DNA from: a virus | DNA: 64,000 nucleotides | Direction: 5' to 3' (one strand) | Virus record (IMG/VR): IMGVR_UViG_3300033183_000145 | Location: 1-64,000 of that record | Part shown: positions 1 to 64,000 of the stretch, one piece after another | Layout of the letters: every line of letters starts with the position of its first letter | How positions within the stretch are numbered: the stretch's first letter is position 1 | Notes under the pieces: model-generated | What the model saw: the letters and a program-made list of their open reading frames with translations, nothing else | Database searches by the model: none | Told to the model about the DNA's origin: nothing | Translations under genes and position numbers: made by a program

Positions 1-349
1 CCCCACGCTCGAAAGGTTCGTCCTTTTTTTTTTCAGCGTTAAAGAATTCTTCACGCTGTCTACGCTCCTCTTCCATCTGCTGCATCTGAGCTCTCTGCTG
101 GCGCTGCTGCTCCAAGAATGCTTCGCGCTCTCTCTCATAGTTAGCCAAGAGCTCCTGCTGCACAGACGTCCCATCAAAACCTCCATCCATCATGATAGAC
201 GTAATCTGACGGGGCTTATAGCCCATCTTTCCGAGCTTATCAATGTACTCGGTCTGACTGAGAGATGGCTTAAATCCACCCTCTACTTGCTGCTGTGGGG
301 CATATGGGGCGTCACTCCCTACTGGGATGCTTTCGTTCTCTTCGTTCAT
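1..349 (-). CDS. N-terminal fragment of a Gln/Glu-rich phage protein (runs off left edge)
   Basis: The minus-strand frame opens at the ATG at 349 and stays open to base 1, giving 116 residues with no stop, so the C-terminus lies outside the window. The visible part has a short disordered N-terminus, then a compact segment (about residues 30-65, with YIDKLGKMGYKPRQI) that resembles a small helical domain, and then a highly charged coiled coil rich in Gln, Arg and Glu. A run of ten A residues on the coding strand (24-33) falls in the last visible codons. A TAnnTTTG promoter sits 4 nt before the ATG. It follows the glucosaminidase gene in the late transcript order, so a virion or injected protein is likely, but I do not recognise the family. 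Confidence 0.6.
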   Translation of the reverse strand, partial: MNEENESIPVGSDAPYAPQQQVEGGFKPSLSQTEYIDKLGKMGYKPRQITSIMMDGGFDGTSVQQELLANYEREREAFLEQQRQQRAQMQQMEEERRQREEFFNAEKKKDEPFERG

Positions 350-353
350 GCTA

Positions 354-361
354 CAAATATA
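354..361 (-). promoter_or_regulatory. TATATTTG late promoter element, 4 nt before ATG
   Basis: Reads TATATTTG on the minus strand, matching the Bacteroidota -7 element TAnnTTTG. Only TAGC separates it from the ATG at 349, so transcription should start at or next to the start codon. No clear -33 TTG is seen at the usual distance. Confidence 0.6.
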
Positions 362-362
362 G

Positions 363-3245
363 TTATGATCTAGGTACGTTAGGCGTTATGCCTCTGCCTA
401 TTGAGTCCGCTCTAGCTACAACTGACTGAACGTAATTCTCCGCAGTCGCGTAGTTGTTATCCTTGAGGATTTGAATATACTCCTTTCCGTTTTTCGCCTC
501 AAGAGCTGACGGGAAGTTCTGCTTAATAAATACGTTGTATGCTTTGAATCCTTCCTCTGGGGATGCAAAAGAAAGGAATGGCTCTCCAGGCATTGTAACT
601 CTGTACTTTCCGCTAGCCGTCTTATCCTTCAAGACAACCCCGTCTCCAAACTCAGAAACAGCCGCTTGATACTCCTGCTCAGAGAGAACCTCTTCTGTAG
701 GCATTCTTACTATATCGAACTCAATGCCAGCATCCTTGAGTGCCTTTTGAGTTTTTTCTGCGCTGCCAGCCTTCATTCCAAAGAAGTTATTGTGCTTGCT
801 TGCGAGTCCAGACGCACCCCAGTCTCCTTCGAGTGCTGCTTGAGCTGCTACCGCTTCTGGGAATGGGTGCCCCATATCTCTGGCTACATCTGTCATCGCT
901 TCAAAGGAGCTTACTTTTTGGCTCTTTGGTGCGTTGTACCCCTTGCCTCCAGGGGCATCAGCCACTTTAATTCCTTCGTAGTCAGGCGTGAGCGGGATTG
1001 GATCTATCTCATCAATTCTTACGCCTCTCTGGTCTGTAAACACAACCTGTCCGTCCTCAACCTTAGACCTTATTGAGATCTCGCGACCGTGCTCGTTTCT
1101 GTAGTTCGCAACGCTACGCTCCCAATCGTCTCTTCTGCTCTGAGGTAGCTGCTCTATAGAGGCGTGAGTCTCTTCAAACCCAAGCTCTATAGGCTTGCTA
1201 GTAACATCTCTATCTCTGTACGGAACCTCCTCTGGCTTGTTGTCGCCCTGAAGCATTTCAATCAACCCCTTTGGGTCGTTAGGATCGTACCCAAGTGCTC
1301 TTCCAGCTGGATTGTTGAACACGAAGTTTCTAGATCTTGCTTGCTGGGCGTCTCTTGCCTCTTGCGTCATGCCTTGCTCCTGAGCCGCATTGTCGGCTCT
1401 AGTCGCTTGATTGTCAAGCGTATTTTGAAGCAGTGGTGACGTTCCGACGAGAATTGTGAGCCTGTCATTGATGGCGTTTATCTCCTCCTTATCGGACCCA
1501 GTCGCCGTGTTAATGTTCATAACACCGTCAATAAGCTCTTGAGGAGTCATTCGGACTATTTGGTCTGGAGTGTAATATCTAGCAGCAATGGCATTAACCC
1601 TGTTGCTCATTCCTTCCCATTCTGTTATAGTCTCTTGATCCTTCTCTTTCTGTCTTTCAAGCTGTTGACGATTGTAAGCATCTCTAAAGTAATCATCATC
1701 CCCGACAGGTGCTGCAGGGGCATTGGCTGCTTCTTCAAGGATTGAAATAGAGCGAGCTTGCCTGTCTTCAGCCAGAACTGGAGCCATATCTACGTCCTGC
1801 ATGATGTACTGGAAGATCTCCGACTCCTGAGTTCCAGGGACTGGAGCCTCTTCACCTATCTCGGTGAGATATATGGTTCTGTTCTCGTAAGTAGTAGTTG
1901 AGGTGCCCTCATCAAAACCAGTTCCCTGAACTTGCTTTGCCTGACGAACGGTAGCTACCAATCTTCCATCTGGAGCATATCCAGCCCCTGTAATCTCATA
2001 ATTGCCGTCTGCACTTTCTACCCCTGGTACAATGCTACCAGCCAGCTTAAGAGGGGTTCTAAATGCGTTAATGTTGTAATCCTTGGCTGGGCCCGTTGAT
2101 TCTCCAGGAAGGTTGTCATCCTTGGTTCCTGGAACGCCTTGACCGTTCCTAATAATCTTAGGGTTTGTTTGCTTCCCTCCGCCTGAAGAAGCCTTTGCTC
2201 TCTCTGCTATAGTGTGCTTAGATTCTTCAACAAACAGCTCTTCTCCTTGTCTAAGGGCGTCTCGAATAAGCTTTTCTTCCTTGGTAAGCTCTGATGAAGG
2301 CACATTAAATGTTCTGTTTCCTTCGTCGTCGTAAGAGACCCCGTACACCTTGTCCATGTCGAACTCACCAGCCTCAAACTGACGCTTCAGCTCATCGTCC
2401 ATGTATGGGATAAGGTTTCTTGACTCAAGGCTCTGCAGGGTCATGTTTCTTACCGCATTTCCTCCTGACTGTCCGTTGGGGTTTATGCTAAGGATGTCGT
2501 CAACGTACACCTCTCTGGCGTCCTTCTCGTTCCAGTGTCCAAGGCGCATATCAATCCTAGCCATAGTTGACTCGCTCTTTGCGTGACCATCTATGCCTCC
2601 AAGGTCGTAAGCTTCACTCTCTACGGTCCACGCTGATGGGTCTACAAGCCTTTCGTCTTCGTCAATCCCCATCATTCCTCCTTGACCATCTGCTACCATC
2701 ACCTTGAAGTCGTCGGTGATGATAAGCTCCCTGTCGTACATCTTGTCTCTTTCTGCGACATCCTGTATGCTCGGCACCTTAACCTTCTGTCCAGCAGGGA
2801 GGGCTGAGTTCATTGCTTCAAGCTCACTTCCAGTGGCATTATACGCTTTCATGTATTCGCCTCTGAACTCATCGTTTTGAGCCTTAGCGTTTTTCAGGTA
2901 ATCATAGGTTCTTTTGAAGTCCTGAATAAGCTTAGATGCCTCGACTGGGTCGTTAATCTCTCTTATTTGCTGAGCGAGCCTATCTGAGTATTCCTTCATA
3001 CCCTTGGCTATGCCAGGACCACCAAGAGAAGCAACGTCATAAGTTGAGAGAGTGTTGAGGTCATTGCGCATCATCGTCTGAGCGTTCTCATACTGTCTCT
3101 GAGCTTCTTTTCTTTTGGCCTGAAGAGAAGCGTCTGCAGACCTTATTGCTGCAGCTATGCCAGCTCCTTGCTGTGCAACCACCTGCTGTTGAGGCCCTCC
3201 AGCTTGAGAGGATCCCTGACCTCTCTGTCCTATTGGTACGTACAT
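363..3245 (-). CDS. Virion-associated protein with C-terminal glucosaminidase domain
   Basis: A 960-residue protein. The N-terminal 100 residues are Gln/Gly/Ala rich and then helical. The middle is a long region without recognisable motifs. The last 180 residues (about 780-955) form a glucosaminidase (lysozyme subfamily 2) domain, seen from AQAALEGDWGASGLASKHNN, which holds the catalytic Glu followed by the conserved N-NFFGMK segment. Such domains cleave the GlcNAc-MurNAc glycan backbone. The position downstream of the connector and tail genes, and the length, suggest a virion protein that opens peptidoglycan during entry rather than the lysis endolysin. The start overlaps the stop of the upstream gene, which implies translational coupling. 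Confidence 0.75.
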   Translation of the reverse strand: MYVPIGQRGQGSSQAGGPQQQVVAQQGAGIAAAIRSADASLQAKRKEAQRQYENAQTMMRNDLNTLSTYDVASLGGPGIAKGMKEYSDRLAQQIREINDPVEASKLIQDFKRTYDYLKNAKAQNDEFRGEYMKAYNATGSELEAMNSALPAGQKVKVPSIQDVAERDKMYDRELIITDDFKVMVADGQGGMMGIDEDERLVDPSAWTVESEAYDLGGIDGHAKSESTMARIDMRLGHWNEKDAREVYVDDILSINPNGQSGGNAVRNMTLQSLESRNLIPYMDDELKRQFEAGEFDMDKVYGVSYDDEGNRTFNVPSSELTKEEKLIRDALRQGEELFVEESKHTIAERAKASSGGGKQTNPKIIRNGQGVPGTKDDNLPGESTGPAKDYNINAFRTPLKLAGSIVPGVESADGNYEITGAGYAPDGRLVATVRQAKQVQGTGFDEGTSTTTYENRTIYLTEIGEEAPVPGTQESEIFQYIMQDVDMAPVLAEDRQARSISILEEAANAPAAPVGDDDYFRDAYNRQQLERQKEKDQETITEWEGMSNRVNAIAARYYTPDQIVRMTPQELIDGVMNINTATGSDKEEINAINDRLTILVGTSPLLQNTLDNQATRADNAAQEQGMTQEARDAQQARSRNFVFNNPAGRALGYDPNDPKGLIEMLQGDNKPEEVPYRDRDVTSKPIELGFEETHASIEQLPQSRRDDWERSVANYRNEHGREISIRSKVEDGQVVFTDQRGVRIDEIDPIPLTPDYEGIKVADAPGGKGYNAPKSQKVSSFEAMTDVARDMGHPFPEAVAAQAALEGDWGASGLASKHNNFFGMKAGSAEKTQKALKDAGIEFDIVRMPTEEVLSEQEYQAAVSEFGDGVVLKDKTASGKYRVTMPGEPFLSFASPEEGFKAYNVFIKQNFPSALEAKNGKEYIQILKDNNYATAENYVQSVVARADSIGRGITPNVPRS

Positions 3246-4216
3246 CAGTCTTTAAATTGAGGCTTAGACAGAAGCTCCTTCATAAATTCGAGGAGTCCTT
3301 TTTCATCGCCCTTTTCAATTAATTCTTCCATTGCTTGGGACTGGTCTGGGTTAAATACTAATTCACCACCCGTAAGCTCAGCTTCTTTCTCTCCGTTCTC
3401 TTCGTCAATCACAGCCTTCTTGTTCGTGTCGTGATTAAACTCACCCTTGGTCTTGAATCCTTCATCAGCCATGTATCTCATGCCAGCTTCGGCCTTGATT
3501 CTACCTCCGTATTCGTTTTCAGTTTCGTCGTCGACACTTCCGCCTGGATTGCCAGGCTTGTAGTCCTTAAGGAGTGTGGCCAGAGCAGTAGCTGTCTGCG
3601 CGCCGCTTGCTGTAGCTGCAGGCCCAGCAGCAGCACTTCTTTCTGCAAGATCAAGCAAAGTTCTTCTGCCTTCGTCAGCTCCAGCAGCACCTCTCTCCAT
3701 GATCATCTGATCAAGCGCAGACTGGAAGTCCTTTTCTTTTTCTGTGAGTGCAGCGCGTTTCTCTTCAGCGCCAGCCTTCATACCTAGGGCACGAGCTCTT
3801 GCGGCATCATCTCCAGCTCCAATTTGCTCAAGCGTGTTAAGCAATCCAGCAGCAGACCTAGGGTCTCCAGACTGAAGGGCCGACACGACATCTCTTCTTT
3901 GCTCCTGAGTTCTTCTGTCTCCAGCAGCAAGCAAGGCTTCAGCAGCCTCCTTTTGGCCTTGGATTGAATCCTCTGTGGCTTGCGTTACGGCAGGGCGAGA
4001 GCGAAGCTTTTCAAGCATCTTTTCGTATGCTTTCTTGCCTTCGGTTTGTTGCTCAAGTGCAGCGGCTCTTCTCTCTTCTATGCCAGCTTCAAGGCCTTTC
4101 TTCGCTCTGCTTCTTTCAAGAGCTCCTGCGCCTACGGTGAGGGCTGTCTTACCGAGCTTCTTAGCTTGGTCGGATTTCAGCCAGTCTCCTATCTTATCCC
4201 ATGGAATGTCTGCCAT
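3245..4216 (-). CDS. Ala/Glu-rich helical virion (cargo-like) protein
   Basis: A 323-residue protein, strongly helical and rich in Ala, Glu, Lys and Arg over residues 15-200. It has a short acidic linker and a C-terminal segment with the pattern GEFNHDTNKK...ELTGGELVFNPDQ. I associate that last motif with internal or injected proteins of Bacteroidota phages (recall from family knowledge, not a search). It is the first gene after a TAnnTTTG promoter located 5 nt upstream of its ATG and shares its last base with the glucosaminidase gene start. Likely a virion cargo protein; the function is unknown. Confidence 0.5.
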   Translation of the reverse strand: MADIPWDKIGDWLKSDQAKKLGKTALTVGAGALERSRAKKGLEAGIEERRAAALEQQTEGKKAYEKMLEKLRSRPAVTQATEDSIQGQKEAAEALLAAGDRRTQEQRRDVVSALQSGDPRSAAGLLNTLEQIGAGDDAARARALGMKAGAEEKRAALTEKEKDFQSALDQMIMERGAAGADEGRRTLLDLAERSAAAGPAATASGAQTATALATLLKDYKPGNPGGSVDDETENEYGGRIKAEAGMRYMADEGFKTKGEFNHDTNKKAVIDEENGEKEAELTGGELVFNPDQSQAMEELIEKGDEKGLLEFMKELLSKPQFKD

Positions 4217-4221
4217 AACTG

Positions 4222-4229
4222 CAAAAATA
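4222..4229 (-). promoter_or_regulatory. TATTTTTG late promoter element, 5 nt before ATG
   Basis: Minus-strand TATTTTTG fits TAnnTTTG and is separated from the ATG at 4216 by CAGTT. It belongs to the series of promoter-to-start fusions in the late genes. Confidence 0.5.
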
Positions 4230-4236
4230 ATAAATG

Positions 4237-5103
4237 TTAGCTATTGTGGTCTAATGTTGTTGGTTCAAAATCAACGTTGAAAGCGTGTACCTCGAAGTCA
4301 TGCTCTTGAGGGAACAAAACAGACACGTCAGCAAACTGACCTTTTGGTTGATCTGAGTTTGTGTCTCTGTACGCTATGAGAACTGCACTTCCTTCTGAGA
4401 GGTTATGCGGTACATCGACGAAGTAACCTCCATTGTAGTAAAGCAGAATTTTTGAGGTGCTAGCTTCCGCTTCTGGGTTGGTTCCTAGGGCCACGCCTGA
4501 TTCCTTTACAAGTCTAGCGTCCCCACCACTAAAGTGAGACCTTGGCCCACTGATCTTTACGTATGCTCCTGACCCTTCTACACCAGGATCAAAGCCGAAG
4601 TATTGAATGAAATCTGCTGATTCCACTAGTCTCTCTACAGTTCCTACTGGCTGAACTCTTGAGTTCGACCTATACTCCTCTGTACCTTTTACCCCTCCGT
4701 ACAATATACCCCCTAAGCTTTTTAGCTTGTTAAGTACAACTCTTTTAGTCCATCCGTTGCCAGCCCCATTGTTTACAATGAATGTGTTAAAGGTGGCTGC
4801 GCCATTAGGGTCTGCGGGCCAAGATAAAAGATCGGGAGACTCAATGGAGAAGGACTTGTAAATCTTGTTTACTGACGGGTTAGCGTTGAAAGAGAAAGAC
4901 ACCCCAGAGCTTACAGGATCGCACCCATAGAAACTGTTGTTGGTTGTAGCGTTTTGATCATGCTTCCATAAAATCTCTGCTGACGAAGTAGATACAGGGG
5001 CGGAAATCATGTGGTCTTTAATCCAGCCAAAGCACGAAGAGGTGTAGCTGTACCTGCTTACCCACTCATTAGAAGCGTTATTAAAAGCTATTGTCTCTCT
5101 CAT
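4237..5103 (-). CDS. Probable tail-associated beta-rich protein
   Basis: A 288-residue protein with many Ser, Asn, Gly and aromatic residues and predicted beta structure throughout. It has no signal peptide and no enzyme motif. Its start overlaps by 4 nt the end of the 1765-residue tail gene, so the two are made together. The sequence resembles the late part of tail nozzle-type proteins in style, but I do not recognise a family. The role is assigned from position only. Confidence 0.4.
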   Translation of the reverse strand: MRETIAFNNASNEWVSRYSYTSSCFGWIKDHMISAPVSTSSAEILWKHDQNATTNNSFYGCDPVSSGVSFSFNANPSVNKIYKSFSIESPDLLSWPADPNGAATFNTFIVNNGAGNGWTKRVVLNKLKSLGGILYGGVKGTEEYRSNSRVQPVGTVERLVESADFIQYFGFDPGVEGSGAYVKISGPRSHFSGGDARLVKESGVALGTNPEAEASTSKILLYYNGGYFVDVPHNLSEGSAVLIAYRDTNSDQPKGQFADVSVLFPQEHDFEVHAFNVDFEPTTLDHNS

Positions 5104-8100
5104 TCTTCAGGAAAGTTAAAGGTAACGGCATCGTTAGCCCCCAGGAAGGTTTGCTGGTCGGCAGCTGGGTCAAACGTATTCCCAAACACGGTCAAGAACC
5201 TTAGCAAATCTTGAGTAGATATAGCCCCATCGTTGATGTTGGCGTTGAGTTCAGGATCATCAATTTGCCCAGGGCCAGCAGCCAAGTCAAATAGCTGTTC
5301 AGCACTAAACCTACTAAGTATTTCGGACAGGTCTATAGTAACGCTATCTGGGTATACGTACTCCACAACCGTCTCGGTCGGCCCTCCGCCGCCGCCGCCA
5401 GTATCTCCAGTGCCCTCAAATGCGTTGTCACCACACGTGCCTTCTTGCGTGTTCTGATTATACACACTGAGGATGTAAGTGTCGTTGTATGGGTCATATC
5501 CGCCCACAACCTTGATCTCACCCATCCCAGCATCCCTATCAGCCTCCGCTTGTTCGAACAGCTTCTTAAAGTAGCTCTTCATGTTGATATCAGAAACTAC
5601 TTGAATGCCGTTCGCAGGGTTGAACTTGTACACCTGCCTGTTGCTCTTGCTCGCGAAGTAAACAGTGTTCCCGATGTTGCACACAGATTCTGGGTTGTCG
5701 TCACACCCGTAGTTGCCAGCATAGTATCTCTCAGTGCCAAGCACCTGTCTTGCAGCCACAAGAGTCTCAGAACCACCTCCGTCAGTAATAAGGTTTCTAT
5801 TTACAGGGATAGAGCTGCATCTGTTTGACTGAATGACGAATATTGAATCGTCATTGTTAATCATGTAGTTGATATCGCCAAACTCAGATGGCAAGTCCTT
5901 GAACTGTGCCTTCGCTGGGTTAAATGATGTCAAAGACATGATCTTAGACATAGGGTTGTCCTTGTCTGAATACGTAATAGAAGCTGACTTTACAGATCGC
6001 TCAACATCTGGGAGAACAATCTTTGGCTTTCCCTTTGCCCATACATCAGAGTTTCTGACTTTGTCGCTAAATGATTGAGCTTCAATGTTGTATGGGAAAA
6101 AGTTTGGGCTAGATGACTCTTCTTCTATAATAGATTCAAAGCTTCCAGACTTAACCTTCTGGAAATTGACTGGAGCTGTCTTCCACCAAACATCTCCGCC
6201 GCTAATTGTCTGAACACCTCCGAAATTGGAGATGTCATATGTTGGCCCAATCTCGTAGTACACGAGGCTTTCTTCGTCGGCGGAAAGTTTAGGCGAGTAT
6301 ATCTCTACGACGCACCTCTTGTTCCAGTTGTGTATGTTCGAGTTTGGGTCGTTTTCTCCATTAGCTACTTGATCGTATGTAAACCCAATGGCGTTCAAGT
6401 TATTTTCAAGAACCAAAAATGACCCAGTCTTAGCTTTGTGGGGTATGTTTCCGTCTTGGTCAACATCGTAAAGAGGATTGTCAGCCCCAGTAGAAAGGGT
6501 TACTTGATCGACGATGTTAAACTCATAATCAGAATCTAAGAATATCCTAGACTCTCCAGATGGGTTTTCGTAATAAGATATTATACGAAGCCTGTCTCCA
6601 TCTCGATATGTGTATATGTCGCTAGATCCATCAAGACCTCTTGCCCCATAAGATTTAGCATAAGAGGCCGTGTCGTGCTGAAGGTAATTAAGGGAGACAT
6701 ATATGTTTCCAGAAGACTCATCAGAATCTTGCGCCCCCACAAAAGCCCCGCCTACCGAGTACTGAACAAACCTAGACATGGTTGTGTTTCCGCTGTAAAC
6801 GAACCTGAATTTTGTAGCACCACTCGGGGGTGTACCAGTAAGAGTTACGATAATATCTGAAACCTTTCCTTCAAAACCGTCTGTCCTGTCGCTAAACCAA
6901 GGAACGTAAACACTTCCTATTGGATTTACATTAGAGCTTCGACCTCTTCCGTCATAAAAAACAACCCCAAAAGCATGGCTTGCTCCAGCTTTAAATGTTT
7001 GACCCCCACCAATTCCTGGGGGTATAACTGACATCAATGCGTTTACCCCAGACGAGTTAGACAGCTGATTCTCATATCCAGTCGAACTACTTTCGTGTGG
7101 AAAGTCACCGAAGTAGAATGAACCGACTCCGTACCAGCAATCGGAGTTGATGTGTGGGAGGTAGTCATAGTTGAATCCAGACTTAAGGTGAATAAACGGC
7201 ATAGATGACGTAGCCTCAAGATTTTGAATGGCAGAAGATGTTGCGCCGTAGTTACCTCTAGCTACGACAACTTCCGCTCCAGAGCTGTCATTCATTATAG
7301 CCGCTGGGCCTTTATAGTTAAACTCATTCGCGGAGTTGCCTTCATTTGAATTAGTTGTGTAAGCAACCATTATATTGTTGCTCATGGCAGGACCATAGAT
7401 GCCAGCCAGTGGTTCTCTTCTTGGGACTACAGTGCTTTCAATGTCTCCGTCATCTAACCCGATAAGAACAGCACTTCCAACCTGACCTATTCCTCTCCCG
7501 TCGTCTTCGGCTCCAGGTCCATTGAGCCCAGGAAGCAAGTAGTTGTCGTAAAACGAGTTGTCGTCAACTCCTGATCCGCCTGGACCTCCTTTGCCGTCCA
7601 TAAGCGAAAAAATAGAAGTGCCATTTATGTTCTCACCCTCAAAAAACTTTACTTCTCTGCCGCTGGTTTCATAGATATTTACGTGTTGGTTTGAGTAAAA
7701 CAAACCGCCTATAATGGTCTTCCATGGAGCTTCTATCCCAGGAAAGCTTTCTGAAGCCCTGAAAACGTTTTCTTCCCGCAGAATCCTCATGCCTTCTACA
7801 GGATGATCAAAAAACCCATAGGGCGTATCAACTTCAGCCCCAAATGTTGGTATGGCATCCTGGGGGTAAGAGTTAAACTCTATGTTGTGAGACATACCCT
7901 TTGCGGCAAAGTCTGGATTGTTCTGAAGACCTCCAAAGTTGTTTCCCTCGTAGGAGAATGGGAAAAAGCTATACTCTCTGAAGTCCGCGTTTCCGAACAA
8001 TACCGACTCGTTTACTGCTGGTATAGAATCGTTGCCAGCAGCATTCCACGGAGCCAAGCAGTACCATCTTGCACCTGGAAGAGGGCGTCTTATGCAGGTC

Positions 8101-10397
8101 AGAACAGCTTCTTCGTCTACTGGAACGGTTATCTCTTTAACATATATGCCAAAACGGGCCCTTGGCTTGTCATTCGACTCAGACACAGTGACGGCTTCTC
8201 CTGGGCTGTACTGATTCTGAGCAAATTCTCTCTCTTCAAGGTATCCCTCATCTAAAAAGACGCCAAACTTGACCGTAGCTTTATTCAGTATAATGAATCC
8301 TTTTACTATGTCTGCTACGAGAGAGTTATCTGCCTCTGGCCCTCGCCCTGCTTCCAAGAGTTGACCGACCGCTACACCATTGTCGACTCCATCTGGAGTA
8401 AATCTTGACCCAACTGTAGATATGAGCTTAGCGAGAGACGAGGTCTCCTTAAAGGAAGAACTGTTCCTCAGCCCAAGGTCCACCTCATACTGAAGCTCCT
8501 CATCGGCAGGATATGAAATGTTGTCCGCAAGGGTGGCCAACTCTGAGCCTTCTGATGCTTCTGCTCCAGAAATAATCAAAGATATAGCTCTTACCACTTG
8601 CTGCTTCGTCAAGTCTGAGGCAGCGACAAAGGAACAGCGAACTGTAAAAGGCTTCCCCTGAACTATAAGAGGGTGTCCAGCACTGGTGCCAAGGCTAACG
8701 CCCTCAACCTCACCTATTCCAGCGCTCTCCGTCTCCATGTCGAAATACTTCCACTTGAATTTATCATCTGCGCCATAGGCTCCGTCCTCAAGGAAGCTTA
8801 CCCCTACTCCCGTAGAGCAGATAGCTGGAACTCTTTTGAAAGCATCAAACTGTTCTCTAATGAAGTCGCCTCCTGACTTTTTCATACTCTGCCAGAACAG
8901 CCCCTTTGGGTGGCCCGTGACGGCGCTATCTCCAAGTCCAGCGTTAACGACAGGATGTACACCAGCTGCCCAGTCATCTATCGTTCCTATGCCATTCTGA
9001 CTAATGCCCTCTAGGGAAAAGTCTTCACCCATTTGTGGGCTTTGGTGGTATGAACGTCTGGAGTTGTATACGTGAAAGTTTTGCTTTGGGCTTACTGTAA
9101 AACTAAACGATATGAAAGACCCCTGCTCCATTGTGTTGTCAAGCTGAGAGGCATCTATCGTAAAGCCCATGTTTTTATTTTGAGCGCCATCCTCTGGGTC
9201 CCAGGGGCCTGGAGATGGGCATGTAGACGGCAAGACGTTAAGTTCATAGCTCTTGAAATCTGAAGGCCTTTCAGAGGGCGAAGGAACCATTGCAGAATCA
9301 ATTTCTACGTTGTCGAACCCGCTTAAATAATTACCGTAAACAAGCCTGTTGTCTATAATTGTCTGAGCCTCAACTCTGTACGGAACATCATCAAACTGTT
9401 TTGTCTGTACGTCAGAAGGAATAGCTGAGTTAACAGAGGTGTTCAGGAACCTATAAGATATAGGAGCGTCTTCATAGTCAAATTCATCAACCATAAACCA
9501 AGACCCAGAGTCGCCCCTTCTCGCTAACAGCTTGACACTGTTTATTTCCGAAGACATGTCATCATTAGGTATGATGAGGTCTATAGCGTTTAGCTGATTT
9601 AGATAAGATACATCACTAGATCCTGTGTACCTCAAGTATCCAGGTGGCACAAATATGTTTGAGTAAGCAGATATTGCGCTTTCAGACCCATCAATGTATA
9701 CGTTTTGATATGCAAACTGAAAGCCTTCAATTCCCAAAAACTCATTTGAGTTAAACGAAGTTTCATTCTCCCACCCTCCAGAGCTTGACTCAGTGTCAGA
9801 GGTTATGGGCGTTTGAGGAGTGTTGGCGCACACAAGAACAAAGTCGTAGTAACCGCTTCCGCTGGAGTCGTGGTCGCCTTCCATGGCTCGGAGTACGTTA
9901 ATCTTCTTTGGTTGAGACTGATTGTCTGTAAAGAAAATAAACGGCACATCCTCGTAAAGCGTCTCGTCTTCTGTTATGTAGTTTCTCTGGATATACGTAA
10001 TGTCGGCCTTTACAAAGGCGTCAATACCGTAAGTGAGAAGAGTTGAAGTGAAGACCTTCTTAATCCCATTCTTTTCAGCGCCTCCAGGAAGGTACCCATC
10101 AGGGTCGTAAGCATAAATACCGTTTGGTCCGTCCTCTTCATAAACGAAGAAATAGATGACGTTGTACTTATCGCACATCACCTTTCCGACCACGGTCTTG
10201 TTCGTTCCAGTAAACGAAGAATACCCTTCATTAAGAGGTGTGTTGGACTTCAGCGGCTTCAGTACGCCAGCATTTCCTCCACCACCTCTAGTGTCCTCCG
10301 ATGTGTTGATGTTGATTGCATCAGACATCTCATCTGGACCGAGCAGTCTTGAATCAGCGGACTTGTTCAGCTTTCTTGGATACCTCTTTTCAATCAT
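5100..10397 (-). CDS. Giant tail protein (nozzle/muzzle-like), dockerin-like C-terminus
   Basis: A 1765-residue beta-rich protein, the largest structural gene apart from the polyvalent protein at the right edge. The first 40 residues carry basic start-of-tail features and the rest is long Ser/Asn/Gly/Asp-rich beta structure. Around residues 1560-1640 a segment includes NPESVCNIGNTVYFASKSN, similar in style to the C-terminal part of podovirus tail-nozzle proteins. A six-Gly run lies near residue 1667. Close to the end (about 1715-1745) is a pattern NDGAISTQDLLRFLTVFGN that looks like one half of a dockerin-type calcium loop-helix. It lies directly after two connector-sized genes, the order expected for connector, ring and nozzle. 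Tail nozzle is an inference. Confidence 0.5.
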   Translation of the reverse strand: MIEKRYPRKLNKSADSRLLGPDEMSDAININTSEDTRGGGGNAGVLKPLKSNTPLNEGYSSFTGTNKTVVGKVMCDKYNVIYFFVYEEDGPNGIYAYDPDGYLPGGAEKNGIKKVFTSTLLTYGIDAFVKADITYIQRNYITEDETLYEDVPFIFFTDNQSQPKKINVLRAMEGDHDSSGSGYYDFVLVCANTPQTPITSDTESSSGGWENETSFNSNEFLGIEGFQFAYQNVYIDGSESAISAYSNIFVPPGYLRYTGSSDVSYLNQLNAIDLIIPNDDMSSEINSVKLLARRGDSGSWFMVDEFDYEDAPISYRFLNTSVNSAIPSDVQTKQFDDVPYRVEAQTIIDNRLVYGNYLSGFDNVEIDSAMVPSPSERPSDFKSYELNVLPSTCPSPGPWDPEDGAQNKNMGFTIDASQLDNTMEQGSFISFSFTVSPKQNFHVYNSRRSYHQSPQMGEDFSLEGISQNGIGTIDDWAAGVHPVVNAGLGDSAVTGHPKGLFWQSMKKSGGDFIREQFDAFKRVPAICSTGVGVSFLEDGAYGADDKFKWKYFDMETESAGIGEVEGVSLGTSAGHPLIVQGKPFTVRCSFVAASDLTKQQVVRAISLIISGAEASEGSELATLADNISYPADEELQYEVDLGLRNSSSFKETSSLAKLISTVGSRFTPDGVDNGVAVGQLLEAGRGPEADNSLVADIVKGFIILNKATVKFGVFLDEGYLEEREFAQNQYSPGEAVTVSESNDKPRARFGIYVKEITVPVDEEAVLTCIRRPLPGARWYCLAPWNAAGNDSIPAVNESVLFGNADFREYSFFPFSYEGNNFGGLQNNPDFAAKGMSHNIEFNSYPQDAIPTFGAEVDTPYGFFDHPVEGMRILREENVFRASESFPGIEAPWKTIIGGLFYSNQHVNIYETSGREVKFFEGENINGTSIFSLMDGKGGPGGSGVDDNSFYDNYLLPGLNGPGAEDDGRGIGQVGSAVLIGLDDGDIESTVVPRREPLAGIYGPAMSNNIMVAYTTNSNEGNSANEFNYKGPAAIMNDSSGAEVVVARGNYGATSSAIQNLEATSSMPFIHLKSGFNYDYLPHINSDCWYGVGSFYFGDFPHESSSTGYENQLSNSSGVNALMSVIPPGIGGGQTFKAGASHAFGVVFYDGRGRSSNVNPIGSVYVPWFSDRTDGFEGKVSDIIVTLTGTPPSGATKFRFVYSGNTTMSRFVQYSVGGAFVGAQDSDESSGNIYVSLNYLQHDTASYAKSYGARGLDGSSDIYTYRDGDRLRIISYYENPSGESRIFLDSDYEFNIVDQVTLSTGADNPLYDVDQDGNIPHKAKTGSFLVLENNLNAIGFTYDQVANGENDPNSNIHNWNKRCVVEIYSPKLSADEESLVYYEIGPTYDISNFGGVQTISGGDVWWKTAPVNFQKVKSGSFESIIEEESSSPNFFPYNIEAQSFSDKVRNSDVWAKGKPKIVLPDVERSVKSASITYSDKDNPMSKIMSLTSFNPAKAQFKDLPSEFGDINYMINNDDSIFVIQSNRCSSIPVNRNLITDGGGSETLVAARQVLGTERYYAGNYGCDDNPESVCNIGNTVYFASKSNRQVYKFNPANGIQVVSDINMKSYFKKLFEQAEADRDAGMGEIKVVGGYDPYNDTYILSVYNQNTQEGTCGDNAFEGTGDTGGGGGGPTETVVEYVYPDSVTIDLSEILSRFSAEQLFDLAAGPGQIDDPELNANINDGAISTQDLLRFLTVFGNTFDPAADQQTFLGANDAVTFNFPEE

Positions 10398-11248
10398 TAG
10401 TACTTAGGTACAAGTTTGAAGTTCTTTCTCGTGATTCTCATCGCCTCGTCCTTAGAGAAGTTCGTGAGTCTTCTGTTGGCCTTGCGTCGCTCGTTGTAGT
10501 ACTCAGATCTAGCTCTGGCCTTTTCATTGGCGGGAACAGTAGACTTTCTTTCACACAGCTTGTAGTAGATGTATGCTCTGAGAGCCTCCTCAGCGTATAT
10601 GTGAATAACGGGGTTGGTGGATCTAGCTTCGTCAGCTACGTACTCCATGACAACCTCACTGAAAGAACCATTAGTGTCTATCTCTATTCTATTTTGGTCA
10701 AGGTTGATTCTGTACTCACCCTCCTTGAACCCTCCACCCATTCCGTACAATCTACCAAGAGACCCGTTGTATAAGTAGTTCTCAAAGACGTACTGATCGT
10801 AGTCGTCAGCCGTGTTGAGGTCCTGAGCAGTAGATGACTTGGAGTCTTGTCTATTTAAAATGAAGTTTGCCTCGATTGGCAAAGGACCTTCCTCGCTGTC
10901 GGAGGTAGAGGTGCCTGAGACCTTTCTTGAGTAGTTCAAATGCTTGTTTTCACCAAACACACGAAGGACTCCCTCAGAGTCCACAACGCCAAGCTTAATC
11001 ATGTCGACGTAATCATCAGGTATAGCAACAGTGTTGTTATCCTTGTTTATCGTCAATTTAAGGCTCTTAATTCGACTAACGACGTCAAAGCCAAGCTCTC
11101 GTATACCTCGCAGCGCAAAGTTCCTTAGAGCAGCGTCAGAAGCGTTCGCAGTGAAATCTTCTGAATCTGTAGTTATCTTGAAATCATTGATTACTTGGCT
11201 AAGGGGCACGTAGTTCATACCCGATGCCGAAACGTCCTGATAAGCCAT
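10397..11248 (-). CDS. Head-tail connector / tail ring-like protein
   Basis: A 283-residue protein with a helical N-terminus (residues 30-70, repeated Leu/Ile spacing), a central beta region and a basic C-terminal helix ending in RKNFKLVPKY. Its start overlaps the stop of the preceding 252-residue gene and its stop overlaps the start of the giant tail gene by one base, giving a tightly coupled trio. Size, order and the EEALRAYIYYKLCE helix fit adaptor or ring proteins of podovirus tails. No specific family was confirmed. Confidence 0.45.
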   Translation of the reverse strand: MAYQDVSASGMNYVPLSQVINDFKITTDSEDFTANASDAALRNFALRGIRELGFDVVSRIKSLKLTINKDNNTVAIPDDYVDMIKLGVVDSEGVLRVFGENKHLNYSRKVSGTSTSDSEEGPLPIEANFILNRQDSKSSTAQDLNTADDYDQYVFENYLYNGSLGRLYGMGGGFKEGEYRINLDQNRIEIDTNGSFSEVVMEYVADEARSTNPVIHIYAEEALRAYIYYKLCERKSTVPANEKARARSEYYNERRKANRRLTNFSKDEAMRITRKNFKLVPKY

Positions 11249-12006
11249 TAGTTAGTTTGTGTTTGTCCGTACTGAGACAGCACAGCGTCCCTGAGTCTAA
11301 CGCCAATCATCTTGCAGATCTCGGCGATAACATCACCCTTGAATCTCTCTGGAAGGTCAAAGTCCCTTGAGCCAATAAAGTCTGGAGTATAGAAGCCGTC
11401 TCCAGCGACTGAAGACACCTGAAACCTTGGTGAAGACCCGTAGTCACAGTCACCCTTAACATATGGACCGTTATTAGCTGGTATTCTTGAGGCTGGCTGT
11501 CTGTAGTAAGTCATGATGACGCTACCGACGTCAGTAGGGAACACCTCGATGCTCTTAGATACGAGCGCCACAGGGAACAGCTCAGTAGGCGCTGATAGGT
11601 TGCTAGATACGATGTGAGACATCTGATCTGGCCTGTAAACCAGTTCGATAGGCGTTCTCTCATCACCCTCAACTCTCAAAGAAACAAGCTTGTAGAAATC
11701 GTCAGGCTTTCTAAACAAGTTAGAGTCGCCAGTCAGATTTGGGTCGTTAGACCGATCAAGCTTCTGTTCCTTGATGTATTCTGACAGATCGTCCTCAACG
11801 CCTCTGTAAACGGACTCTGCTGCCCCTGGATCGCGCTGTCCCATACGCAGGGCCTTAGCCTGAACCAGTTCACCCAATATGCCTGCAAATACGTTCTGTT
11901 GAGCTACGTCAGCGAACGAATTGAATACGGCTGGCGTAACGAAACCTTTTTGGTCTTTGTTAGCCAATTCACGCACGGCGTTATATACTTCTATTACGCT
12001 GATCAT
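11248..12006 (-). CDS. Head-tail connector / tail ring-like protein
   Basis: A 252-residue protein if started at the ATG at 12006 (MISVIEVYNAVREL). An upstream in-frame ATG at 12024 lies inside the promoter/terminator region and is rejected because a TATATTTG element sits just 4 nt before 12006. The N-terminal helices, a middle segment with a Pro-rich beta hairpin (YYRQPASRIP) and the C-terminal helical part resemble connector proteins that dock below the portal. It is first gene of the connector-connector-nozzle run. Function is by position and size. Confidence 0.45.
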   Translation of the reverse strand: MISVIEVYNAVRELANKDQKGFVTPAVFNSFADVAQQNVFAGILGELVQAKALRMGQRDPGAAESVYRGVEDDLSEYIKEQKLDRSNDPNLTGDSNLFRKPDDFYKLVSLRVEGDERTPIELVYRPDQMSHIVSSNLSAPTELFPVALVSKSIEVFPTDVGSVIMTYYRQPASRIPANNGPYVKGDCDYGSSPRFQVSSVAGDGFYTPDFIGSRDFDLPERFKGDVIAEICKMIGVRLRDAVLSQYGQTQTN

Positions 12007-12010
12007 ATCG

Positions 12011-12018
12011 CAAATATA
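12011..12018 (-). promoter_or_regulatory. TATATTTG late promoter element, 4 nt before ATG
   Basis: Minus-strand TATATTTG followed by CGAT and the ATG at 12006. It sits directly after the terminator at 12021-12052, so a transcript ends and a new one begins within 40 nt. Confidence 0.65.
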
Positions 12019-12020
12019 CA

Positions 12021-12052
12021 ACAAAGAAAAAGGCCCCTTTCGGGGCCTTCTC
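12021..12052 (-). terminator. Rho-independent terminator
   Basis: Perfect stem GGCCCC/GGGGCC extended by A-T pairs, loop GAAA on the minus strand, followed by TTTTTCTTTG. It ends the transcript of the gene at 12054-12905. Confidence 0.85.
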
Positions 12053-12053
12053 T

Positions 12054-12905
12054 TTATGCTAGGCGCTCAAGCCGATCTTCTATATCGGCAAGGACGGAAG
12101 ATCCTTTCTCAGTGAGACAGAATCTGCAAAGAACGTCCGTTGGGTCTTGTCCAACAGGTACGCTTACAATCATAGTGTTTGAATCAAACCATCTGCAAGA
12201 GTCCTTTTTCAACGCAATGATCTGATAATCAGACGCTTGCTTAATAATGGCTCTAGTGCGAACGGTTGGCGAGTCAAAGGATTCGATAAACTCCTTGGGC
12301 TTGCTTTTAGCGATACGCAACAAGTTGTGACGAATCTCCGAGGTAGGGGCGTTGATGTTCACCTTGAAGTACAAGGCAACCGCCAACAAGTCCGTAATAT
12401 CCTTGTCGCGAACCATAGCAATAGCATCCGTAACCAAGAACTCCTGATCGAGCTCCTTCTGAGCGTCAACCTTCTTGTTCACCTCTTTGAACTCAGAGCC
12501 ACCGTTGGCAACATTGCCTGGGTGCAACTGCAAGAACTTCAGCAGGTTAGGCTGGTCTGGGTTGACGAAGATGCGACCGTTACGGAAGATAACGGACTTC
12601 TTCATGGCCTTGTCTCCCTGCTCATCACTCCAGATGGAATTTTCGTTAGGACAGTACCGCAACTCGCGAACCGAGTTGGTGTCCTTGTCAAACACCGTAA
12701 CTCCTTGCTGAGGCAACATATAGACGATGCCTCCGCCTTTCACCACTTTGTATTCAACAGTTTTCTTTGCAGGTTCCTCTACTCGTCGAATAGGCGGGGC
12801 CTTAGGCTTCGACTTAGCTACTGGAGCTGATTCAACAACAGAGGTCTCTACCTCCTTTGGTTGGGCTTTAGGGCGCCCTGGGGCCCGTCTGGTTTGTTGT
12901 GCCAT
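12054..12905 (-). CDS. Conserved phage virion-region protein, unknown function
   Basis: A 283-residue protein. Residues 1-50 are a low-complexity Lys/Pro/Ala/Arg tail, and the rest is a compact mixed alpha/beta protein with several Cys (for example YCPNENSIW and CRFCLTE). No catalytic motif is evident. It is followed by a strong terminator and lies between the lectin-like protein and the connector genes. A head-completion or internal head role is plausible. I do not recognise a named family. Confidence 0.4.
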   Translation of the reverse strand: MAQQTRRAPGRPKAQPKEVETSVVESAPVAKSKPKAPPIRRVEEPAKKTVEYKVVKGGGIVYMLPQQGVTVFDKDTNSVRELRYCPNENSIWSDEQGDKAMKKSVIFRNGRIFVNPDQPNLLKFLQLHPGNVANGGSEFKEVNKKVDAQKELDQEFLVTDAIAMVRDKDITDLLAVALYFKVNINAPTSEIRHNLLRIAKSKPKEFIESFDSPTVRTRAIIKQASDYQIIALKKDSCRWFDSNTMIVSVPVGQDPTDVLCRFCLTEKGSSVLADIEDRLERLA

Positions 12906-12909
12906 TAAA

Positions 12910-14196
12910 TTAAACTTTGTATAGATTGAATAAATCAGTTGCTAATTTACTACAAGATGTGGAACCGATGTCTTTGGGTATTACGCCGAACCTAGCAATC
13001 CTCCCAACAAAGGATCCTGTTGTAATGTCACCCACGGTTCCGAGCCTTTCTATCTTAAGGTCTCCGTCCGTCAAGAAATCTGTGTTCTTAGAGTAATACT
13101 GACTCAGCTCTAGGTATTTTGCGGGGATAGCTCCAACTAAGTCTCCATTCTTGTTGTACATGTAGAGGTTTTTATCTACATCTCTTCTAACCACAAATGC
13201 CTGAAGCCTTTCTTTTCTCTCTGCGTCATTGATGGGGTAGACGAAGTTTACTGAACCGTCGTTTTCATTGGTTACATCAGTGAAAGCTGGTTCCCCAAAC
13301 CTGTAGTTATGTCTGACAGAGAACCTTCCAACTGCGGTAGGCTTGGTTTTTGTTATCTGACCGTCGCTGTTTGTTACTGTTTGACCTAGTGTAAATCCCA
13401 CACACTCTCCATCTCCGTCTCCGTAGATAGGATACGCCTGCTTTGAGTGATATGCGACGTACAGTGTATAATCGTTTGTAACTGTAAGCGTGGGAATGAC
13501 GAAGTGATCAGCAGCCGCAATACTGGCGGTTCTGTGAGAAACCTCAGAGTCAGACGCATAAACAGTTGGTGCCCCTACATTGGTCCCTATGTCGTAGGTG
13601 TTGCCCCCTGTCCCATCGTTGTTCCACGAGTTAACCTCGTGACCCACAGTCTTGGTGTCAAGGTCTGTGTGATTGTAGTCTACGATAGGCTTGTTGGCAG
13701 CAATACCAAAGTCTATCTCACCGATCACGTTTGATGTCACATCAGCTCCAACGGTGCCTGTGCTACCAATGAACGTCTGAGTGCTGACTTCACCTGTAAT
13801 CCTTTTTATAGGGTTGATGTGAACCTTAGACTCAATCTTACTGTCGTAAGACACGGGGGAGAATGTAGACTCTTGATCTACAGCGTCGAATCGCATGACA
13901 GATCTACCCCCCTCACGAGAGATAAACGCTAGGATAGACTCTATGAGGTCTACCTCCTTGCCAATTTCACAAGGAATCTTTACTGAAGTCTTCTCAAGGG
14001 ACTCACCGTCTGTGAGGTTGCTCTCTTCGTACTTAGTGGCCCCGTTGAAGGAGAGCACGATGTGGCCTCTGCCCGCGCTTGCAAACGCTAGGCTGTCGGC
14101 AGGAAGAGCGAGAACACTAAGGCCTTGGCCGCTGTCCGATGCAGTGACACTAGAGACGTTGATCTCTTCCTTTCTAAATAAGAAAAACTTTTTCAT
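12910..14196 (-). CDS. Virion surface protein with lectin/LamG-like C-terminal domain
   Basis: A 428-residue protein. Residues 1-130 are a beta-rich N-terminal domain that could anchor to the capsid or tail. From about residue 200 to the end the pattern resembles a concanavalin/LamG-type jelly roll: YTLYVAYHS, then RFSVRHN, then LQAFVVRRD...LYMYNKNGDLVG, then GRIARFGVIPKDI and a closing helix. Such domains bind carbohydrate. It is isolated by terminators on both sides and follows the capsid cluster, which fits a decoration or fibre protein that helps adsorption. Moderately sure of the fold, not of the ligand. Confidence 0.45.
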   Translation of the reverse strand: MKKFFLFRKEEINVSSVTASDSGQGLSVLALPADSLAFASAGRGHIVLSFNGATKYEESNLTDGESLEKTSVKIPCEIGKEVDLIESILAFISREGGRSVMRFDAVDQESTFSPVSYDSKIESKVHINPIKRITGEVSTQTFIGSTGTVGADVTSNVIGEIDFGIAANKPIVDYNHTDLDTKTVGHEVNSWNNDGTGGNTYDIGTNVGAPTVYASDSEVSHRTASIAAADHFVIPTLTVTNDYTLYVAYHSKQAYPIYGDGDGECVGFTLGQTVTNSDGQITKTKPTAVGRFSVRHNYRFGEPAFTDVTNENDGSVNFVYPINDAERKERLQAFVVRRDVDKNLYMYNKNGDLVGAIPAKYLELSQYYSKNTDFLTDGDLKIERLGTVGDITTGSFVGRIARFGVIPKDIGSTSCSKLATDLFNLYKV

Positions 14197-14200
14197 GAAA

Positions 14201-14240
14201 TTAAAATAAAAGGGGGGTAAGGGCCATTCCCAGCCCCCCG
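14201..14240 (-). terminator. Terminator-like hairpin after the 115-residue gene
   Basis: On the minus strand GGGGGG (14239-14234) pairs with CCCCCC (14217-14212), an inner GGG/CCC pair strengthens it, and TTTTATTTTAATTT follows. It separates the decoration-like gene from the lectin-like gene. Confidence 0.65.
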
Positions 14241-14253
14241 ATTATCGTGAGTG

Positions 14254-14601
14254 TTACGAAGCAGTGGTTGCTGATTCACCTGAGAGAAGAACCCAAGCAG
14301 ATCCATTCCACATTGCCAAGCATTGTTCCCCTTGACTATCGAGGGAAACTACATCAACGTCATCGTTAAGAGCCGTTGTAAACGTAATGTTTGCATCGTT
14401 GTCAGAGGAGTTCTTGTTAACTATAACCATCATTTGACCTGGAATAGTGCCGTCGGCCACAGTGTACGCAACGTCATCTGACCCAGGGTTTACGATGTTG
14501 TAGCTTGTAGTGACGGGCAAAGCTCCTGCAGCGGCAGTAGTTACAGCGTCAGCATCCAAGAACAACGGAAATACGTGCTTATCTGAAAATTTTCCAGCCA
14601 T
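14254..14601 (-). CDS. Small beta-rich capsid decoration / head fibre-like protein
   Basis: A 115-residue protein beginning MAGKFSDKHVFPLFLD. I chose the ATG at 14601 because the only upstream ATG adds a segment that runs through the capsid terminator hairpin. The protein is beta-rich with a segment (NPGSDDVAYTVADGTIPGQM) and a C-terminal CLAMWNGSAWVLLSG. Small surface proteins that follow the capsid gene often show this Trp-Asn-Gly pattern. It is bounded by terminators on both sides, so it may be made at high level. Decoration role inferred. Confidence 0.5.
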   Translation of the reverse strand: MAGKFSDKHVFPLFLDADAVTTAAAGALPVTTSYNIVNPGSDDVAYTVADGTIPGQMMVIVNKNSSDNDANITFTTALNDDVDVVSLDSQGEQCLAMWNGSAWVLLSGESATTAS

Positions 14602-14628
14602 GATTAAAGGTATTGTGAAGATCAGAGC

Positions 14629-14646
14629 GAGAGCCCGAAGGCTCTC
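14629..14646 (-). terminator. Hairpin with UUCG loop after the major capsid gene
   Basis: GAGAGCC/GGCTCTC perfect 7-bp stem with a TTCG tetraloop on the minus strand, just downstream of the capsid stop. The T-tract is weak, so it may stabilise the capsid mRNA 3' end as well as attenuate. Confidence 0.6.
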
Positions 14647-14665
14647 ACTCGTCACTTCAGGTTAA

Positions 14666-16111
14666 TTATCCCTTGATGATTACGTGCTGGTTGGCAGCGC
14701 GAGTAACCAAGTTGATTTCAGAGCGGTAGTGGAACGTAGCAACGTCCTTACCCGTGTCACCGTTATTGTTGTGACCCATAACTCCGCCACCAGTTACCCA
14801 GTGCTCCAACTCACGGCTGTAACCGTTAGAAGCCTTGTAGTTCATCTCCAAAGCAGGAGCCTTCGTGCCTGAGCGTGGGTCCGTGACTTGCGTCATTGGA
14901 ACCATAGCGCCTTGGAACTTGTTTGAAGCGCCCAACAACGTTGGATCGTTCAAGAGCTTCCAGTCGTGCTTGTGGAAGGTGTAACCACCTCTCGTGAATG
15001 ACTTAAAGCCGAGCTTGACAGCCAAGTCAGAGTCGTTGTTAAACGCTCCGAACTGACCAGACAAACCAGCCGTCACCTGCGTAGCGATGCCTGCAGCCAA
15101 CATGTCGTCGATAGCGAGGTCTTGCTTTCTGTTCAAGTACATAGCGTACTCAGCAGGAGCGCCTTGCTTGTCCAACTCGATGATGATGTCGTCGAAGTTA
15201 GAGAGCGTCAATGGAGCCGTTTCAGCGCCAGTAACAACCAAACCTCTGTCTTCAACAGCAGTGAAGTAACCTTCAGAACCAGCGACGTCAGCGCCAGTTG
15301 ATTGACCTCCGTCGTGCAACTCACCGAAGAGCATCATCATTTCTCTGCGGTCCTCGAAGCGCTTACGAGCCTCTTGCTCACCGTACATGAACCATCTGTA
15401 GTCACCGTTGCCGATGTTCACGTAACCGACGTTAGTCGCTTGTGAACCATTGACTTGGTAGCGATCCTTGATGATCATGAATGGGTTCTTGTAACGCTTC
15501 AGCTCAGGCTGCATGAAGTGCTCAGGCTGATCGGTTCCTTGTGCGTACAAGTTGCCCAAAACGACAAATTCAGTAGCAGTAGAAACAGTATCAGCAGAGC
15601 TCAATGCCTCGCCATCCAAACGAGCCAAAGTGATAGCGTTAACGTCACCGCCAGTTGCGGCTCTGTTGTCGTTCATAACGATGTAACGAACTCCAGTAGA
15701 AGTGTTCATAACGACGTCACGAGTCTGGAAGAACTTAGAGGTTGCAGGGTCGTCACCAGCAGCTGCGGTTTCATCAACTGAAACTTCAAAGTTATCAGTC
15801 GCACCAGTAGCGTCACCGCCACCTTCAACAGCATCAATGATAAACGTTCTGTGACGACGGCCTTCTTCGAAGAACTCAACTTGGTCAGCGCTTCCAGCGT
15901 TCTTGACAGCACCAGTGAGCTTCAGGAAGCCCGTGATGCCTTGGTCGCCGTAAGACTTGATCAAGAGGTCTCTTACGTCAGGCTTGTTAATGTCGTCTGC
16001 GCCCGTCAACAAGTCGTTGAGCGAGGTGTACTTTTCTGGAGTGAGTCTAAACGCTGGGTTGTATGCGCTGTTTGCTACACCTCCAGTAGGAGTGCTTGGG
16101 CTTGTAGCCAT
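14666..16111 (-). CDS. Major capsid protein
   Basis: A 481-residue protein placed directly after the acidic scaffold-like gene, with a strong UUCG hairpin behind it. The N-terminal 60 residues are Pro/Ser/Gly rich and then helical (LTPEKYTSLNDLLTGADDIN). The region FLKLTGAVKNAGSADQVEFFEEGRRHR and the C-terminal part have the alternating strand/long-helix layout of an HK97-fold capsid. Size, codon clean-up and location in portal, fibre, scaffold, capsid order support the call. The match to a specific capsid family was not tested. Confidence 0.75.
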   Translation of the reverse strand: MATSPSTPTGGVANSAYNPAFRLTPEKYTSLNDLLTGADDINKPDVRDLLIKSYGDQGITGFLKLTGAVKNAGSADQVEFFEEGRRHRTFIIDAVEGGGDATGATDNFEVSVDETAAAGDDPATSKFFQTRDVVMNTSTGVRYIVMNDNRAATGGDVNAITLARLDGEALSSADTVSTATEFVVLGNLYAQGTDQPEHFMQPELKRYKNPFMIIKDRYQVNGSQATNVGYVNIGNGDYRWFMYGEQEARKRFEDRREMMMLFGELHDGGQSTGADVAGSEGYFTAVEDRGLVVTGAETAPLTLSNFDDIIIELDKQGAPAEYAMYLNRKQDLAIDDMLAAGIATQVTAGLSGQFGAFNNDSDLAVKLGFKSFTRGGYTFHKHDWKLLNDPTLLGASNKFQGAMVPMTQVTDPRSGTKAPALEMNYKASNGYSRELEHWVTGGGVMGHNNNGDTGKDVATFHYRSEINLVTRAANQHVIIKG

Positions 16112-16124
16112 AGTTTCTTAGTTT

Positions 16125-17222
16125 TTAGATGTTAAAAGTCATCCGACCTCCATCTCCCATGATTTGTTTTAGTTGGGATATGACGGGGTCAGCATCTTGA
16201 TTTGTTTGTCCGACCTGAGGTGTCTGTGACTGGACATTGGCCGCCTTATCAACAATGCCTCTTTGACCATCGCCCATGCCCTGCCTGTAAGCAGCAGAAA
16301 CAATTTTGTCGATGTTGTCAATGACGGCTCTGTGAGAATTGAGCATATCGTAATCCCAGCTACCATCCTCTCGGACGTAAGGATCGAAGTACTCGTCGAG
16401 ACGAGCGTTTTTATCTACAAGCTGAGCCTTGTAATCATCATCAAGACCAAACGTAAAGGTTTTGTCGCCACCCAAGTCAAACTCTAGACCCGTCATGGCG
16501 TCCACCTCAGTGGCCATGTTTTTAATCCAAGTCTCGTCAATGATGTTATCTGCTACAGATTCTGAACGCTCAGGAGCCATGTATTCGTTTCTCATCGTCT
16601 CGATGTTCGATTTGGCCTTCTTCGCATCAATCTTCATCTGAAGCTGCGACATCCGAATCTCGTCCTCTGAATAGAGGTCTGGATCCAACTTGTATTTGCT
16701 ATTGACGAGCATGTTGATTTCGTCAGAAGTAAGGTCTGGATACTCCGTAGCGAGGTCTACACGAATAGCAGTAGAATCGTCCATCTCGGACGGATTCAAA
16801 CGCTGGTATGCGAACCAATCTTCAGGAGCTCTTCCCGTTTCTTCTACAAAGCGAGAAATCGCTTCAACTCTCTCGTCAAGAGCGGTTTGTTGAGGCTGAG
16901 ACAAAGCGTCGAAGTCGTTAATCTCTCTACCGAGCCTCTCGCTCAGGTAAGTGAGGACAGCGTCTTCGATGTCTTCATCAGCATACTCAGGTTGATTTTC
17001 TTGTTGTTCAGCCTGAACCTCTTGTTGTGGCTCAGTTGGAGCTGCGTCTGGGTCTACGTATTGAGACTCCTGAACTGGCTCTGGAGATGACTCCTGAGTC
17101 TGTTCTTGCGCGGCCTCCTGGATTGGATTTTGAGGCTCTTGTTGAGTCTCACGATCCATGCTTGCTTGCAACTCCTCTGGAGAGGAGGCAATCTCGAAAT
17201 TGGTGATGTTTGTTTCTTCCAT
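16125..17222 (-). CDS. Capsid scaffold-like protein
   Basis: A 365-residue acidic protein. Residues 15-85 are a Gln/Glu/Pro-rich disordered stretch. Residues 90-250 are helical and charged, including MRNEYM and KMKIDAKKAK-type coiled-coil segments. The C-terminal tail is Gln/Gly rich and ends in a short helix. It lies 13 nt upstream of the major capsid gene. Scaffolds that guide shell assembly and are then removed have this composition and place. No protease gene was recognised beside it. Confidence 0.65.
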   Translation of the reverse strand: MEETNITNFEIASSPEELQASMDRETQQEPQNPIQEAAQEQTQESSPEPVQESQYVDPDAAPTEPQQEVQAEQQENQPEYADEDIEDAVLTYLSERLGREINDFDALSQPQQTALDERVEAISRFVEETGRAPEDWFAYQRLNPSEMDDSTAIRVDLATEYPDLTSDEINMLVNSKYKLDPDLYSEDEIRMSQLQMKIDAKKAKSNIETMRNEYMAPERSESVADNIIDETWIKNMATEVDAMTGLEFDLGGDKTFTFGLDDDYKAQLVDKNARLDEYFDPYVREDGSWDYDMLNSHRAVIDNIDKIVSAAYRQGMGDGQRGIVDKAANVQSQTPQVGQTNQDADPVISQLKQIMGDGGRMTFNI

Positions 17223-17242
17223 CTTAATTGAATTTTGATTTC

Positions 17243-17863
17243 TTATTTAGTTCCTCCTACGTAGGCAATCCCTTTAGCTGTTCCATCAGTGGCAACAGAA
17301 AGGAACTTCCCGTAGATAGTCATTCCAGCCTTGAGAGCCAGCGTAGTGGCTACAGTGCTCTTTACTTCGTAAGCACCAGCGACTATATCAAGGTCGGCTC
17401 TTTGCAACTTAAACGTAACGTCCGTGCTGCCCCCTATCAGATCCTTAGACACCGTAAGGGTATCGCCAGGTCTGTAGTCCTTTCCTATGGTTTTTATTGC
17501 GGCTGCCGTCACAGCTCCACCAGCAATCGTAATGCCAACCTGACCTCCAGTTCCGTACCCGTCAGTGGTCGGGGTCAAAATAAGGTTTGTTACTGTGTCA
17601 CCATCTGTCGTGTTTGTCTCGATAGACCCGAAGATGCTTGTGTTAAGCGCAGAAAGAGGTGAGATGATATACTTGATATCATCGTATGTAGAGCTATCGG
17701 CATCTCCAGCAGCAAAAAGCTTACTCATGCCGTACCCCTTGAAGGTGACGTCCCCAGCAACAGTACACACAAACGAGCTGAACAAGCGAGTGCTATCGGT
17801 AGCAGTGTCGCTCGCATCCAGCTTGTAGATGGTTTGTGGGAATTGATCTCTGAGTCCGCTCAT
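17243..17863 (-). CDS. Small virion protein, paralog of the next gene, with an insertion
   Basis: A 206-residue protein. Its first 60 and last 40 residues align by eye with the 99-residue product of 17863-18162: both start with a Phe-Pro segment and both end in GMTIYG(K/S)F followed by a Thr/Val strand and a terminal IAY. The extra 100 residues between them (about 75-165) include DGYGTGGQVGITIAGGAV, like a repeated extracellular beta module. Probably a decoration or fibre protein formed by insertion into the smaller paralog. Function unknown. Confidence 0.5.
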   Translation of the reverse strand: MSGLRDQFPQTIYKLDASDTATDSTRLFSSFVCTVAGDVTFKGYGMSKLFAAGDADSSTYDDIKYIISPLSALNTSIFGSIETNTTDGDTVTNLILTPTTDGYGTGGQVGITIAGGAVTAAAIKTIGKDYRPGDTLTVSKDLIGGSTDVTFKLQRADLDIVAGAYEVKSTVATTLALKAGMTIYGKFLSVATDGTAKGIAYVGGTK

Positions 17864-18162
17864 TATCTGTAAGCTATGAATTTGCCGTTGGTTCCTGCAG
17901 AAACGGTCTTCACGTGAGTAAAGCTTCCATAGATGGTCATTCCCTCGTCAAGAGGGATGGTCTGATAAGTTCCCGCATCCGCTTCAGAGTATCCAGAGTC
18001 ATCGACAAAGATGCCACCTCCTTTTACTGAGACCTGAGTGGTCCCGCTACCTTTAACCACGCACGTAATAGCGTAGAAAGGATTGTTCTTAGAGATAGCC
18101 TCTATGTCGTCAGCATCTATGATGAATATCTCAGACGGGAATGCTGCTGTAGGATGCGCCAT
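17863..18162 (-). CDS. Small beta-rich virion protein
   Basis: A 99-residue protein (MAHPTAAFPSEIFII...). Beta-rich, with the shared C-terminal motif GMTIYGSF also found in the gene below it. Its stop overlaps the start of the next gene. One of five short structural-type genes between the scaffold and the small basic proteins. Confidence 0.5.
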   Translation of the reverse strand: MAHPTAAFPSEIFIIDADDIEAISKNNPFYAITCVVKGSGTTQVSVKGGGIFVDDSGYSEADAGTYQTIPLDEGMTIYGSFTHVKTVSAGTNGKFIAYR

Positions 18163-18164
18163 GA

Positions 18165-18560
18165 TTATCCGAGTTTAGCTTGTGTGTCGTCAATACCGAA
18201 GGCCGCGTATTCGATCATCTGACCAACCTGAGTGGCATAAACCTTCAGGTCGATATCTGGCATAGCTGGGATGAAAACAAATTCACCTCCAGCAACCTTA
18301 GCGATGTTGGTGCTACCCGTATAGACGTAGATATAGTTCTCTCTTGTGCCGTCAAGGTTGCAGACATAGACATAGGCTACATCAGTCTTGTCGTTGGCCT
18401 TGGCAATAGTAACCGCATCAGCGCCTTGAGCCGTACCCAGAACCTTAGATCTAATAGCGTGCCCAGAATCGACTGGACCCGTAAAGGATTTGGAAAGGTT
18501 AATGGGGTAGGATAGAGCGTCTGCAGTACTAAAATTGAATGCAGCTTTTATCCGAGCCAT
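18165..18560 (-). CDS. Small beta-rich virion protein (decoration-like paralog)
   Basis: A 131-residue protein with a pattern of strands ending in GGEFVFIPAMPDIDL and a terminal QMIEYAAFG. The same layout (VxYVxVxNL, then a Gly-Gly-x-Phe strand, then a terminal IEY/VEY) recurs in the neighbouring 131-residue gene and in the product of 34705-35133. Likely a capsid or tail surface protein; unknown function. Confidence 0.5.
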   Translation of the reverse strand: MARIKAAFNFSTADALSYPINLSKSFTGPVDSGHAIRSKVLGTAQGADAVTIAKANDKTDVAYVYVCNLDGTRENYIYVYTGSTNIAKVAGGEFVFIPAMPDIDLKVYATQVGQMIEYAAFGIDDTQAKLG

Positions 18561-18955
18561 TACTCTTCGAATGCGAGGAAGTACTCTACTGCAAGTGACG
18601 TAGAAACGCTTGGTGTGAGCTTAACGTCAGACGTTCCGCTCCAAGGAAGAATAGTAAAGTCACCACCGTAAAGGCGGCCAATCTCTTGGGTGCCAATAGT
18701 CAGAGTTACGTACTCAGTGACGTTGTTAGAGTTAACCCTAATATAAAGCTTGTGCGCTTTGTCGTCAGTGTAATCAGCTGCTGAAAACAGAGTGTACTGA
18801 GTCGTAGCCTGAGTGATCTTCTTACCGACACCAGTCGTTTGATCGAGTCCAGTAGAAACTCCCGCCTTCTTCAGCTGGGTAGTCTTGCTGATCGCTATAA
18901 CGTCACCAGAGATGTCTGGGCTATTGATAGAGATGCTTGTAGTGGTTGTAGCCAT
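18560..18955 (-). CDS. Small beta-rich virion protein (decoration-like paralog)
   Basis: A 131-residue protein beginning with a Thr/Ser-rich strand and containing HKLYIRVNSNN, YGGDFTILPW and a C-terminal LAVEYFLAFEE. It is first in the transcript that starts at the TATATTTG element 28 nt upstream of its ATG. Same fold family by eye as the gene below it. Confidence 0.5.
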   Translation of the reverse strand: MATTTTSISINSPDISGDVIAISKTTQLKKAGVSTGLDQTTGVGKKITQATTQYTLFSAADYTDDKAHKLYIRVNSNNVTEYVTLTIGTQEIGRLYGGDFTILPWSGTSDVKLTPSVSTSLAVEYFLAFEE

Positions 18956-18983
18956 TTTAAAGAAATGTTGTTGTTGTTTTCCG

Positions 18984-18991
18984 CAAATATA
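18984..18991 (-). promoter_or_regulatory. TATATTTG promoter element with a 28-nt leader
   Basis: Minus-strand TATATTTG followed by CGG and an A/C-rich leader (AAAACAACAACATTTC) before the ATG at 18955. Unlike the other late elements it keeps an untranslated leader. Confidence 0.6.
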
Positions 18992-18995
18992 GTGA

Positions 18996-19244
18996 TTATC
19001 TATTTGCCTTCTTTACCCTCCATCTACTCACGCGGCCCTTCTCTCTTTTTTCTTTCTTTCCTCTACGCTTTTCATACTCAGTTAGTTCGCTAGCAGTAGT
19101 TGGAGTTTCACTTGAAATCCTTTTCGTGGGACGAAATGACCTATCTCCCTTGGAGTAATCCTTGTCCCCAGACAGCGTTCGCCAATCCTCCTTAAACCAG
19201 CGCTTTAGGTTAAGCCCAGCCTTAGTCTTTCTTACTCTTCCCAT
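18996..19244 (-). CDS. Small basic phage protein
   Basis: An 82-residue protein starting MGRVRKTKAG. I prefer this ATG to one 21 nt upstream because the MGRVRKTKAG-LKRWF beginning has the feel of a complete N-terminus. It is rich in Lys and Arg with a Trp-Phe-Lys segment near residue 15 and a basic C-terminal helix. It may bind nucleic acid or the capsid interior. It overlaps the 3' end of the 47-residue gene upstream in another frame. Confidence 0.55.
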   Translation of the reverse strand: MGRVRKTKAGLNLKRWFKEDWRTLSGDKDYSKGDRSFRPTKRISSETPTTASELTEYEKRRGKKEKREKGRVSRWRVKKANR

Positions 19245-19365
19245 TACCCCAGTTTGATACACCAACCTTGCGGCACTTAGCTAAAGCGCCAGAGGCATAG
19301 GCAGAAGGCCAAACTTTGTAGCGAGCCTTCACCTTATGGTAGCATGCGTCTTTTAAAGTCTTCAT
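19222..19365 (-). CDS. Short conserved phage protein (KVKARYKVWPSAYASG type)
   Basis: A 47-residue protein (MKTLKDACYHKVKARYKVWP...) with the characteristic sequence KVKARYKVWPSAYASGALAK and a following CRKVG...NWGNG. I recall this motif as a small widely distributed family of phage proteins of unknown function (DUF5872-like in my memory). It is too short to stand out by length, but its conservation pattern is convincing. It lies between two other small basic genes. Confidence 0.6.
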   Translation of the reverse strand: MKTLKDACYHKVKARYKVWPSAYASGALAKCRKVGVSNWGNGKSKKD

Positions 19366-19366
19366 G

Positions 19367-19666
19367 TTAGCAGCGGCATCTCCACTTACGCAGAGCTTTG
19401 TTGATTCTTGAGTTAGGGTCTCTAGCTGTCTTGGCGCTAGTAAGCCTTTTCTTCATTCCGCACATGCGAGAACAGAAGGACTTTCTTCTACCAGCTCTTT
19501 TACCTTTGGGGTTTGATTCCGTGACAGCAGTCTTAAGCTTGCTTCCAGGGTTGGCTCTGCGGTACGCAGCAACACCCTTAGCCGTGAGCCCACCAGATCT
19601 GCTCTTGTGAACCCCCATCTTCATTTTGGGCATTACGGCCTTGCGCTTCTTCTTGACTTTAGGCAT
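19367..19666 (-). CDS. Small basic Cys-containing phage protein (DUF6321-like)
   Basis: A 99-residue, very basic protein with SGGLTAKGVAAYRRANPGSK near residue 24, followed by KRRKSFCSRMCGMKKR-type Cys pair near residues 65-69 and SKTARDPNSRINKALRKW near the end. I recognise it as a common small protein of tailed phages whose role is unknown; the Cys pair could hold zinc. First gene after the TATATTTG element only 4 nt upstream of the ATG. Confidence 0.65.
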   Translation of the reverse strand: MPKVKKKRKAVMPKMKMGVHKSRSGGLTAKGVAAYRRANPGSKLKTAVTESNPKGKRAGRRKSFCSRMCGMKKRLTSAKTARDPNSRINKALRKWRCRC

Positions 19667-19670
19667 AGTG

Positions 19671-19678
19671 CAAATATA
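19671..19678 (-). promoter_or_regulatory. TATATTTG late promoter element, 4 nt before ATG
   Basis: Minus-strand TATATTTG, spacer CACT, then the ATG at 19666. It directly follows the terminator at 19680-19703, the same terminator-then-promoter arrangement seen at 12 kb. Confidence 0.65.
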
Positions 19679-19679
19679 A

Positions 19680-19703
19680 AAAAAGAGGCCGAAGCCTCTT
19701 TTT
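19680..19703 (-). terminator. Bidirectional-looking terminator
   Basis: GAGGC/GCCTC stem with a TTCG loop (minus strand) flanked by A-runs and T-runs, giving AAAAAGAGGC-TTCG-GCCTCTTTTTTT. It overlaps the stop codon of the gene at 19702-20703. Confidence 0.85.
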
Positions 19704-20703
19704 AATCAAGATACCTTAGGTAAAGGGTTACTTGGTGATTGCTTGTTGGACCGTTTGCTGATGCTGAGGTTATATATGATGTTATTCCCACAGTAACAAA
19801 ATCACCAGCCGAAAGTGTTGTGTCGTAATCAAACTCGTAGGCGCCTATGTAGCTGTCTTGAGCAATGTTGTAGCCAAAATAGTCAGATGAAAATGCCAGA
19901 GCTGCATTTGGAAAGGCTGCATCGCCACTACTTCCAGGAGTGCTAGTAACACTCCCTATCCATATATTGAACCTTCTTCTTGTTCCAGTGAGTCCGCTTG
20001 TAGCAGTTCCATCTACGTCTTTTTTGAATGAAAACGTACCTCCTACTATCTTGCAGTTAACAGGAACCATGTGGCCATAATTCTGAGCAAACTGAACACC
20101 ATTTGTACCCCTCATAAACTCATTAGACGCGGCAGTTCCTGGACTGTTTCCAGGCTGTATTGCAGCGTTGAGACCGAAGGTTAGAGTAAAGATCTTACTG
20201 CCAACGACGTCCTCAATGGTGGCCGTAGATAGTCTGTTGCCAGACTTGTCATAGATTAACGCGCTATCTGCGTTGGCTCCAGTACGAACAGGTGTTACCG
20301 ACTCATACCCACCCTCATAAGCCAGCCCATCAACAGGGTTAAAGAGCTCACTTGAGGACTTAAACTTAACCTGTTTGGAGTCCTCTCCGAAAACAAAAGT
20401 TCTATTGGAGAATGTGGTACAATCTGGAAGCTGATAATGATACTGTGAGCCATTGTACCCAACGTAAGTTTTGTGGCCCGCTAGGTATAAGCTCGCTACG
20501 TTAGCAGCGCTATTGATCTCAATAACTGGTACTGACGTGTTGGGATCATCTGTAATTAGGTTTGACTCAAACTTCAATGTGGGGTTACTCCCCATCTTGT
20601 ATTTTCGTACAGAGTCAGCCTGAGCCAGGTCCCCAGTACCAAGGTTTCCAAAAGATTGTGTTAGATCCTGATCAGTCAGGACTCTCTTCCAGGTTGTTGC
20701 CAT
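19702..20703 (-). CDS. Tail fibre-like protein
   Basis: A 333-residue beta-rich protein. The N-terminus MATTWKRVLTDQDL is nearly the same as that of the 473-residue gene upstream (MATVWKKVLMEG), suggesting a common attachment module. The middle and C-terminus are Thr/Ser/Asn/Gly rich strands with no coiled coil. Likely a minor fibre or appendage; ends in a strong terminator. Confidence 0.55.
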   Translation of the reverse strand: MATTWKRVLTDQDLTQSFGNLGTGDLAQADSVRKYKMGSNPTLKFESNLITDDPNTSVPVIEINSAANVASLYLAGHKTYVGYNGSQYHYQLPDCTTFSNRTFVFGEDSKQVKFKSSSELFNPVDGLAYEGGYESVTPVRTGANADSALIYDKSGNRLSTATIEDVVGSKIFTLTFGLNAAIQPGNSPGTAASNEFMRGTNGVQFAQNYGHMVPVNCKIVGGTFSFKKDVDGTATSGLTGTRRRFNIWIGSVTSTPGSSGDAAFPNAALAFSSDYFGYNIAQDSYIGAYEFDYDTTLSAGDFVTVGITSYITSASANGPTSNHQVTLYLRYLD

Positions 20704-20715
20704 AACGTAGAGCTA

Positions 20716-20883
20716 TTAAGCAACAACATCAGCTCCTTTCTTTTCTTCTGCTTTCTGAAGTCTTTCGAATTCCTTGTCAAGTTTCTCCATGAGTACCGTC
20801 GCAAACTTTGCGTCAGTCACCTTGATATTGACAGACTCAGATGCTTGCTTCAAAAAGTAGACTTCGTTGATATCGAGTTTCAT
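20716..20883 (-). CDS. Short helical protein, unknown
   Basis: A 55-residue protein (MKLDINEVYFLKQASESV...) that is mostly helical with an acidic/basic amphipathic pattern and ends EEKKGADVVA. It lies between two fibre genes in the same orientation. A small chaperone or fibre-assembly helper is possible; unrecognised. Confidence 0.5.
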   Translation of the reverse strand: MKLDINEVYFLKQASESVNIKVTDAKFATVLMEKLDKEFERLQKAEEKKGADVVA

Positions 20884-20884
20884 T

Positions 20885-21061
20885 TTACTTAGAATTTAAT
20901 TGATTTGAAAGTTTATTTACGATGCTCGAAAGCAAATGTACGTCTTTTCCTCTAAAAGTAGACTCACTTATTGCCCACAAAAGATGCTCAAGCTCATCTT
21001 TTGTAAGCGTGTCGGTCATTTGCGGTGCTTGAGGCTCTTTTTTACCGCTAAGAAGTCCCAT
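20885..21061 (-). CDS. Short helical protein, unknown
   Basis: A 58-residue protein (MGLLSGKKEPQAPQMT...). After a Pro/Gln linker it has a helical domain with LTKDELEHLLWAISESTFRG and a C-terminal helix. The start overlaps the stop codon of the fibre gene upstream (TAATG), which indicates translational coupling. I have seen this LTKDE-LLW-STF pattern in small phage proteins of unknown role. Confidence 0.55.
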   Translation of the reverse strand: MGLLSGKKEPQAPQMTDTLTKDELEHLLWAISESTFRGKDVHLLSSIVNKLSNQLNSK

Positions 21062-22482
21062 TAGAGTGCCGTTTGAATGTAAAGAGAAGGGGTTCCGTCG
21101 TAATCAACGAGAGCCATTGCACCAACACCAATACTGAGGTCTGCGTCATTTAAGTCCGCTCCAAGGGCGGTAACTGCCGTCTGGTCGGTGACGTGCATGA
21201 CTCCAATACCATACGCTGTTGAAGCGCCAAGTGCGGAGTCGGCACCAGCACCCTTGTAAGCGGCCTTCCAGCCAAGAACTGAATTACTACTAACCTGAGT
21301 TCCTGCTCCGTTATCCCAGATAACTCTTGGGAGATCTCCTTCGACGTTTTGAGCAGTTACGCCATCTTCATCACCTGCATCAAATCCAGCTGCTCCGATA
21401 TTTATTACAATACCACCTCCAGAGGCTACAGCGCTACTGACAACAGTTCCCTCTGCAGCACCCACGCCAAGTCTAATAGTCTGATCTTCTACCTGAAGGT
21501 TGTTTGTGTTGATTGTAGTCTGAGTGCCAGTAACGATGAGGTTTGGAACCTTGAGGGCCTTTTCCTTAGGGTTGTAAACAAAGTCACTTTGTACACCCGT
21601 GTGATAGAAAGAGCTGTCGGCAGAGGAAGCTTTTAAGAACCCTACTGAATAAAACGCATCGTTGGTGCCTGAAGCGGCAATCGAATTAGCCTTCACAATC
21701 ATGGACCCTCTCGCAAGACCCAGAAGCGTTCCAGAAATACCAGCGGTGGCGGGGGTTATAAAGGCTGCATCGTCGTCGGCGCCCTCATAAATATTGGTAA
21801 CATTATTAGATACGTAGGCCCCATTCCAGTCGAGAAGCTTGCTTGTATCGAGAGTTTGGCCGTTTTTGTACGTAAACTCAGTATCACCAAAAACTTCTTG
21901 AGTAGTGAGGTCGCCTGCCGTCGTAGTACCAGCAATCAAGATACGTCTTCTCGCCGTGTCTGGAGAAGTGTCAGAGTCAGTGACAGAGAGACTCGTTGCT
22001 GAAGAAGCGTCTGCAAATGTGAATCCCTCCCCGTCACTGTCGACCTTAAGAATCTTGTTGCCTTGTCCTGAGGCAGACAGGAAGGTTGGATCACCACCAG
22101 CGCCGTCGTAAACCATGACACCCGCGTTAGCTTGGTGTGCAATCTTAGCCAGGGTTACAGCGTTATCCTGAATCTTGGCCGTTCCAATAGCGTTGTTGTC
22201 AACAGTAAATGTAACTGTGCCTGTAAGGGCGTCATCGTCCTGGTCTGTTAGTGATACAGAGACTCCGCCAGACCCTGCGGTGGCGGTTCCAAAAGAGCAC
22301 AACAGGGCGTCATTGTTTGAGCTACCAAAAATGATGTTGTTGGCAGAAACGTCTATATTTTCTACATCGTTATTGGCATCTCCTCGAAGGATCTGACCCT
22401 TTTCCATTGATGTTACACCAGTGACATCATTGATATCTATAGCAGAGCCCTCCATGAGGACCTTTTTCCATACTGTAGCCAT
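21061..22482 (-). CDS. Tail fibre protein
   Basis: A 473-residue protein. N-terminus MATVWKKVLMEGSAIDI, then repeated Ala/Asp/Gly/Thr strands, then around residue 315 the segment TINTNNLQVEDQTIRLG, which is a fibre motif I know from marine phage tail fibres. The C-terminus ends in MALVDYDGTPSLYIQTAL. It is part of a run of four beta-rich, low-Cys proteins between scaffold and portal, a usual place for receptor-binding appendages. Confidence 0.65.
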   Translation of the reverse strand: MATVWKKVLMEGSAIDINDVTGVTSMEKGQILRGDANNDVENIDVSANNIIFGSSNNDALLCSFGTATAGSGGVSVSLTDQDDDALTGTVTFTVDNNAIGTAKIQDNAVTLAKIAHQANAGVMVYDGAGGDPTFLSASGQGNKILKVDSDGEGFTFADASSATSLSVTDSDTSPDTARRRILIAGTTTAGDLTTQEVFGDTEFTYKNGQTLDTSKLLDWNGAYVSNNVTNIYEGADDDAAFITPATAGISGTLLGLARGSMIVKANSIAASGTNDAFYSVGFLKASSADSSFYHTGVQSDFVYNPKEKALKVPNLIVTGTQTTINTNNLQVEDQTIRLGVGAAEGTVVSSAVASGGGIVINIGAAGFDAGDEDGVTAQNVEGDLPRVIWDNGAGTQVSSNSVLGWKAAYKGAGADSALGASTAYGIGVMHVTDQTAVTALGADLNDADLSIGVGAMALVDYDGTPSLYIQTAL

Positions 22483-22490
22483 TGTCTATT

Positions 22491-23231
22491 TTATTCTGTT
22501 ACGCCAACAAAAAAATGATTCTCTGAAGAGTTATAATAAAATCCACCGAGCACTGGCGTGGGTGCCGATGAATTTGGTACAAATATAGCAGTTTTTTCTT
22601 CGTTCAAAACGAAGGCCTTCTCAAGCCCTCCGTCACTTGGTCTTGAGGTATAGAACTCAATAGATCCAGGCACGCTAGAAACACCAGCTGATCCAGATTG
22701 CTTAAAGACAATCTTAGGTCCATACGCAGTTATATTTTGCTCTATAGCAGAAACCCCATTAGAAGATATCTCTCCTAAAACCGTTCCATCTGTTGTGCTG
22801 CCGTCTTGAGAGCTTGAGAAAGAAAGGCCTGGGTAATTTGTTTTCTTTAGGGTTAGAGTGGAGAACTCTGGGTCTCCAGTCCACCCTGCATCGTAATCGT
22901 CATCAGAAAGCTTTACAAGGGCATTGTGTTCTAAACCGCCACTAGGTATTCCGTTGGTGGCGGACAGCCCAGCCCAGTTACCCTCAGTCTCCCAAGCATC
23001 ATCAGCATTACTGGCCGAGGTGTAAACATATGGGGTATTTCCGACAACAGCAAGATACCCTTGTGTTCTGTACCTCTGAGTAACAGAAGATCTGTTGGAT
23101 ATGCTGCTAAATATACCAATACCCTTTACTGGGCTCTTACCGCTCTGATTAAACTGACCAGAACCATCAGTAAGGTCCAATACAGGATACTCAGCGTTAG
23201 AGTGTCTTACTTGCCCTGCAAATTCTGGCAT
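22491..23231 (-). CDS. Tail fibre / appendage protein
   Basis: A 246-residue beta-rich protein. Residues 5-60 include SPVKGIGIFSSISNRS; residues 70-110 TPYVYTSASNADDAWETEG resemble the short receptor-end modules of fibres; the last part has SENHFFVGVTE. No enzyme motif. Neighbouring genes on both sides are fibre-like. Receptor-binding role inferred only. Confidence 0.45.
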   Translation of the reverse strand: MPEFAGQVRHSNAEYPVLDLTDGSGQFNQSGKSPVKGIGIFSSISNRSSVTQRYRTQGYLAVVGNTPYVYTSASNADDAWETEGNWAGLSATNGIPSGGLEHNALVKLSDDDYDAGWTGDPEFSTLTLKKTNYPGLSFSSSQDGSTTDGTVLGEISSNGVSAIEQNITAYGPKIVFKQSGSAGVSSVPGSIEFYTSRPSDGGLEKAFVLNEEKTAIFVPNSSAPTPVLGGFYYNSSENHFFVGVTE

Positions 23232-23232
23232 T

Positions 23233-24480
23233 TTAGTTTGTTGTTACGGTTAGAGTTACGCCATCGTTATAGGCTCCAGTATCGTTCGTCCTGTAAATAT
23301 AATAAGGAATGTCTACACCATAATCATTTGTTACTGTGAACTCACCCTCAAGAACAAAATCAGCAGTAGAGTCTGTAGAATTGTTTTGAAGTACTGACTT
23401 TAATGTTCCGAACGTGCTTGGGTACATAATTATGGAGTAATACCCGTTAGTAGCATTTTGCTCGTCGCAAGTAAAATTAAATGGATTTGATCCAGGGTTA
23501 CCCAACAAAAGAGCGCTTGAAGTGAGCGAGGCGTCGTTAAAAATATCTGTCGCCTCACTGTCAGTAGAGGGTATTGTCGTTGAGGCCTTTAGAAAGAACC
23601 TATACTTCCAGTTCAAGGTTATGCTACCGCTAGATAAAGAATACTCCTGACCGTTAGGGTTACCGTTGTCTACAAAAGTTATCTTGTAGATGTCCTGAGC
23701 CAAAGAGTTGTACTGAGAGTTTATTACTGGATCTATGTCTACTCCATAAGTTGCTATCTCTGGAAGAGTTTGATGTGCAGATCCATCACGACGAAAAGTC
23801 AAGCTCCCGTCTTTAACCTTGTTGACATCCCCTACGATGTAATCAATACTAGTCAGAGATATAGAGGCCCCAACTTCAAAGTCCTTAGAGTTGGTGACAG
23901 ATAGAGATGATCCATTTGCTGTACCTCTCAAGGTGTTGAACGAAACTGAAGTCTTTGTGTAAGGATCTAAGATGTCCTTAAACAAGTCCGTCATGTTCGT
24001 GTACTTCTCATACGTGTTGTTCCTGATAGTATCAAAAGCACCGTCGGAGTTTGTCACAGTGATAGCGTAGTCAGTGAGCTCATCGGCATCACCACCGCCA
24101 CCGCCGCCGCCGCCGCCAGTCTGATCCGCAAACTGGAAGTTGTTCTCCCCTTCATTGTATATCAGAACCTGCCCGCTAGTTGGATCACCTATAACGTCCT
24201 CAAGGTCTCTGAGTCTTTTTGGCCACTGACCAGCGTTGGTGTTTGTGGCGACCTCGATGGTAATAGAGTCAGTATCAATAGATATCGAAGGGGAGTCACT
24301 TTGCTGAACAGTAACTTCAGTAGATACCGATGAAATAGAGATGGACTGAGATTCAGGGGAATCAACAGACACCACAGTGCCTCCAACAGGTGTGACAACT
24401 ATAGATTGTCCATCCGTTGAATCTACAGAGACCGAAGTTATACCATCGCCTCCAAGAATTATTTCTGCTGGGGTAGACAA
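23233..24480 (-). CDS. Fibre-like protein with a nine-Gly linker
   Basis: A 415-residue protein. The first 80 residues are a repeated Ser/Val/Thr/Ile strand array with QSISISS-type repeats. Residues 85-120 hold RLRDLEDVIGDPTSGQVLIY, a familiar fibre neck motif, followed by a nine-Gly run near residue 125 encoded by GGC/GGT repeats, then a C-terminal beta domain of 280 residues. The Gly run probably acts as a flexible hinge and is prone to length change. Function inferred as fibre or fibre adaptor. Confidence 0.5.
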   Translation of the reverse strand: MSTPAEIILGGDGITSVSVDSTDGQSIVVTPVGGTVVSVDSPESQSISISSVSTEVTVQQSDSPSISIDTDSITIEVATNTNAGQWPKRLRDLEDVIGDPTSGQVLIYNEGENNFQFADQTGGGGGGGGGDADELTDYAITVTNSDGAFDTIRNNTYEKYTNMTDLFKDILDPYTKTSVSFNTLRGTANGSSLSVTNSKDFEVGASISLTSIDYIVGDVNKVKDGSLTFRRDGSAHQTLPEIATYGVDIDPVINSQYNSLAQDIYKITFVDNGNPNGQEYSLSSGSITLNWKYRFFLKASTTIPSTDSEATDIFNDASLTSSALLLGNPGSNPFNFTCDEQNATNGYYSIIMYPSTFGTLKSVLQNNSTDSTADFVLEGEFTVTNDYGVDIPYYIYRTNDTGAYNDGVTLTVTTN

Positions 24481-24484
24481 ATCA

Positions 24485-24973
24485 TTATCTACCTAGGGGG
24501 TTGGCCAACCTAGCTCCCTCAACGACAGTGATATCTGTCACGTCCTCATTGACGACAAAGGCTCCCTTCAGGATGGTCTTTGTAAGGTCCTGATCCGAAG
24601 GGGCTCCGCCTGGTATTATATACTGCAAGTCGTAAACATATCGGCCAGAAGAAAAAGACCTCATGGCGCCGTCGTGAATAACTACAGAAATGACTCCGTT
24701 TGCGTCTCCAGTAATCTCTTCTATAGTAACATATGACGACGCCCCCTCTGGCAAACCCTCTATAGTAGAGGCAAGCAGGCCAACAGAACCGTCTTGGTCC
24801 GCTGAGTTTCTAATCTGCATAGCGAACTTATAGGCCTGGGCAGATCCAGATCCATCAAGAATAAGAGGGGCTCCAGTAGAGTCCTTTAGGGTCATATTCA
24901 ACTGAAACGTATCACCGCGTCTGCAGGTGATGTTCAGTGTTTGTGCTACATCTAAGTTTACCTTCTTAGCCAT
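24485..24973 (-). CDS. Baseplate/fibre-anchor-like protein
   Basis: A 162-residue beta-rich protein (MAKKVNLDVAQTLNITCRRG...). The segment RGDTFQLNMTLKDSTGAPL, followed by helix and strands with YVYDLQYI, resembles the small N-terminal domains that attach fibres to a tail. Overlaps the portal stop by one base. No exact family. Confidence 0.45.
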   Translation of the reverse strand: MAKKVNLDVAQTLNITCRRGDTFQLNMTLKDSTGAPLILDGSGSAQAYKFAMQIRNSADQDGSVGLLASTIEGLPEGASSYVTIEEITGDANGVISVVIHDGAMRSFSSGRYVYDLQYIIPGGAPSDQDLTKTILKGAFVVNEDVTDITVVEGARLANPLGR

Positions 24974-27429
24974 TACAGTCCGAGTATTTCGTCAATATCT
25001 TGTGATCCTTGCTGCTGCTCCATAGGCTCGTTCATCTCGCCCCTCTTTCCTTGACGCTGAGAGATGAGCTTACTCTGCTCAGCGGATTCTTTCTTGATGC
25101 GCTCGTCCTTACGGTCCTCCTTAAGAACATCCAGTTTCTCTTTGAACTCTTGATCTTCCGTTCTGAATCCGAGAGTGGCCTGAGCTCTTATCATCTCGAT
25201 TTCTTTTCTGAACTCGTGCTTAGCTTTCTCAAGCTCAATCTCAAGCTGATTCTTCATCTGCATCTTCTGAGCTTCTATCTGAGCTTCCATCTGCATCTCT
25301 TGCTGTTTAGCCTGAGAAGCGGCCTGAGTAGCTTGAGCTTGCTGCTGAGCTTGCATCTGTGAGTTCTGCTGAGCCATCTCCTGCTGCTTCTTCATGCGCT
25401 TCTGACGACGCACAATCAACAGGCGTTCAGCCTGATTGATATCCTTGAGCTGCCTGATAGCGATAGCGTCCTCCAAGTCGAGCTCTTTTTGAGCCAAGGA
25501 AGCCTGGATGTTCTGCTCCAGGAACTGACGCTCAGCGTCCTCCATCTCTTTCTGCACCTGCACACCAAAGTTGTACATAGGTAAATCAGAGAAAGAAGAA
25601 AGGACTCTCATGTTTTCCTCACCAATAGCATTCTGGTAAGCTTTCATGATAACAGACTCAGGAGGAAGTATTTGCAGACACTTAACAATGTCCTCGCAAA
25701 CCTTCTTGAACAATACCATAGATGCGTTAGTGATGTCGTAGATGGCATTGTTTCCTGCAGCAATAGCTTGCTCGCGCACGCCAACCAAAGCATCGCCCTT
25801 CGGAGAGCTAGCATCCATCGCCTCGTTAACACCCGTGGAGTCTCTGATGAGGCGCAGGTAGTGATTGTATATACCAATGAGTTCATTGATGTTTCTGATG
25901 CTATTGCCGATTTCTCGGATTGGAGGGTTTTGAAATCCTCCCTCTGGGTCCTTACTTCTGTAATAGAAGACACCAGTCTGCTCGTAGATGTCATGCAGCT
26001 CCAATGGCTGCAACTCACCACCCTTGCCGAGCTGTACGTTCTCCAATCCCTCGATGTCAATGATCAAGCCGTCAGGCTTAGCCTTAGCGATAGCCTGCTG
26101 GATCTTCAAGTGAGTGATCTGGAGCATATCTGCAAATCCTACACAGCCATCGACCATAGACTTCGGAATCATTCTCCGAATGTTCGTGGCGATAGCTGAG
26201 TAAGAAAGACGCACCTTAGAGATATCGTGGATGTTTCTAGGCATATTGGCCTTCATCCCGTAGTCGAACATGAAGTCAGTGCCGATGATGTAGCTACCAC
26301 CGTAAATAGTGGTGATGTTCATCTTGCGTGGCTGACGCTCAAATACGCTGCCTGGCTTCTCCTTGTATTCGAATCCTTCGTAGAAGAAGAGTTTGTTGCC
26401 GTATCTGTTCTCTTTGTCTTCGAAGTACATGCAGTCGACAGACAAGAACTCGAAGTCGAGAACGTCAACCATGTACTCGTCATACCCATATACCGTTCTC
26501 TTCAAGTAGTCATCGAAGTACTGGTAGTTGAGTTTGCTTGAATCGTTTCCGTTGATGCCTGCCGCACCCTGAGCCATCTTACCGTACTCGTCTTCGGTGA
26601 ACTGGTCACCAGCGAGGCGCTTAAGCTCCTGGATAGAGATACGCTTGATATGACCCGCATACGTCAAGTCATTCATGCCTGGGTCCTCAGTGTAACTGTG
26701 GATGAACATGCAGGGGTCGACGTAGTCTGTCTTAATGCCGTAGTTAGGGTCGTTAGACCTCTTCACCACAGCCATACCCAAGGAAACAAGGTCGTTGACA
26801 GCTCTTCTGTAGATGTCGTCGTTGAAGTTGTTCCAAGAGAGAGTGAGGTTAGTGCCTATCTGAGCAGCTATCTCAGCGTCAGTCTTAAGGTTGGTCTCCA
26901 AGAAGATTTCAGCCTCCTCAAGAGTCTCTGGGAGCTCTGCTGGGTCTTTGTCCAATACCAAGCCCCCAGTCTCTGCTTTGAGGGCTTCGAGCTCTGGGCG
27001 AATCTGCACCTGAACCTTGATGCGCTGCTTCTCTTTGTTCTTCTCTGAAGAAGAGATAGGGTCGATAGCTTCCAGGTTCGGATATGGGTTGCGAGACAAA
27101 ATCTTGTTGCCTACAATCTTCGCGAACTTAGGAAGTATAGGTACTGGCGTGTAGTCTAGGTTCACCAAGCTCCCATCGGAGCTGTTTGGGTCCATAGACG
27201 TGAGGATACGCTTATATATGTTTGTGTCTTGTGTTCCGTTTGCATAATCCCTGTTTCTCTCCCAAATTTTATTTCTCTTCCTGTAGAGGGACTCGGAATC
27301 CTGCAACTTACCCCACTGAGACTCTATCGCCTTGGCATACTTCAGGCCGTACTTCTTCCCTGACTTGATGTCTTGGGGAGCTAGCGGGTCTGGAAAGTTT
27401 TTACTCTGCCTATTATTGTTGCTGTACAT
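24973..27429 (-). CDS. Portal protein
   Basis: An 818-residue protein immediately downstream of the large terminase. It contains an N-terminal helical and beta wing region (with DYTPVPILPKFAKIVGNKIL near residue 90, a portal-like motif), a central core and a long C-terminal Gln/Glu/Lys/Ala-rich coiled coil (about residues 640-790) typical of extended barrel or crown regions. The portal forms the dodecameric ring through which DNA enters and leaves. At 818 residues it is on the large side, as in crAss-like and related Bacteroidota podoviruses. The start is the ATG at 27429, which overlaps the stop of a 4-codon leader. Confidence 0.8.
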   Translation of the reverse strand: MYSNNNRQSKNFPDPLAPQDIKSGKKYGLKYAKAIESQWGKLQDSESLYRKRNKIWERNRDYANGTQDTNIYKRILTSMDPNSSDGSLVNLDYTPVPILPKFAKIVGNKILSRNPYPNLEAIDPISSSEKNKEKQRIKVQVQIRPELEALKAETGGLVLDKDPAELPETLEEAEIFLETNLKTDAEIAAQIGTNLTLSWNNFNDDIYRRAVNDLVSLGMAVVKRSNDPNYGIKTDYVDPCMFIHSYTEDPGMNDLTYAGHIKRISIQELKRLAGDQFTEDEYGKMAQGAAGINGNDSSKLNYQYFDDYLKRTVYGYDEYMVDVLDFEFLSVDCMYFEDKENRYGNKLFFYEGFEYKEKPGSVFERQPRKMNITTIYGGSYIIGTDFMFDYGMKANMPRNIHDISKVRLSYSAIATNIRRMIPKSMVDGCVGFADMLQITHLKIQQAIAKAKPDGLIIDIEGLENVQLGKGGELQPLELHDIYEQTGVFYYRSKDPEGGFQNPPIREIGNSIRNINELIGIYNHYLRLIRDSTGVNEAMDASSPKGDALVGVREQAIAAGNNAIYDITNASMVLFKKVCEDIVKCLQILPPESVIMKAYQNAIGEENMRVLSSFSDLPMYNFGVQVQKEMEDAERQFLEQNIQASLAQKELDLEDAIAIRQLKDINQAERLLIVRRQKRMKKQQEMAQQNSQMQAQQQAQATQAASQAKQQEMQMEAQIEAQKMQMKNQLEIELEKAKHEFRKEIEMIRAQATLGFRTEDQEFKEKLDVLKEDRKDERIKKESAEQSKLISQRQGKRGEMNEPMEQQQGSQDIDEILGL

Positions 27430-27443
27430 CAGGGCATCTGCAT
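27429..27443 (-). CDS. 4-codon leader peptide coupled to the portal start
   Basis: ATG CAG ATG CCC TGA begins 5 nt after the promoter element (spacer CAAAA) and its TGA overlaps the portal ATG as TGATG. Leader translation could feed ribosomes into the portal start. Tiny and unsupported by homology. Confidence 0.35.
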   Translation of the reverse strand: MQMP

Positions 27444-27448
27444 TTTTG

Positions 27449-27456
27449 CAAATATA
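27449..27456 (-). promoter_or_regulatory. TATATTTG late promoter element upstream of the portal
   Basis: Minus-strand TATATTTG, 5 nt before the leader ATG at 27443. It lets portal and downstream fibre genes be transcribed apart from the terminase. Confidence 0.6.
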
Positions 27457-27471
27457 GAAATATTCTGATTG

Positions 27472-29580
27472 TTAGCCGATTGAGGAATATCTCCTAAAGA
27501 ACTTCTTCTCATCGAACTTAGCTGGCTCCTTTTTAGCCTTGGCCTTTTGAGCTGCCAAGAGAGCCAAGCCTGAACTAATCGTAAGGTCAAACTTAGTACG
27601 GTCGTTGATCTTGAAGCCAATCCAATCCTCAAGAGTATCGTTGAAATACATCCTCCCGTACTCCCCCGTCTCTCTGTCCATGCCAACATGATCATGTACG
27701 TATGCTTCAATGGCGTGTGCATGCGCTTGTATTACATCTTGAGAGTTAGAGGGGATACCTTTGGTCTTTACGTTCACTTTAGAGTTTGCAGCCTTCAAGT
27801 GGTCTGGTCTATTCATTAGGTAGCCATCGTAACCCCTTGATTCAAAGTATCTTGCGATACCGTACTTATTGTTTTCAATTAAGAGTGGGTACCCATAGAA
27901 CACAGCTGCCATCAAGCAATCTTCGTAGAAGATCTTAGCCAAAGGCGGACGGGACGCGTACTCAAGCACAAACATGTTCGATGGGTGCTCCATGTGGAAC
28001 TTGTTGTACAGGTGTAGCGCACCCTTAGACCCCCGTCCATCGACGGTGGCGTCAAGGTCATAAGAGTCAACCCCGCCTACCCCCAGCTCTGCATTCGGTG
28101 CAATACGTTTACCTCGGTCTTCTTTCTTGAGGTTCCTTAGTTCCTCGGGAGGCATCCACACGACCTTGAACCTCCCCTTCGCGTCTGGCTTAAAGACGAC
28201 TTTCGTGTCTTGGACCCCATCCTTCCAGACGAAGTTGCCTCGGACAACAGGATTAGGATATAGGTCGTCGTTATATTGTATCTGTTCATAGATCTTCCCG
28301 ATGTTGAAAAGGCTTCCGTCGATACTATCTCTGAATGCCTCGTCTGTAGTAAATGGGAACTGACGAGTAACCTCGTTCAATTCTGATGGATCGTGCTTCA
28401 GGCTTTCGCGCTCATTCTTAAGATACGTCTTAGCTCCGAATATTATATCCTCACCATCCAATCCTTCTACTACAGAAGTGGGGTCGTCTACTACTGGATT
28501 CCCATATTTATCGAAGAAACCTTCTAAGGACTCATACGCTGGGATAAATAGCCTATACAGGCCAGTCCTGGTCCTCCCATTCGCGTTCCTCTCCGAGGGG
28601 TCCGAATCCCTCCATAGTTCCTTGTATTCTTTTCCGCCCTTGTCCATCGGATTTACCGTGCTTCCGACCAGAGCTTTTCCGACGATTCTTCGCCCGACGA
28701 TCAAACAGGTCCGCTGAATCCTCCAGGCGTCCCTTATGTCTGTAGGTTTTTCCCATTTTCCAGCCTCATCGAGATACAACAGGTGAAGCTTCTCACCGTC
28801 GTATGCGTTGTTAGTTGTATTCTTCCAGTTTATGACCGTATTAAGAGCTTCGCCCTTCGTCGCAGTCTTATTCTTCTTCGTGATTCTCTTACTCGGCTCG
28901 CGAAAAGCCAACTCCATGCGAGGGTTCGTGGTACCATCTTGAATAGGTTTAAAGAAGAATGGGTAGTGCCGAAACATCTGCACCACCTTCTTCATGAAAA
29001 TATTTTCTTGAGCGTCCTTACCAGTCTTCGACTGTATACCTAGGAGCTTGTCTTTGACTTGCGAGGCCTCATCGAGAAGCACAGACGAGCAGATATTCGT
29101 GTACCCGCTACGTCTGCACTTGGTATAGAGCTGCCCGATACATCGGGGATCCGCCTCACACGCAGACAAATGTAAGAAAATATCTCTTTGAAAACTCAAG
29201 AAGCTCGGATAACCTATGTCCATCCGAGTCCACTGTAGCATCATGTAGTGCCTGCCCGTAATATATGTAGCGACACCGTTATTATAAAACCAAAAGCCCT
29301 CACGCCGACGGCGAAATTCCTCCTCGATATACGGAGAAAACTTTTGTCGAAACTCCCTAGGCATCTCCGCCCACTCATCCATACTCTTAATCCTAGACAG
29401 CTCCTCAGGCATAGGAACCCTCTCCCACAGCTGCATGTGGTCTGGCTTTCCATATCCCGCAATTTCTTCTTTGGGAGGCTCAGCGGGAAGTGCAATGTCA
29501 AGCCCACCGATTTGAACAACTTCTCCCTGCGTACCCTTGGGGCAAATTCGGATAATATCCTCATCAGAATACTTGTCCAT
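27472..29580 (-). CDS. terL: Terminase large subunit
   Basis: A 702-residue DNA-packaging motor. The ATPase half carries a Walker A-like KCRRSGYT (about residues 153-160) and Walker B LLYLDEAG (about 270), with the following GSTVNPMDKGG that is typical of the coupling region. The nuclease half begins near residue 500 with GVDSYDLDA, an RNase H-like acidic motif. It cuts concatemeric DNA and pumps it into the prohead through the portal encoded just downstream. Overlaps the end of the zinc-ribbon gene upstream by 17 nt. No small terminase was recognised. Confidence 0.9.
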   Translation of the reverse strand: MDKYSDEDIIRICPKGTQGEVVQIGGLDIALPAEPPKEEIAGYGKPDHMQLWERVPMPEELSRIKSMDEWAEMPREFRQKFSPYIEEEFRRRREGFWFYNNGVATYITGRHYMMLQWTRMDIGYPSFLSFQRDIFLHLSACEADPRCIGQLYTKCRRSGYTNICSSVLLDEASQVKDKLLGIQSKTGKDAQENIFMKKVVQMFRHYPFFFKPIQDGTTNPRMELAFREPSKRITKKNKTATKGEALNTVINWKNTTNNAYDGEKLHLLYLDEAGKWEKPTDIRDAWRIQRTCLIVGRRIVGKALVGSTVNPMDKGGKEYKELWRDSDPSERNANGRTRTGLYRLFIPAYESLEGFFDKYGNPVVDDPTSVVEGLDGEDIIFGAKTYLKNERESLKHDPSELNEVTRQFPFTTDEAFRDSIDGSLFNIGKIYEQIQYNDDLYPNPVVRGNFVWKDGVQDTKVVFKPDAKGRFKVVWMPPEELRNLKKEDRGKRIAPNAELGVGGVDSYDLDATVDGRGSKGALHLYNKFHMEHPSNMFVLEYASRPPLAKIFYEDCLMAAVFYGYPLLIENNKYGIARYFESRGYDGYLMNRPDHLKAANSKVNVKTKGIPSNSQDVIQAHAHAIEAYVHDHVGMDRETGEYGRMYFNDTLEDWIGFKINDRTKFDLTISSGLALLAAQKAKAKKEPAKFDEKKFFRRYSSIG

Positions 29581-29749
29581 ACCTATTGCTTCTAAAGCTA
29601 GGGGCGCCCGATTTAGGGTTCTTTATCTCCATGTACTTACCGCATGGACACTTGATGTCGAAGTACGCCTCGTCATTAGCGAACTTGATAGACACACCAC
29701 TCTTAGATTCTTCGTGCTTTTTTTCGCACTTGCAGATGTAATCAGCCAT
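29564..29749 (-). CDS. Small zinc-ribbon protein
   Basis: A 61-residue protein with two paired cysteine knuckles, CKC near residue 6 and CPCGK near residue 34, and a His nearby. The C-terminus overlaps the terminase start. Position immediately before terL suggests a DNA-packaging or late regulatory helper, but this is inference. The zinc ribbon is clear from the spacing of the Cys pairs. Confidence 0.6.
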   Translation of the reverse strand: MADYICKCEKKHEESKSGVSIKFANDEAYFDIKCPCGKYMEIKNPKSGAPSFRSNRYGQVF

Positions 29750-29764
29750 GTTAATTCAATTTAG

Positions 29765-29838
29765 TACGCCCGCCAGGATTCGAACCTGGGACCGTTTGCT
29801 TAGAAGGCAAATGCTCTATCCAGCTGAGCTACGGGCGC
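29765..29838 (-). tRNA. tRNA-Arg (anticodon UCU)
   Basis: A 74-nt cloverleaf on the minus strand. Acceptor GCGCCCG/CGGGCGT (first pair G-U), D-arm with AGCTGGATA, anticodon arm TTTGC-CTTCTAA-GCAAA giving UCU, T-arm with TTCGAAT. CCA is not encoded. It would read AGA, a codon used in this phage. Confidence 0.93.
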
Positions 29839-29844
29839 ATACAG

Positions 29845-30066
29845 TTACCTGCTGCGTCTACGCTTAGGCCTATTGTTAGCTCTGTTCCTGCCTTCAGGCA
29901 TAGGGGTGGTTCTATCTGACGTACCCACGTGGGCATTATCGAGACCGTCACCATTTCCGTAGACTCCAAGACGTCGAGCTATACGATTGAGGGCAGCACG
30001 GTACTTCTTAGCCTTACCTCCCTTACCGTACTTCCTGTACTCTTCCTTGTAGTTTCTGCCTGCCAT
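29845..30066 (-). CDS. Small basic conserved phage protein
   Basis: A 73-residue basic protein with KYGKGGKAKKYRAALNRIAR and YGNGDGLDNAHVG, a pattern I recognise from small conserved proteins of marine phages whose function is unknown. It ends in an Arg/Lys-rich tail. First gene behind a TAACTTTG element 4 nt upstream. It sits between the two tRNA genes. Confidence 0.6.
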   Translation of the reverse strand: MAGRNYKEEYRKYGKGGKAKKYRAALNRIARRLGVYGNGDGLDNAHVGTSDRTTPMPEGRNRANNRPKRRRSR

Positions 30067-30070
30067 ATTG

Positions 30071-30078
30071 CAAAGTTA
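30071..30078 (-). promoter_or_regulatory. TAACTTTG late promoter element, 4 nt before ATG
   Basis: Minus-strand TAACTTTG matches TAnnTTTG. The spacer is CAAT before the ATG at 30066. Confidence 0.55.
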
Positions 30079-30101
30079 CAAAAGTGGACACATATATACC
30101 C

Positions 30102-30239
30102 TCAGCGTCCTTGACCTGCGTATCGCTTGCTGTAATTCTTAGAGTTCTTGTTCTTAGACTGCTTGGTCTTGGCGTGTACTCCCTTGCGTCGGACGTTTGT
30201 TTTTACGTAGGCACTACCTACTCCTTGTTTCTTAGCCAT
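30102..30239 (-). CDS. Short very basic conserved protein
   Basis: A 45-residue protein (MAKKQGVGSAYVKTNVRRK...) rich in Lys, Asn and Ser, with GVHAKTKQSKNKNSKNYSKR near the end. I recognise this Lys/Ser/Asn tail as a small family common in phages of marine bacteria; its function is unknown. The tRNA-Ile gene lies directly upstream in the same transcript. Confidence 0.6.
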   Translation of the reverse strand: MAKKQGVGSAYVKTNVRRKGVHAKTKQSKNKNSKNYSKRYAGQGR

Positions 30240-30257
30240 TGCTTTAGATTTAATTTG

Positions 30258-30331
30258 TTGGGGCGGTGGGACTTGAACCCACGACTTCCTGTGTATAAGA
30301 CAGACGCTCTAACCAACTGAACTACGCCCCA
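30258..30331 (-). tRNA. tRNA-Ile (anticodon UAU)
   Basis: A 74-nt cloverleaf on the minus strand. Acceptor TGGGGCG/CGCCCCA, D-arm GTTC-AGTTGGTTA-GAGC, anticodon arm TCTGT-CTTATAC-ACAGG giving UAU, T-arm GTGGG-TTCAAGT-CCCAC. U33 and A37 are present and CCA is not encoded. It would read AUA directly, without the lysidine that bacteria normally need for their CAU tRNA. Confidence 0.9.
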
Positions 30332-30382
30332 GTTTGATTGCCCCATTTGCGTAGGGGGCCGCCTGACGAAAAGGATTACGCC

Positions 30383-30526
30383 TTAGTCTTCGTACTCTCC
30401 GTTCCAGGAATCTTCCCAGAACTTGTGTTCTACTTTATTTCTTTCCCATACTATTTGTTTCCAATCATTTAGAGAACTTTTCAGCGAAACCTCCGCTGTA
30501 GTCTTTGGCTTCTTCGATTCCTCCAT
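30383..30526 (-). CDS. Short acidic/aromatic protein overlapping its neighbour
   Basis: A 47-residue protein (MEESKKPKTTAEVSLKSSL...) ending DWKQIVWERNKVEHKF and EDSWNGEYED. It overlaps the upstream gene by 62 nt in a different frame. The many Trp/Glu residues and the intact frame argue for a real gene. No family recognised. Confidence 0.5.
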   Translation of the reverse strand: MEESKKPKTTAEVSLKSSLNDWKQIVWERNKVEHKFWEDSWNGEYED

Positions 30527-30755
30527 TTGTTGTTAGATCTTTAATCATCTGCTCTAGGCGCTGTCTCTCTACGATGAGCTCCTTGCAGTCTGTTGCTGTT
30601 TGCTTGATGGACTGAAGTTCCGCTTTGCGGGCGCTCCCGTTGATCTCAGGATCAACAGGTTTCTTGACTTCGTCGATCATGTTGTTGATGGCTACCTCCA
30701 TGCTATTCATGAGGCGCTGTGCAGCATCAATCGTTGTGAACTTCTTCTTCGACAT
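30465..30755 (-). CDS. Helical protein, unknown function
   Basis: A 96-residue helical protein with amphipathic segments AAQRLMNSMEVAINNMIDEV and ELIVERQRLEQMIKDLT that look like coiled coils. It follows the co-chaperonin-like gene with overlap. Unrecognised; may form an oligomer. Confidence 0.5.
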   Translation of the reverse strand: MSKKKFTTIDAAQRLMNSMEVAINNMIDEVKKPVDPEINGSARKAELQSIKQTATDCKELIVERQRLEQMIKDLTTNGGIEEAKDYSGGFAEKFSK

Positions 30756-31332
30756 AGAGGATGTCTTCTGCGCGGACTCTAAAGTACTTAATTCCGTCTA
30801 TAGTTATCTCGTAGTCTCGGTTTTTTTTAATACCCACAACATCGCCAGTATACACCCCAAGTTCTTCGAGCCAAGGAGCATCGAAAGCAATGCGAGCTTT
30901 TCGAACGGGAGACTCAGTAAGCTTGACCACTTCAATGAGGTCGCTCTGCTCGCCAGGAGAAGGGTCTTCGTCCACAGGCGTGAGCAATGCCCAACCACCA
31001 AGAGTATATATGTGTCCACTTTCTGCACTCTTGTAAGCTATAGCTTGGTTGTTGATTGTGTGCTCTGGGTCATATCTAACCAAGAAGTGCTTGTCGTGGC
31101 CAGTAAGTACCTGGCCCTCATTGAGCACCACTAGGTGGTGGAAGTACAGAGTATCGCCCTCTTTGACCCCTGTGTTGTGCTTCATAGGGGAGGCTATAAC
31201 GGGCCCCTCTGTCACTCTGTGCTGGAACTCGTTAAACTTAGAGTCGATGTGTAGCGTAAGACCTCCTTCGGTCGTAATCGTGTCGTTGATCTGCTTATCT
31301 AGCTCTACAACGAATAGATCAAGAGTCTTCAT
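30727..31332 (-). CDS. GroES-like co-chaperonin (Gp31-like)
   Basis: A 201-residue protein. Near the C-terminus VVGIKKNRDYEITIDGIKYF and VRAEDILYVEEE strongly resemble the closing strand of GroES-fold phage co-chaperonins, and upstream GPVIASPMKHNTGVKEGDTLYF fits the fold's barrel. Such proteins replace or modify host GroES so that the host GroEL cage can fold the major capsid protein. It lies with other head and packaging genes, which fits that job. Family assignment is by pattern only. Confidence 0.6.
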   Translation of the reverse strand: MKTLDLFVVELDKQINDTITTEGGLTLHIDSKFNEFQHRVTEGPVIASPMKHNTGVKEGDTLYFHHLVVLNEGQVLTGHDKHFLVRYDPEHTINNQAIAYKSAESGHIYTLGGWALLTPVDEDPSPGEQSDLIEVVKLTESPVRKARIAFDAPWLEELGVYTGDVVGIKKNRDYEITIDGIKYFRVRAEDILYVEEEVHND

Positions 31333-31486
31333 TTTTATAGGGAAACATTTGATTCAATTTATCGCGCCGCGCAGCGCATCCGCAATCGGATGGGCCGTAT
31401 TTCTCAACGAGCTTTTTAATTCCTGTGGCCTTAGTGATCTTCTCTACAGTATCGCCAAGACCCTTGCTGTTAGAAGTTGCAGTCAT
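31319..31486 (-). CDS. Short conserved Cys-containing protein
   Basis: A 55-residue protein with GLGDTVEKITKATGIKKLV followed by CGCAARRDKLNQMFPY. I recognise this VEKITKATG...CGC...RRDKLN pattern as a small conserved protein found in Bacteroidota phages and prophages, function unknown. Its last 14 bases overlap the co-chaperonin start. Confidence 0.6.
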   Translation of the reverse strand: MTATSNSKGLGDTVEKITKATGIKKLVEKYGPSDCGCAARRDKLNQMFPYKNEDS

Positions 31487-31706
31487 ATTCAATTATACAT
31501 GGCATTTCGTCAACGCACTTCCACAGTACCTGTGCGTCGTCCTGTTGCAAATATACAAGGTATCTTTTCTTACCGTGCTTGTACAGATGTTCTTCGTCCA
31601 TAACTATTGTCGACACCTCGCCTGCGCCAGCTCTCATGCCAACGTAATAAGCCATGGCATCCTTCGGGTCTCTCCCGATGATGATCTTCCTAATAAGTCC
31701 GTCCAT
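31470..31706 (-). CDS. Small protein, unknown
   Basis: A 78-residue alpha/beta protein (MDGLIRKIIIGRDPKDAM...) with no recognised motif. Inside its coding sequence lies a TATATTTG match (31548-31555) that could drive the next gene. The ATG overlaps the stop of the gene upstream. The function is unknown. Confidence 0.45.
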   Translation of the reverse strand: MDGLIRKIIIGRDPKDAMAYYVGMRAGAGEVSTIVMDEEHLYKHGKKRYLVYLQQDDAQVLWKCVDEMPCIIEYDCNF

Positions 31707-32011
31707 TAGTTCAATGAAATACCGAGGTCACCGAGAAGGCTGTCTAGATCGGGCCCGTTCTGATCCTCGTATGTGTTAGATATGAATTTTACCATCTCCT
31801 CCATTTCCTCTTGAGAACCAAGGTTGTAGCTGAACAGCGCTTTCATCTGCGACGTCTCTTCGTCGATAGGTTCAAGCACCCCAGTAACAACGACGGACAT
31901 GACTCTGTCTCTCATATCGTACTTCTCTATGAGCATCTCCATTTCGTGATGAAGCTGCTGCATTTCCATGAGAAAATCGTACTCTTCTTTATCTTTGTCT
32001 TCCATCATCAC
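31706..32011 (-). CDS. Acidic helical protein, unknown
   Basis: A 101-residue acidic protein, Met/Glu-rich at the N-terminus with FLMEMQQLHHEMEMLIEKYD as an amphipathic helix. Its start is only 8 bases from the divergent start of the plus-strand gene at 32020, so promoters for these two must overlap their coding sequences or lie far away. Unrecognised. Confidence 0.5.
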   Translation of the reverse strand: MMMEDKDKEEYDFLMEMQQLHHEMEMLIEKYDMRDRVMSVVVTGVLEPIDEETSQMKALFSYNLGSQEEMEEMVKFISNTYEDQNGPDLDSLLGDLGISLN

Positions 32012-32019
32012 TTCAGTTT

Positions 32020-32445
32020 ATGCCCAAAAGCGTCGTCTCAAAGAAGAAACTCTTCAGGGAGTTTTCTAGATTAAATCAAAGGTACGTAAAAAACAACTAC
32101 CTCAAGAGACTCAGAACCACGGTAAAAGACTTCTGCAGAGACAAGGATATCTTCGAAAAGGAGCTTATGTTCTTGCTGTGGGCTTACGACCTAGAGTTCT
32201 GGACGCTACGACACGCAGCTGAAGATTACGACTACTCAGAGAAGAAGCTTGGCGAACGCATTGTATATGAGCTAGTTAAGCAAGGTTACATCTACAAACA
32301 CTTTGATAAGATGACCCCGTCACAAACCATGGAGGATCACTTGTTTAGAGATGAAACCAAGTACAACTACAGGGTTAGATACGCTATAACGCAAAAAGCC
32401 CGCTTGTTAGTGCAGGCTTTTTACAATAGACTTGAAGCAGGTTAA
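32020..32445 (+). CDS. Winged-helix-like protein (possible regulator), plus strand
   Basis: A 141-residue protein and the only plus-strand gene within the late block. It has the secondary-structure order of a winged helix: helix with AAEDYDYSEKKLGERIVYEL, loop, wing with YIYKHFDKMTPSQ and a final helix with RVRYAITQKARLL. It resembles MarR-type DNA-binding proteins. Its stop overlaps the stop of the convergent gene at 32442 by 3 bases. A switch gene opposite to late transcription is plausible; this is inference. Confidence 0.45.
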   Translation: MPKSVVSKKKLFREFSRLNQRYVKNNYLKRLRTTVKDFCRDKDIFEKELMFLLWAYDLEFWTLRHAAEDYDYSEKKLGERIVYELVKQGYIYKHFDKMTPSQTMEDHLFRDETKYNYRVRYAITQKARLLVQAFYNRLEAG

Positions 32446-33539
32446 AGATCCCCGAACTGAAGTGTTACAGGCCCTCCAGGGACCATTGTCTGGAGGTTGC
32501 CTCCAGTATTATTAGAAACACCAATAACGACTCCTCCTTGACCTGAAAACAGGTAATCACCGTAGTAGTCATCAGGAACGCCATCGTCATCTGAGTCGAC
32601 ACCTATGGAGTAGCTACACATTTCAAAGCCCCACCATGGGTTAATTTCAGCGTTGATACCCTCAAGGTATATGATGTCGCCGTAATTCCAGTTATTCGTA
32701 AATGGCAAGCTTTGGTTCATGTCGAGACCAAAGTTAGCATCTAGCCCGTATGGTCCGTTTACACCGTCAAGCCCCTGTCCAGCAGGGTGAAAGACCTGAC
32801 CCTGATACTCCCAGAGGCACTTGTGGAGAGGTAGTTGCTGTACAGAAAAGTGATAATGATAGGCATATTCTGGCAAATAACCTGTTCCATCTTGCATCCA
32901 AGGCTCGGAGCCAGTTGTTCCCCAGTTGCCTGGGACACCACCAATGCCATATCCACCGCTTCCCTGATTTGGATTCCAGCTACCATCAAATGCGAGGAAT
33001 GGAATCAGGTTTTTTACTTCGAACCAACATGGATGGACAGTCCCATCAGTTCTTTTTACTAGGGCTTTCGACGTGAGCCTCAGGGAATAATACATCATCC
33101 CTGGCATAATGGCAATGAGTCCCCAGGTTCCATTGCTAGGGTATCCCTGATGGGTTGTCATTATGAGGTCAAAGTTCAGGTTTATACTCCCGCTTGCGTT
33201 AAGGAAGTATTGACCACCTTGAGTAGTAGTGCCCCAGTACTGCTGGAACTCCATGACGTCTATGCCAGCAAAGTTGCCAAAAAGAGGTGGCTCTGGATTA
33301 AGCTGAATTTGAGGCCCGTAACCTTCTTGACCCAAACCAACCTGAGATGAGTTGTAAGTGGTTCCCCATTGCATCAGCTGACATGAATTGTCAGGCGGGG
33401 GGTTGGTGGGCAGCTGAACTACCTGGGGGCCAGCATACACAGAGCTATCCTGAGACGGCATAGGGGGTATTCTAAAAGGCTTCGTCTTAGACGCTTTAGT
33501 TGTCCTTCTGTCCGCTGTTTTTCTTCTTCTAAATGCCAT
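32442..33539 (-). CDS. Gly/Trp/Tyr-rich extracellular-type virion protein
   Basis: A 365-residue protein started at the ATG at 33539 (MAFRRRKTADRR), which overlaps the stop of the small gene upstream by one base as TAATG. After a basic N-terminal tail it has a long Gly/Asn/Trp/Tyr-rich beta region. Near residues 305-315 the pattern DSDDDGVPDDYYGDYL resembles an acidic calcium-binding loop like those in thrombospondin type 3 or dockerin-type repeats. No signal peptide is seen. Probably a virion surface protein; function unknown. Confidence 0.45.
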   Translation of the reverse strand: MAFRRRKTADRRTTKASKTKPFRIPPMPSQDSSVYAGPQVVQLPTNPPPDNSCQLMQWGTTYNSSQVGLGQEGYGPQIQLNPEPPLFGNFAGIDVMEFQQYWGTTTQGGQYFLNASGSINLNFDLIMTTHQGYPSNGTWGLIAIMPGMMYYSLRLTSKALVKRTDGTVHPCWFEVKNLIPFLAFDGSWNPNQGSGGYGIGGVPGNWGTTGSEPWMQDGTGYLPEYAYHYHFSVQQLPLHKCLWEYQGQVFHPAGQGLDGVNGPYGLDANFGLDMNQSLPFTNNWNYGDIIYLEGINAEINPWWGFEMCSYSIGVDSDDDGVPDDYYGDYLFSGQGGVVIGVSNNTGGNLQTMVPGGPVTLQFGDL

Positions 33540-33685
33540 TATGCTGGTGTGTTGTCGTCTCTGAGTTGTGTGAAATAAGTAACTACATCCTGAGGCATAT
33601 TTGGGAAGCTCAAGACGTTTATTGCCCACCAATACTTTTCTATTGAAGACAGGGTGGGGGACGGTATGATATCAGATAACTGCAT
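33539..33685 (-). CDS. Short protein linking two structural genes
   Basis: A 48-residue protein (MQLSDIIPSPTLSSIEKYWW...). Both its start and its stop overlap neighbours by one base (TAATG at each end), so it is embedded in a coupled chain with 33685-34161 and 32442-33539. The EKYWWAINVLSFPN and DVVTYFTQL segments suggest a helical domain. Unrecognised. Confidence 0.5.
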   Translation of the reverse strand: MQLSDIIPSPTLSSIEKYWWAINVLSFPNMPQDVVTYFTQLRDDNTPA

Positions 33686-34161
33686 TACTTAGTGGCGTTC
33701 GTGAGTGAAACTGTGACAGAAACGCTAGCTGTATTGTACTCAGCCTGATCTACGTCGAAAGAAAAAGTAAAGCTGTTGCTTCCAGATCCATTGTGAGCAG
33801 CTGCTATACCGCTATTCGAAGCGACACTGTGTAAGCCGACCCTTATGCTGTGGACAGTAACAATCTGCCCAAGGTCTATCAGAGTAGACGAAAGAGAGGA
33901 GGTTTGTCCAGTCGTATTGTTCGTGACCTGATAATTAGATACCGTGTAAGAACCTAGGCTTCCAGTCCAGTCGTTAGCCTGGTCCATATAAAAGTATACG
34001 CTGATAGCGTTTGAGCCCCCTGAAGTAGACGCCTGAGGAGTTGTAATACCACCAAGGACTGTTACCGTCCAGTCAGTGCCAGTGGGGGCAGCGTTCTTCT
34101 GAACCCTTGCCCCATCGTTGGTGGGGGACGTTACTATACCTGATCCAAGTCCTAGCATCAC
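33685..34161 (-). CDS. Small beta-rich virion-like protein
   Basis: A 158-residue protein rich in Ser, Thr, Asn and Val strands, with TSSLSSTLIDLGQIVTVHSI and a C-terminal ASVSVTVSLTNATK. No enzymatic motif. It overlaps the endolysin gene start by 4 nt. Its composition matches the other fibre or decoration proteins. Confidence 0.45.
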   Translation of the reverse strand: MMLGLGSGIVTSPTNDGARVQKNAAPTGTDWTVTVLGGITTPQASTSGGSNAISVYFYMDQANDWTGSLGSYTVSNYQVTNNTTGQTSSLSSTLIDLGQIVTVHSIRVGLHSVASNSGIAAAHNGSGSNSFTFSFDVDQAEYNTASVSVTVSLTNATK

Positions 34162-34628
34162 TTGAACATTACTTCGTAAACCACTTTTCCTTGATCATCG
34201 CGAACAGCTTTGAGACACCTACCACGATTATCCCCATCATAAACGAAAGAGACGTGAACCCAATCAGGATTGTCTTCATCGCCAAACTCCCAAATGAGCT
34301 GATCAAACGTAAGATTGTTGAGTATATAGCGGAAGATTTCACCGTTTGTACAGCGTCCGTATACGTCTGCGTCCAAATCAAGTGCTCTGCCTTCCACATG
34401 CTGACTGCGCTTCGAACCACCGATAGCAGTGTTGAGGTCAGCTGAACGATAGCCGCTCGACACGTATATAGGACACTGGAAAGCGTCCCTAAGAGGTTGA
34501 AATACGTTGATCGCAACTTGACGAAGATTTTCTGTAGTCCAGTCATCTGGTGTGTTATCTATTCCTAGTCTCTTAGCCGTTGTGCTTTTTGTTGCCTCGG
34601 CGAGCGACAGATTTTTTGACAGCTTCAT
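34158..34628 (-). CDS. Endolysin, M15-type peptidase
   Basis: A 156-residue peptidase of the M15 (D-Ala-D-Ala carboxypeptidase-like) family. The zinc ligands are visible as H77 in SQHVEGRALDLD, D84 seven residues later and H125 in WVHVSF; the SSGYRS segment at 57-62 precedes them. Such enzymes cut peptide stems of peptidoglycan. It has no signal peptide, so it needs the holin, whose genes lie at 56.5-57.2 kb, to reach the wall. This is the probable lysis enzyme; the glucosaminidase at 0.4-3.2 kb is more likely virion-borne. Confidence 0.8.
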   Translation of the reverse strand: MKLSKNLSLAEATKSTTAKRLGIDNTPDDWTTENLRQVAINVFQPLRDAFQCPIYVSSGYRSADLNTAIGGSKRSQHVEGRALDLDADVYGRCTNGEIFRYILNNLTFDQLIWEFGDEDNPDWVHVSFVYDGDNRGRCLKAVRDDQGKVVYEVMFK

Positions 34629-34704
34629 TATTTAGGCGTCGTTTTTCATTCTCTACTCCAGGGTCCTTTCGCTTCTGCTTGGGGTTGAAGTAGTGTTTTT
34701 TCAA
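34573..34704 (-). CDS. Possible TTG-start basic mini-protein right after a stop codon
   Basis: Directly after the TAA of the gene at 34705 the same frame continues TTG AAA AAA CAC, giving 43 residues rich in Lys, Arg, Asn and Gln (KKHYFNPKQKRKDPG...), ending in a stop at 34573. It overlaps the first 18 codons of the endolysin gene. It could be a separate TTG-started gene or a stop-codon readthrough extension. Its composition is not that of a random frame, but evidence is thin. Confidence 0.3.
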   Translation of the reverse strand: MKKHYFNPKQKRKDPGVENEKRRLNNEAVKKSVARRGNKKHNG

Positions 34705-35133
34705 TTATGCCGCAACAAACAGTTCAACATTGCATGCCGCTGAATTAGCAACGGCTTTAATAGAGTCTATATTGGCCAGAGAAGCTACTGCTGCTCCAGC
34801 ATCATCATCAGTGTCCATCACCGTCTCAAACAAGACAAAGGAATCGCCAGCTGAGATCTTAACGAAGTACTCGTCGTCTCCTGACGTCATTCTAAGGGTG
34901 ATGTAGTTAGTAGTGTCCAGGTTCGTGATACGAACATAGTCTACGCTGCTATCGGCAAACTGGCCAGCAGCCTCCGCTGTATCGAAAAGGACCAGAGACT
35001 GTTCTGTAGTCCCCACCTTTACGATACGTTGGTCGAGCTGGGTGATACCCGTGATGTCGATCACGTTAGTAGATCCTCTCTCCGAACCGTTGAGAGTGAT
35101 CTCTTCTTTGATTGTTACTGTAAGTGTTGCCAT
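34705..35133 (-). CDS. Small beta-rich virion protein (decoration-like paralog)
   Basis: A 142-residue protein. VDYVRITNLDTTNYITLRM and EYFVKISAGDSFVLF follow the same strand layout as the paralogs at 18165-18560 and 18560-18955. Unlike them it is far away, near the early end of the late block. Probably a virion surface or decoration protein. Confidence 0.5.
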   Translation of the reverse strand: MATLTVTIKEEITLNGSERGSTNVIDITGITQLDQRIVKVGTTEQSLVLFDTAEAAGQFADSSVDYVRITNLDTTNYITLRMTSGDDEYFVKISAGDSFVLFETVMDTDDDAGAAVASLANIDSIKAVANSAACNVELFVAA

Positions 35134-36014
35134 TATCTAGGGAGTCTTGCGCCAAGCATAGCCATAAGCATCTTTTGTTGCTCTGGAGAGAGCTTCGATC
35201 CTTTCTTGGATATTCTCATTCCGTTTTTTCCAGCATACTGGCCAAAAGCCTGAAGAGCCCCCATAAGATCAAATCCAGATCCGTCGTCGAAGTTCTCTTC
35301 AGCTGGTCCGAAATTCTGTATCCCCTGATCTACCGACTCCCCAGCATAATCGAAATTCTCATCAGCTGGATCAAAGTTCTGGATACCAAGATCTACTGAC
35401 TCTCCAGCATAGTCAAAGTTTTCTTCGGCTGGATCAAAGTTCTCAATAGGCAACAAGCCTTCCCCTACATTTCCTCCAGGTGTAGCCAAACCTCTCTGTC
35501 CAGGTTGAGCTCCAGGAACGCTTGCAGCGTCTTTTTTAAGCAAGCCTATAGCCTTAGGTGCTTGTTTGAGAATTTGCTGTTGAACCTTTGGGTTTGAGAT
35601 AGCTTTGGCCATCTTTGGAGCCAGCTGTTTAGCCGCCCCCTTACCCAAAATCTTACCAGCCAAACCAGAAAGGCCTCCAGCGCCCTTAACAGCTCCTGCA
35701 AGCGCAGGGGCACCAAAAGCTGCACCAGCAGCCAGGGCACCAGCCGCTATACCTTTCTTTGCTCTGTCTTTCTGTACGTTTCTGAGGTAATCGAGTCTAT
35801 CGGCGCTCTGAGTGCCGTACTCGTTTAATTTGCCCTGTCTCTCAAGCTTCTTGAGGTGCCTTTTTTCTCTCCTGAGTGCGGCACCTTTGGTTTTCAAGAG
35901 GCCACGGTTGGCATACGCCATGTTGATCCCTCTGCCAGCACCCTCCATATCAGCGTACTTGGCTTGGGAGTTTCCGAAGAAGCCTCCTCTCTTGTATTCT
36001 TTGGTTACTTGCAT
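35133..36014 (-). CDS. Basic Ala-rich protein with a 21-residue tandem repeat
   Basis: A 293-residue protein. The N-terminal half is Arg/Lys/Ala rich and helical (residues 40-160). Residues 185-245 are almost three copies of a 21-residue unit that reads NFDPAEENFDYAGESVDLGI, separated from a final basic helix. It is first in a transcript that starts at the TATATTTG element 5 nt upstream. The composition suggests an internal or DNA-binding virion protein; the repeat function is unknown. Confidence 0.5.
   Translation of the reverse strand: MQVTKEYKRGGFFGNSQAKYADMEGAGRGINMAYANRGLLKTKGAALRREKRHLKKLERQGKLNEYGTQSADRLDYLRNVQKDRAKKGIAAGALAAGAAFGAPALAGAVKGAGGLSGLAGKILGKGAAKQLAPKMAKAISNPKVQQQILKQAPKAIGLLKKDAASVPGAQPGQRGLATPGGNVGEGLLPIENFDPAEENFDYAGESVDLGIQNFDPADENFDYAGESVDQGIQNFGPAEENFDDGSGFDLMGALQAFGQYAGKNGMRISKKGSKLSPEQQKMLMAMLGARLPR
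35289..35447 (-). repeat. 63-bp tandem repeat, 2.5 copies
   Basis: Unit boundaries fall at 35289-35351, 35352-35414 and a partial third copy 35415-35447, encoding the 21-residue repeat. The copies differ at a few bases, so this is an old but still close duplication. Confidence 0.85.
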
Positions 36015-36019
36015 GATTG

Positions 36020-36027
36020 CAAATATA
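36020..36027 (-). promoter_or_regulatory. TATATTTG late promoter element, 5 nt before ATG
   Basis: Minus-strand TATATTTG followed by CAATC and the ATG at 36014. Same arrangement as the other late promoters. Confidence 0.6.
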
Positions 36028-36039
36028 ACCAGAGAATTT

Positions 36040-36519
36040 TTAGTAGAATCTGTCCTTCCTGAGTCTCATAAGGCCCCCGTCAGCATAGAGGTCAGCTGCC
36101 CAGGCTGCAGCCTTCGCAGAATTCTTAGCTCCCCAACCGAGAGGTTCTCCCTTGTAGTCTTTTGAGTTGTCAAGAATGCTCTCAAAGAGCGGGCCTGTAT
36201 CAAGATTGTAGTTTTCGGTAAGACCACCAAGTGTTTCTTTAATCTCAGGCAGTCTTTCCTGGAGCTGATCCTTAAACTCAAGAAGCTTAAGCTTACCTTC
36301 TTCATCCCTTGGCATCTTAAATGTCTGAATCATACCTAAAAGGCCTTTCATCTCCTCATCGGTCATATTCTGCATCTTTTCGTAGTCCAGACCCTCAAGG
36401 TTTTCCACTGGGAAGTCTCCGAGATCAACAAGTGCTGATGCTCTCTTTATAAAGTCTGCTTTTGGGTCACCAGGATTGCTGGATTTACCCCCTGATTCGA
36501 ATCTTCTAAGTGTTCTCAT
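36040..36519 (-). CDS. Helical protein, unknown
   Basis: A 159-residue protein starting MRTLRRFESGG, mostly helical with KMQNMTDEEMKGLLGMIQTF and a C-terminal Gly-Gly segment followed by a basic tail (YADGGLMRLRKDRF). Its N-terminus resembles that of the 106-residue gene at 36689 (MRTIRKTGDP), which may be a shared virion-targeting or assembly tail. No family recognised. Confidence 0.45.
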   Translation of the reverse strand: MRTLRRFESGGKSSNPGDPKADFIKRASALVDLGDFPVENLEGLDYEKMQNMTDEEMKGLLGMIQTFKMPRDEEGKLKLLEFKDQLQERLPEIKETLGGLTENYNLDTGPLFESILDNSKDYKGEPLGWGAKNSAKAAAWAADLYADGGLMRLRKDRFY

Positions 36520-36676
36520 GTTTAGATATAACTATTCTTGCGCCATAAAGAAAAAGGATTCATCTTTGTACACACAAAAACCAACTTTGAATGTTTAATT
36601 ACTTCTGAATCGCTTCGATACCGTAAAGGTATAAAGGAATTTTTTAAAAGTCAAGACTAAAGTGATGCTTTAACAA

Positions 36677-36694
36677 GAATAACGTAAGTTATTC
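36677..36694 (-). terminator. Weak hairpin after the 106-residue gene
   Basis: GAATAAC/GTTATTC 7-bp stem with TTAC loop on the minus strand, overlapping the stop codon and followed by TTGTTAAAGC. The T-tract is short, so this is only a possible terminator. The 169-base gap 36520-36688 otherwise holds nothing I can support. Confidence 0.35.
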
Positions 36695-37009
36695 AAAACC
36701 AAGGAGTTCGAGCATAGAATTTTGAGCTGCGTTTTCTCCAACTTGCCTCGTAGACTCGTTTAAAAGATCGTTTATCACCCTTTGAGCCTTAGTTTTCCCC
36801 TTTTTGAGGATGTTTTTAGCAGCTGAAGTACCAGCTTTAGCAAGGCCTCTACCCAAAAGGAGCGCTTCAAGCATTAATTCAGGCTTCATCTTCACTGGAC
36901 CGTCCTCAAAACCGTACAGATCCATAGAAACGCTTCGGTTAGAAGGTGCATTTTCAGGCCTAGCTACAGCCTCCTTGACAGGATCTCCTGTTTTTCTAAT
37001 AGTTCTCAT
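36689..37009 (-). CDS. Small helical protein, first late gene of the divergent pair
   Basis: A 106-residue Ala/Lys/Arg-rich protein (MRTIRKTGDPVKE...) with a helical region PELMLEALLLGRGLAKAG and another Lys-rich helix. It begins 5 nt after a TACCTTTG promoter element that starts the whole minus-strand set of this side. Divergent from the early block at 37.0 kb. Unrecognised. Confidence 0.5.
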   Translation of the reverse strand: MRTIRKTGDPVKEAVARPENAPSNRSVSMDLYGFEDGPVKMKPELMLEALLLGRGLAKAGTSAAKNILKKGKTKAQRVINDLLNESTRQVGENAAQNSMLELLGFE

Positions 37010-37014
37010 AAGAG

Positions 37015-37022
37015 CAAAGGTA
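37015..37022 (-). promoter_or_regulatory. TACCTTTG promoter element, 5 nt before ATG
   Basis: Minus-strand TACCTTTG and spacer CTCTT before the ATG at 37009. It lies at the divergence between late and early blocks. Confidence 0.55.
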
Positions 37023-37039
37023 AAAAATGCTCAGTAATA

Positions 37040-37483
37040 CGTATCTGGGGGATTATATATACTTTCAGACGAGCGCGCGCGTGAACCGAAACGGATTCCC
37101 CAACCCCACCCCCCTAATATCTTCGATATTAGCGCAAATACTTTTAGCTTTTTACCTACTGACTTTCAGTCAGTTAGGTAGCCTCAGCTCTACCACTGAT
37201 GCAAAGACCTGCGAAGCTTGTGCCGTCTTCGTTGCGGTGGGACAATCCCTCCCCAATCCATCCTTGAACCCTGACTCTTCCCCTTTCAGGGGAAACATTC
37301 GGTTCCGATTTGGTGGCTCTTCACGTTGGCTAACCTACGGATACAACAAGTTGTATCTCAGTGTGTTAGCAGGTTTCAACTCCACTACTACTACCAAGGG
37401 TAGTATGTAGTGAAAAGCTGAGAGTGTAGAGAGATGTATTAAATGAAACGAAACTCTATGAGTTTCATTTAATACATTCTCTC
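37040..37483 (+). ncRNA. Non-coding region with an array of perfect hairpins
   Basis: This 444-base stretch between the divergent blocks lacks a plausible gene; its only long frame gives an atypical Ser/Thr/Leu protein. It holds perfect hairpins one after another: 37114-37132 (8 bp, loop TTC), 37153-37180 (6 + 6 bp, loop TTC, one bulge), 37278-37294 (7 bp, loop TTC), 37340-37357 (8 bp, loop AA, enclosed by GCTAAC/GTTAGC at 37329 and 37365), 37383-37412 (13 bp, loop AAG, one bulge), and 37429-37483, whose right arm ends one base before the histone-like gene's ATG. Some loops are three bases. This could be a structured leader RNA, an origin, or a promoter region; strand is given for the downstream early block. 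Confidence 0.55.
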
Positions 37484-38071
37484 ATGTCAAACTTCAATTT
37501 CTCCGACTGCCGTAAGGCAACCAACCAAGCCATCTTCCGTCCAACTGCGGCCCGCAAAGCAGAAGCTGTAAAGCTTCTGACTGAAGCCTTGGACTTCATC
37601 AACAACCTCGAAGAGGTTGCCGACAAGCCTTCGAAGAAGGCTAAGACGAAGAAGCGTCGTCGTAAGACGACGAAGAAAGCGACTCCACAGCAACGAGTTG
37701 CTGACCGTCAAGAGAAAGCCTTCCACGGGAAGGCTGACAGCCCAGTCAAGCCTTGTTCCAAGGCTAAGACAGCTTCGGTAGAAGCTGCAAGAGAGTCAGC
37801 TAAAGCTGTTAGCGAAGCTACTGGTGCTGCTCAGAGAGCAGCAAAGAGAGCTGAACTCAAGGCTGAAGCCTTGAAGAAAGAGGCTAAAGCCTCTGAAGCG
37901 AAGCCGAAAGCTTCGAAGAAAGCGGTTGCTCAACCAAAGGTTGACGACTCTCGACTCTCTTCCTTGGAAGAGAAGATTGAGATGCTGACCAAGCTGATGG
38001 CCTTGCAGATGCAGGGTGAGCCTACACAGGTCGAAACTGTTAGTTTCGATGAACTCCCTTTCGAACTCTAA
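37484..38071 (+). CDS. Lys/Ala-rich histone-like (H1-like) protein
   Basis: A 195-residue protein, strongly basic with Lys/Ala/Arg runs over residues 45-165 (for example KKAKTKKRRRKTTKKA), like a histone H1 tail, followed by an acidic, Leu-rich C-terminal helix (SRLSSLEEKIEMLTKLMALQ). It may coat phage or host DNA or bind RNA; the tail looks like a dimerising helix. It is the first gene of the early block, and its first codons (ATG TCA AAC TTC AAT TTC) contain the 11-base leader motif found upstream of other early genes. The coding DNA is full of perfect small hairpins. Confidence 0.55.
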   Translation: MSNFNFSDCRKATNQAIFRPTAARKAEAVKLLTEALDFINNLEEVADKPSKKAKTKKRRRKTTKKATPQQRVADRQEKAFHGKADSPVKPCSKAKTASVEAARESAKAVSEATGAAQRAAKRAELKAEALKKEAKASEAKPKASKKAVAQPKVDDSRLSSLEEKIEMLTKLMALQMQGEPTQVETVSFDELPFEL

Positions 38072-38256
38072 TCCTTCATTGAAAATGAACATTTGGCAAC
38101 AACACATCAACGCCGACTACCATAGAATGGTAGACGAAATCAAAGATATGGCTCGTTTCCAAGGAAACGACAAGGCGCTTGAGATGCTCGATGCAGTCAT
38201 CGACTGCCTCAATGCTCAAAGAGCACAATTCGAACAACTCTAATTCATCGAAGATG
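37560..38256 (+). repeat. Cluster of short perfect inverted repeats inside coding sequence
   Basis: Hairpins in the histone-like gene and the next small gene, with stem (bp), loop and location: 8 GTAA 37560-37579; 7 GAA 37603-37619; 7 GAA 37626-37642; 7 GTAA 37655-37672; 7 GA 37688-37703; 8 ACG 37717-37735; 7 TTC 37749-37765; 7 GGTA 37770-37787; 7 AGA 37826-37842; 7 GA 37858-37873; 7 AA 37879-37894; 6 AAA 37930-37944; 8 TT 37956-37973; 8 GTT 38031-38049; 6 GAA 38075-38089; 7 AGA 38117-38133; 8 AA 38153-38170; 6 ATC 38193-38207; 5 AAA 38213-38225; 4 GAA 38246-38256. Another 6-bp AC hairpin lies at 38447-38460 and an 8-bp GTA hairpin at 38581-38599. Confidence 0.85.
38085..38243 (+). CDS. Small helical protein, unknown
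   Basis: A 52-residue helical protein (MNIWQQHINADYHRMVDEIK...). I chose the ATG at 38085, which fits the spacing after the upstream stop. The coding sequence contains five perfect hairpins, such as CTACCAT/ATGGTAG and TCGTTTCC/GGAAACGA, so synonymous choice may be constrained. Unrecognised function. Confidence 0.55.
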   Translation: MNIWQQHINADYHRMVDEIKDMARFQGNDKALEMLDAVIDCLNAQRAQFEQL

Positions 38257-38343
38257 GACATCAACATCATCCTTTACGCCGTGTGCCTTCCGCTGAAAAT
38301 CGTGACGCTCGCCTTGCTTTGGGTCGATGCCAACTACGAATAA
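38254..38343 (+). CDS. Tiny membrane protein (29 residues)
   Basis: MDINIILYAVCLPLKIVTLA followed by LLWVDANYE and a stop. It is mostly one hydrophobic helix, so a single-pass membrane mini-protein is likely. Its start lies 11 bases after the previous stop, inside a small CATC-GAA-GATG hairpin. No homology claimed. Confidence 0.45.
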   Translation: MDINIILYAVCLPLKIVTLALLWVDANYE

Positions 38344-38350
38344 ACCCTTA

Positions 38351-38412
38351 GAGAGTCTTAGTATATATACTCTCTCTGAACGTAGTGAAGAGAGTATATA
38401 TACAAGACACTC
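38351..38412 (+). repeat. Palindromic element A before an early gene
   Basis: GTATATATACTCTCT (38361-38375) pairs perfectly with 38389-38403, loop CTGAACGTAGTGA. Outer arms AGAGTCTT (38352-38359) and AAGACACTCT (38403-38412) extend it with a 2-nt bulge. Same loop as the elements at 39359 and 40324. Ends 34 nt before the ATG of 38446, with the leader motif in between. Confidence 0.85.
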
Positions 38413-38424
38413 TTGAAACCTTTT

Positions 38425-38435
38425 TCAAACTTCAA
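38425..38435 (+). promoter_or_regulatory. Leader motif TCAAACTTCAA
   Basis: Exact 11-mer 10 nt before the ATG at 38446. See the leader-motif finding for all copies. Confidence 0.7.
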
Positions 38436-38445
38436 TTCAATCGCT

Positions 38446-38592
38446 ATGCAAAACTTTGCAGACATCCGCCGTCAGCTGATTGCTGACATCCTCGACTCTC
38501 ACCTCTCCTTCGACGCAGTCCGTGCGACTACGGACTGGGAGCAACTCACCTGCTTGGAGCAGATGACGTTGGAGGACTTGATTGATATGTAA
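38446..38592 (+). CDS. Small helical protein, unknown
   Basis: A 48-residue protein (MQNFADIRRQLIADILDSHL...). The start is the ATG 10 nt after the leader 11-mer. Helical and acidic. Its own stop codon lies inside a perfect hairpin (ATTGATAT/ATATCAAT, loop GTA). The hammerhead ribozyme follows 14 bases later. Unrecognised function. Confidence 0.5.
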   Translation: MQNFADIRRQLIADILDSHLSFDAVRATTDWEQLTCLEQMTLEDLIDM

Positions 38593-38605
38593 TATCAATT
38601 TCACA

Positions 38606-38655
38606 GGCACACTGATGAGTCCTGAATGGACGAAACGCCGTGAGGCGTCTGTGTC
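38606..38655 (+). ncRNA. Type I hammerhead ribozyme
   Basis: Stem I GGCACA (38606-38611) pairs with TGTGTC (38650-38655), one G-U. The core CUGAUGA is at 38612-38618. Stem II GTCC/GGAC (38619-38622 with 38628-38631) has loop TGAAT. GAA at 38632-38634 is followed by stem III ACGCC/GGCGT (38635-38639 with 38644-38648) with a GUGA tetraloop. The residue before the cleavage is C38649, so cleavage is predicted between 38649 and 38650. Open stem I makes it type I. Cleavage would leave an mRNA 5' end of UGUGUCAAACUUCAAAUUUC ahead of the next gene. Confidence 0.93.
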
Positions 38656-38664
38656 AAACTTCAA
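38654..38664 (+). promoter_or_regulatory. Leader motif TCAAACTTCAA after the ribozyme
   Basis: Exact 11-mer that starts inside the 3' strand of hammerhead stem I, 12 nt before the ATG at 38677. It is the 5' leader of the cleaved mRNA. Confidence 0.7.
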
Positions 38665-38676
38665 ATTTCATCTACG

Positions 38677-39036
38677 ATGACAATAAAATCCTTATACTTC
38701 CTCGTTCAAGAGGGCGAGGGCTTCAGCGTCTGTGCTGACTTGCTCACCTACGGAGGTGGCGGCTATGCCGTCGGAGGTTCAGTCCCTGCCGTCGGCGTGT
38801 ACAAGTACAAGAACGACGAGCTTTCGTTCAATCGTTTCAAAGAAACGATGGTGAATCTCCAGCGCGTATCAACTGATGTGACGCAGGTGATTGGTGCTTG
38901 GGTCGATGCCGACGGCATCGCTTACCTCGAAATCTCTGACGTAGTGCTTTCCAAGCAAGTGGCTCTCGAACTTGCACGAGCACGTGGAGAGAAAGCCGTC
39001 TACGACTTCGCTAACTCTGAATCCATCTACGTATGA
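38677..39036 (+). CDS. Unknown early protein
   Basis: A 119-residue protein with a mixed alpha/beta pattern; a Gly-rich turn in TYGGGGYAVGG and a C-terminal helix ALELARARGEKAVYDFAN. Two small hairpins remain in its coding sequence (for example ATCGTTTC/GAAACGAT near 38830). The ribozyme is directly upstream, so its transcript may be processed. No family recognised. Confidence 0.5.
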   Translation: MTIKSLYFLVQEGEGFSVCADLLTYGGGGYAVGGSVPAVGVYKYKNDELSFNRFKETMVNLQRVSTDVTQVIGAWVDADGIAYLEISDVVLSKQVALELARARGEKAVYDFANSESIYV

Positions 39037-39260
39037 ACATCTGGGAACGCTACCCCAAGCGGGGCACGACGAGCGATTGGCGCCCCAAGGCGGTGCCAAC
39101 CGACGAGTACCGAATGGTCTACTACTACGGCTTCGACCGAGATGATTGGGATGCGCTCACGTTCAAGGCGTGGTCACTCGACCACGCGAAAGAGCGGGCA
39201 CTCGAACTCGTCCCTAATGGACACCGCATCAAGTCAGTCAAACCTGTTGATAATCAGTAA
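39033..39260 (+). CDS. Small protein, unknown
   Basis: A 75-residue protein (MNIWERYPKRGTTSDW...). Its ATG overlaps the upstream TGA (ATGA), suggesting coupling. Contains a Tyr/Asp-rich middle (YYYGFDRDDWDALTFKAWSL). Unrecognised. Confidence 0.5.
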   Translation: MNIWERYPKRGTTSDWRPKAVPTDEYRMVYYYGFDRDDWDALTFKAWSLDHAKERALELVPNGHRIKSVKPVDNQ

Positions 39261-39275
39261 CTTAAACCCTTTCAG

Positions 39276-39356
39276 ATGAACAAACGATTGAACATCGCGT
39301 TCCTCGCATTCCTTGCGTGGATGGCCACGCTTTTTGTGGTGGCTCTCCTCCACTAA
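39276..39356 (+). CDS. Tiny membrane protein (26 residues)
   Basis: MNKRLNIAFLAFLAWMATLF followed by VVALLH. A positively charged start and one long hydrophobic segment, typical of a single-pass membrane mini-protein. The ATG lies 15 bases after the previous stop. No homology claimed. Confidence 0.5.
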   Translation: MNKRLNIAFLAFLAWMATLFVVALLH

Positions 39357-39418
39357 ATAGAGAGGTGAGTATATTACTCTCTGAACGTAGTGAAGAGAGG
39401 TAATATACGAACCCTCTC
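39357..39418 (+). repeat. Palindromic element B before an early gene
   Basis: GTATATTAC-TCTCT (39369-39382) pairs with AGAGAGGTAATATAC (39394-39408), one bulged base, loop GAACGTAGTGA. Outer GAGAGGT and ACCCTCTC arms extend it. Shares the sequence GAACGTAGTGAAGAGAG with elements A and C. Confidence 0.8.
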
Positions 39419-39422
39419 AATG

Positions 39423-39433
39423 TCAAACTTCAA
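39423..39433 (+). promoter_or_regulatory. Leader motif TCAAACTTCAA
   Basis: Exact 11-mer 12 nt before the ATG at 39446, following palindrome B. Confidence 0.7.
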
Positions 39434-39445
39434 ATTTCCAATCCT

Positions 39446-39676
39446 ATGGACAACTTCTTCAAACGCCCCGTCGGTGCGGCGGTGCTCTACCTCAACGACT
39501 TCCACTTCGGCAAGCGACTCAATGACCTGAATCGGTGTGCTCGGCTTGTACCTGACGACGTGAAGGGCATGGCTTCCATCCTCTCGAACGTGCCACAAGC
39601 TGGCACCGCCACGGCAAAGCTTGCCATCGACCAACTCGTTACATGGGCAGACGATGCCGAAAAAGCAGAGCAATGA
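39446..39676 (+). CDS. Small helical protein, unknown
   Basis: A 76-residue protein (MDNFFKRPVGAAVLYLNDFH...). Helical and moderately basic/acidic mixed. It follows palindrome B and the leader motif. Its stop overlaps the next gene's ATG. Unrecognised. Confidence 0.5.
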   Translation: MDNFFKRPVGAAVLYLNDFHFGKRLNDLNRCARLVPDDVKGMASILSNVPQAGTATAKLAIDQLVTWADDAEKAEQ

Positions 39677-39987
39677 AATTCACACACTCCTTCAAGACCA
39701 CACTCCCCTTCGTGTCAATGCGGACATCCTACGACGTAGACCTTGACGCCGCGAAGAACGTAGAGATGGACACCTCCATCGGGATTGACCCCAACCATCA
39801 GTATGGTGGGTGGTACGAAACCTACGACCTCGAATCAGGAGGCGACCGCTTCTATGCAGGTGGTGTGCTCGAAGTGTACTGGGATGACAACGGAGAGGTA
39901 CGCCTCACGGGGTACGATGGATGCTTCGAACTCCCTGAATATATCATCGAAGCCCTTGAAAAGAAGGGCGTAATCATTGACCTATGA
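39673..39987 (+). CDS. Unknown early protein
   Basis: A 104-residue protein if started at the ATG at 39673, which overlaps the upstream TGA. Beta-rich with Gly-Tyr-Asp motifs (SGGDRFYAGGVLEVYWDD) and a helical C-terminus (YIIEALEKKGVIID). Unrecognised. Confidence 0.5.
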   Translation: MKFTHSFKTTLPFVSMRTSYDVDLDAAKNVEMDTSIGIDPNHQYGGWYETYDLESGGDRFYAGGVLEVYWDDNGEVRLTGYDGCFELPEYIIEALEKKGVIIDL

Positions 39988-40181
39988 CACAAGACAAATG
40001 CGAACGTGCAGTCAAAGCACTGCAAGAACAAGGCTTCTCTGCCTCCTATGTGCAGGGAGCACCTGACAACCACGGCGTATGGTTGGACAACGTATGGAAT
40101 GACGCCCTTCAGGGAGCCTTTAGCTTCCGCATCCACGACGAAGAAATCGAATGGTGGCAAACCCAAAACAAACCAGTATGA
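39984..40181 (+). CDS. Small protein, unknown
   Basis: A 65-residue protein with a single Cys near the start and an acidic, Trp-rich C-terminus (EEIEWWQTQNKPV). The ATG overlaps the previous stop by 4 nt. Unrecognised. Confidence 0.45.
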   Translation: MTQDKCERAVKALQEQGFSASYVQGAPDNHGVWLDNVWNDALQGAFSFRIHDEEIEWWQTQNKPV

Positions 40182-40324
40182 CACAGGCAGAACGACTCGA
40201 CAACCGCACGAAGAACTGCGGTAGCTTTGAACTTGCGCTCATCCGAGCGTGGTTCAAGGCCGACAACATCAACAAGAAGATTCTCGAAGCGGCCTTCAAG
40301 GACACCAACTTCGACCTAACATAG
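40178..40324 (+). CDS. Short helical protein, unknown
   Basis: A 48-residue protein (MTQAERLDNRTKNCGSFELA...). The ATG overlaps the previous TGA and the stop lies at the border of palindrome C. Shares the start MTQ with its neighbour. Unrecognised. Confidence 0.5.
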   Translation: MTQAERLDNRTKNCGSFELALIRAWFKADNINKKILEAAFKDTNFDLT

Positions 40325-40384
40325 AGAGTGTTAGTATATATCTCTCTCTGAACGTAGTGAAGAGAGATATATACAACACCTCTC
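40324..40384 (+). repeat. Palindromic element C before an early gene
   Basis: GTATATATCTCTCT (40334-40347) pairs perfectly with 40361-40374, loop CTGAACGTAGTGA. Outer arms GAGAGTGTT and AACACCTCTC extend it with one bulged base. Nearly identical to element A. Confidence 0.85.
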
Positions 40385-40394
40385 AATAACAAAT

Positions 40395-40405
40395 TCAAAC
40401 TTCAA
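40395..40405 (+). promoter_or_regulatory. Leader motif TCAAACTTCAA
   Basis: Exact 11-mer 10 nt before the ATG at 40416, after palindrome C. Confidence 0.7.
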
Positions 40406-40415
40406 TTTAATTACG

Positions 40416-40676
40416 ATGGACAACATCAAGCAAATGACAAATGCGGAGTTCCTCACTCACCTGACGGAGGGCTACTCCAAGTACGGGGCACTCGTACAAA
40501 TGGTGGTCATTGACTGCCTCGCCAAAGGACTCGACCAATACATCGAGCACAAGGAGGAAATCCTTGCAGACTACAAGGCTAACTGCGAAGCGGGCAAGTT
40601 CTCCTTCGTGAATATGGAGGCATGGGTAGCATGCTGTGAAGAAACCAAACAACGATTCAACGACAAGTACTCATGA
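40416..40676 (+). CDS. Small helical protein, unknown
   Basis: An 86-residue helical protein with three Cys (YKANCEAGKFSF... and VACCEETKQ). Follows palindrome C and the leader motif. Its stop overlaps the next ATG. Unrecognised. Confidence 0.5.
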   Translation: MDNIKQMTNAEFLTHLTEGYSKYGALVQMVVIDCLAKGLDQYIEHKEEILADYKANCEAGKFSFVNMEAWVACCEETKQRFNDKYS

Positions 40677-40831
40677 AAATAACACTCGGACACAATCAAG
40701 TAGCCGTACTCGACTACTCCACACGAGAGGTGGACATCATCACCATCGCTAACCTCGACGACGTTGAGGATTTGGAATCAACACTATACGAACTTGGGTA
40801 CAACCCATCTGAAATCTCATACATGGCATGA
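40673..40831 (+). CDS. Short alpha/beta protein, unknown
   Basis: A 52-residue protein (MKITLGHNQVAVLDYSTREV...) with a strand-strand-helix layout and an acidic Leu-rich C-terminus. The start overlaps the upstream TGA as ATGA. Unrecognised. Confidence 0.5.
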   Translation: MKITLGHNQVAVLDYSTREVDIITIANLDDVEDLESTLYELGYNPSEISYMA

Positions 40832-40989
40832 ACAACATCATCGAAGTAATTGTCGAGCTGTCCCGCATGCAGGGACAGGCAATCGACCGAGCACAGGCAG
40901 AGGCTCTCAACACTGCCATCGAAGCTGGCTACGACAAGTGGCAAGCAAGCAAGACATTTAATCTCAACAAAAGCAACGACAATGGCTGA
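40828..40989 (+). CDS. Short helical protein, unknown
   Basis: A 53-residue helical protein (MNNIIEVIVELSRMQGQAID...). The ATG overlaps the previous TGA. It is amphipathic over the first half. Unrecognised. Confidence 0.5.
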   Translation: MNNIIEVIVELSRMQGQAIDRAQAEALNTAIEAGYDKWQASKTFNLNKSNDNG

Positions 40990-41416
40990 TACACAAGTGA
41001 AAGACCAACCATGGGGTAGCTACTGGGACAACGAAGGCAAGTACCAAGAGCAATACACAAAGGCATGGGAGAAACTTATCCCCTTCGAGGGTGAGGCAGA
41101 GGACGGGTGGCCCGAAGCCCTCCGTGCTATCTCCCGCATCGGCTACGACTACTACAACAACGGGTTCTGCAACCTGTGGAGGGAGTGGGATGATGGCGAC
41201 AAAACTATGGATTCGTACTACAAGGGCATGGTAGACTACCTGCGAGACCACGTACCGTCTGACCTGTACCGCGAGTTCAGGGGTTGGCTACCCACCATCA
41301 GATACGATAGCATCTCATGGGGTACGAATGGTGACGACATCATCGACCGCATCATCAATCACATTATGGAAGGCATCATCGAAGATAGCCTTCTCGAAGA
41401 GGAATTGGTTGATTGA
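40982..41416 (+). CDS. Unknown early protein
   Basis: A 144-residue acidic protein if started at the ATG at 40982, which overlaps the previous gene by 8 nt. Rich in Trp/Tyr (SYWDNEGKYQEQYTKAWEKL) with helical C-terminal segments. Its final codons carry an inverted copy of the leader motif (41413-41423). Unrecognised. Confidence 0.5.
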   Translation: MADTQVKDQPWGSYWDNEGKYQEQYTKAWEKLIPFEGEAEDGWPEALRAISRIGYDYYNNGFCNLWREWDDGDKTMDSYYKGMVDYLRDHVPSDLYREFRGWLPTIRYDSISWGTNGDDIIDRIINHIMEGIIEDSLLEEELVD

Positions 41417-41423
41417 AGTTTGA
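41413..41423 (-). promoter_or_regulatory. Inverted copy of the TCAAACTTCAA motif
   Basis: TTGAAGTTTGA is the exact reverse complement of the 11-mer. It can pair with the direct copy at 41640-41650, which would close a large loop over the island 41424-41639. Confidence 0.7.
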
Positions 41424-41428
41424 CCATC

Positions 41429-41475
41429 GAGGAGGCATGAGTGACTGAAACGTCAGTCCGCCTCCTCACTTTTTT
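41429..41475 (+). terminator. Terminator-like nested hairpin
   Basis: GAGGAGGC (41429-41436) pairs with GCCTCCTC (41460-41467); inside, GACTG/CAGTC (41443-41447 with 41454-41458) forms a second stem, loop AAACGT. ACTTTTTTC follows at 41468-41476. Looks like an intrinsic terminator for the gene at 40982, or a structured RNA. Confidence 0.6.
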
Positions 41476-41476
41476 C

Positions 41477-41561
41477 AAGGGAGCGCAGTCGGTGCGTACG
41501 TCCACGAATACCATGACCACTCAGGTCGGACGTCAGTTGTGTTCGATTCCCAACCTCCCTT
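41477..41561 (+). other. tRNA-like element without a normal anticodon arm
   Basis: AAGGGAG (41477-41483) pairs with CTCCCTT (41555-41561). A D-arm-like CGC-AGTCGGT-GCG follows at 41484-41496. A T-arm-like stem (GTTGTG with CCCAAC at 41536-41541 and 41549-41554, one mismatch) has loop TTCGATT. The middle is ACGTCC/GGACGT (41498-41503 with 41528-41533) around an 11-nt strand and a GACC/GGTC hairpin, not an anticodon arm. It could be a decayed tRNA or a tRNA-mimic RNA. Confidence 0.35.
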
Positions 41562-41567
41562 CTATTT

Positions 41568-41628
41568 AGTATCTCTTACTATACACTCTCTTCATTTATG
41601 AAGAGTGTATAGTTAGAGAGACTTATAC
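41568..41628 (+). repeat. Palindromic element D before an early gene
   Basis: ACTATACACTC (41578-41588) pairs with GAGTGTATAGT (41603-41613), with a TC bulge and a TTCAT/ATGAA apex around a TT loop. Outer GTAT and ATAC ends and TCTCT/AGAGA add weaker pairing. Different in sequence from A-C but in the same place relative to the leader motif and start. Confidence 0.7.
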
Positions 41629-41639
41629 GACTTCAAATT

Positions 41640-41650
41640 TCAAACTTCAA
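41640..41650 (+). promoter_or_regulatory. Leader motif TCAAACTTCAA
   Basis: Exact 11-mer 9 nt before the ATG at 41660, preceded by a second partial copy (CTTCAAATTT). Confidence 0.7.
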
Positions 41651-41659
41651 TTCAATACC

Positions 41660-42283
41660 ATGAAACAATATGCAGTAATCCACGCTGTCGCAGGACTCTT
41701 CGAAGGGTACTCCGACACCACTTGCGAGTTCTTCCCCAAGCGGAGTTTCGCAGACAAGCACATCAAGCAAATCCTCAGCGGCTACCGCAAGGATGAGATG
41801 TGCGTAGACATCGACGAATCAGACCCGATGAACGTCATCGTCACCATGACCCGTCAGTACGAGGACTACCACGCTTGCGTCCCGTCTGACATGGACCATG
41901 ACGATTGGGTGGCAGAGAGCGGCGACGATTGCAGCGTCGAGGTGTTCCGCATCATCGAGGTTGACTTATCTGACCGCCCTGACTCCACCGAGTCATGCTG
42001 GCTCACGTGGGACCAAATCGAAACATGCCCTGCATGGGATTACTACCCTTTGTGTATGTCCTTGGTGGCTCGTGTTACATCCGATGTCCTTGACACAACC
42101 ACCGACGGACAACCCACACAATCCTTGCACAACATGGCGCAACTCGGTGACTTCATCTCCTCGGTGTACTACGGCAACCACGCATTCATCGACCTCGATG
42201 ACTACTCGATGCACGCTTTCCGCATCCCCAAACCCAACTTGGAATCACAATCTGTGATGTCAAGACGTCAGCCTACATCCTGA
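41660..42283 (+). CDS. Unknown early protein
   Basis: A 207-residue acidic, Asp/Tyr/Trp-rich protein (MKQYAVIHAVAGLFEGYSDT...) with no recognised motif. It opens the second early gene group after the non-coding island at 41.4-41.65 kb. Its stop lies in an 8-bp hairpin (42277-42284 with 42300-42307). Unrecognised. Confidence 0.5.
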   Translation: MKQYAVIHAVAGLFEGYSDTTCEFFPKRSFADKHIKQILSGYRKDEMCVDIDESDPMNVIVTMTRQYEDYHACVPSDMDHDDWVAESGDDCSVEVFRIIEVDLSDRPDSTESCWLTWDQIETCPAWDYYPLCMSLVARVTSDVLDTTTDGQPTQSLHNMAQLGDFISSVYYGNHAFIDLDDYSMHAFRIPKPNLESQSVMSRRQPTS

Positions 42284-42307
42284 CAACCGTCCGTAAGACG
42301 TCAGGAT
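42277..42307 (+). terminator. Hairpin over the stop codon of the 207-residue gene
   Basis: ATCCTGAC pairs with GTCAGGAT, 15-nt loop, followed by TTACGC with no clear T-run. Weak terminator or mRNA-stability hairpin. The 98-nt gap 42284-42381 has an A/T-rich leader but nothing else I can support. Confidence 0.4.
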
Positions 42308-42381
42308 TTACGCTGAACATACATGACGGAATATCGCATCATTAACCCCTGATTTGAGCTATAAAGTAGGAAATATACATC

Positions 42382-42591
42382 ATGAAAAACACAATCAACT
42401 TCACCGACCTCGAAAAGCAAAAGCTTATCGAACGTATCAGCCACGTGCTGAACTACACAGGGGCGTACACCGAGTTGCATAAGCTACTCGTTGACCGCGA
42501 AGAGGTGCTCCTACACACTGACATGGAGAACCTTGCCGATGAACTCGAAGAATTTATTTTCAACTGGACAAAAATCGAAGACGATGAATAA
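42382..42591 (+). CDS. Small acidic helical protein, unknown
   Basis: A 69-residue protein (MKNTINFTDLEKQKLIERIS...) with an amphipathic helix and an acidic Glu/Asp-rich C-terminal half. Its stop overlaps the next gene start by 8 nt. Unrecognised. Confidence 0.5.
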   Translation: MKNTINFTDLEKQKLIERISHVLNYTGAYTELHKLLVDREEVLLHTDMENLADELEEFIFNWTKIEDDE

Positions 42592-42745
42592 AACAACACA
42601 AATCGCCCTATCCTTCATGGCCATCATGCGGGACTACCAAGAGCGTCAGGAAGACGACCCAAACTTTGACCCACGTACACGGCTCTACGACCTGTACGAC
42701 GAACTAGTATTTATCTACGAAAAAGCAAAAGACAATGACGAGTAA
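42584..42745 (+). CDS. Small acidic protein, unknown
   Basis: A 53-residue protein (MNKTTQIALSFMAIMRDYQE...) with a hydrophobic N-terminal helix and an acidic C-terminus ending EKAKDNDE. Start overlaps the previous gene. Could be membrane-associated; unrecognised. Confidence 0.45.
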   Translation: MNKTTQIALSFMAIMRDYQERQEDDPNFDPRTRLYDLYDELVFIYEKAKDNDE

Positions 42746-42974
42746 AGACATCCAAGACTACATCGAGGTTGACCTCGGCTTCGCTATGCGTCACGACCCC
42801 GAGATGCTCCTCGAAGCAACACAGGAAACCGCATCCACCTTTGAGCTTGACGAGTGGGGAGTCCTTCGGCTTGTGCTTGCCAACGAACCAATGACTGGTA
42901 CACATAGCTATGGATTCCACACCCGCTACGGCAGAGCAATCATTGACCACTTCTCATTTATCTACGGCTCATGA
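42735..42974 (+). CDS. Small protein, unknown
   Basis: A 79-residue alpha/beta protein (MTSKDIQDYIEVDLGFAMRH...). Overlaps the previous gene by 11 nt and the next by 4 nt. No motif recognised. Confidence 0.45.
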   Translation: MTSKDIQDYIEVDLGFAMRHDPEMLLEATQETASTFELDEWGVLRLVLANEPMTGTHSYGFHTRYGRAIIDHFSFIYGS

Positions 42975-43159
42975 TGCGAGTACACGACCTCCTCAGTGCT
43001 AACCCGTACGACGGGGACTACCGCATCCGAGTAGAGCACATCGAACGTGAAGCCCCTGAAACTACACGACAACTCAAGAAACATTTACAAACTTCACCTC
43101 AACTCAAGAGCGTAGTCATTGACTGCGTCAATTCAATCTTCAAAGCAACATTACAATGA
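42971..43159 (+). CDS. Short basic protein, unknown
   Basis: A 62-residue protein (MMRVHDLLSANPYDGDYRIR...). Helical with a basic middle. The start overlaps the previous stop and the stop overlaps the coiled-coil gene by 4 nt. Unrecognised. Confidence 0.45.
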   Translation: MMRVHDLLSANPYDGDYRIRVEHIEREAPETTRQLKKHLQTSPQLKSVVIDCVNSIFKATLQ

Positions 43160-43899
43160 ACTCATTCCAAGAATCCAAGAACGAACTCGAAGCGGCTATC
43201 CGCTACGCAGAGAACGCTATCTCATCTGCACAGGGGACTATCGAATCGATGGAGTTCCGCCAAGAGATGGCGAAGAAAAACTACCAAGAACAGACAGGTC
43301 GTGAGAAAGCTCTCCAAGCTCAGGTCGGTGAACTCAAGTCCGAGTGCGCCGTTCTTGCGGAGCGTATTGATGAGATGAAGGACGCCGCGTTTGCCGATGC
43401 CAACACCATCAAGCACCTCAAGGAGGCAAACATGAGCCTCGTGTGCGACAACGACGACCTCAAGGATGAGCGCACCATGTTAGAGAAGAACGTCAAGTAC
43501 CTGCGTGACGAGAACGAACGACTGAAGCGTGAGAAGGAAGCATCAAGCGGACCATGCGGATGCCAAGCATACCGCGACCTCGAAGAGAAGGTTGCTACTA
43601 TGCCCGTCATCCCTCGTGACGTAGCCATCGCCATCTTCCGTGAGGGTACGTTGTTTGGGGTAGAGGCCGCTTGCGATGAGATTCAGGGGGAGACCATCAA
43701 CATCAGCGAGAGCGACTACGTCGGTGACTTCTCCATCTCATTCGAGCGTGACATCGACCTCGACGGCTTCATCGACTTCGACTGGGTGCGTAGCAAGATT
43801 GGTGACTACGACGAAGACAACGTCACTGCCAACCTCAAAGGGCTGTGTGCCAAGAGCAACTTCGAGTGTCGTATCCACGGAATCGACGACAATGACTAA
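43156..43899 (+). CDS. Coiled-coil protein
   Basis: A 247-residue protein. Residues 5-135 form a heptad-like coiled coil with SLVCDNDDLKDERTMLEKNV and NERLKREKEA; a CGCQAYRDL segment near 135 and an acidic globular C-terminal half follow. It may be an oligomeric scaffold. No enzymatic motif was found. The ATG overlaps the previous stop. Confidence 0.5.
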   Translation: MNSFQESKNELEAAIRYAENAISSAQGTIESMEFRQEMAKKNYQEQTGREKALQAQVGELKSECAVLAERIDEMKDAAFADANTIKHLKEANMSLVCDNDDLKDERTMLEKNVKYLRDENERLKREKEASSGPCGCQAYRDLEEKVATMPVIPRDVAIAIFREGTLFGVEAACDEIQGETINISESDYVGDFSISFERDIDLDGFIDFDWVRSKIGDYDEDNVTANLKGLCAKSNFECRIHGIDDND

Positions 43900-44308
43900 T
43901 CAAGTGAACGTAAAGCCTGAGGTAATCATCCGCAGGTTACACTTCACACAAGGCAAGACTCCCGAGGAGATTGCTCAGATGTGGAGATTCGAATTGAAAT
44001 ATGTAGAACAAATCATTAACACAGAAAAATTTAAAACCATGAAGAAGACAAAGATGTCTGCCAAGACGCGCAACAAGCGCATCGTACAACTCCGAAAGGA
44101 AGGACTTACTCAAGAGGCTATTGCCGACAATGTAGGATGTAGCACAAGCACGGTCCAACGTGTGCTCGGTAGCCGACCACGTCAGCAACAGGTTACCAAG
44201 CCAGTAGCCAAGAAGGTTGTCAAGCCCAAGGCTTCACCGAAGACTGGCTTCGTCACCGAGTACAGCATTCTGTGGGGTGCGTTCAAGTTCGTCAAGACTA
44301 GCGCGTGA
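43892..44308 (+). CDS. Helix-turn-helix DNA-binding protein
   Basis: A 138-residue protein started at the ATG at 43892, overlapping the previous stop by 8 nt. Residues about 68-90 read LTQEAIADNVGCSTSTVQRV, a helix-turn-helix of the resolvase/transposase type, followed by a basic linker (PVAKKVVKPKASPK). It probably binds DNA and may regulate or mark phage DNA. Function inferred from the HTH. Confidence 0.55.
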   Translation: MTNQVNVKPEVIIRRLHFTQGKTPEEIAQMWRFELKYVEQIINTEKFKTMKKTKMSAKTRNKRIVQLRKEGLTQEAIADNVGCSTSTVQRVLGSRPRQQQVTKPVAKKVVKPKASPKTGFVTEYSILWGAFKFVKTSA

Positions 44309-44496
44309 CGGACGAATACATGGATGAGCTCATGCGCCGCATCGACAACAAGATGCAGGCGTATGAACTCTACCGCAGACCACAAGACAAGATGATGTTG
44401 GAGTGTATGCTCCAAGACTACGAAGCAAAACAGAAACTCAAACTTCAAGATGAAGCAAAAGAAGAAACGATTTCAGGTACGATTCCACCTTGGTAA
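44305..44496 (+). CDS. Small helical protein, unknown
   Basis: A 63-residue protein (MTDEYMDELMRRIDNKMQAY...), Met/Lys/Glu rich and helical. Its 3' half carries a copy of the leader 11-mer (44438-44448) inside the coding sequence, which places the motif just before the next gene. Unrecognised. Confidence 0.45.
   Translation: MTDEYMDELMRRIDNKMQAYELYRRPQDKMMLECMLQDYEAKQKLKLQDEAKEETISGTIPPW
44438..44448 (+). promoter_or_regulatory. Leader motif TCAAACTTCAA inside coding sequence
   Basis: Exact 11-mer one base before the ATG at 44450. Here it lies inside an upstream gene, so it is not an untranslated leader. Confidence 0.6.
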
Positions 44497-44911
44497 GGGT
44501 GAGAACTACATGTGTTGGCAAGTGAAGGACTTCGGTGTCAACCGAGCCGCCAACAACGGCAAGGCTAGTATCGACTACTACGCCCCATCAAACGTAGCCC
44601 TTGAGCTAACCAACTGCACCCTGCGTAACTCTCCAGCTACGGCCATGAAGATTTACAACGGCCAAGCCAAGACAGTATGTGCGTGGGTAGAGTGCGACAT
44701 GATCGACGTACACTACAAGAAGTCCCCTGACTTTGAGCGTCCACCCATCAAGAACATGGACAAGTACAAGTACAACCCACGCAAGCACATGCACTGGTTC
44801 ACCAAGCGTCTACGTAACGCAGACAACAAAGAGCTGAAGAAAATGTACACTAATAACAGAGCCATTTATGGACAAGTTTCAAAGATTCCTTCGCAACATA
44901 GCGAAGGGTGA
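44450..44911 (+). CDS. Unknown early protein
   Basis: A 153-residue protein with a basic start (MKQKKKRFQVRFHLGKG) and two Cys (QVKDFGVNRA... TVCAWVECD). It overlaps the previous gene by 47 nt. Beta-rich middle and a basic C-terminus. Unrecognised. Confidence 0.45.
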   Translation: MKQKKKRFQVRFHLGKGENYMCWQVKDFGVNRAANNGKASIDYYAPSNVALELTNCTLRNSPATAMKIYNGQAKTVCAWVECDMIDVHYKKSPDFERPPIKNMDKYKYNPRKHMHWFTKRLRNADNKELKKMYTNNRAIYGQVSKIPSQHSEG

Positions 44912-45023
44912 GAACAAGAGCGCACGCGCACGACGACGTCTAATGGAGCGGGAACTGAACAAACTAAATAATGACAGAACAACAAGTGATGGAGTGGATG
45001 GAGGACTACCTCGACGGGACTAA
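44868..45023 (+). CDS. Short basic protein overlapping its neighbours
   Basis: A 51-residue Arg/Lys/Glu-rich protein (MDKFQRFLRNIAKGENKSAR...). It overlaps the preceding gene by 44 nt and the next by 53 nt in other frames. Composition is strongly basic. Weak evidence by itself; included because the neighbouring starts are arranged similarly. Confidence 0.4.
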   Translation: MDKFQRFLRNIAKGENKSARARRRLMERELNKLNNDRTTSDGVDGGLPRRD

Positions 45024-45351
45024 GGTCGAGCTAACTGCCCTCGGTATGATTAAGGCAGACATTGCAGAACATGGGTTTGAGAACTGGCTTCACATGCCAG
45101 CCATACCTATCGTCGAGTGGTATCTAGAAACAACCAACGAAGTAGCAACACAACTAGTACACGACTACAAGACTATGCTCGACCAAGAAAAAGAACTCGA
45201 CGAGCTAGGCATCAAGCAATCCATGAAGCTCGACCCCGTGCAGAGCATGGACGCATTCAAGGGTGGTGTGCTCGAAGTGTTTGAATCCTTGCTACTCTAT
45301 CTAACCGTACAAGAAATGGCATCAGCATACTATGGAGAACACACACATTAA
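44971..45351 (+). CDS. Unknown early protein
   Basis: A 126-residue acidic helical protein (MTEQQVMEWMEDYLDGTKVE...). Leu-rich C-terminal helix (LEVFESLLLYLTVQEMASAY). The stop overlaps the DnaA-like gene by 20 nt. Unrecognised. Confidence 0.5.
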   Translation: MTEQQVMEWMEDYLDGTKVELTALGMIKADIAEHGFENWLHMPAIPIVEWYLETTNEVATQLVHDYKTMLDQEKELDELGIKQSMKLDPVQSMDAFKGGVLEVFESLLLYLTVQEMASAYYGEHTH

Positions 45352-45772
45352 GCAGATGATGCTCGAAGCACGCCGCGAATACGAGCATCGGTTGGGATAT
45401 GACATCGACGAAGACTCCCGACTACAACACTACGTGCAGGACAGAACTGCACTAGCTAACGCATGGAGGCCTTATACTTCTTACCGAGAGATTGGTGAGG
45501 TTTTCGGCAAGGACCATAGCACAATCGTGCACTACTGCAAGGAGCACGAGCCTATGCTCAACACATACGCTAGCTATATGTCCAAGTTCGACGATGCCGT
45601 CGAGGTGACGCAACGTGTAGCCCATCGACTAGCCGTACATCCTAAGATGAAGTACGGGAAGTCACGTAACCTACATGATGAGCTAATGGTTATCAGAAAC
45701 ACAATCAAGAACTTACGTCAATTCGAAAAAAAAATCGAGCTAATGCTTGCATCTAATGGGACGTCTACGTAA
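45332..45772 (+). CDS. DnaA C-terminal domain-like protein
   Basis: A 146-residue protein with YREIGEVFGKDHSTIVHYCK near residues 50-70, matching the DNA-binding domain IV of DnaA, where DHSTV(L/I)H is the signature helix that contacts origin boxes. No ATPase domain is present, so this is a free-standing DnaA-type HTH. It lies just before the recombination genes. It may recruit replication proteins or compete with host DnaA; that part is inference. Confidence 0.6.
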   Translation: MENTHIKQMMLEARREYEHRLGYDIDEDSRLQHYVQDRTALANAWRPYTSYREIGEVFGKDHSTIVHYCKEHEPMLNTYASYMSKFDDAVEVTQRVAHRLAVHPKMKYGKSRNLHDELMVIRNTIKNLRQFEKKIELMLASNGTST

Positions 45773-45941
45773 ATTTGCCCAGTTGTTGAAAGTCATTTGG
45801 GTCGAAGACATCCAGCATTGGGTGTGGTGGCATACCATCGGCAAGTGGCGAGTACGCAAGCACATTAAAGAAGGCAGGTGCCTTAAGTGTGGCAGGTTAA
45901 TAGATTCGGATAATTGTCATTGTGACCACATTTTAATTTAA
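45756..45941 (+). CDS. Small Trp-rich protein with a Cys cluster
   Basis: A 61-residue protein started at the ATG at 45756 (MGRLRKFAQLLKVIWVEDIQ...). Several Trp and a basic helix, then RCLKCGRLIDSDNCHCDHI, which has two Cys pairs and a His, a plausible zinc ribbon or knuckle. Overlaps the 3' end of the DnaA-like gene. Role unknown. Confidence 0.5.
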   Translation: MGRLRKFAQLLKVIWVEDIQHWVWWHTIGKWRVRKHIKEGRCLKCGRLIDSDNCHCDHILI

Positions 45942-45953
45942 TTCACTATCATC

Positions 45954-46508
45954 ATGTCGAACTACAAGTTCAAGACCACGAACATCCGTGGTAAGCAGTA
46001 CGTTGAAGTCAACGAACGCATTAAGTTCTTCCGTCAGGAGGAGCAGTACAAAGAATGGACTATTGCAACCGAGTTCCCTGTACTTGAGGAGGACGCTTGT
46101 GTATGTAAATGCACAATCGCTAACTCTCAGGGACGAGTAGTAGCCAATGGCCATGCCCATGAAGAGAAGGGCGCATCTAACATTAACAAGACAAGCTATG
46201 TCGAAAACTGTGAAACATCAGCAGTCGGTCGAGCCTTGGCCATGCTCGGAATCGGAATTGATACCTCTATCGCCTCTGCCAACGAGGTTGAAGACGCCAT
46301 CTCCAAGCAACAAGAGATGGTCGACAATCCTCTTGTACAGAAGCTTTCGAAGAAGCTCGACGCGCCAGTAGAGAACATCATGGACAAGGCTGTGTCTTAC
46401 ATCAAGACGCAGACAGACAAGAAGAAAGCCTTCGAGTCTATCACCAAGAAGTATGGTGACCAGCTCACCGAGAAGCAGGTAGCTGGACTCAAGAAGTTTG
46501 TGCGATGA
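45954..46508 (+). CDS. Probable ssDNA annealing/recombination protein
   Basis: A 184-residue protein. The core NGHAHEEKGASNIN and VENCETSAVGRALAMLGIG follow the pattern of phage annealase-type proteins (Erf/Rad52-like families have the comparable T-S-A-x-G-R-A segment). The C-terminal part is helical and basic. It is followed, 4-nt overlap, by a PD-(D/E)XK exonuclease, the classic annealase/exonuclease pair of phage recombination. The exact family is unconfirmed. Confidence 0.5.
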   Translation: MSNYKFKTTNIRGKQYVEVNERIKFFRQEEQYKEWTIATEFPVLEEDACVCKCTIANSQGRVVANGHAHEEKGASNINKTSYVENCETSAVGRALAMLGIGIDTSIASANEVEDAISKQQEMVDNPLVQKLSKKLDAPVENIMDKAVSYIKTQTDKKKAFESITKKYGDQLTEKQVAGLKKFVR

Positions 46509-47269
46509 GCATGCGCGACAGGTTGCAGGAGAGTGTGGGCAAGCCCCACCTCTCTTACTCCTCTCTCAAGTACGCCCTTGGAGACATGCGTCTCTGGGAG
46601 ATGTACATGCGGGGCCAACTGAAGAAAGAGTCTGAAGCTCTCACCTTCGGAACCCTGTACGATATGCTCTTATTCGAACCAGAGAAAGCACATGACACAT
46701 ATTTTGTATTGGACGATAGCGACATTGTCGGTAGTATCGGTGGCAAGTACCCTCGCAGCACTAAGCGTTACAAGGAGTGGAAAGCCGAGCAAATCGAAAA
46801 TCAAACCGACAAGGAACTGGCTAGCCAAGAGGATTGGAAGAAAGCGCACGAGATGATCCAGCGCCTGAAGGATTGTGGGTTGTACGACTTACGATTCGCA
46901 GGAGGAAAGTTTCAAGTCGAGTTCAACGTAGACCTCGATGGTGTCCCCCTCAAGGGATTCCTTGACTGTCTTCAAGATGGATTCATTGTGGACTCCAAGT
47001 CTGCTCGGTCTATCGAGAAGTTTAGGTATGACGTCAATAGCTGGAGCTATGACATCCAGGCCTATGTATACACGAAGGTATTTGATATACCTGATTTCTA
47101 TTGGGTGGTACAGGAGAAGGCTTACCCCTTTTACCCTGCGGATGTGAAGTGTTCAGAGGAAACTCTGTTCCGAGGCGAGATGAAATTCCACCAAGCCCTT
47201 GAAAACATCCAAGCCTACCTAAATGGAGACAAGAAAACAGAAAAGCACTACGCTGAATTTGTGGTGTAA
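46505..47269 (+). CDS. PD-(D/E)XK exonuclease (RecE/YqaJ-like)
   Basis: A 254-residue nuclease. The active-site pattern is visible in GFLDCLQDGFIVDSKSA around residues 145-165, where the Asp, Asp and Lys of the D...D-S-K motif appear, followed by YDIQAYVYTKVF, the conserved Q-Y helix. Upstream SYSSLKYAL and ALTFGTLYDMLLFEP are typical of the phage exonuclease VIII/DUF3799 group. It would degrade one strand of double-stranded ends to make 3' tails for the annealase before it. Confidence 0.75.
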   Translation: MSMRDRLQESVGKPHLSYSSLKYALGDMRLWEMYMRGQLKKESEALTFGTLYDMLLFEPEKAHDTYFVLDDSDIVGSIGGKYPRSTKRYKEWKAEQIENQTDKELASQEDWKKAHEMIQRLKDCGLYDLRFAGGKFQVEFNVDLDGVPLKGFLDCLQDGFIVDSKSARSIEKFRYDVNSWSYDIQAYVYTKVFDIPDFYWVVQEKAYPFYPADVKCSEETLFRGEMKFHQALENIQAYLNGDKKTEKHYAEFVV

Positions 47270-47282
47270 AATCTTACTTTAC

Positions 47283-47303
47283 GGAACTCTGTTCCTTATT
47301 TTT
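47283..47303 (+). terminator. Weak terminator-like hairpin
   Basis: GGAAC/GTTCC 5-bp stem, loop TCT, followed by TTATTTTT. The exonuclease stop lies 14 nt upstream. The leader to the next ATG at 47333 is A/T rich. Confidence 0.45.
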
Positions 47304-47332
47304 GACAACCTTTTTTACAATTTAATTCTATC

Positions 47333-47635
47333 ATGAGCGATAAGCAGTATGATTCAGTACTCGTAGGGTACGCAGAGGAGCCACGTTACAACGACGATGG
47401 CCAGTTGATGTCTTGGAACGTCCGCTTCAAGGACACCGAACTCCAAGAGATGATTGAGAAATACGCTACCAAGCGTAATGAACAGGGCCAAGGGGGTAAC
47501 CTCTACGTCACCATGTTCATGTCTAAGAACGGGAAGGCTTGCTGCCGTGTGTTCGATCCGAACAGCGCAGCTGCCAAGGAGCGCCGTGCCGCTAAGGAGG
47601 CAGAAAGCTCTACGGAGGATGCCCTCCCATTCTAA
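47333..47635 (+). CDS. Single-stranded DNA-binding protein-like
   Basis: A 100-residue protein whose C-terminus STEDALPF matches the acidic tail with terminal Phe used by SSB proteins to recruit partners. The N-terminal part (YDSVLVGYAEEPRYNDDG...) is beta rich and could be a short OB fold. It lies between the exonuclease and the primase-helicase, where SSB usually occurs. The tail is clear; the fold is inferred. Confidence 0.55.
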   Translation: MSDKQYDSVLVGYAEEPRYNDDGQLMSWNVRFKDTELQEMIEKYATKRNEQGQGGNLYVTMFMSKNGKACCRVFDPNSAAAKERRAAKEAESSTEDALPF

Positions 47636-47651
47636 GGCTCCTATCCATTAC

Positions 47652-47918
47652 ATGACCGCTCGTGTCGCCTTCAAGAAACGGAAGGTTGTACACGAGCGTG
47701 TCGTGTGGATAGTTTCTGTGTTCGAGAATCCAAGCGATATCATGGCTTACGATGTCAAGACTATGCACCGCCTAGGGCTTGAGCTCTACGGGAAGAACGC
47801 TAAGTCTGAGAAGCAGATAGTTATCCGTGAGATTCTCACTAAAAAATTCATTTCAAATTCAACCCTATCTCAGGATGAACACAAGAAACAAAATCAAGAA
47901 GAGATGCAAGGAGCTTGA
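47652..47918 (+). CDS. Small basic protein, unknown
   Basis: An 88-residue protein started at the ATG at 47652 (MTARVAFKKRKVVHERVVWI...). Basic N-terminus, alpha/beta middle and an acidic Gln-rich C-terminus. Overlaps the next gene. Unrecognised. Confidence 0.45.
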   Translation: MTARVAFKKRKVVHERVVWIVSVFENPSDIMAYDVKTMHRLGLELYGKNAKSEKQIVIREILTKKFISNSTLSQDEHKKQNQEEMQGA

Positions 47919-48240
47919 GGATTTGCTCCTCATGAAGAACGCCAAGTACGGTGATGCCGCGCTTGACCCTCTAAACATTTTCTCAAAAGCTGGCGCTGTA
48001 GCTGGCATCAAGGTGCGTATTGACGACAAGTTGAAGCGCATTCAGAACGCAGGTCTCGTAGACGCAACGGAGGATACGTTGCAAGATCTGGCAGGTTACC
48101 TTATCCTCCTCATGATTGCCAAGGACAATGAAAGTCACGATATTCAAAAACGTATTCGACAAGACAGCACCCCATCACATTCCACTACAGCTAGCGTTGG
48201 AGCGGATTCAGAATGGGAAGTCGAGTACACTGGTATCTGA
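47875..48240 (+). CDS. DUF1599/Nmad1-like protein
   Basis: A 121-residue protein started at the ATG at 47875. The sequence MKNAKYGDAALDPLNIFS, then KVRIDDKLKRIQNA and GYLILLMIAKDNE matches the small helical family called nucleotide-modification-associated domain 1. I recall members next to genes for modified bases, though none is evident here. The last 113 nt overlap the start of the helicase gene. Confidence 0.55.
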   Translation: MNTRNKIKKRCKELEDLLLMKNAKYGDAALDPLNIFSKAGAVAGIKVRIDDKLKRIQNAGLVDATEDTLQDLAGYLILLMIAKDNESHDIQKRIRQDSTPSHSTTASVGADSEWEVEYTGI

Positions 48241-49924
48241 AGTCCGAGATGGCGATAAAACAAAAAAGCAAGAGCTCCCCGTTGTCTGTTTCAGCGGGGA
48301 GTTCTCGTCTAGGGCCGATGATGCGCTCTTCGAGCATTCGGGGTTCATTATCCTCGACTTTGATCACGTGGATGTTGATGCGACCAAAAGGTCTCTTGCC
48401 ACGGACGATTTTATTCATTCATGCTGGACGTCGCCGAGTGGACAGGGCGTTAAGGCTCTGGTCAAGATTACAAACCCTGAACGACATCGAGACCACTTTC
48501 GAGCGCTTGTCAAATATTTCGAACGAACGCACGGACTAGAACTCGATGAGTCTGGTATCAACGAGTCTCGGGCTTGCTTCGAATCTTACGACCCAGACAT
48601 CATCATCAAGGATGAGTACAAGAAGTTCGGTCACTTCACGACCGAGCATGCCGAAGCTCAGGTTCCTACCAACGAAGCTTACGACTACACAGACTACATG
48701 AAGCTCAACCTGGCTGCGCGAATGATTCGCAACGCTCAGGACGGAGAGAAGTGGGTGACCCTCAACCGAGCGTCGATCCTGTGTGGCGGATACGTAGCTG
48801 CTGGACGTATGGAGCAGGAGGAGGTTGTACGAATCCTTTTTCGTGAGATCTGCAAGCGTGACGTAGACAACGAAGAGCACGCACGCCAGACGATCATCGC
48901 AGGCATTGAGAAGGGCAAGCAGATGCCCATCAAGGACATCATCAACGAAGAGAAATCAGCTCAGCGTGAGATGCTCCTGAACGATGGGGATATGTCCTTT
49001 ATCTCGTCCGACGATGAAGACTTCCGATGGATTGACGACTACTCTCAGGGTAAGATTGATATCGGACTGGACACTGGTGACCCTCGCCTTGACGAGTACT
49101 TCCGTTACAAGAAGGAGTTCGTCATCGTGAACGGCCACTCCAACGTGGGTAAGACCACGACAATGCTTTATTTAATTACTAACTCAGCGGTACGCCATGG
49201 CTGGAAGTGGGTGATTTACTCCTCGGAGAATCGCACAGCCTCTGTAAAGATGTCCCTCATGCAATTTGCTATGGACAAGAAGGTGGCAGACATGACGTTC
49301 CTCGAACGCAAACAAGCTTACAAATGGGTGCAAGAACACTTCACCGTCATCAACAACAATCAAATCTACAGCTACAGCGATATCATTCTTTTCATGGAGA
49401 AGGTGATGCGCCAGCAGCCGATCGACGCGATCTTCGTGGATCCGTACAACAGCCTGAAGCTGGACATGAAGAACAGCGGTATCGGAGTACACGACTACCA
49501 CTACGAAGCGGCGAGCGAGTTCCTAACGTTCAGCAAGGCCAACAACGTTGCAGTGTGGCTCAACATGCACGCAGTAACGGAGGCTCAGCGACGCAAGGGT
49601 GATGACGGATTGCCTATCGCTCCGTATGCAGAAGATACAGAGGGTGGCGGAAAGTTCGTAAACAGAGCGGATTGCTTCATGACGATTCACCGAAAGGTTC
49701 AAGCCATGGACCCTGAGATCCGCAAGATGAGTGAGTTACACGTTCGGAAGGTACGTGAGGTCGAAACAGGTGGTGCTCCTACTCCTTTGGAGGATCCGTA
49801 CCGACTTCAGATGAATCTTTCCCACACTGGATTCACAACCATGACAGGACAACGAGCACTGTATCAGCCGATTAACTTTCCCAAGGAGGCGTCAATGCCT
49901 TTGAACATGAGCTTCCTTAGTTGA
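48128..49924 (+). CDS. Primase-helicase-like protein (BT4734-like N-domain + DnaB-type ATPase)
   Basis: A 598-residue protein started at the ATG at 48128. Residues 1-130 resemble the BT4734/VirE-type primase-like N-domain (PVVCFSGEFSSRADD, then ILDFDHVDVDATKR). From about residue 320 the RecA-like core has Walker A GHSNVGKTTTM (about 334), Walker B with IDAIFVDPYNS and a later HAVTEAQRRKGDDG motif. It would unwind DNA at the phage fork and may prime synthesis. No DNA polymerase was seen in the window. Confidence 0.75.
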   Translation: MKVTIFKNVFDKTAPHHIPLQLALERIQNGKSSTLVSEVRDGDKTKKQELPVVCFSGEFSSRADDALFEHSGFIILDFDHVDVDATKRSLATDDFIHSCWTSPSGQGVKALVKITNPERHRDHFRALVKYFERTHGLELDESGINESRACFESYDPDIIIKDEYKKFGHFTTEHAEAQVPTNEAYDYTDYMKLNLAARMIRNAQDGEKWVTLNRASILCGGYVAAGRMEQEEVVRILFREICKRDVDNEEHARQTIIAGIEKGKQMPIKDIINEEKSAQREMLLNDGDMSFISSDDEDFRWIDDYSQGKIDIGLDTGDPRLDEYFRYKKEFVIVNGHSNVGKTTTMLYLITNSAVRHGWKWVIYSSENRTASVKMSLMQFAMDKKVADMTFLERKQAYKWVQEHFTVINNNQIYSYSDIILFMEKVMRQQPIDAIFVDPYNSLKLDMKNSGIGVHDYHYEAASEFLTFSKANNVAVWLNMHAVTEAQRRKGDDGLPIAPYAEDTEGGGKFVNRADCFMTIHRKVQAMDPEIRKMSELHVRKVREVETGGAPTPLEDPYRLQMNLSHTGFTTMTGQRALYQPINFPKEASMPLNMSFLS

Positions 49925-49956
49925 TTTCTCAGATTTTCTTTGGTAACTTCGTTCAC

Positions 49957-50415
49957 ATGAAGAAACGGACAAAGACTCCGAAGAAGCGTTCAGCGAAAAA
50001 AAGACAACTAGGGAGGTACGCAAGTTCACTTGAGAAGTATTGTGCTGACCAGCTTAAAGAATACGGGCTAGCCTTTGACTATGAGGAACATCAGTTCGAA
50101 CTCATGGAGAAGTTTCGATTCCCGAACAAGTACTTTAAGATGACTGCAAAGGGGAAAGAGATGACTGACCGATCTGGGTCAGTCGTCCTTCCCATCACAT
50201 ACAAGCCTGACTTTGTAGGCAGGGATCATGATTGGATCATTGAGACGAAAGGATTTCTTCCTTCTCACCATGATTTCCCTATGAGGTGGAAACTTTTTCT
50301 TCGGCATTTAGTTGGAAAGGACTCCAAAACGATTGTATTTTTAGCGAAGAATAGTGGTCAGGTAGACCATGCTATCCAAGAAATACTACAATCTATTAAA
50401 AATGGAGATATCTAA
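49957..50415 (+). CDS. PD-(D/E)XK nuclease (Holliday-junction/VRR-like)
   Basis: A 152-residue basic protein started at the ATG at 49957; an earlier TTG would add 12 residues. Catalytic residues are visible as E in SSLEKYCADQLKEYG, D in YKPDFVGRDHDWIIETKG and the E-T-K of that same segment. The pattern matches T7 endonuclease I-like/DUF1064 nucleases that resolve branched DNA. It follows the helicase, as expected for replication-intermediate processing. Confidence 0.6.
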   Translation: MKKRTKTPKKRSAKKRQLGRYASSLEKYCADQLKEYGLAFDYEEHQFELMEKFRFPNKYFKMTAKGKEMTDRSGSVVLPITYKPDFVGRDHDWIIETKGFLPSHHDFPMRWKLFLRHLVGKDSKTIVFLAKNSGQVDHAIQEILQSIKNGDI

Positions 50416-50629
50416 ACTGAGCTGGTATTACTTCCATGCTTGTGATAAGATACATGAGATCGTGGACGATCTTTATGAGGCCTTGCACAGGGAGAAGGGT
50501 GAGCCAGTAGAAATGTCGGGTGAAGTAGAAGAGGCGATGGAAGGAGTGAGGACGGCTATTTACCACGAGCTTGATTTAATCAAAGCAGCCGTCGATGAGC
50601 ACGAGTCAGAATCGGAGAAGGTACAGTAA
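50402..50629 (+). CDS. Small acidic helical protein, unknown
   Basis: A 75-residue acidic protein (MEISKLSWYYFHACDKIHEI...) started at the ATG at 50402, overlapping the nuclease end by 14 nt. Long acidic helix (EVEEAMEGVRTAIYHELDLI). Unrecognised. Confidence 0.5.
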   Translation: MEISKLSWYYFHACDKIHEIVDDLYEALHREKGEPVEMSGEVEEAMEGVRTAIYHELDLIKAAVDEHESESEKVQ

Positions 50630-51095
50630 CGCTACTGGCCGAGTTGCCGAGGTTAGGTTTGTGAGAGCGGCGCGAAATAAAGGACTCTTGGTAACTAAGT
50701 CTTCTCACACGGAAGACATGCACGAACACATCGACTATTGGCTTGCCATCAAGGATGGTGGTAAGTGGGGGGTCGATGTGAAAGGTAACAACCTACCAGA
50801 TGAGATCTGGTGTGAGTTTAAGAACGTTAGGGGAAACCCTGGATGGATGTATGGTGGTGCAACGATCATCGCCTTTGACATGCCAGAAGAAGGAGGGTTT
50901 GCCATCGTGGATCGAGAAGAGCTGGCGTTCTTCTGCGAGAAGCACGTATCAGACGAAGTCGTCTCAGATAAGCGCAATGCCTACCTGAAAAGATACACCC
51001 GCAAGGACCGTGAGGACGTAATAACAATCCTTAAGTTACACGATCTCAAGAGTTTACTATCCTACAGAGTGTGGGAGTACGATAAGAGATACTGA
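50595..51095 (+). CDS. PD-(D/E)XK-type endonuclease
   Basis: A 166-residue protein with DMHEHIDYWLAIKDGGKWGVDVKG near residues 41-65 (written here only in part): the H-I-D and the D-V-K pair follow the PD-(D/E)XK arrangement, and NVRGNPGWMYGGATIIAFDM is conserved downstream. Similar proteins occur in phages of Bacteroidota; the substrate is unknown. Overlaps the previous gene by 35 nt. The gene ends in an intrinsic terminator. Confidence 0.55.
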   Translation: MSTSQNRRRYSNATGRVAEVRFVRAARNKGLLVTKSSHTEDMHEHIDYWLAIKDGGKWGVDVKGNNLPDEIWCEFKNVRGNPGWMYGGATIIAFDMPEEGGFAIVDREELAFFCEKHVSDEVVSDKRNAYLKRYTRKDREDVITILKLHDLKSLLSYRVWEYDKRY

Positions 51096-51119
51096 CGTAT
51101 CTTAGCGGTCCCTTTTTTC
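51087..51119 (+). terminator. Rho-independent terminator
   Basis: AGATAC/GTATCT 6-bp stem, loop TGAC that contains the stop of the preceding gene, then CGGTCCCTTTTTTC. Confidence 0.7.
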
Positions 51120-51139
51120 AAAAATCTAAACCTTAAAAA

Positions 51140-53032
51140 ATGAGTTATAACCCAGAGTTAATTCCCTGGGGCGAGGTCGGCTACGCTACTTACAAGCGGA
51201 CCTATGCACGCCCTATCAAAGATCGAACAGAGGAGTGGGAAGAGACAGTTGATCGCGTAATCGAGGCGTGCAACAAACAGTTGAAGTGCGACTTCAACGA
51301 AAAAGATCAAGCAGACATCAAGCGCATGATGATGCAGCTCAAGGGTACCGTCGCTGGACGATTCCTTTGGCAGCTCGGGACAAAGACAGTGGATCGCCTT
51401 GGCCTCCCGTCCCTTCAGAATTGTGCGTTCGTTGTTGTGGACGAACCGATAAGGCCTTTTACTTGGGCGTTTGAGATGCTCATGCTTGGCAGTGGAGTTG
51501 GATTCAACATCCAGCGTGAACATGTGTACCAGCTCCCTAAGATCAAGAAGAAAGTCAACGTCAAGCACGTAGAGGACCACGGCGCAGACTTCATTGTCCC
51601 CGACTCTCGTGAGGGGTGGACAGACCTTTTGCATCGTGTCCTTGAAGCTTCGTTCGTAACGGGACAGGGGTTCACCTATGACACCTCTTTGGTGCGTCCA
51701 GCTGGCGCTCCTATCAAGGGATTCGGCGGGACGGCAAGCGGACCAAACGATTTGATCTGGGGGATGAACGAAATCAACCGCATCCTCAATGAGCGAAGTG
51801 GTAAGCGCCTCCGTCCAATCGACTGCTTGGACATCATGAACATCATTGGCAAGATCGTCGTGGCTGGTAACGTCCGTCGGTCTGCACAAATTGCAATCGG
51901 AGACCATGACGACATCGAATACTTGCGAGCAAAGCGCTGGGACCTCGGGGGCATCCCCAACTGGCGAGCCATGTCCAACAACTCAGTCGCATGCGACGAC
52001 ATTTCTCTCCTCCCTGAGGAGTTTTGGGAGGGGTATAAAGGAAATGGCGAACCTTATGGGCTTATTAACCTTGAAGCCTCGCGTCGTATGGGAAGGACAG
52101 GTGACACTATGCACCCTGACCCAGACGTCATGGGGTACAACCCGTGTGCGGAACAGAGTCTTGCTCCATTTGAGACCTGTTGTCTCGCCGAGATCTATCT
52201 ACCGAATATTGAGACGGAGAGAGAGCTCAAAGATGTTGCTGCACTCCTATACCGTATCAATAAGCATAGCTTGGCGATCAAGTGTGCGGTTCCCGAAACT
52301 GAGGACATCGTTCACAAGAACATGCGTATGGGGATTGGTGTAACTGGTTATCTTCAGGCTACAGAAGAGCAGCGTAGCTGGCTCTCATCTGTATACACTC
52401 ACCTTCGAGCCTATGACCAAGAGTACTCTAGACTTTGCGGATTTCCGACATCTATTAAACTTACAACTGTTAAGCCCAGTGGAACGTTGTCTCTACTTGC
52501 TGGCGTTACACCAGGAGCACATCCAGGGTATTCGCAGTACTACATTCGACGAATTAGAATGGCTGCAGATAGTGAGTTGGTCGGCGTGTGCCGAGACAAT
52601 GGGTATCACGTAGAATATGTCAGGAATTTTGACGGAACGGAGGATCACTCTACCGTTGTTGTCAGCTTCCCATGTTCTTTCCCTGAAGGCACGACTTTTG
52701 CTCATAACATGACTGCTGTAGACCAGTTGGAAGTCATTAAGCGATTGCAGGCTGAGTGGTCGGATAACTCTGTGTCAGTAACTATCTACTATCGCAAGGA
52801 GGAGCTTGACGCCATTAGAGAGTGGTTAAATGAGAACTACATCAACGTCAAGTCAGTATCGTTCTTGCTCCACAACGAGCACGGATTTGATCAGGCTCCT
52901 ATGGAGGAGATCTCTCACGAAGAGTGGATGAAGATGTCGAAGGAGGTTACTCCGATCACCAGCCTCACTCAGCTGAACATGGAGGACATCGACATTGCGG
53001 ATTGTGAAGGTGGTGCATGTCCAGTACGATGA
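51140..53032 (+). CDS. nrdJ: Class II (adenosylcobalamin-dependent) ribonucleotide reductase, monomeric
   Basis: A 630-residue enzyme that reduces ribonucleoside triphosphates to supply dNTPs. Conserved points: LPSLQNCAFVVVD near residue 94 (first redox Cys), NPCAEQSL at about 334 (thiyl-radical Cys and catalytic Glu), PSGTLSLLAGVTPGAHPGYS near 450, and a C-terminal CEGGACP pair that regenerates the active site. It resembles the single-chain, B12-dependent RTPR type rather than class I or III, and is shorter than the Lactobacillus enzyme. It needs host or medium cobalamin, and works without an oxygen-dependent radical subunit. It ends the early replication block with its own terminator. Confidence 0.85.
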   Translation: MSYNPELIPWGEVGYATYKRTYARPIKDRTEEWEETVDRVIEACNKQLKCDFNEKDQADIKRMMMQLKGTVAGRFLWQLGTKTVDRLGLPSLQNCAFVVVDEPIRPFTWAFEMLMLGSGVGFNIQREHVYQLPKIKKKVNVKHVEDHGADFIVPDSREGWTDLLHRVLEASFVTGQGFTYDTSLVRPAGAPIKGFGGTASGPNDLIWGMNEINRILNERSGKRLRPIDCLDIMNIIGKIVVAGNVRRSAQIAIGDHDDIEYLRAKRWDLGGIPNWRAMSNNSVACDDISLLPEEFWEGYKGNGEPYGLINLEASRRMGRTGDTMHPDPDVMGYNPCAEQSLAPFETCCLAEIYLPNIETERELKDVAALLYRINKHSLAIKCAVPETEDIVHKNMRMGIGVTGYLQATEEQRSWLSSVYTHLRAYDQEYSRLCGFPTSIKLTTVKPSGTLSLLAGVTPGAHPGYSQYYIRRIRMAADSELVGVCRDNGYHVEYVRNFDGTEDHSTVVVSFPCSFPEGTTFAHNMTAVDQLEVIKRLQAEWSDNSVSVTIYYRKEELDAIREWLNENYINVKSVSFLLHNEHGFDQAPMEEISHEEWMKMSKEVTPITSLTQLNMEDIDIADCEGGACPVR

Positions 53033-53118
53033 AAAGGATTGACCAATGCTGGATTTCCCAAATGTACTATCTTAGTAACGTTACACGGGTTAGTTGACTG
53101 TGGAACTTCGCAATCTGT

Positions 53119-53157
53119 GGAGGGGGGCTTACATAAGTTCCCCTCTTCTCTTTTTCG
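53119..53157 (+). terminator. Intrinsic terminator after the reductase
   Basis: GAGGGG (53120-53125) pairs with CCCCTC (53140-53145), inner CTTA/TAAG adds support, and TTCTCTTTTT follows. It separates the reductase from the T9SS cargo unit. Confidence 0.75.
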
Positions 53158-53165
53158 TACCTTTG
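53158..53165 (+). promoter_or_regulatory. TACCTTTG promoter element for the T9SS cargo unit
   Basis: TACCTTTG matches TAnnTTTG, 7 nt before the ATG at 53173, just downstream of the terminator. It gives the two surface-protein genes their own transcription unit. Confidence 0.6.
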
Positions 53166-53172
53166 GGGGTGA

Positions 53173-55071
53173 ATGAAAACCTTTATCACTACCCTCCTAC
53201 TGGCAATTACCTTTTCGAGCATAGCTCAAGAGTGTAGCCTCTTAGTGCCTGATAACGTGAAAGTTATGGGCATGAGTCGAACTGATGTTAACCTCGCAGA
53301 GGTTGATACAGTGGTACTACCCATTGTGTTCCATATCGTGCACACTGGGGCTGGCGAAGAAAACAACATCTCCGACGAACAAATCATGTCGCAGGTCGAT
53401 GTTTTGAATGATGAGTTCGCTGACAGTAAGATTCAGTTCTGTATGGCCGTGCGAGATCCTGAAGGCAACCCAACCAACGGCATCACTCGCACCGATTACA
53501 GCTGGAACAAGGAGTATGTAGCCAATGGTATCAGCAATGGCTCAGGTGGCGGAGCTGACCAGACACAAGTAAAGTCTGACGCGGGGTGTTGGAACCCTGA
53601 AGAGTACATCAACTTTTACGTGGTTAACGAGATCAATGGGAATGACGGGGGATGGGGTATTCAGGGATTTGCTTACCTCGGACCTACTGGTGATTGCAGA
53701 GACGGTGTGGTGTGTCTGTACAACGTAACGGGCAACATAGGTACGCTGAAGCCAGGTCGAGAGCTTGGGTTTACGGGGGTCCACGAGATGGGTCATCACC
53801 TTTCTCTTTGGCACACATTCTCTAACTCGAACGACTGCGTAGAGACGAACTGCGAGACTCAGGGTGATCAGGTATGCGACACTCCGCCAACCACCCCGAA
53901 TGATATTGGGTGCGTTGCCGCAGATTGCCCCGACGCTTTGCTTGAGAACTTTATGGACTACACTCCCGAGACTTGTAGGGAGTCGTTTACTGTTGGTCAA
54001 GCTGAGCGTATGCACGAATGCTTGCAGACTGTGAGGTCTGGCCTTCTCGACAACCTGTCCTGTGTGCCTATAGTAGACTACGACGCGACACCGCTAACAG
54101 CCTACTATCAGCAGACGTGGTGCACCCCAACTCAGGATATTTGGATCGACGTAGTAAACCAAGGAACGCTCCCTTTGGACGTCATCGAGGTGCAGCTCTA
54201 CGTCAATGGAAACCAATACGCAGAATACTTATACGACGTTCCTACTGGCACCCACGAAGTGTTGTTTGAGAACGTATATGTTGATGGAGCCCAGATGTTC
54301 GAGGTCCAAGTAGTTAGCTCCCTTGATCAATATCAAGACAACGATTACTCTTGGTGGCCTATCGAGACTGTCTCTGGGGAGCTTATGAATATCACCGTAG
54401 GGACGGACAACTGGGCCAACGAAGTCGACTGGGTGCTCTACGATGAGTTTGGGGAAATTGTAACTGGGGATGGGGACTATCCTTTTGGGGTGAATACATA
54501 CGAGTATGAGGTATGCGTCTACGAGGGTTGCTATACCTTCGAGGCCACCGACACTAACGGAGATGGGATGTGTTCTTTGGACTTCGGTAACGATGGTATT
54601 TGCGACATTGGAGGGGATGGGATTACGGCCAGTGTTAATGGGAGTGTCATCTTCGCTACGGAGCAAACGGAGTACTCTCTCTTCGACACAACCTTCTGCT
54701 TCTCTATTGGGGATTGCCCTCTTGACTTTGACGGTAACGGAACCGTAGGCAATGGTGACGTGCTTGATATGATACTTGAGTACGGGTGTCAGTCTGGATG
54801 CCAGACGGACCCAAACAACGATGGTATCGTAAACGTAATGGACCTACTCTACATGCTCACCAACTTGGGCGATTGCCCGCTTGAGCAAGACCTCTCTATA
54901 GGTATGCTTAAGGACGTAACCCTTGCCGCAGCATCGGCAGGAGGTGTTGGAAAAAATCCTCAGATCTACGACATGACGGGGCGGAGGGTTCGAGGCCCTG
55001 TGGAGTCCCTGGCCACGGGAGTCTACATTCTGAAGTGGGAAAGTGTAACCAAGAAAGTATTTGTACAATGA
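53173..55071 (+). CDS. Secreted M43-type metalloprotease with T9SS type A sorting domain
   Basis: A 632-residue exported protease. Residues 1-19 are a Sec signal (MKTFITTLLLAITFSSIAQ). The catalytic domain has the extended zinc motif HEMGHHLSLWH (about 203-213) and the Met-turn ENFMDYT (about 257), the signature of M43 (pappalysin-like) peptidases. A beta-rich region follows. Around residues 517-565 two Asp/Asn-rich loop-helices (DFDGNGTVGNGDVLD and DPNNDGIVNVMDLLYM) look like dockerin-type calcium sites. The last 50 residues (IYDMTGRRV...KKVFVQ) are a T9SS type A sorting domain. The product should reach the host surface through the host T9SS. No inhibitory propeptide was seen. Confidence 0.85.
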   Translation: MKTFITTLLLAITFSSIAQECSLLVPDNVKVMGMSRTDVNLAEVDTVVLPIVFHIVHTGAGEENNISDEQIMSQVDVLNDEFADSKIQFCMAVRDPEGNPTNGITRTDYSWNKEYVANGISNGSGGGADQTQVKSDAGCWNPEEYINFYVVNEINGNDGGWGIQGFAYLGPTGDCRDGVVCLYNVTGNIGTLKPGRELGFTGVHEMGHHLSLWHTFSNSNDCVETNCETQGDQVCDTPPTTPNDIGCVAADCPDALLENFMDYTPETCRESFTVGQAERMHECLQTVRSGLLDNLSCVPIVDYDATPLTAYYQQTWCTPTQDIWIDVVNQGTLPLDVIEVQLYVNGNQYAEYLYDVPTGTHEVLFENVYVDGAQMFEVQVVSSLDQYQDNDYSWWPIETVSGELMNITVGTDNWANEVDWVLYDEFGEIVTGDGDYPFGVNTYEYEVCVYEGCYTFEATDTNGDGMCSLDFGNDGICDIGGDGITASVNGSVIFATEQTEYSLFDTTFCFSIGDCPLDFDGNGTVGNGDVLDMILEYGCQSGCQTDPNNDGIVNVMDLLYMLTNLGDCPLEQDLSIGMLKDVTLAAASAGGVGKNPQIYDMTGRRVRGPVESLATGVYILKWESVTKKVFVQ

Positions 55072-56087
55072 GAGCGGTACTATTGTGGTTTCTGATTCCT
55101 GTTCTGTCCTATGGGCAGGGAATATGCGATATGGAGATCATAGGGTTTAACCCCATCTCCACGGATATAACAATCGCTATTAACGGAGGGTACTGCACGC
55201 CTGAGGCTGGGGATTCTATCGGTGAGTTCTTATTGTCTCTGGCATTTAATCCAGCGCTAGACGATAACGGAGACTGGGGGTGTATATACCCTAACGGATG
55301 GGCATACCTCATCTTCCCACTCAACTTCCCTGGTTTCGACATAGGCGAAGGAGCGGATCAGATACTCCAGACAGGGGATACTGTTTCTTTTACCCTCGAT
55401 GAGATACCAACGTTTGGAAGCGGAACAGCGGCATGCTGGATAGACATCATGCAAAGCGGAGCATACTATGAAGAGTGCCTTGTTCTTACTGTGTGGCAAA
55501 TCAACGATAGTCACCCACTTGACGGAAGCAACACTGGACTAGGTGGATTCCCATACCCTGATGCCAACATCTTCAATTCGTGGATTATGTGGAGCCTTAA
55601 TGGAGCGTGCGATCCACCACCTCCCCCTATCGTATACGGGTGTACAGATATGTTTGCGTACAACTACAACTTCGCTGCTTCGCAGGATGACGGAACGTGC
55701 GTATATCAGGGGTGTCAAGACCCTCTGGCACTTAACTATTGCGAGGAGTGTGAAGTAGAAGGGCCATGTATCTATGAGCCTCCAGGAGGTGAGGATTGCA
55801 GCGATCCACTGATCTTTATAGCAAACACCTTTAGTCCCAACAACGATGGTCTTAACGACTACTGGAAGGTCGTTACAAGGGCAGAGTGCTGGCTCACATG
55901 GGAGCTCAGGATCTACAATAGATGGGGCACGCTCGTATGGATGAGCTACGACCCAGACGCTAAATGGATAGGGGAAAGGCTTGATGCCTTTGTCCCTGAC
56001 GGTGTATACACCTGGGCTCTCAAGGCCAAAACTTATGAATCAACGAAGGTTGTGGACATGGCTGGCCACGTCACCATATTCAGGTAG
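55068..56087 (+). CDS. Exported surface protein with T9SS type B (gliding-type) C-terminal domain
   Basis: A 339-residue protein started at the ATG at 55068, which overlaps the protease stop as ATGA. Residues 1-17 are a signal peptide (MRAVLLWFLIPVLSYGQ). The middle is Cys/Gly/Asn-rich with two GCTD/GCQDPLA-NYN repeats typical of marine flavobacterial surface proteins. The C-terminal region from NTFSPNNDGLND to VTIFR is a type B (CHU_C-like) T9SS sorting domain. Likely exported with the protease. Its stop abuts the convergent gene's stop. Confidence 0.8.
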   Translation: MRAVLLWFLIPVLSYGQGICDMEIIGFNPISTDITIAINGGYCTPEAGDSIGEFLLSLAFNPALDDNGDWGCIYPNGWAYLIFPLNFPGFDIGEGADQILQTGDTVSFTLDEIPTFGSGTAACWIDIMQSGAYYEECLVLTVWQINDSHPLDGSNTGLGGFPYPDANIFNSWIMWSLNGACDPPPPPIVYGCTDMFAYNYNFAASQDDGTCVYQGCQDPLALNYCEECEVEGPCIYEPPGGEDCSDPLIFIANTFSPNNDGLNDYWKVVTRAECWLTWELRIYNRWGTLVWMSYDPDAKWIGERLDAFVPDGVYTWALKAKTYESTKVVDMAGHVTIFR

Positions 56088-56456
56088 TCAGGGCTGCTCT
56101 ATCGTGTTAGCCTGCTGAACTTCGTAGACCTTATTTTGGATCTCGTTAAAAGGAGTTCCGAGTCTAAAGCTTATGTCTGCAACGTATTGCCACGCAGGTC
56201 TATCTCCATTGTATATCACAACAACGGGGACTGCTGTAACGCTAGTCTTAATTGACTCTGGTTGGTCCTCAAGCCAGCCGAATTTATAGTTGCAACCACG
56301 CAGTTCCTCAAGGTCTCTTCGGGTGTGGTTCTCGTTCCATTCAGCATTGATCTGAACCACCGTAACCTGCTCTTCTGGGAGAGAGTTAAGCTTTACTGCA
56401 GCTCCAGTTCCAAGTGCGCCAGCTGCAAGCGCCAAAATAGCAATAGTCTTGTTCAT
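56088..56456 (-). CDS. Membrane-anchored thioredoxin-fold-like protein without CXXC
   Basis: A 122-residue protein. Residues 1-25 form a hydrophobic Ala/Leu anchor or signal; the rest follows a thioredoxin-like order: VTVVQINAEWNEN strand-helix, then a conserved cis-Pro-like AVPVVVIYNG and a final helix. The usual CXXC is missing; one Cys remains near residue 52. It may sense or bind a partner rather than exchange disulfides. First of four minus-strand genes in the lysis-type cassette, with an overlap to the next. Confidence 0.45.
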   Translation of the reverse strand: MNKTIAILALAAGALGTGAAVKLNSLPEEQVTVVQINAEWNENHTRRDLEELRGCNYKFGWLEDQPESIKTSVTAVPVVVIYNGDRPAWQYVADISFRLGTPFNEIQNKVYEVQQANTIEQP

Positions 56457-56734
56457 CAGTCCTGAGTACTTAATTCATAGAGCCTTTGTTCAATCAAATC
56501 CAGCTTCTCTCCATTCTCCTCCACTTGCTCCTGAGTGTTCATGATGGTTTCTCTTATGAGTTGGTCCTTAAGATCGTATTCTGTTCTAGACACCTCTGGC
56601 TTAGGAAGCTTTTTAGCTAACTCAATGTCAGCCTGCAACGCAAACCACATCCCGCATAGCGAAATTACAAAAGAAATAATAACCACTATGGTTTTGATGT
56701 CGAGAGTGAACTCGGTCTTGTCGTCAAGCTTCAT
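56456..56734 (-). CDS. Single-pass membrane coiled-coil protein (spanin/holin-partner-like)
   Basis: A 92-residue protein with one transmembrane helix (about 14-34: IKTIVVIISFVISLCGMWFA) and then a long acidic coiled coil (IRETIMNTQEQVEENGEKLD). Such topology suits a phage membrane-fusion or lysis-accessory protein. It lies between the holin-like gene and the thioredoxin-like gene. Role is inferred from topology. Confidence 0.5.
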   Translation of the reverse strand: MKLDDKTEFTLDIKTIVVIISFVISLCGMWFALQADIELAKKLPKPEVSRTEYDLKDQLIRETIMNTQEQVEENGEKLDLIEQRLYELSTQD

Positions 56735-57171
56735 TTTTTGGACTTTTCGAGGGTTCTTCCAGCAAAGTATGCGCCAAAAGATGTTAGCATAAGAATCTCC
56801 AGCAAAGATACATAACTTTCCTTCACGTTAAAGGGCAGGTAATCAAGCGAGTCCAGCACCATGGTCACCATGAACATGGCCATGAGAGCGATCAAAGTCA
56901 CTGGTCTGATGTACTTTGCGAGCTTGACGTCGCTCCCCATATCAGCCTTCCATCTTTCAGTTACATTGTTCTGATAGGCTATCTCTGCGTCAAGGACTGC
57001 CTTGGCTTCTGCAGGGTCTACACTATCATCATTATCGAGAAGGTTCTTCACTATCCCGAGAGCTCCCTGATCTGGCAAAAGATCACCCACTGTATCCAAT
57101 ACACTAGGCGCTTTATCTTTTAGCCACTTGCCAAGGTTGGTGTCTTTGATCTTATTTTCTTGCTTGCTCAT
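56731..57171 (-). CDS. Holin-like protein (3TM family style)
   Basis: A 146-residue protein. Residues 1-80 are soluble (WLKDKAPSVLDTVGDLLPDQ segment), then two clear transmembrane segments (YIRPVTLIALMAMFMVTMVL and SLLEILMLTSFGAYFAG) close to the C-terminus. The pattern resembles phage holins of the three-transmembrane group that puncture the inner membrane so that endolysin can escape. Starts inside the end of the polyvalent gene by 20 nt. Confidence 0.6.
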   Translation of the reverse strand: MSKQENKIKDTNLGKWLKDKAPSVLDTVGDLLPDQGALGIVKNLLDNDDSVDPAEAKAVLDAEIAYQNNVTERWKADMGSDVKLAKYIRPVTLIALMAMFMVTMVLDSLDYLPFNVKESYVSLLEILMLTSFGAYFAGRTLEKSKK

Positions 57172-60100
57172 ATCTCTTGTTGAACTCCATGATTATCTTT
57201 CTTTCCTTCTCTCTGAGCTCCTGTATTCTCGCTATGCGTTGAGCATACGGGAGCTTGTTTGCTTCTCTTTTAGCAGCTCTTAGCTGACGGAGCATCTTGT
57301 CTACCTTATTCAGGTAGTTATCCATTCCTCTAGTAATGCCTCTGTGTCTTTCTGGATCGTATTCTCCAGATGCCTTTATTTCCTTTACGTAAGACTTGAG
57401 CTCTTGCTTGTTCTCGTTAAACAACTCAAAGTCATAGTACTTAGATGGCTCTCCGTAAAGTATACGCGCAAGAGGTATCTCATTTGCCTCAATCTTTATG
57501 TCTTCTCCAGAAGAGAACTTAGAGACTATCTTCTTTGGAACTGCAACAGATCTGTTTACAAACTGACCAGCTGATCCGATATAGTACTCGAACATGTACC
57601 AAAGCTTATCTGGATTAAAATCAAGTCCTCCAGATTTGTACTCACTTCCACCAGTGGCTTCATTCATCCACTTGAAGAAGTCCTTCACGGCCTCAGGGGA
57701 TCTGAAAGAAAGCTCTGACTCTGGGCGCTGAACTCCGAACGGGAGATTCTCTCCTGTTACTGGAGCTCCAAAGTAAGTTTCATTCACCATGACCTCAACC
57801 CAAGGCTTGAGTACCGTTGGAACTGCTCCCTTACCGACGCTCGTCATAAGGTCTTTAGACTGACCAAACGATACTGGAGAGAACGAGGCCATAAATGAGT
57901 TAAACAAGAACATCATCGCCTCATCAGCCTCCTTGCCTCCGTGAGCAGACTCTACCATAGCTGTACCCATGTTTGCAAACACGTTAAATCCATACGGCAT
58001 AGGAATCTTAAAGTAGTCCTTTCCGTTGGGGCGCATAATGATAAGGTTTCTTTCCTTCACGTAATCTGGAATCTTGTCCCAGTATGGAGTTCCGTCTTCA
58101 TCGTCGTCAGACATAGCGTAGCCAAGCTGCGCGAGCATAGCGCTAAACGTCGTCAATCCAGCAGCCATCCATTGTGCTGCGTTGACTCTTTCAACTCCCT
58201 TTCTTCTTGTGCCGTCTACCCTTGTTTCGGGTTTAAGCGTAAGCAACGACCTTCCAAGTCTTGCTGTACCCTGTATAGATGCGTTGAAGAACAAGTAAAC
58301 AGCATTTAGGGCTGGACCCCATTCGCCCTGCTTATTGAAGTTAACAGTGATGTTCTTTGCAAGCTGAGCTGCCTTTTCTCTGCTGACTCCATTCTCCCTT
58401 GCAGCTATGTATGCAGCAAGCCTGATGCTATTCTCAAAGGCGTCGTTAACGCCCTCGATTGTTTCTGCAAAGTTCTTAGCCTTGCCGAGTATCTCTTGAG
58501 TTCTTGTCGTATCACTAGCAGCATTTTCAAGGTCGCTAGCTATTTGGTCTAGAGATCTTGCGTATGCCCAACCTGTCTTACCTCCGTCTTCTTTAAATTC
58601 TTGGAAATACTTCTCAATAGCTGGGTCTCCGCCTCTCTGAACAGAGTTCTTGACGAGCGTTTTAAGCGTTTGAGGAACAAGCTTCATCATCCTCTTGATG
58701 GTGCCCTTGCTGTTCAGCATTCCACCCTCTATATCGGCCTCTGCTGCTGCGTTAAATATAGCAGACTGAATATCTCTAGAGAAGTTGGATATCATAAACT
58801 CTGGGTTCAGAGTCGTGAATGACCTTCTCAGCCATTGTGCTGGAACTCTGAGCGCTCTTATGAATGCGTTGGTCTGTGGGAGGTTCATTCCCTTCAGGCT
58901 TTCAGCATAGCTTGGGTCCTTAAAGAATATGAACTTCTGCTCTCCATTGATTCTTACTGCGACAACTCTCGCGTCGTTGGGGTTCTGAACCTGACTCGCA
59001 TCAAGTACTCTCCAAACCTTAGGATTAGGAGTATCCTTAATCAGGTTGTATAGAGTCGTGAGGGCTTCGTTGGTTCTGGCCTTTATGTGGATTCCTGCAT
59101 TTTGAGCAACAATCTGAGCGAGAATGTTTTCAGCTTGACTCTTTCTACCTTGTGCTCTCTTGGTCGTAGATCCAAATACGTTCATGCCAGCCCCTCCAGT
59201 GGGATATGGAGATCCAAGATCTTCGTCTACAGCTACTCCAGCCAAAGGAACATAGTTGCTAAACATAGACTCAAAGGCATCAACAGTATCCTTGGTCTCA
59301 AGACCATACTTAACCATTGTGTCCCTTGTGTCTTGCTGTATCTCTCTGACCTTAGCAACGATTGGGTCCAGCTGAGCCTTGTTTGCGGAGTTGATGATTG
59401 CATCAGCCTCAGCGTTGGACATGCCACTACCATCCTTTATCGCTCCATTCGTTCTTTGCTCAATGATGGCATTGCGTTCCTTGGCGTGCAGGGCGTACAG
59501 GTACTGAGACAATGCAGTAACATCTATGCCAGAGTCCTTCATCATCTTGGTGATCTCCTCGACCTTCTTGTCGAGTTTAGCGAGATCTTCTGCGGCCTTG
59601 CCGTACATGAGCTCTTCAGCCATTTTGAAGTCCTTGTCTTTCGACAGCGGACCAAACTGCTTCTCTATAGACTGTTGCAGATTAAATATGTCTACATACT
59701 TGTCCTGAAGCCTTCTTATCCAAAGGTTTTTCCACCTCTGGAATCCAGTGTGGTTAGGGGCGTCCCAGGCTTTGTGCTTTCTCTTGCCAGCCGATCGCCT
59801 AATCGTGTCTTCTCCATCTGAGTGTGTAACCGTCTCCTCTCCTACGACTTGACCAGTAACACCCTTGGCCGCATAGAATGATTCCTGAGCCTCAAGGTAA
59901 TCTTCGTATCTGTCGAATTTGTTTGCTTCGTCTGAAGCTTCAAATTCTTCCTTGGACATGAACTTAGCGAAGAATCTTTTTTCACCTTTGTCGTACCCCT
60001 TCGCCTCTGGGTATGCGTCTGCTATACCCATCTGCTCTCTCAGGAAGCCCATCTGCTCCACTCTGGAGTCGTACTCTTCCTGAGTTTCACCGTCAAGCTT

Positions 60101-63100
60101 TGTTATAGCAAGCCCGTAAGAGAATGCGCCGTTACCCTTGAGTCCAACTACATCAAGACCAGTTACAAGTCGCTTCTTGTTATCAAGAGACATTCTCTTA
60201 AGCTGATTCTTAGATATGTCTCCTTCAATCTTGTATGGGACCTTTATCGCAGCCACTATCGTTCCACCTTCTACCTTCCCAAATTGCTTTTCTATGTAGT
60301 TATCTTTAAGGAATTGGTCTGCATTTTGGTTGAGGTTCTTTGCTATTATTCTTCTGGCAAAGTTGTTTCTATTCTCAAAGTTCTGGTCAAAGTTCTTTGG
60401 GTTCGTGTCCATGAGTATATCGACCAGCGCTTGCGCCTCTTGCATCGTCTCCACCTCGAAAGCCTCGGCCCTTTGGTAAGCGTTGTATATTCTTCTGGCG
60501 TCAGCTGGTTCCAGCGCATCCATAAGGTCCTTTATGTTTCTTCTCTTGCCCTTGCCCTTGGCGTCAATCATTTCGTTCAGAGCGTCTCTGACCTGCTCGA
60601 AGTTTTGATCTGTGACTTGTATTCTTCTGCCCTTTTCAAATCCGAGAGCCCTTCTCACCACGTCTTGGAATATAGCTGGGTTTCCAGCCATAGAAGCCAA
60701 ATCAAGGACAGAGAAAGTAAACAATACATATCCCTTTGGGTTCTTGCTCTCTGCATCAAGTATTGCCCCTCTTCTGAACTTTCCAGAAACTATGTTAGCC
60801 ATAGCCTTGTTTCTGTGGCTTGAGGCAATTATCTCCCTAATTCCGTCATTATCAATTCTTTGCGTAAGCTGCATCACGATGCCAGTGCCGATCTGTTCCC
60901 CAGATCTGTCGTAACCAAAGTTGATTCCGCGAGCGCCAGCAAATCCCTTGAGGCTATCAATAATTTTCGCGCCTCTGTTCTGAGCCTTTTTCAAGAGCCC
61001 GTCTTCTGCCTGAACAGTACGAGCCTTCTTTCTCTTACCTGCGCTGTATCTAATGCTTCCGTCGTTAGTAGCGTCCCCATCCTTGGCCATGTGGTGCGGC
61101 GTAAGCCCAGACATACCATAGATTTCAGAGGGCTTCATCTGCTCTATCTCACCTGGGGTGAGGCCAGACTCTTTAAGTGCCTCGAAGTTTTTCTTGGCGA
61201 CCTCAAGAAACTCTCTTTGGTGCTCAACAGGCTTAAGGCCGAAATCAATCATGGCTCTACCAACAGCCATTGATCTCTCGTCTTCGCTCATATTTTGCAT
61301 AGCGTCGACGTCCATAACTCCTGGCATGAAGAACTCCGCTCTTGCTCCAGGTACACCAGCCCGAACCATCTCTGCTCTTACGAACCCAGAAAAATCAATG
61401 ATTTCGCTGCGAATCTTTCTTTTCTCCTCTGCAGCTAACGCTCTTTTCTTTTGAGCCCTATCCGCTGCAGCAAGTCTTCCATGAAGCGCACCCTCCATGC
61501 GTATTACGTTCCCGTCTCTATCCGTCTTTGGCTTTGGTGGCTTGATCGTGTACCTCTTGCCATCCTTGATAAAGTACATCTGGGTAATCCTTGCTGGTCT
61601 ACGACCGTTGGCAGTCATATGGTTAAACCAGTTTCTGAAATGGAAGTAGTCGTTAACCTTAATCTTCTTTTGAACTGTCCTTTCAAATGTTGGCTTGGCC
61701 TCGCCTATCTCGACGTATGCGTCCTCCGTGTAAAACACCTCGGTATCCTTGAGATAATTGAACTCGGTTTTTCTTTTCCCGTACGCAAAACGAACCTCAC
61801 CTAGGTCACCCATCTCGTCCTCAAACCTCTGCTGCTCTGTCTCTTCATCTCCGAGCATTTCTGTTGCCATTTGCTCAAGACGTGCTTCGTACTCAGCTTG
61901 AGACTCAGTCTCTCTCTTTTGCATGGACGGCCCCTCTGTTGTGACGCCCTGCTCTCCTCTAGTTGCTCTAGCGAAGTTCTGTGCGAACTTGATGAGCTCT
62001 TCTCTGTTCTTAATCTGCGGGTCTCTTTGATCGCCTGGCTGACGACCAAGGAATCGGTCAAGAGCGTCGTTGATAGCGTTCTTAAGTCTGACAAAAAATC
62101 TTTCGTCGTTAGCCTCGAAGAGGGATTGATTCTCTGCATATGAAAGCAGAACCTCAACAATAGACTCCTCCTCTACAGCCGCCTGACCTTGCTCCTGATA
62201 TACAGGGTTGTTTTTTATTTCTTCAAGTATGTTTCTGACGGCTTCATTCTTTTCAGCCATCTCGACAAGAACGCCGTAGATCTGCTTTCTTGCAAAAGCA
62301 TCATTCCCTATGACGTGTCTCAGAGCAGCGTGTGCAAACTCTTCCTGTACCTCTCTTGCGTTGACGTCTGGTGGGAAGTGAATAACCTTTCCGCCGTGGT
62401 CAACGTGACCAAAACCGCCCTTCAGTCCTCCACTAGCCTCGTATGAGGCTCTTGTCTTATGGGCTCTAACCTTATAGCCAGCTTTGCCCAAGGCGTCACC
62501 GTATGCAGAGTTGAGGCGGTTAGCCTGAATAGCCGCAGCCACAGACATGCGTCCAGACTCACCGACTTGAGTTTCATCTGTAATGTCAATCAGATCGCCC
62601 TTGCCAAGTTCGAGGTCAGCAAAGTCACTATCATCAGTTGTCGGTTCGGCCCTCTGTTCAGCCTTAGGCGCGTCGGCCTTTGCCTCAGACTTCTCCCCAG
62701 AAACCTTATCTCTAAAGTCTTGTTCTTCAACAATCTTCCCTGCAACCTTGGCAGACCTCTCATCAATAGGCCTTCCCTCTTGGGTCTCGTCAAATAGCGA
62801 CAGCTGCTCGGCCTCTTGTGCTTGGCCTTCTGGTGCTGGCTCTGACGACTGCTCTGAGAGCTTTATGTTGTTTCTCTCAAGCATCTTAATAGACTCAGAC
62901 TTCATCTCAGTCTCGTTTCCTTCGGCGTCAGTAGTAGCTACTGGGGCATCGTTCTCCGCCACGTCAGGACCCTCTGAAGCACCCTCAATAGCTACCTTGG
63001 CTCTGTAGAGGTTTTCGTACCTCTTCTTAAGCTGCTCTTTCTCTTCCTTCGTTGTGTTGGGGTCCATGAGCTTGGCCTCCGTGTAAGCCATGTCTCTGTG

Positions 63101-64000
63101 GATCTTCAGAAGTCTTCTTCTTTGTCCTTCGCTCATGTTGTCGAAGGCCTTCATTGAGCTATCGTCGATAGCCATAAGCTCTGCAGAGATTTGAACCTGC
63201 ATAGCTTCAAGTCTCTTTCTGTTGTCTGGGTCTCTTTCTATTGAGAGATCATTTTCGATCTCTTCCATCTGCTTTGCGAGCTGACGTCTTCTCTTTATGA
63301 AGCTGTTGTGGGCTTGGAATGATGCGTAACCAGACATCGCGCTTCCTGGGGCTGCACCAATGAGTCCAGCTATACCAGCATCAAGCATGTTGTACCAGTT
63401 CAGCTCACCTGGCTCCCTACCCATAAGCATGTCATCCAAGATTGGCAGGGCCTGTTGAATCAACTCCACACCAAATTCTTCAGCAAACTCACCGAAAGCA
63501 TTTTTTGATCCATAGGCCATAGACTTTGCAAGGGACCTTCTCTTCGTCATCTGAGCAAGTCTTTCCGCAGACTCTTTCTTGAGTTTATCTATGGCCTGCC
63601 TGTACACTCTAGTCTTTCCGCCAGCAATAGCCCTATCAAAACCAGAAAAAATTCTTCCTAGATAAACCTCGGCTGCGCCGACCAGTGTAGACATTGTAGC
63701 CTTTTCTGCCCAGGATTTTGATGGATCCGTGACTTGCTCGCTATTCCAGAAGTTTCCGTATCCACTAACACCAAGAGTTCCAATCATTCTAGCGCTTTCA
63801 GCTCTTGTCGTAGCTTTTACAAGCTGATCTGCTCTTCGAGCCGCAGAAGCAGCACCCTTGGTGAGCAGTCCTTCTCCAGCTGGAATTCCTTTCTGTATAG
63901 CTTTAGCCCTCCGAAGCCTGTCGGCTGGACCACCAATAATCTTACCCCACCCCCGCATTTGCCCAATGAAGCCAGACGTATAAAAAGACATGCTTTCAAA
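57152..64000 (-). CDS. Giant polyvalent (injected) protein, N-terminus possibly outside the window
   Basis: At least 2279 residues from the ATG at 63991; the frame is still open to base 64000, so it may start further right. It has long helical and charged regions. A segment QEEFAHAALRHVI near residue 550 has the shape of a zincin site in which the first zinc-binding His of HEXXH is replaced by Glu. Around residue 1710 ISNFSRDIQSAIFNAAAEAD and following helices match the style of large-polyvalent-protein (LPD) domains, and the C-terminal third looks like a conserved domain of injected phage proteins. Three nearly identical linkers with the pattern R-x-S/A-x-GKRK lie near residues 735, 980 and 1400. 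It is probably ejected with the DNA; multi-domain, possibly cleaved. Confidence 0.6.
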   Translation of the reverse strand, partial: FESMSFYTSGFIGQMRGWGKIIGGPADRLRRAKAIQKGIPAGEGLLTKGAASAARRADQLVKATTRAESARMIGTLGVSGYGNFWNSEQVTDPSKSWAEKATMSTLVGAAEVYLGRIFSGFDRAIAGGKTRVYRQAIDKLKKESAERLAQMTKRRSLAKSMAYGSKNAFGEFAEEFGVELIQQALPILDDMLMGREPGELNWYNMLDAGIAGLIGAAPGSAMSGYASFQAHNSFIKRRRQLAKQMEEIENDLSIERDPDNRKRLEAMQVQISAELMAIDDSSMKAFDNMSEGQRRRLLKIHRDMAYTEAKLMDPNTTKEEKEQLKKRYENLYRAKVAIEGASEGPDVAENDAPVATTDAEGNETEMKSESIKMLERNNIKLSEQSSEPAPEGQAQEAEQLSLFDETQEGRPIDERSAKVAGKIVEEQDFRDKVSGEKSEAKADAPKAEQRAEPTTDDSDFADLELGKGDLIDITDETQVGESGRMSVAAAIQANRLNSAYGDALGKAGYKVRAHKTRASYEASGGLKGGFGHVDHGGKVIHFPPDVNAREVQEEFAHAALRHVIGNDAFARKQIYGVLVEMAEKNEAVRNILEEIKNNPVYQEQGQAAVEEESIVEVLLSYAENQSLFEANDERFFVRLKNAINDALDRFLGRQPGDQRDPQIKNREELIKFAQNFARATRGEQGVTTEGPSMQKRETESQAEYEARLEQMATEMLGDEETEQQRFEDEMGDLGEVRFAYGKRKTEFNYLKDTEVFYTEDAYVEIGEAKPTFERTVQKKIKVNDYFHFRNWFNHMTANGRRPARITQMYFIKDGKRYTIKPPKPKTDRDGNVIRMEGALHGRLAAADRAQKKRALAAEEKRKIRSEIIDFSGFVRAEMVRAGVPGARAEFFMPGVMDVDAMQNMSEDERSMAVGRAMIDFGLKPVEHQREFLEVAKKNFEALKESGLTPGEIEQMKPSEIYGMSGLTPHHMAKDGDATNDGSIRYSAGKRKKARTVQAEDGLLKKAQNRGAKIIDSLKGFAGARGINFGYDRSGEQIGTGIVMQLTQRIDNDGIREIIASSHRNKAMANIVSGKFRRGAILDAESKNPKGYVLFTFSVLDLASMAGNPAIFQDVVRRALGFEKGRRIQVTDQNFEQVRDALNEMIDAKGKGKRRNIKDLMDALEPADARRIYNAYQRAEAFEVETMQEAQALVDILMDTNPKNFDQNFENRNNFARRIIAKNLNQNADQFLKDNYIEKQFGKVEGGTIVAAIKVPYKIEGDISKNQLKRMSLDNKKRLVTGLDVVGLKGNGAFSYGLAITKLDGETQEEYDSRVEQMGFLREQMGIADAYPEAKGYDKGEKRFFAKFMSKEEFEASDEANKFDRYEDYLEAQESFYAAKGVTGQVVGEETVTHSDGEDTIRRSAGKRKHKAWDAPNHTGFQRWKNLWIRRLQDKYVDIFNLQQSIEKQFGPLSKDKDFKMAEELMYGKAAEDLAKLDKKVEEITKMMKDSGIDVTALSQYLYALHAKERNAIIEQRTNGAIKDGSGMSNAEADAIINSANKAQLDPIVAKVREIQQDTRDTMVKYGLETKDTVDAFESMFSNYVPLAGVAVDEDLGSPYPTGGAGMNVFGSTTKRAQGRKSQAENILAQIVAQNAGIHIKARTNEALTTLYNLIKDTPNPKVWRVLDASQVQNPNDARVVAVRINGEQKFIFFKDPSYAESLKGMNLPQTNAFIRALRVPAQWLRRSFTTLNPEFMISNFSRDIQSAIFNAAAEADIEGGMLNSKGTIKRMMKLVPQTLKTLVKNSVQRGGDPAIEKYFQEFKEDGGKTGWAYARSLDQIASDLENAASDTTRTQEILGKAKNFAETIEGVNDAFENSIRLAAYIAARENGVSREKAAQLAKNITVNFNKQGEWGPALNAVYLFFNASIQGTARLGRSLLTLKPETRVDGTRRKGVERVNAAQWMAAGLTTFSAMLAQLGYAMSDDDEDGTPYWDKIPDYVKERNLIIMRPNGKDYFKIPMPYGFNVFANMGTAMVESAHGGKEADEAMMFLFNSFMASFSPVSFGQSKDLMTSVGKGAVPTVLKPWVEVMVNETYFGAPVTGENLPFGVQRPESELSFRSPEAVKDFFKWMNEATGGSEYKSGGLDFNPDKLWYMFEYYIGSAGQFVNRSVAVPKKIVSKFSSGEDIKIEANEIPLARILYGEPSKYYDFELFNENKQELKSYVKEIKASGEYDPERHRGITRGMDNYLNKVDKMLRQLRAAKREANKLPYAQRIARIQELREKERKIIMEFNKRYEQARK

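What the first reader, a model, noticed from the sequence alone, without database searches (positions are those of the whole stretch)
53119..56087. Phage-encoded T9SS cargo pair: M43 protease plus type-B surface protein
A terminator, promoter and two coupled genes form a separate unit, as morons do. Both products carry T9SS sorting domains of different types and signal peptides, so the phage uses the host's T9SS to place a protease and a partner on or outside the cell. The target could be host surface proteins, competitors, extracellular matrix, or block superinfection. Phage-encoded T9SS cargo of this kind is unusual, and a same-operon type A and type B pair is notable.
Basis: partly seen in the sequence, partly recalled or inferred. 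Interest (0 to 1): 0.85.

Follow-up and report, generated by a model that had tools for sequence, protein, structure and literature searches.

The report
Phage-borne surface protease and partner gene pair
A virus of marine Bacteroidota bacteria carries two translationally coupled genes, a secreted zinc protease and a surface protein, that appear built for export by the host's type IX secretion system, and the same pair recurs in many otherwise unrelated phages, nearly always beside the genes that burst the cell.

Summary
Window 53173-55071 encodes an M43 (pappalysin) protease with an intact active site. 55068-56087 encodes a protein with a T9SS type B sorting domain above the curated cutoff. 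The two overlap as ATGA and follow a strong terminator. The protease's type A tail is divergent: curated models miss it, but a profile comparison supports it. About 40 viral contigs carry the pair, podovirus-like and siphovirus-like, and the overlap is kept in 60 of 62 (redundant) loci checked. The pair's M43 genes form one virus-only clade. That clade mixes podo- and sipho-like phages, and both genes are under strong purifying selection, so the module moves between lytic phages. In most contexts it sits beside endolysin or holin genes. The partner's N-terminal domain is an orphan with no Pfam or PDB match. It was not found in bacterial genomes, whereas the same patterns found 54 viral loci. 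Most likely the pair remodels the infected cell's surface late in infection (receptor removal or masking, virion release), with aid to lysis as the main rival; function is inferred. Phage-encoded T9SS cargo has a published precedent (Cryophage, 2020), so this is a new variant of a known kind.

The parts
53081..53117 (+). conserved 3' element GTTACACGGGTTAGTTGACTGTGGAACTTCGCAATCTG of the upstream operon
   Evidence: present in pair-bearing and pair-less relatives
53119..53146 (+). rho-independent terminator-like hairpin that ends the early/RNR operon
   Evidence: 12-pair stem with T run; compensatory pairs in relatives
53158..53165 (+). Bacteroidota -7-like box TACCTTTG; would give a (nearly) leaderless mRNA
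   Evidence: sequence; position kept in L002, L007, L028, L034, L037, L263; inference
53173..55071 (+). M43 (pappalysin/ulilysin-like) metalloprotease, 632 aa: signal peptide ~1-18, catalytic domain ~45-292 (HEMGHHLSLWH 204-214, Met-turn NFMDY 259-263), CARDB-like beta domains ~300-500, dockerin-like Ca repeats ~515-568, divergent T9SS type A tail ~590-632
   Evidence: Pfam/PDB, fold search ulilysin/mirolysin and CARDB, active-site residues kept in relatives
55068..56087 (+). partner, 339 aa: signal peptide ~1-16, virus-only orphan domain ~17-181, PPPPP linker with two YGCTD..NYN repeats ~183-236, CHU_C / T9SS type B sorting domain ~250-339
   Evidence: orphan domain
55068..55071 (+). ATGA stop/start overlap (translational coupling)
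   Evidence: kept as ATGA/GTGA in 60 of 62 pair loci (redundant set)
56088..56456 (-). convergent small exported protein, thioredoxin-like without CxxC (neighbour, not part of the pair)
   Evidence: sequence; no Pfam hit
56731..57171 (-). holin (neighbour that defines the site)
   Evidence: phrog_3427 holin 7e-20

Best explanation
A mobile two-gene phage module for remodelling the infected cell's surface. Shown by sequence: an active-site-intact M43 protease and a partner with a virus-only domain are arranged as a coupled unit, kept by purifying selection and exchanged between unrelated tailed phages. Inferred: both go out by Sec and then the host T9SS (type B signal for the partner, divergent type A for the protease). 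On the surface the protease trims host surface proteins, probably T9SS-exported adhesins that serve as phage receptors, while the partner binds or masks the surface. The benefit would be exclusion of rival phages and/or keeping progeny from sticking to spent cells and debris, as neuraminidase does for influenza virus.
For: Domains and intact catalytic residues. Pair in about 40 viral contigs with the overlap kept. dN/dS about 0.02-0.1 for both genes. One virus-only M43 clade (support 99/92) that mixes podo- and sipho-like phages, so horizontal exchange. Unrelated M43 clades and other T9SS-tagged proteins occupy the same holin-side site in relatives, so surface export is repeatedly selected there. 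Nearly all named portal relatives are phages of Flavobacteriia. T9SS-dependent gliding proteins are proposed or known phage receptors in Flavobacterium and Cellulophaga (PMC7345892, PMC13288928). Late-operon position beside lysis genes in siphovirus-like phages.
Against: No substrate is known and no experiment exists. The type A tail is weak by curated models, and one relative, L263, lacks the tail altogether yet keeps the overlap and partner. Protease and partner recombine apart (window vs L006: M43 84%, partner 69%; window vs L009: about 65% and 82%), which argues against a tightly matched complex. Most phages with the same holin site lack the pair (6 of 64 had it by the first screen). The neighbourhood fits a lysis role almost as well.
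Confidence: 0.42

Rival explanations
1. Lysis accessory: the exported protease weakens the outer envelope (surface layer, outer-membrane proteins, capsule-anchoring proteins) so that holin/endolysin lysis completes and particles disperse.
For: The pair or partner lies next to an amidase, an M15 endolysin or a holin in most contexts. In L305, L308, L312 and L307 a different M43 gene overlaps the holin stop and is co-directional with it.
Against: In L038 and L158 the pair lies by the terminase, about 3.5 kb from the endolysin. In the window the pair is convergent with the holin operon and has its own promoter-like box. Lysis-side sites are also common hotspots for unrelated cargo genes.
Confidence: 0.25
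2. Nutritional or host-fitness gene: the infected cell secretes a protease that digests extracellular protein, feeding the infected cell or its neighbours, with the partner as an anchor.
For: M43 relatives are abundant secreted enzymes of marine Flavobacteriales. Phage-borne T9SS enzymes such as an endoglucanase and a GH39 are reported (PMC7468147).
Against: The phages look lytic: no integrase was seen among the proteins scanned and no prophage copy in 84,980 genomes. Late, lysis-linked placement leaves little time for feeding. The partner domain was found only in viruses.
Confidence: 0.15
3. Virion-associated tail proteins: the protease digests host surface layers during entry.
For: In siphovirus-like contigs the pair follows the tail genes directly.
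Against: Sec-like signal peptides and a curated T9SS type B domain would be pointless on a virion protein; in podovirus-like phages the pair is on the opposite strand from the structural genes.
Confidence: 0.06
4. Host contamination, assembly join or chance ORFs.
For: All sequences are metagenomic.
Against: About 40 viral contigs, purifying selection, conserved active site, and no cellular genome found with the partner domain.
Confidence: 0.01

Closest known systems
Cryophage T9SS cargo genes (cryoconite phage, Nat Commun 2020, PMC7468147)
   Same: phage genome carrying variable genes with T9SS sorting domains, proposed for superinfection exclusion or competition
   Different: type A only and other enzymes (endoglucanase, GH39, PA14 protein); no M43, no coupled type A/type B pair, no spread across phage types reported
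Mirolysin (Tannerella forsythia) and ulilysin, M43 pappalysins
   Same: catalytic domain about 30% identical; HExxHxxxxxH and Met-turn; mirolysin is, from general knowledge, a T9SS cargo
   Different: phage-encoded; extra CARDB-like, dockerin-like and divergent tail domains; coupled to a partner
Cellular M43 multidomain proteins of marine Flavobacteriales (e.g. L161, L162)
   Same: up to 43% identity over catalytic and next domains; similar tail type
   Different: separate clade; mostly larger proteins (about 600-1500 aa); no partner domain found in the genomes searched
T9SS-tagged proteins in gut BACON/crAss-like phages (PMC6949934)
   Same: T9SS sorting domain in phage proteins near structural genes
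   Different: BACON repeat proteins, no protease pair
Phage morons and superinfection-exclusion lipoproteins (e.g. T5 Llp; general knowledge)
   Same: accessory genes with their own signals that alter the host surface
   Different: not a prophage gene here; proteolytic; export by T9SS

Membership tests
Peptidase M43 (pappalysin) | family profile match and metzincin zinc motif with Met-turn | tested here: met
   PF05572 64 bits vs cutoff 23; HExGHxLxLxH and N[FY]MDY in every aligned pair member; the Gly of the metzincin consensus is S/T/N, as N in ulilysin
Peptidase M43 (pappalysin) | proteolytic activity | not testable with these tools
   needs expression and assay
T9SS type B cargo (partner) | TIGR04131/CHU_C C-terminal domain above curated cutoff, and signal peptide | tested here: met
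   40 vs 35 bits; CHU_C 60 vs 27 bits; signal peptide by eye only
T9SS type A cargo (M43) | TIGR04183/PF18962 C-terminal domain | tested here: inconclusive
   no member passes the curated cutoff (5 of 22 weak), but profile-profile score 33 vs shuffled maximum 17.7
T9SS cargo (both) | export lost in a T9SS mutant | not testable with these tools
   experiment
Moron | independent unit with own promoter and terminator, absent from close relatives | tested here: met
   podovirus context only, and the terminator is shared with pair-less relatives; in siphovirus-like phages it is part of the late operon
Moron | expressed from a prophage / lysogenic benefit | tested here: inconclusive
   no prophage copy found; no integrase seen among the window proteins scanned
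Lysis protein | member of the lysis cassette | tested here: inconclusive
   adjacent to endolysin/holin in most contexts, not in L038/L158

The most novel reading that the evidence does not exclude
A dedicated, virus-only two-component surface-remodelling system: a T9SS-exported protease plus a surface protein with a new viral domain, delivered by the host's own secretion machine in the last phase of infection and traded between podovirus-like and siphovirus-like phages. In it the partner is the core (it also occurs without the protease) and displays or targets the protease, to destroy or mask phage receptors.
Probability: 0.33. Interest if true: 0.82.

Novelty: new variant of a known kind. 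Interest (0 to 1): 0.63.

Why it matters
Phages are thought of as acting on the host surface through tail proteins, lipoproteins or lysis enzymes. A widespread lytic-phage module that hijacks the type IX secretion system to place a protease on the infected cell would be a new way of changing the host surface. It would connect marine virus infection to surface proteolysis, and it makes 'what do phages export through T9SS?' testable in culturable flavobacteria. The partner defines an unnamed viral protein domain.

Tried and rejected
Contamination or assembly join: rejected (recurrence). Type A tail by curated HMMs: failed; a single-sequence search with a cellular-tail HMM did not beat decoys; the profile-profile test did. 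Cohesin-like partner domain docking on the protease's dockerin-like repeats: attractive because L263 lacks the tail, but neither PDB nor Pfam supports a cohesin, and the full-length fold model is low confidence (pLDDT 63; Foldseek hits are generic FnIII/Ig/cohesin), so left as speculation. PorP/SprF identity of the 347 aa protein in L313: no hit. Partner in host genomes: the best hits were to the linker repeat region; the orphan domain itself gave none. Named phage records (INPHARED): no pair, only distant single-domain matches. Rfam: nothing at the upstream element. The part of the M43 fold model around residues 212-300 is poor (pLDDT about 30), so no structural claim about the active site rests on it.

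Full report
Setting. The window lies in a 65,027-base virus record. It encodes a terminase, a portal (phrog_6547), a holin, a primase/helicase, a B12-dependent ribonucleotide reductase and an M15-type endolysin homologue. Its portal resembles, at about 30% identity, those of cultured phages of Cellulophaga, Maribacter and Flavobacterium, so a flavobacterial host is likely. No integrase was seen among the window proteins scanned.

The pair. Gene 1 (53173-55071) is an M43 protease. Pfam scores it 64 bits against a cutoff of 23, and its best solved relatives are ulilysin and mirolysin. The zinc motif and Met-turn are kept in every pair member aligned. C21, just after the signal peptide, is invariant and could be a cysteine switch keeping the enzyme latent (inference). 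After the catalytic domain come CARDB-like beta domains, dockerin-like calcium repeats and a C-terminal tail ending GVYILKW...KKVFVQ. Gene 2 (55068-56087) has a signal peptide, a domain of about 165 residues, a PPPPP linker with two YGCTD...NYN repeats, and a T9SS type B domain above both curated cutoffs.

Is the tail of the protease a type A signal? Curated models do not accept it. A profile of 18 phage tails against tails of 33 cellular M43 proteins scores 33.0 (P 1.7e-6). The same profile with columns shuffled reaches at most 17.7 in 200 trials, and reversed it scores 8.8. It is therefore a divergent type A tail at profile level. One relative (L263) lacks the whole tail but keeps the overlap with the partner.

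Recurrence. Searches found the protease in 26 viral loci and the partner in 54; by my count about 40 distinct contigs have both. Some are near-duplicates, and loci recur under several names. Every pair-type protease whose downstream DNA is present has the partner. The stop/start overlap is kept in 60 of 62 loci with the tail directly upstream; that set counts some contigs more than once, and the two exceptions are L138 and L139. dN/dS is about 0.02-0.1 for both genes where synonymous sites are not saturated.

Mobility. The pair lies in several genome contexts: window-like podoviruses between the early operon and a convergent holin; siphovirus-like contigs between tail genes and an amidase or an M15 endolysin; podovirus-like contigs divergent from an amidase; and beside the terminase in L038 and L158. 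In the protease tree all 24 pair members form one clade (99/92), apart from 57 cellular and 8 other phage M43s, but podo- and sipho-type carriers are intermixed: the window groups with L004/L006, and L013 with L034/L038 (its bootstrap had not fully settled). The two genes also recombine apart: window vs L006 is 84% and 69%, window vs L009 about 65% and 82%.

The partner domain. Its N-terminal domain has no Pfam or PDB relative. The same two peptide patterns that found 54 viral loci found none in 84,980 bacterial and archaeal genomes, and a profile found none in 395 genomes of the class of a related host (no positive control inside that call). The pattern search is limited, so 'virus-only' means not found here. 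A subfamily (L141-L157) has the partner without the protease, next to an M15 endolysin, on contigs that are fragments, so the partner can probably act alone. The linker repeat, by contrast, is abundant in marine Flavobacteriales genomes (up to 78 matches per genome, best ones in the linker region).

The site. The terminator and the element before it belong to the upstream operon: they also occur in pair-less L254 and L256. In pair-bearing podoviruses a TAnnTTTG box follows, just upstream of the start codon. Among 64 relatives with enough DNA beyond the holin, 26 have an M43 and/or type B protein match there, and six were scored as the true pair. The others include two unrelated M43 clades, one of which overlaps the holin stop on the same strand, and a type A-tagged protein of about 700 aa with relatives of similar size in sister contigs. 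This site is repeatedly filled with exported proteins.

Mechanism. Shown: gene content, intact active site, overlap, selection, exchange, neighbourhood. Inferred: Sec then T9SS export, surface action, purpose. Receptors of flavobacterial phages are thought to be T9SS-dependent gliding proteins (PMC7345892, PMC13288928). A surface protease made during infection would remove them, blocking rivals and freeing progeny. A lysis-support role fits the neighbourhood almost as well.

Novelty. Phage-encoded T9SS cargo was described as a unique occurrence in Cryophage, with superinfection exclusion proposed (PMC7468147). The coupled M43/type B module, its spread across phage types and the viral partner domain were not found in the papers searched or, as a pair, in 50,697 phage records. 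A structure of an uncharacterised viral protein 61% identical to the partner does exist in the BFVD library (A0A516LFN5), so single members have been deposited without comment.

Noticed in passing
L305:8432-9616, L308:2048-3217, L312:8429-9598, L307:2325-3473: A different M43 protease (about 390 aa, no type A tail) starts inside the holin stop codon on the same strand, as if part of the lysis operon.
   Followed up: partly
L315:8667-10697, L283, L242, L249: A third M43 clade with its own divergent tail, without the partner, occupies the same holin-side site.
   Followed up: partly
L313:8435-11598, L311, L263, L320: After the holin comes a T9SS type A protein (about 700-840 aa) followed by a ~347 aa exported protein of unknown family, possibly an outer-membrane barrel.
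   Followed up: partly
window 53081-53117: Highly conserved element GTTACACGGGTTAGTTGACTGTGGAACTTCGCAATCTG before the early-operon terminator; also in pair-less relatives; no Rfam match.
   Followed up: partly
L263:13209-14942: Natural loss of the whole type A tail of the protease with the stop/start overlap to the partner kept.
   Followed up: partly
window 56088-56734: Between holin and pair: a thioredoxin-like exported protein without CxxC and a small membrane-anchored coiled-coil protein (spanin-like?).
   Followed up: no
L136, L138, L158 partner genes; L140: The YGCTD...NYN linker repeat varies from none (L140) through two to four copies between phages.
   Followed up: no
window 57152-63991 and 5100-10397: Very large proteins (2279 and 1765 aa), probably virion or internal proteins.
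   Followed up: no
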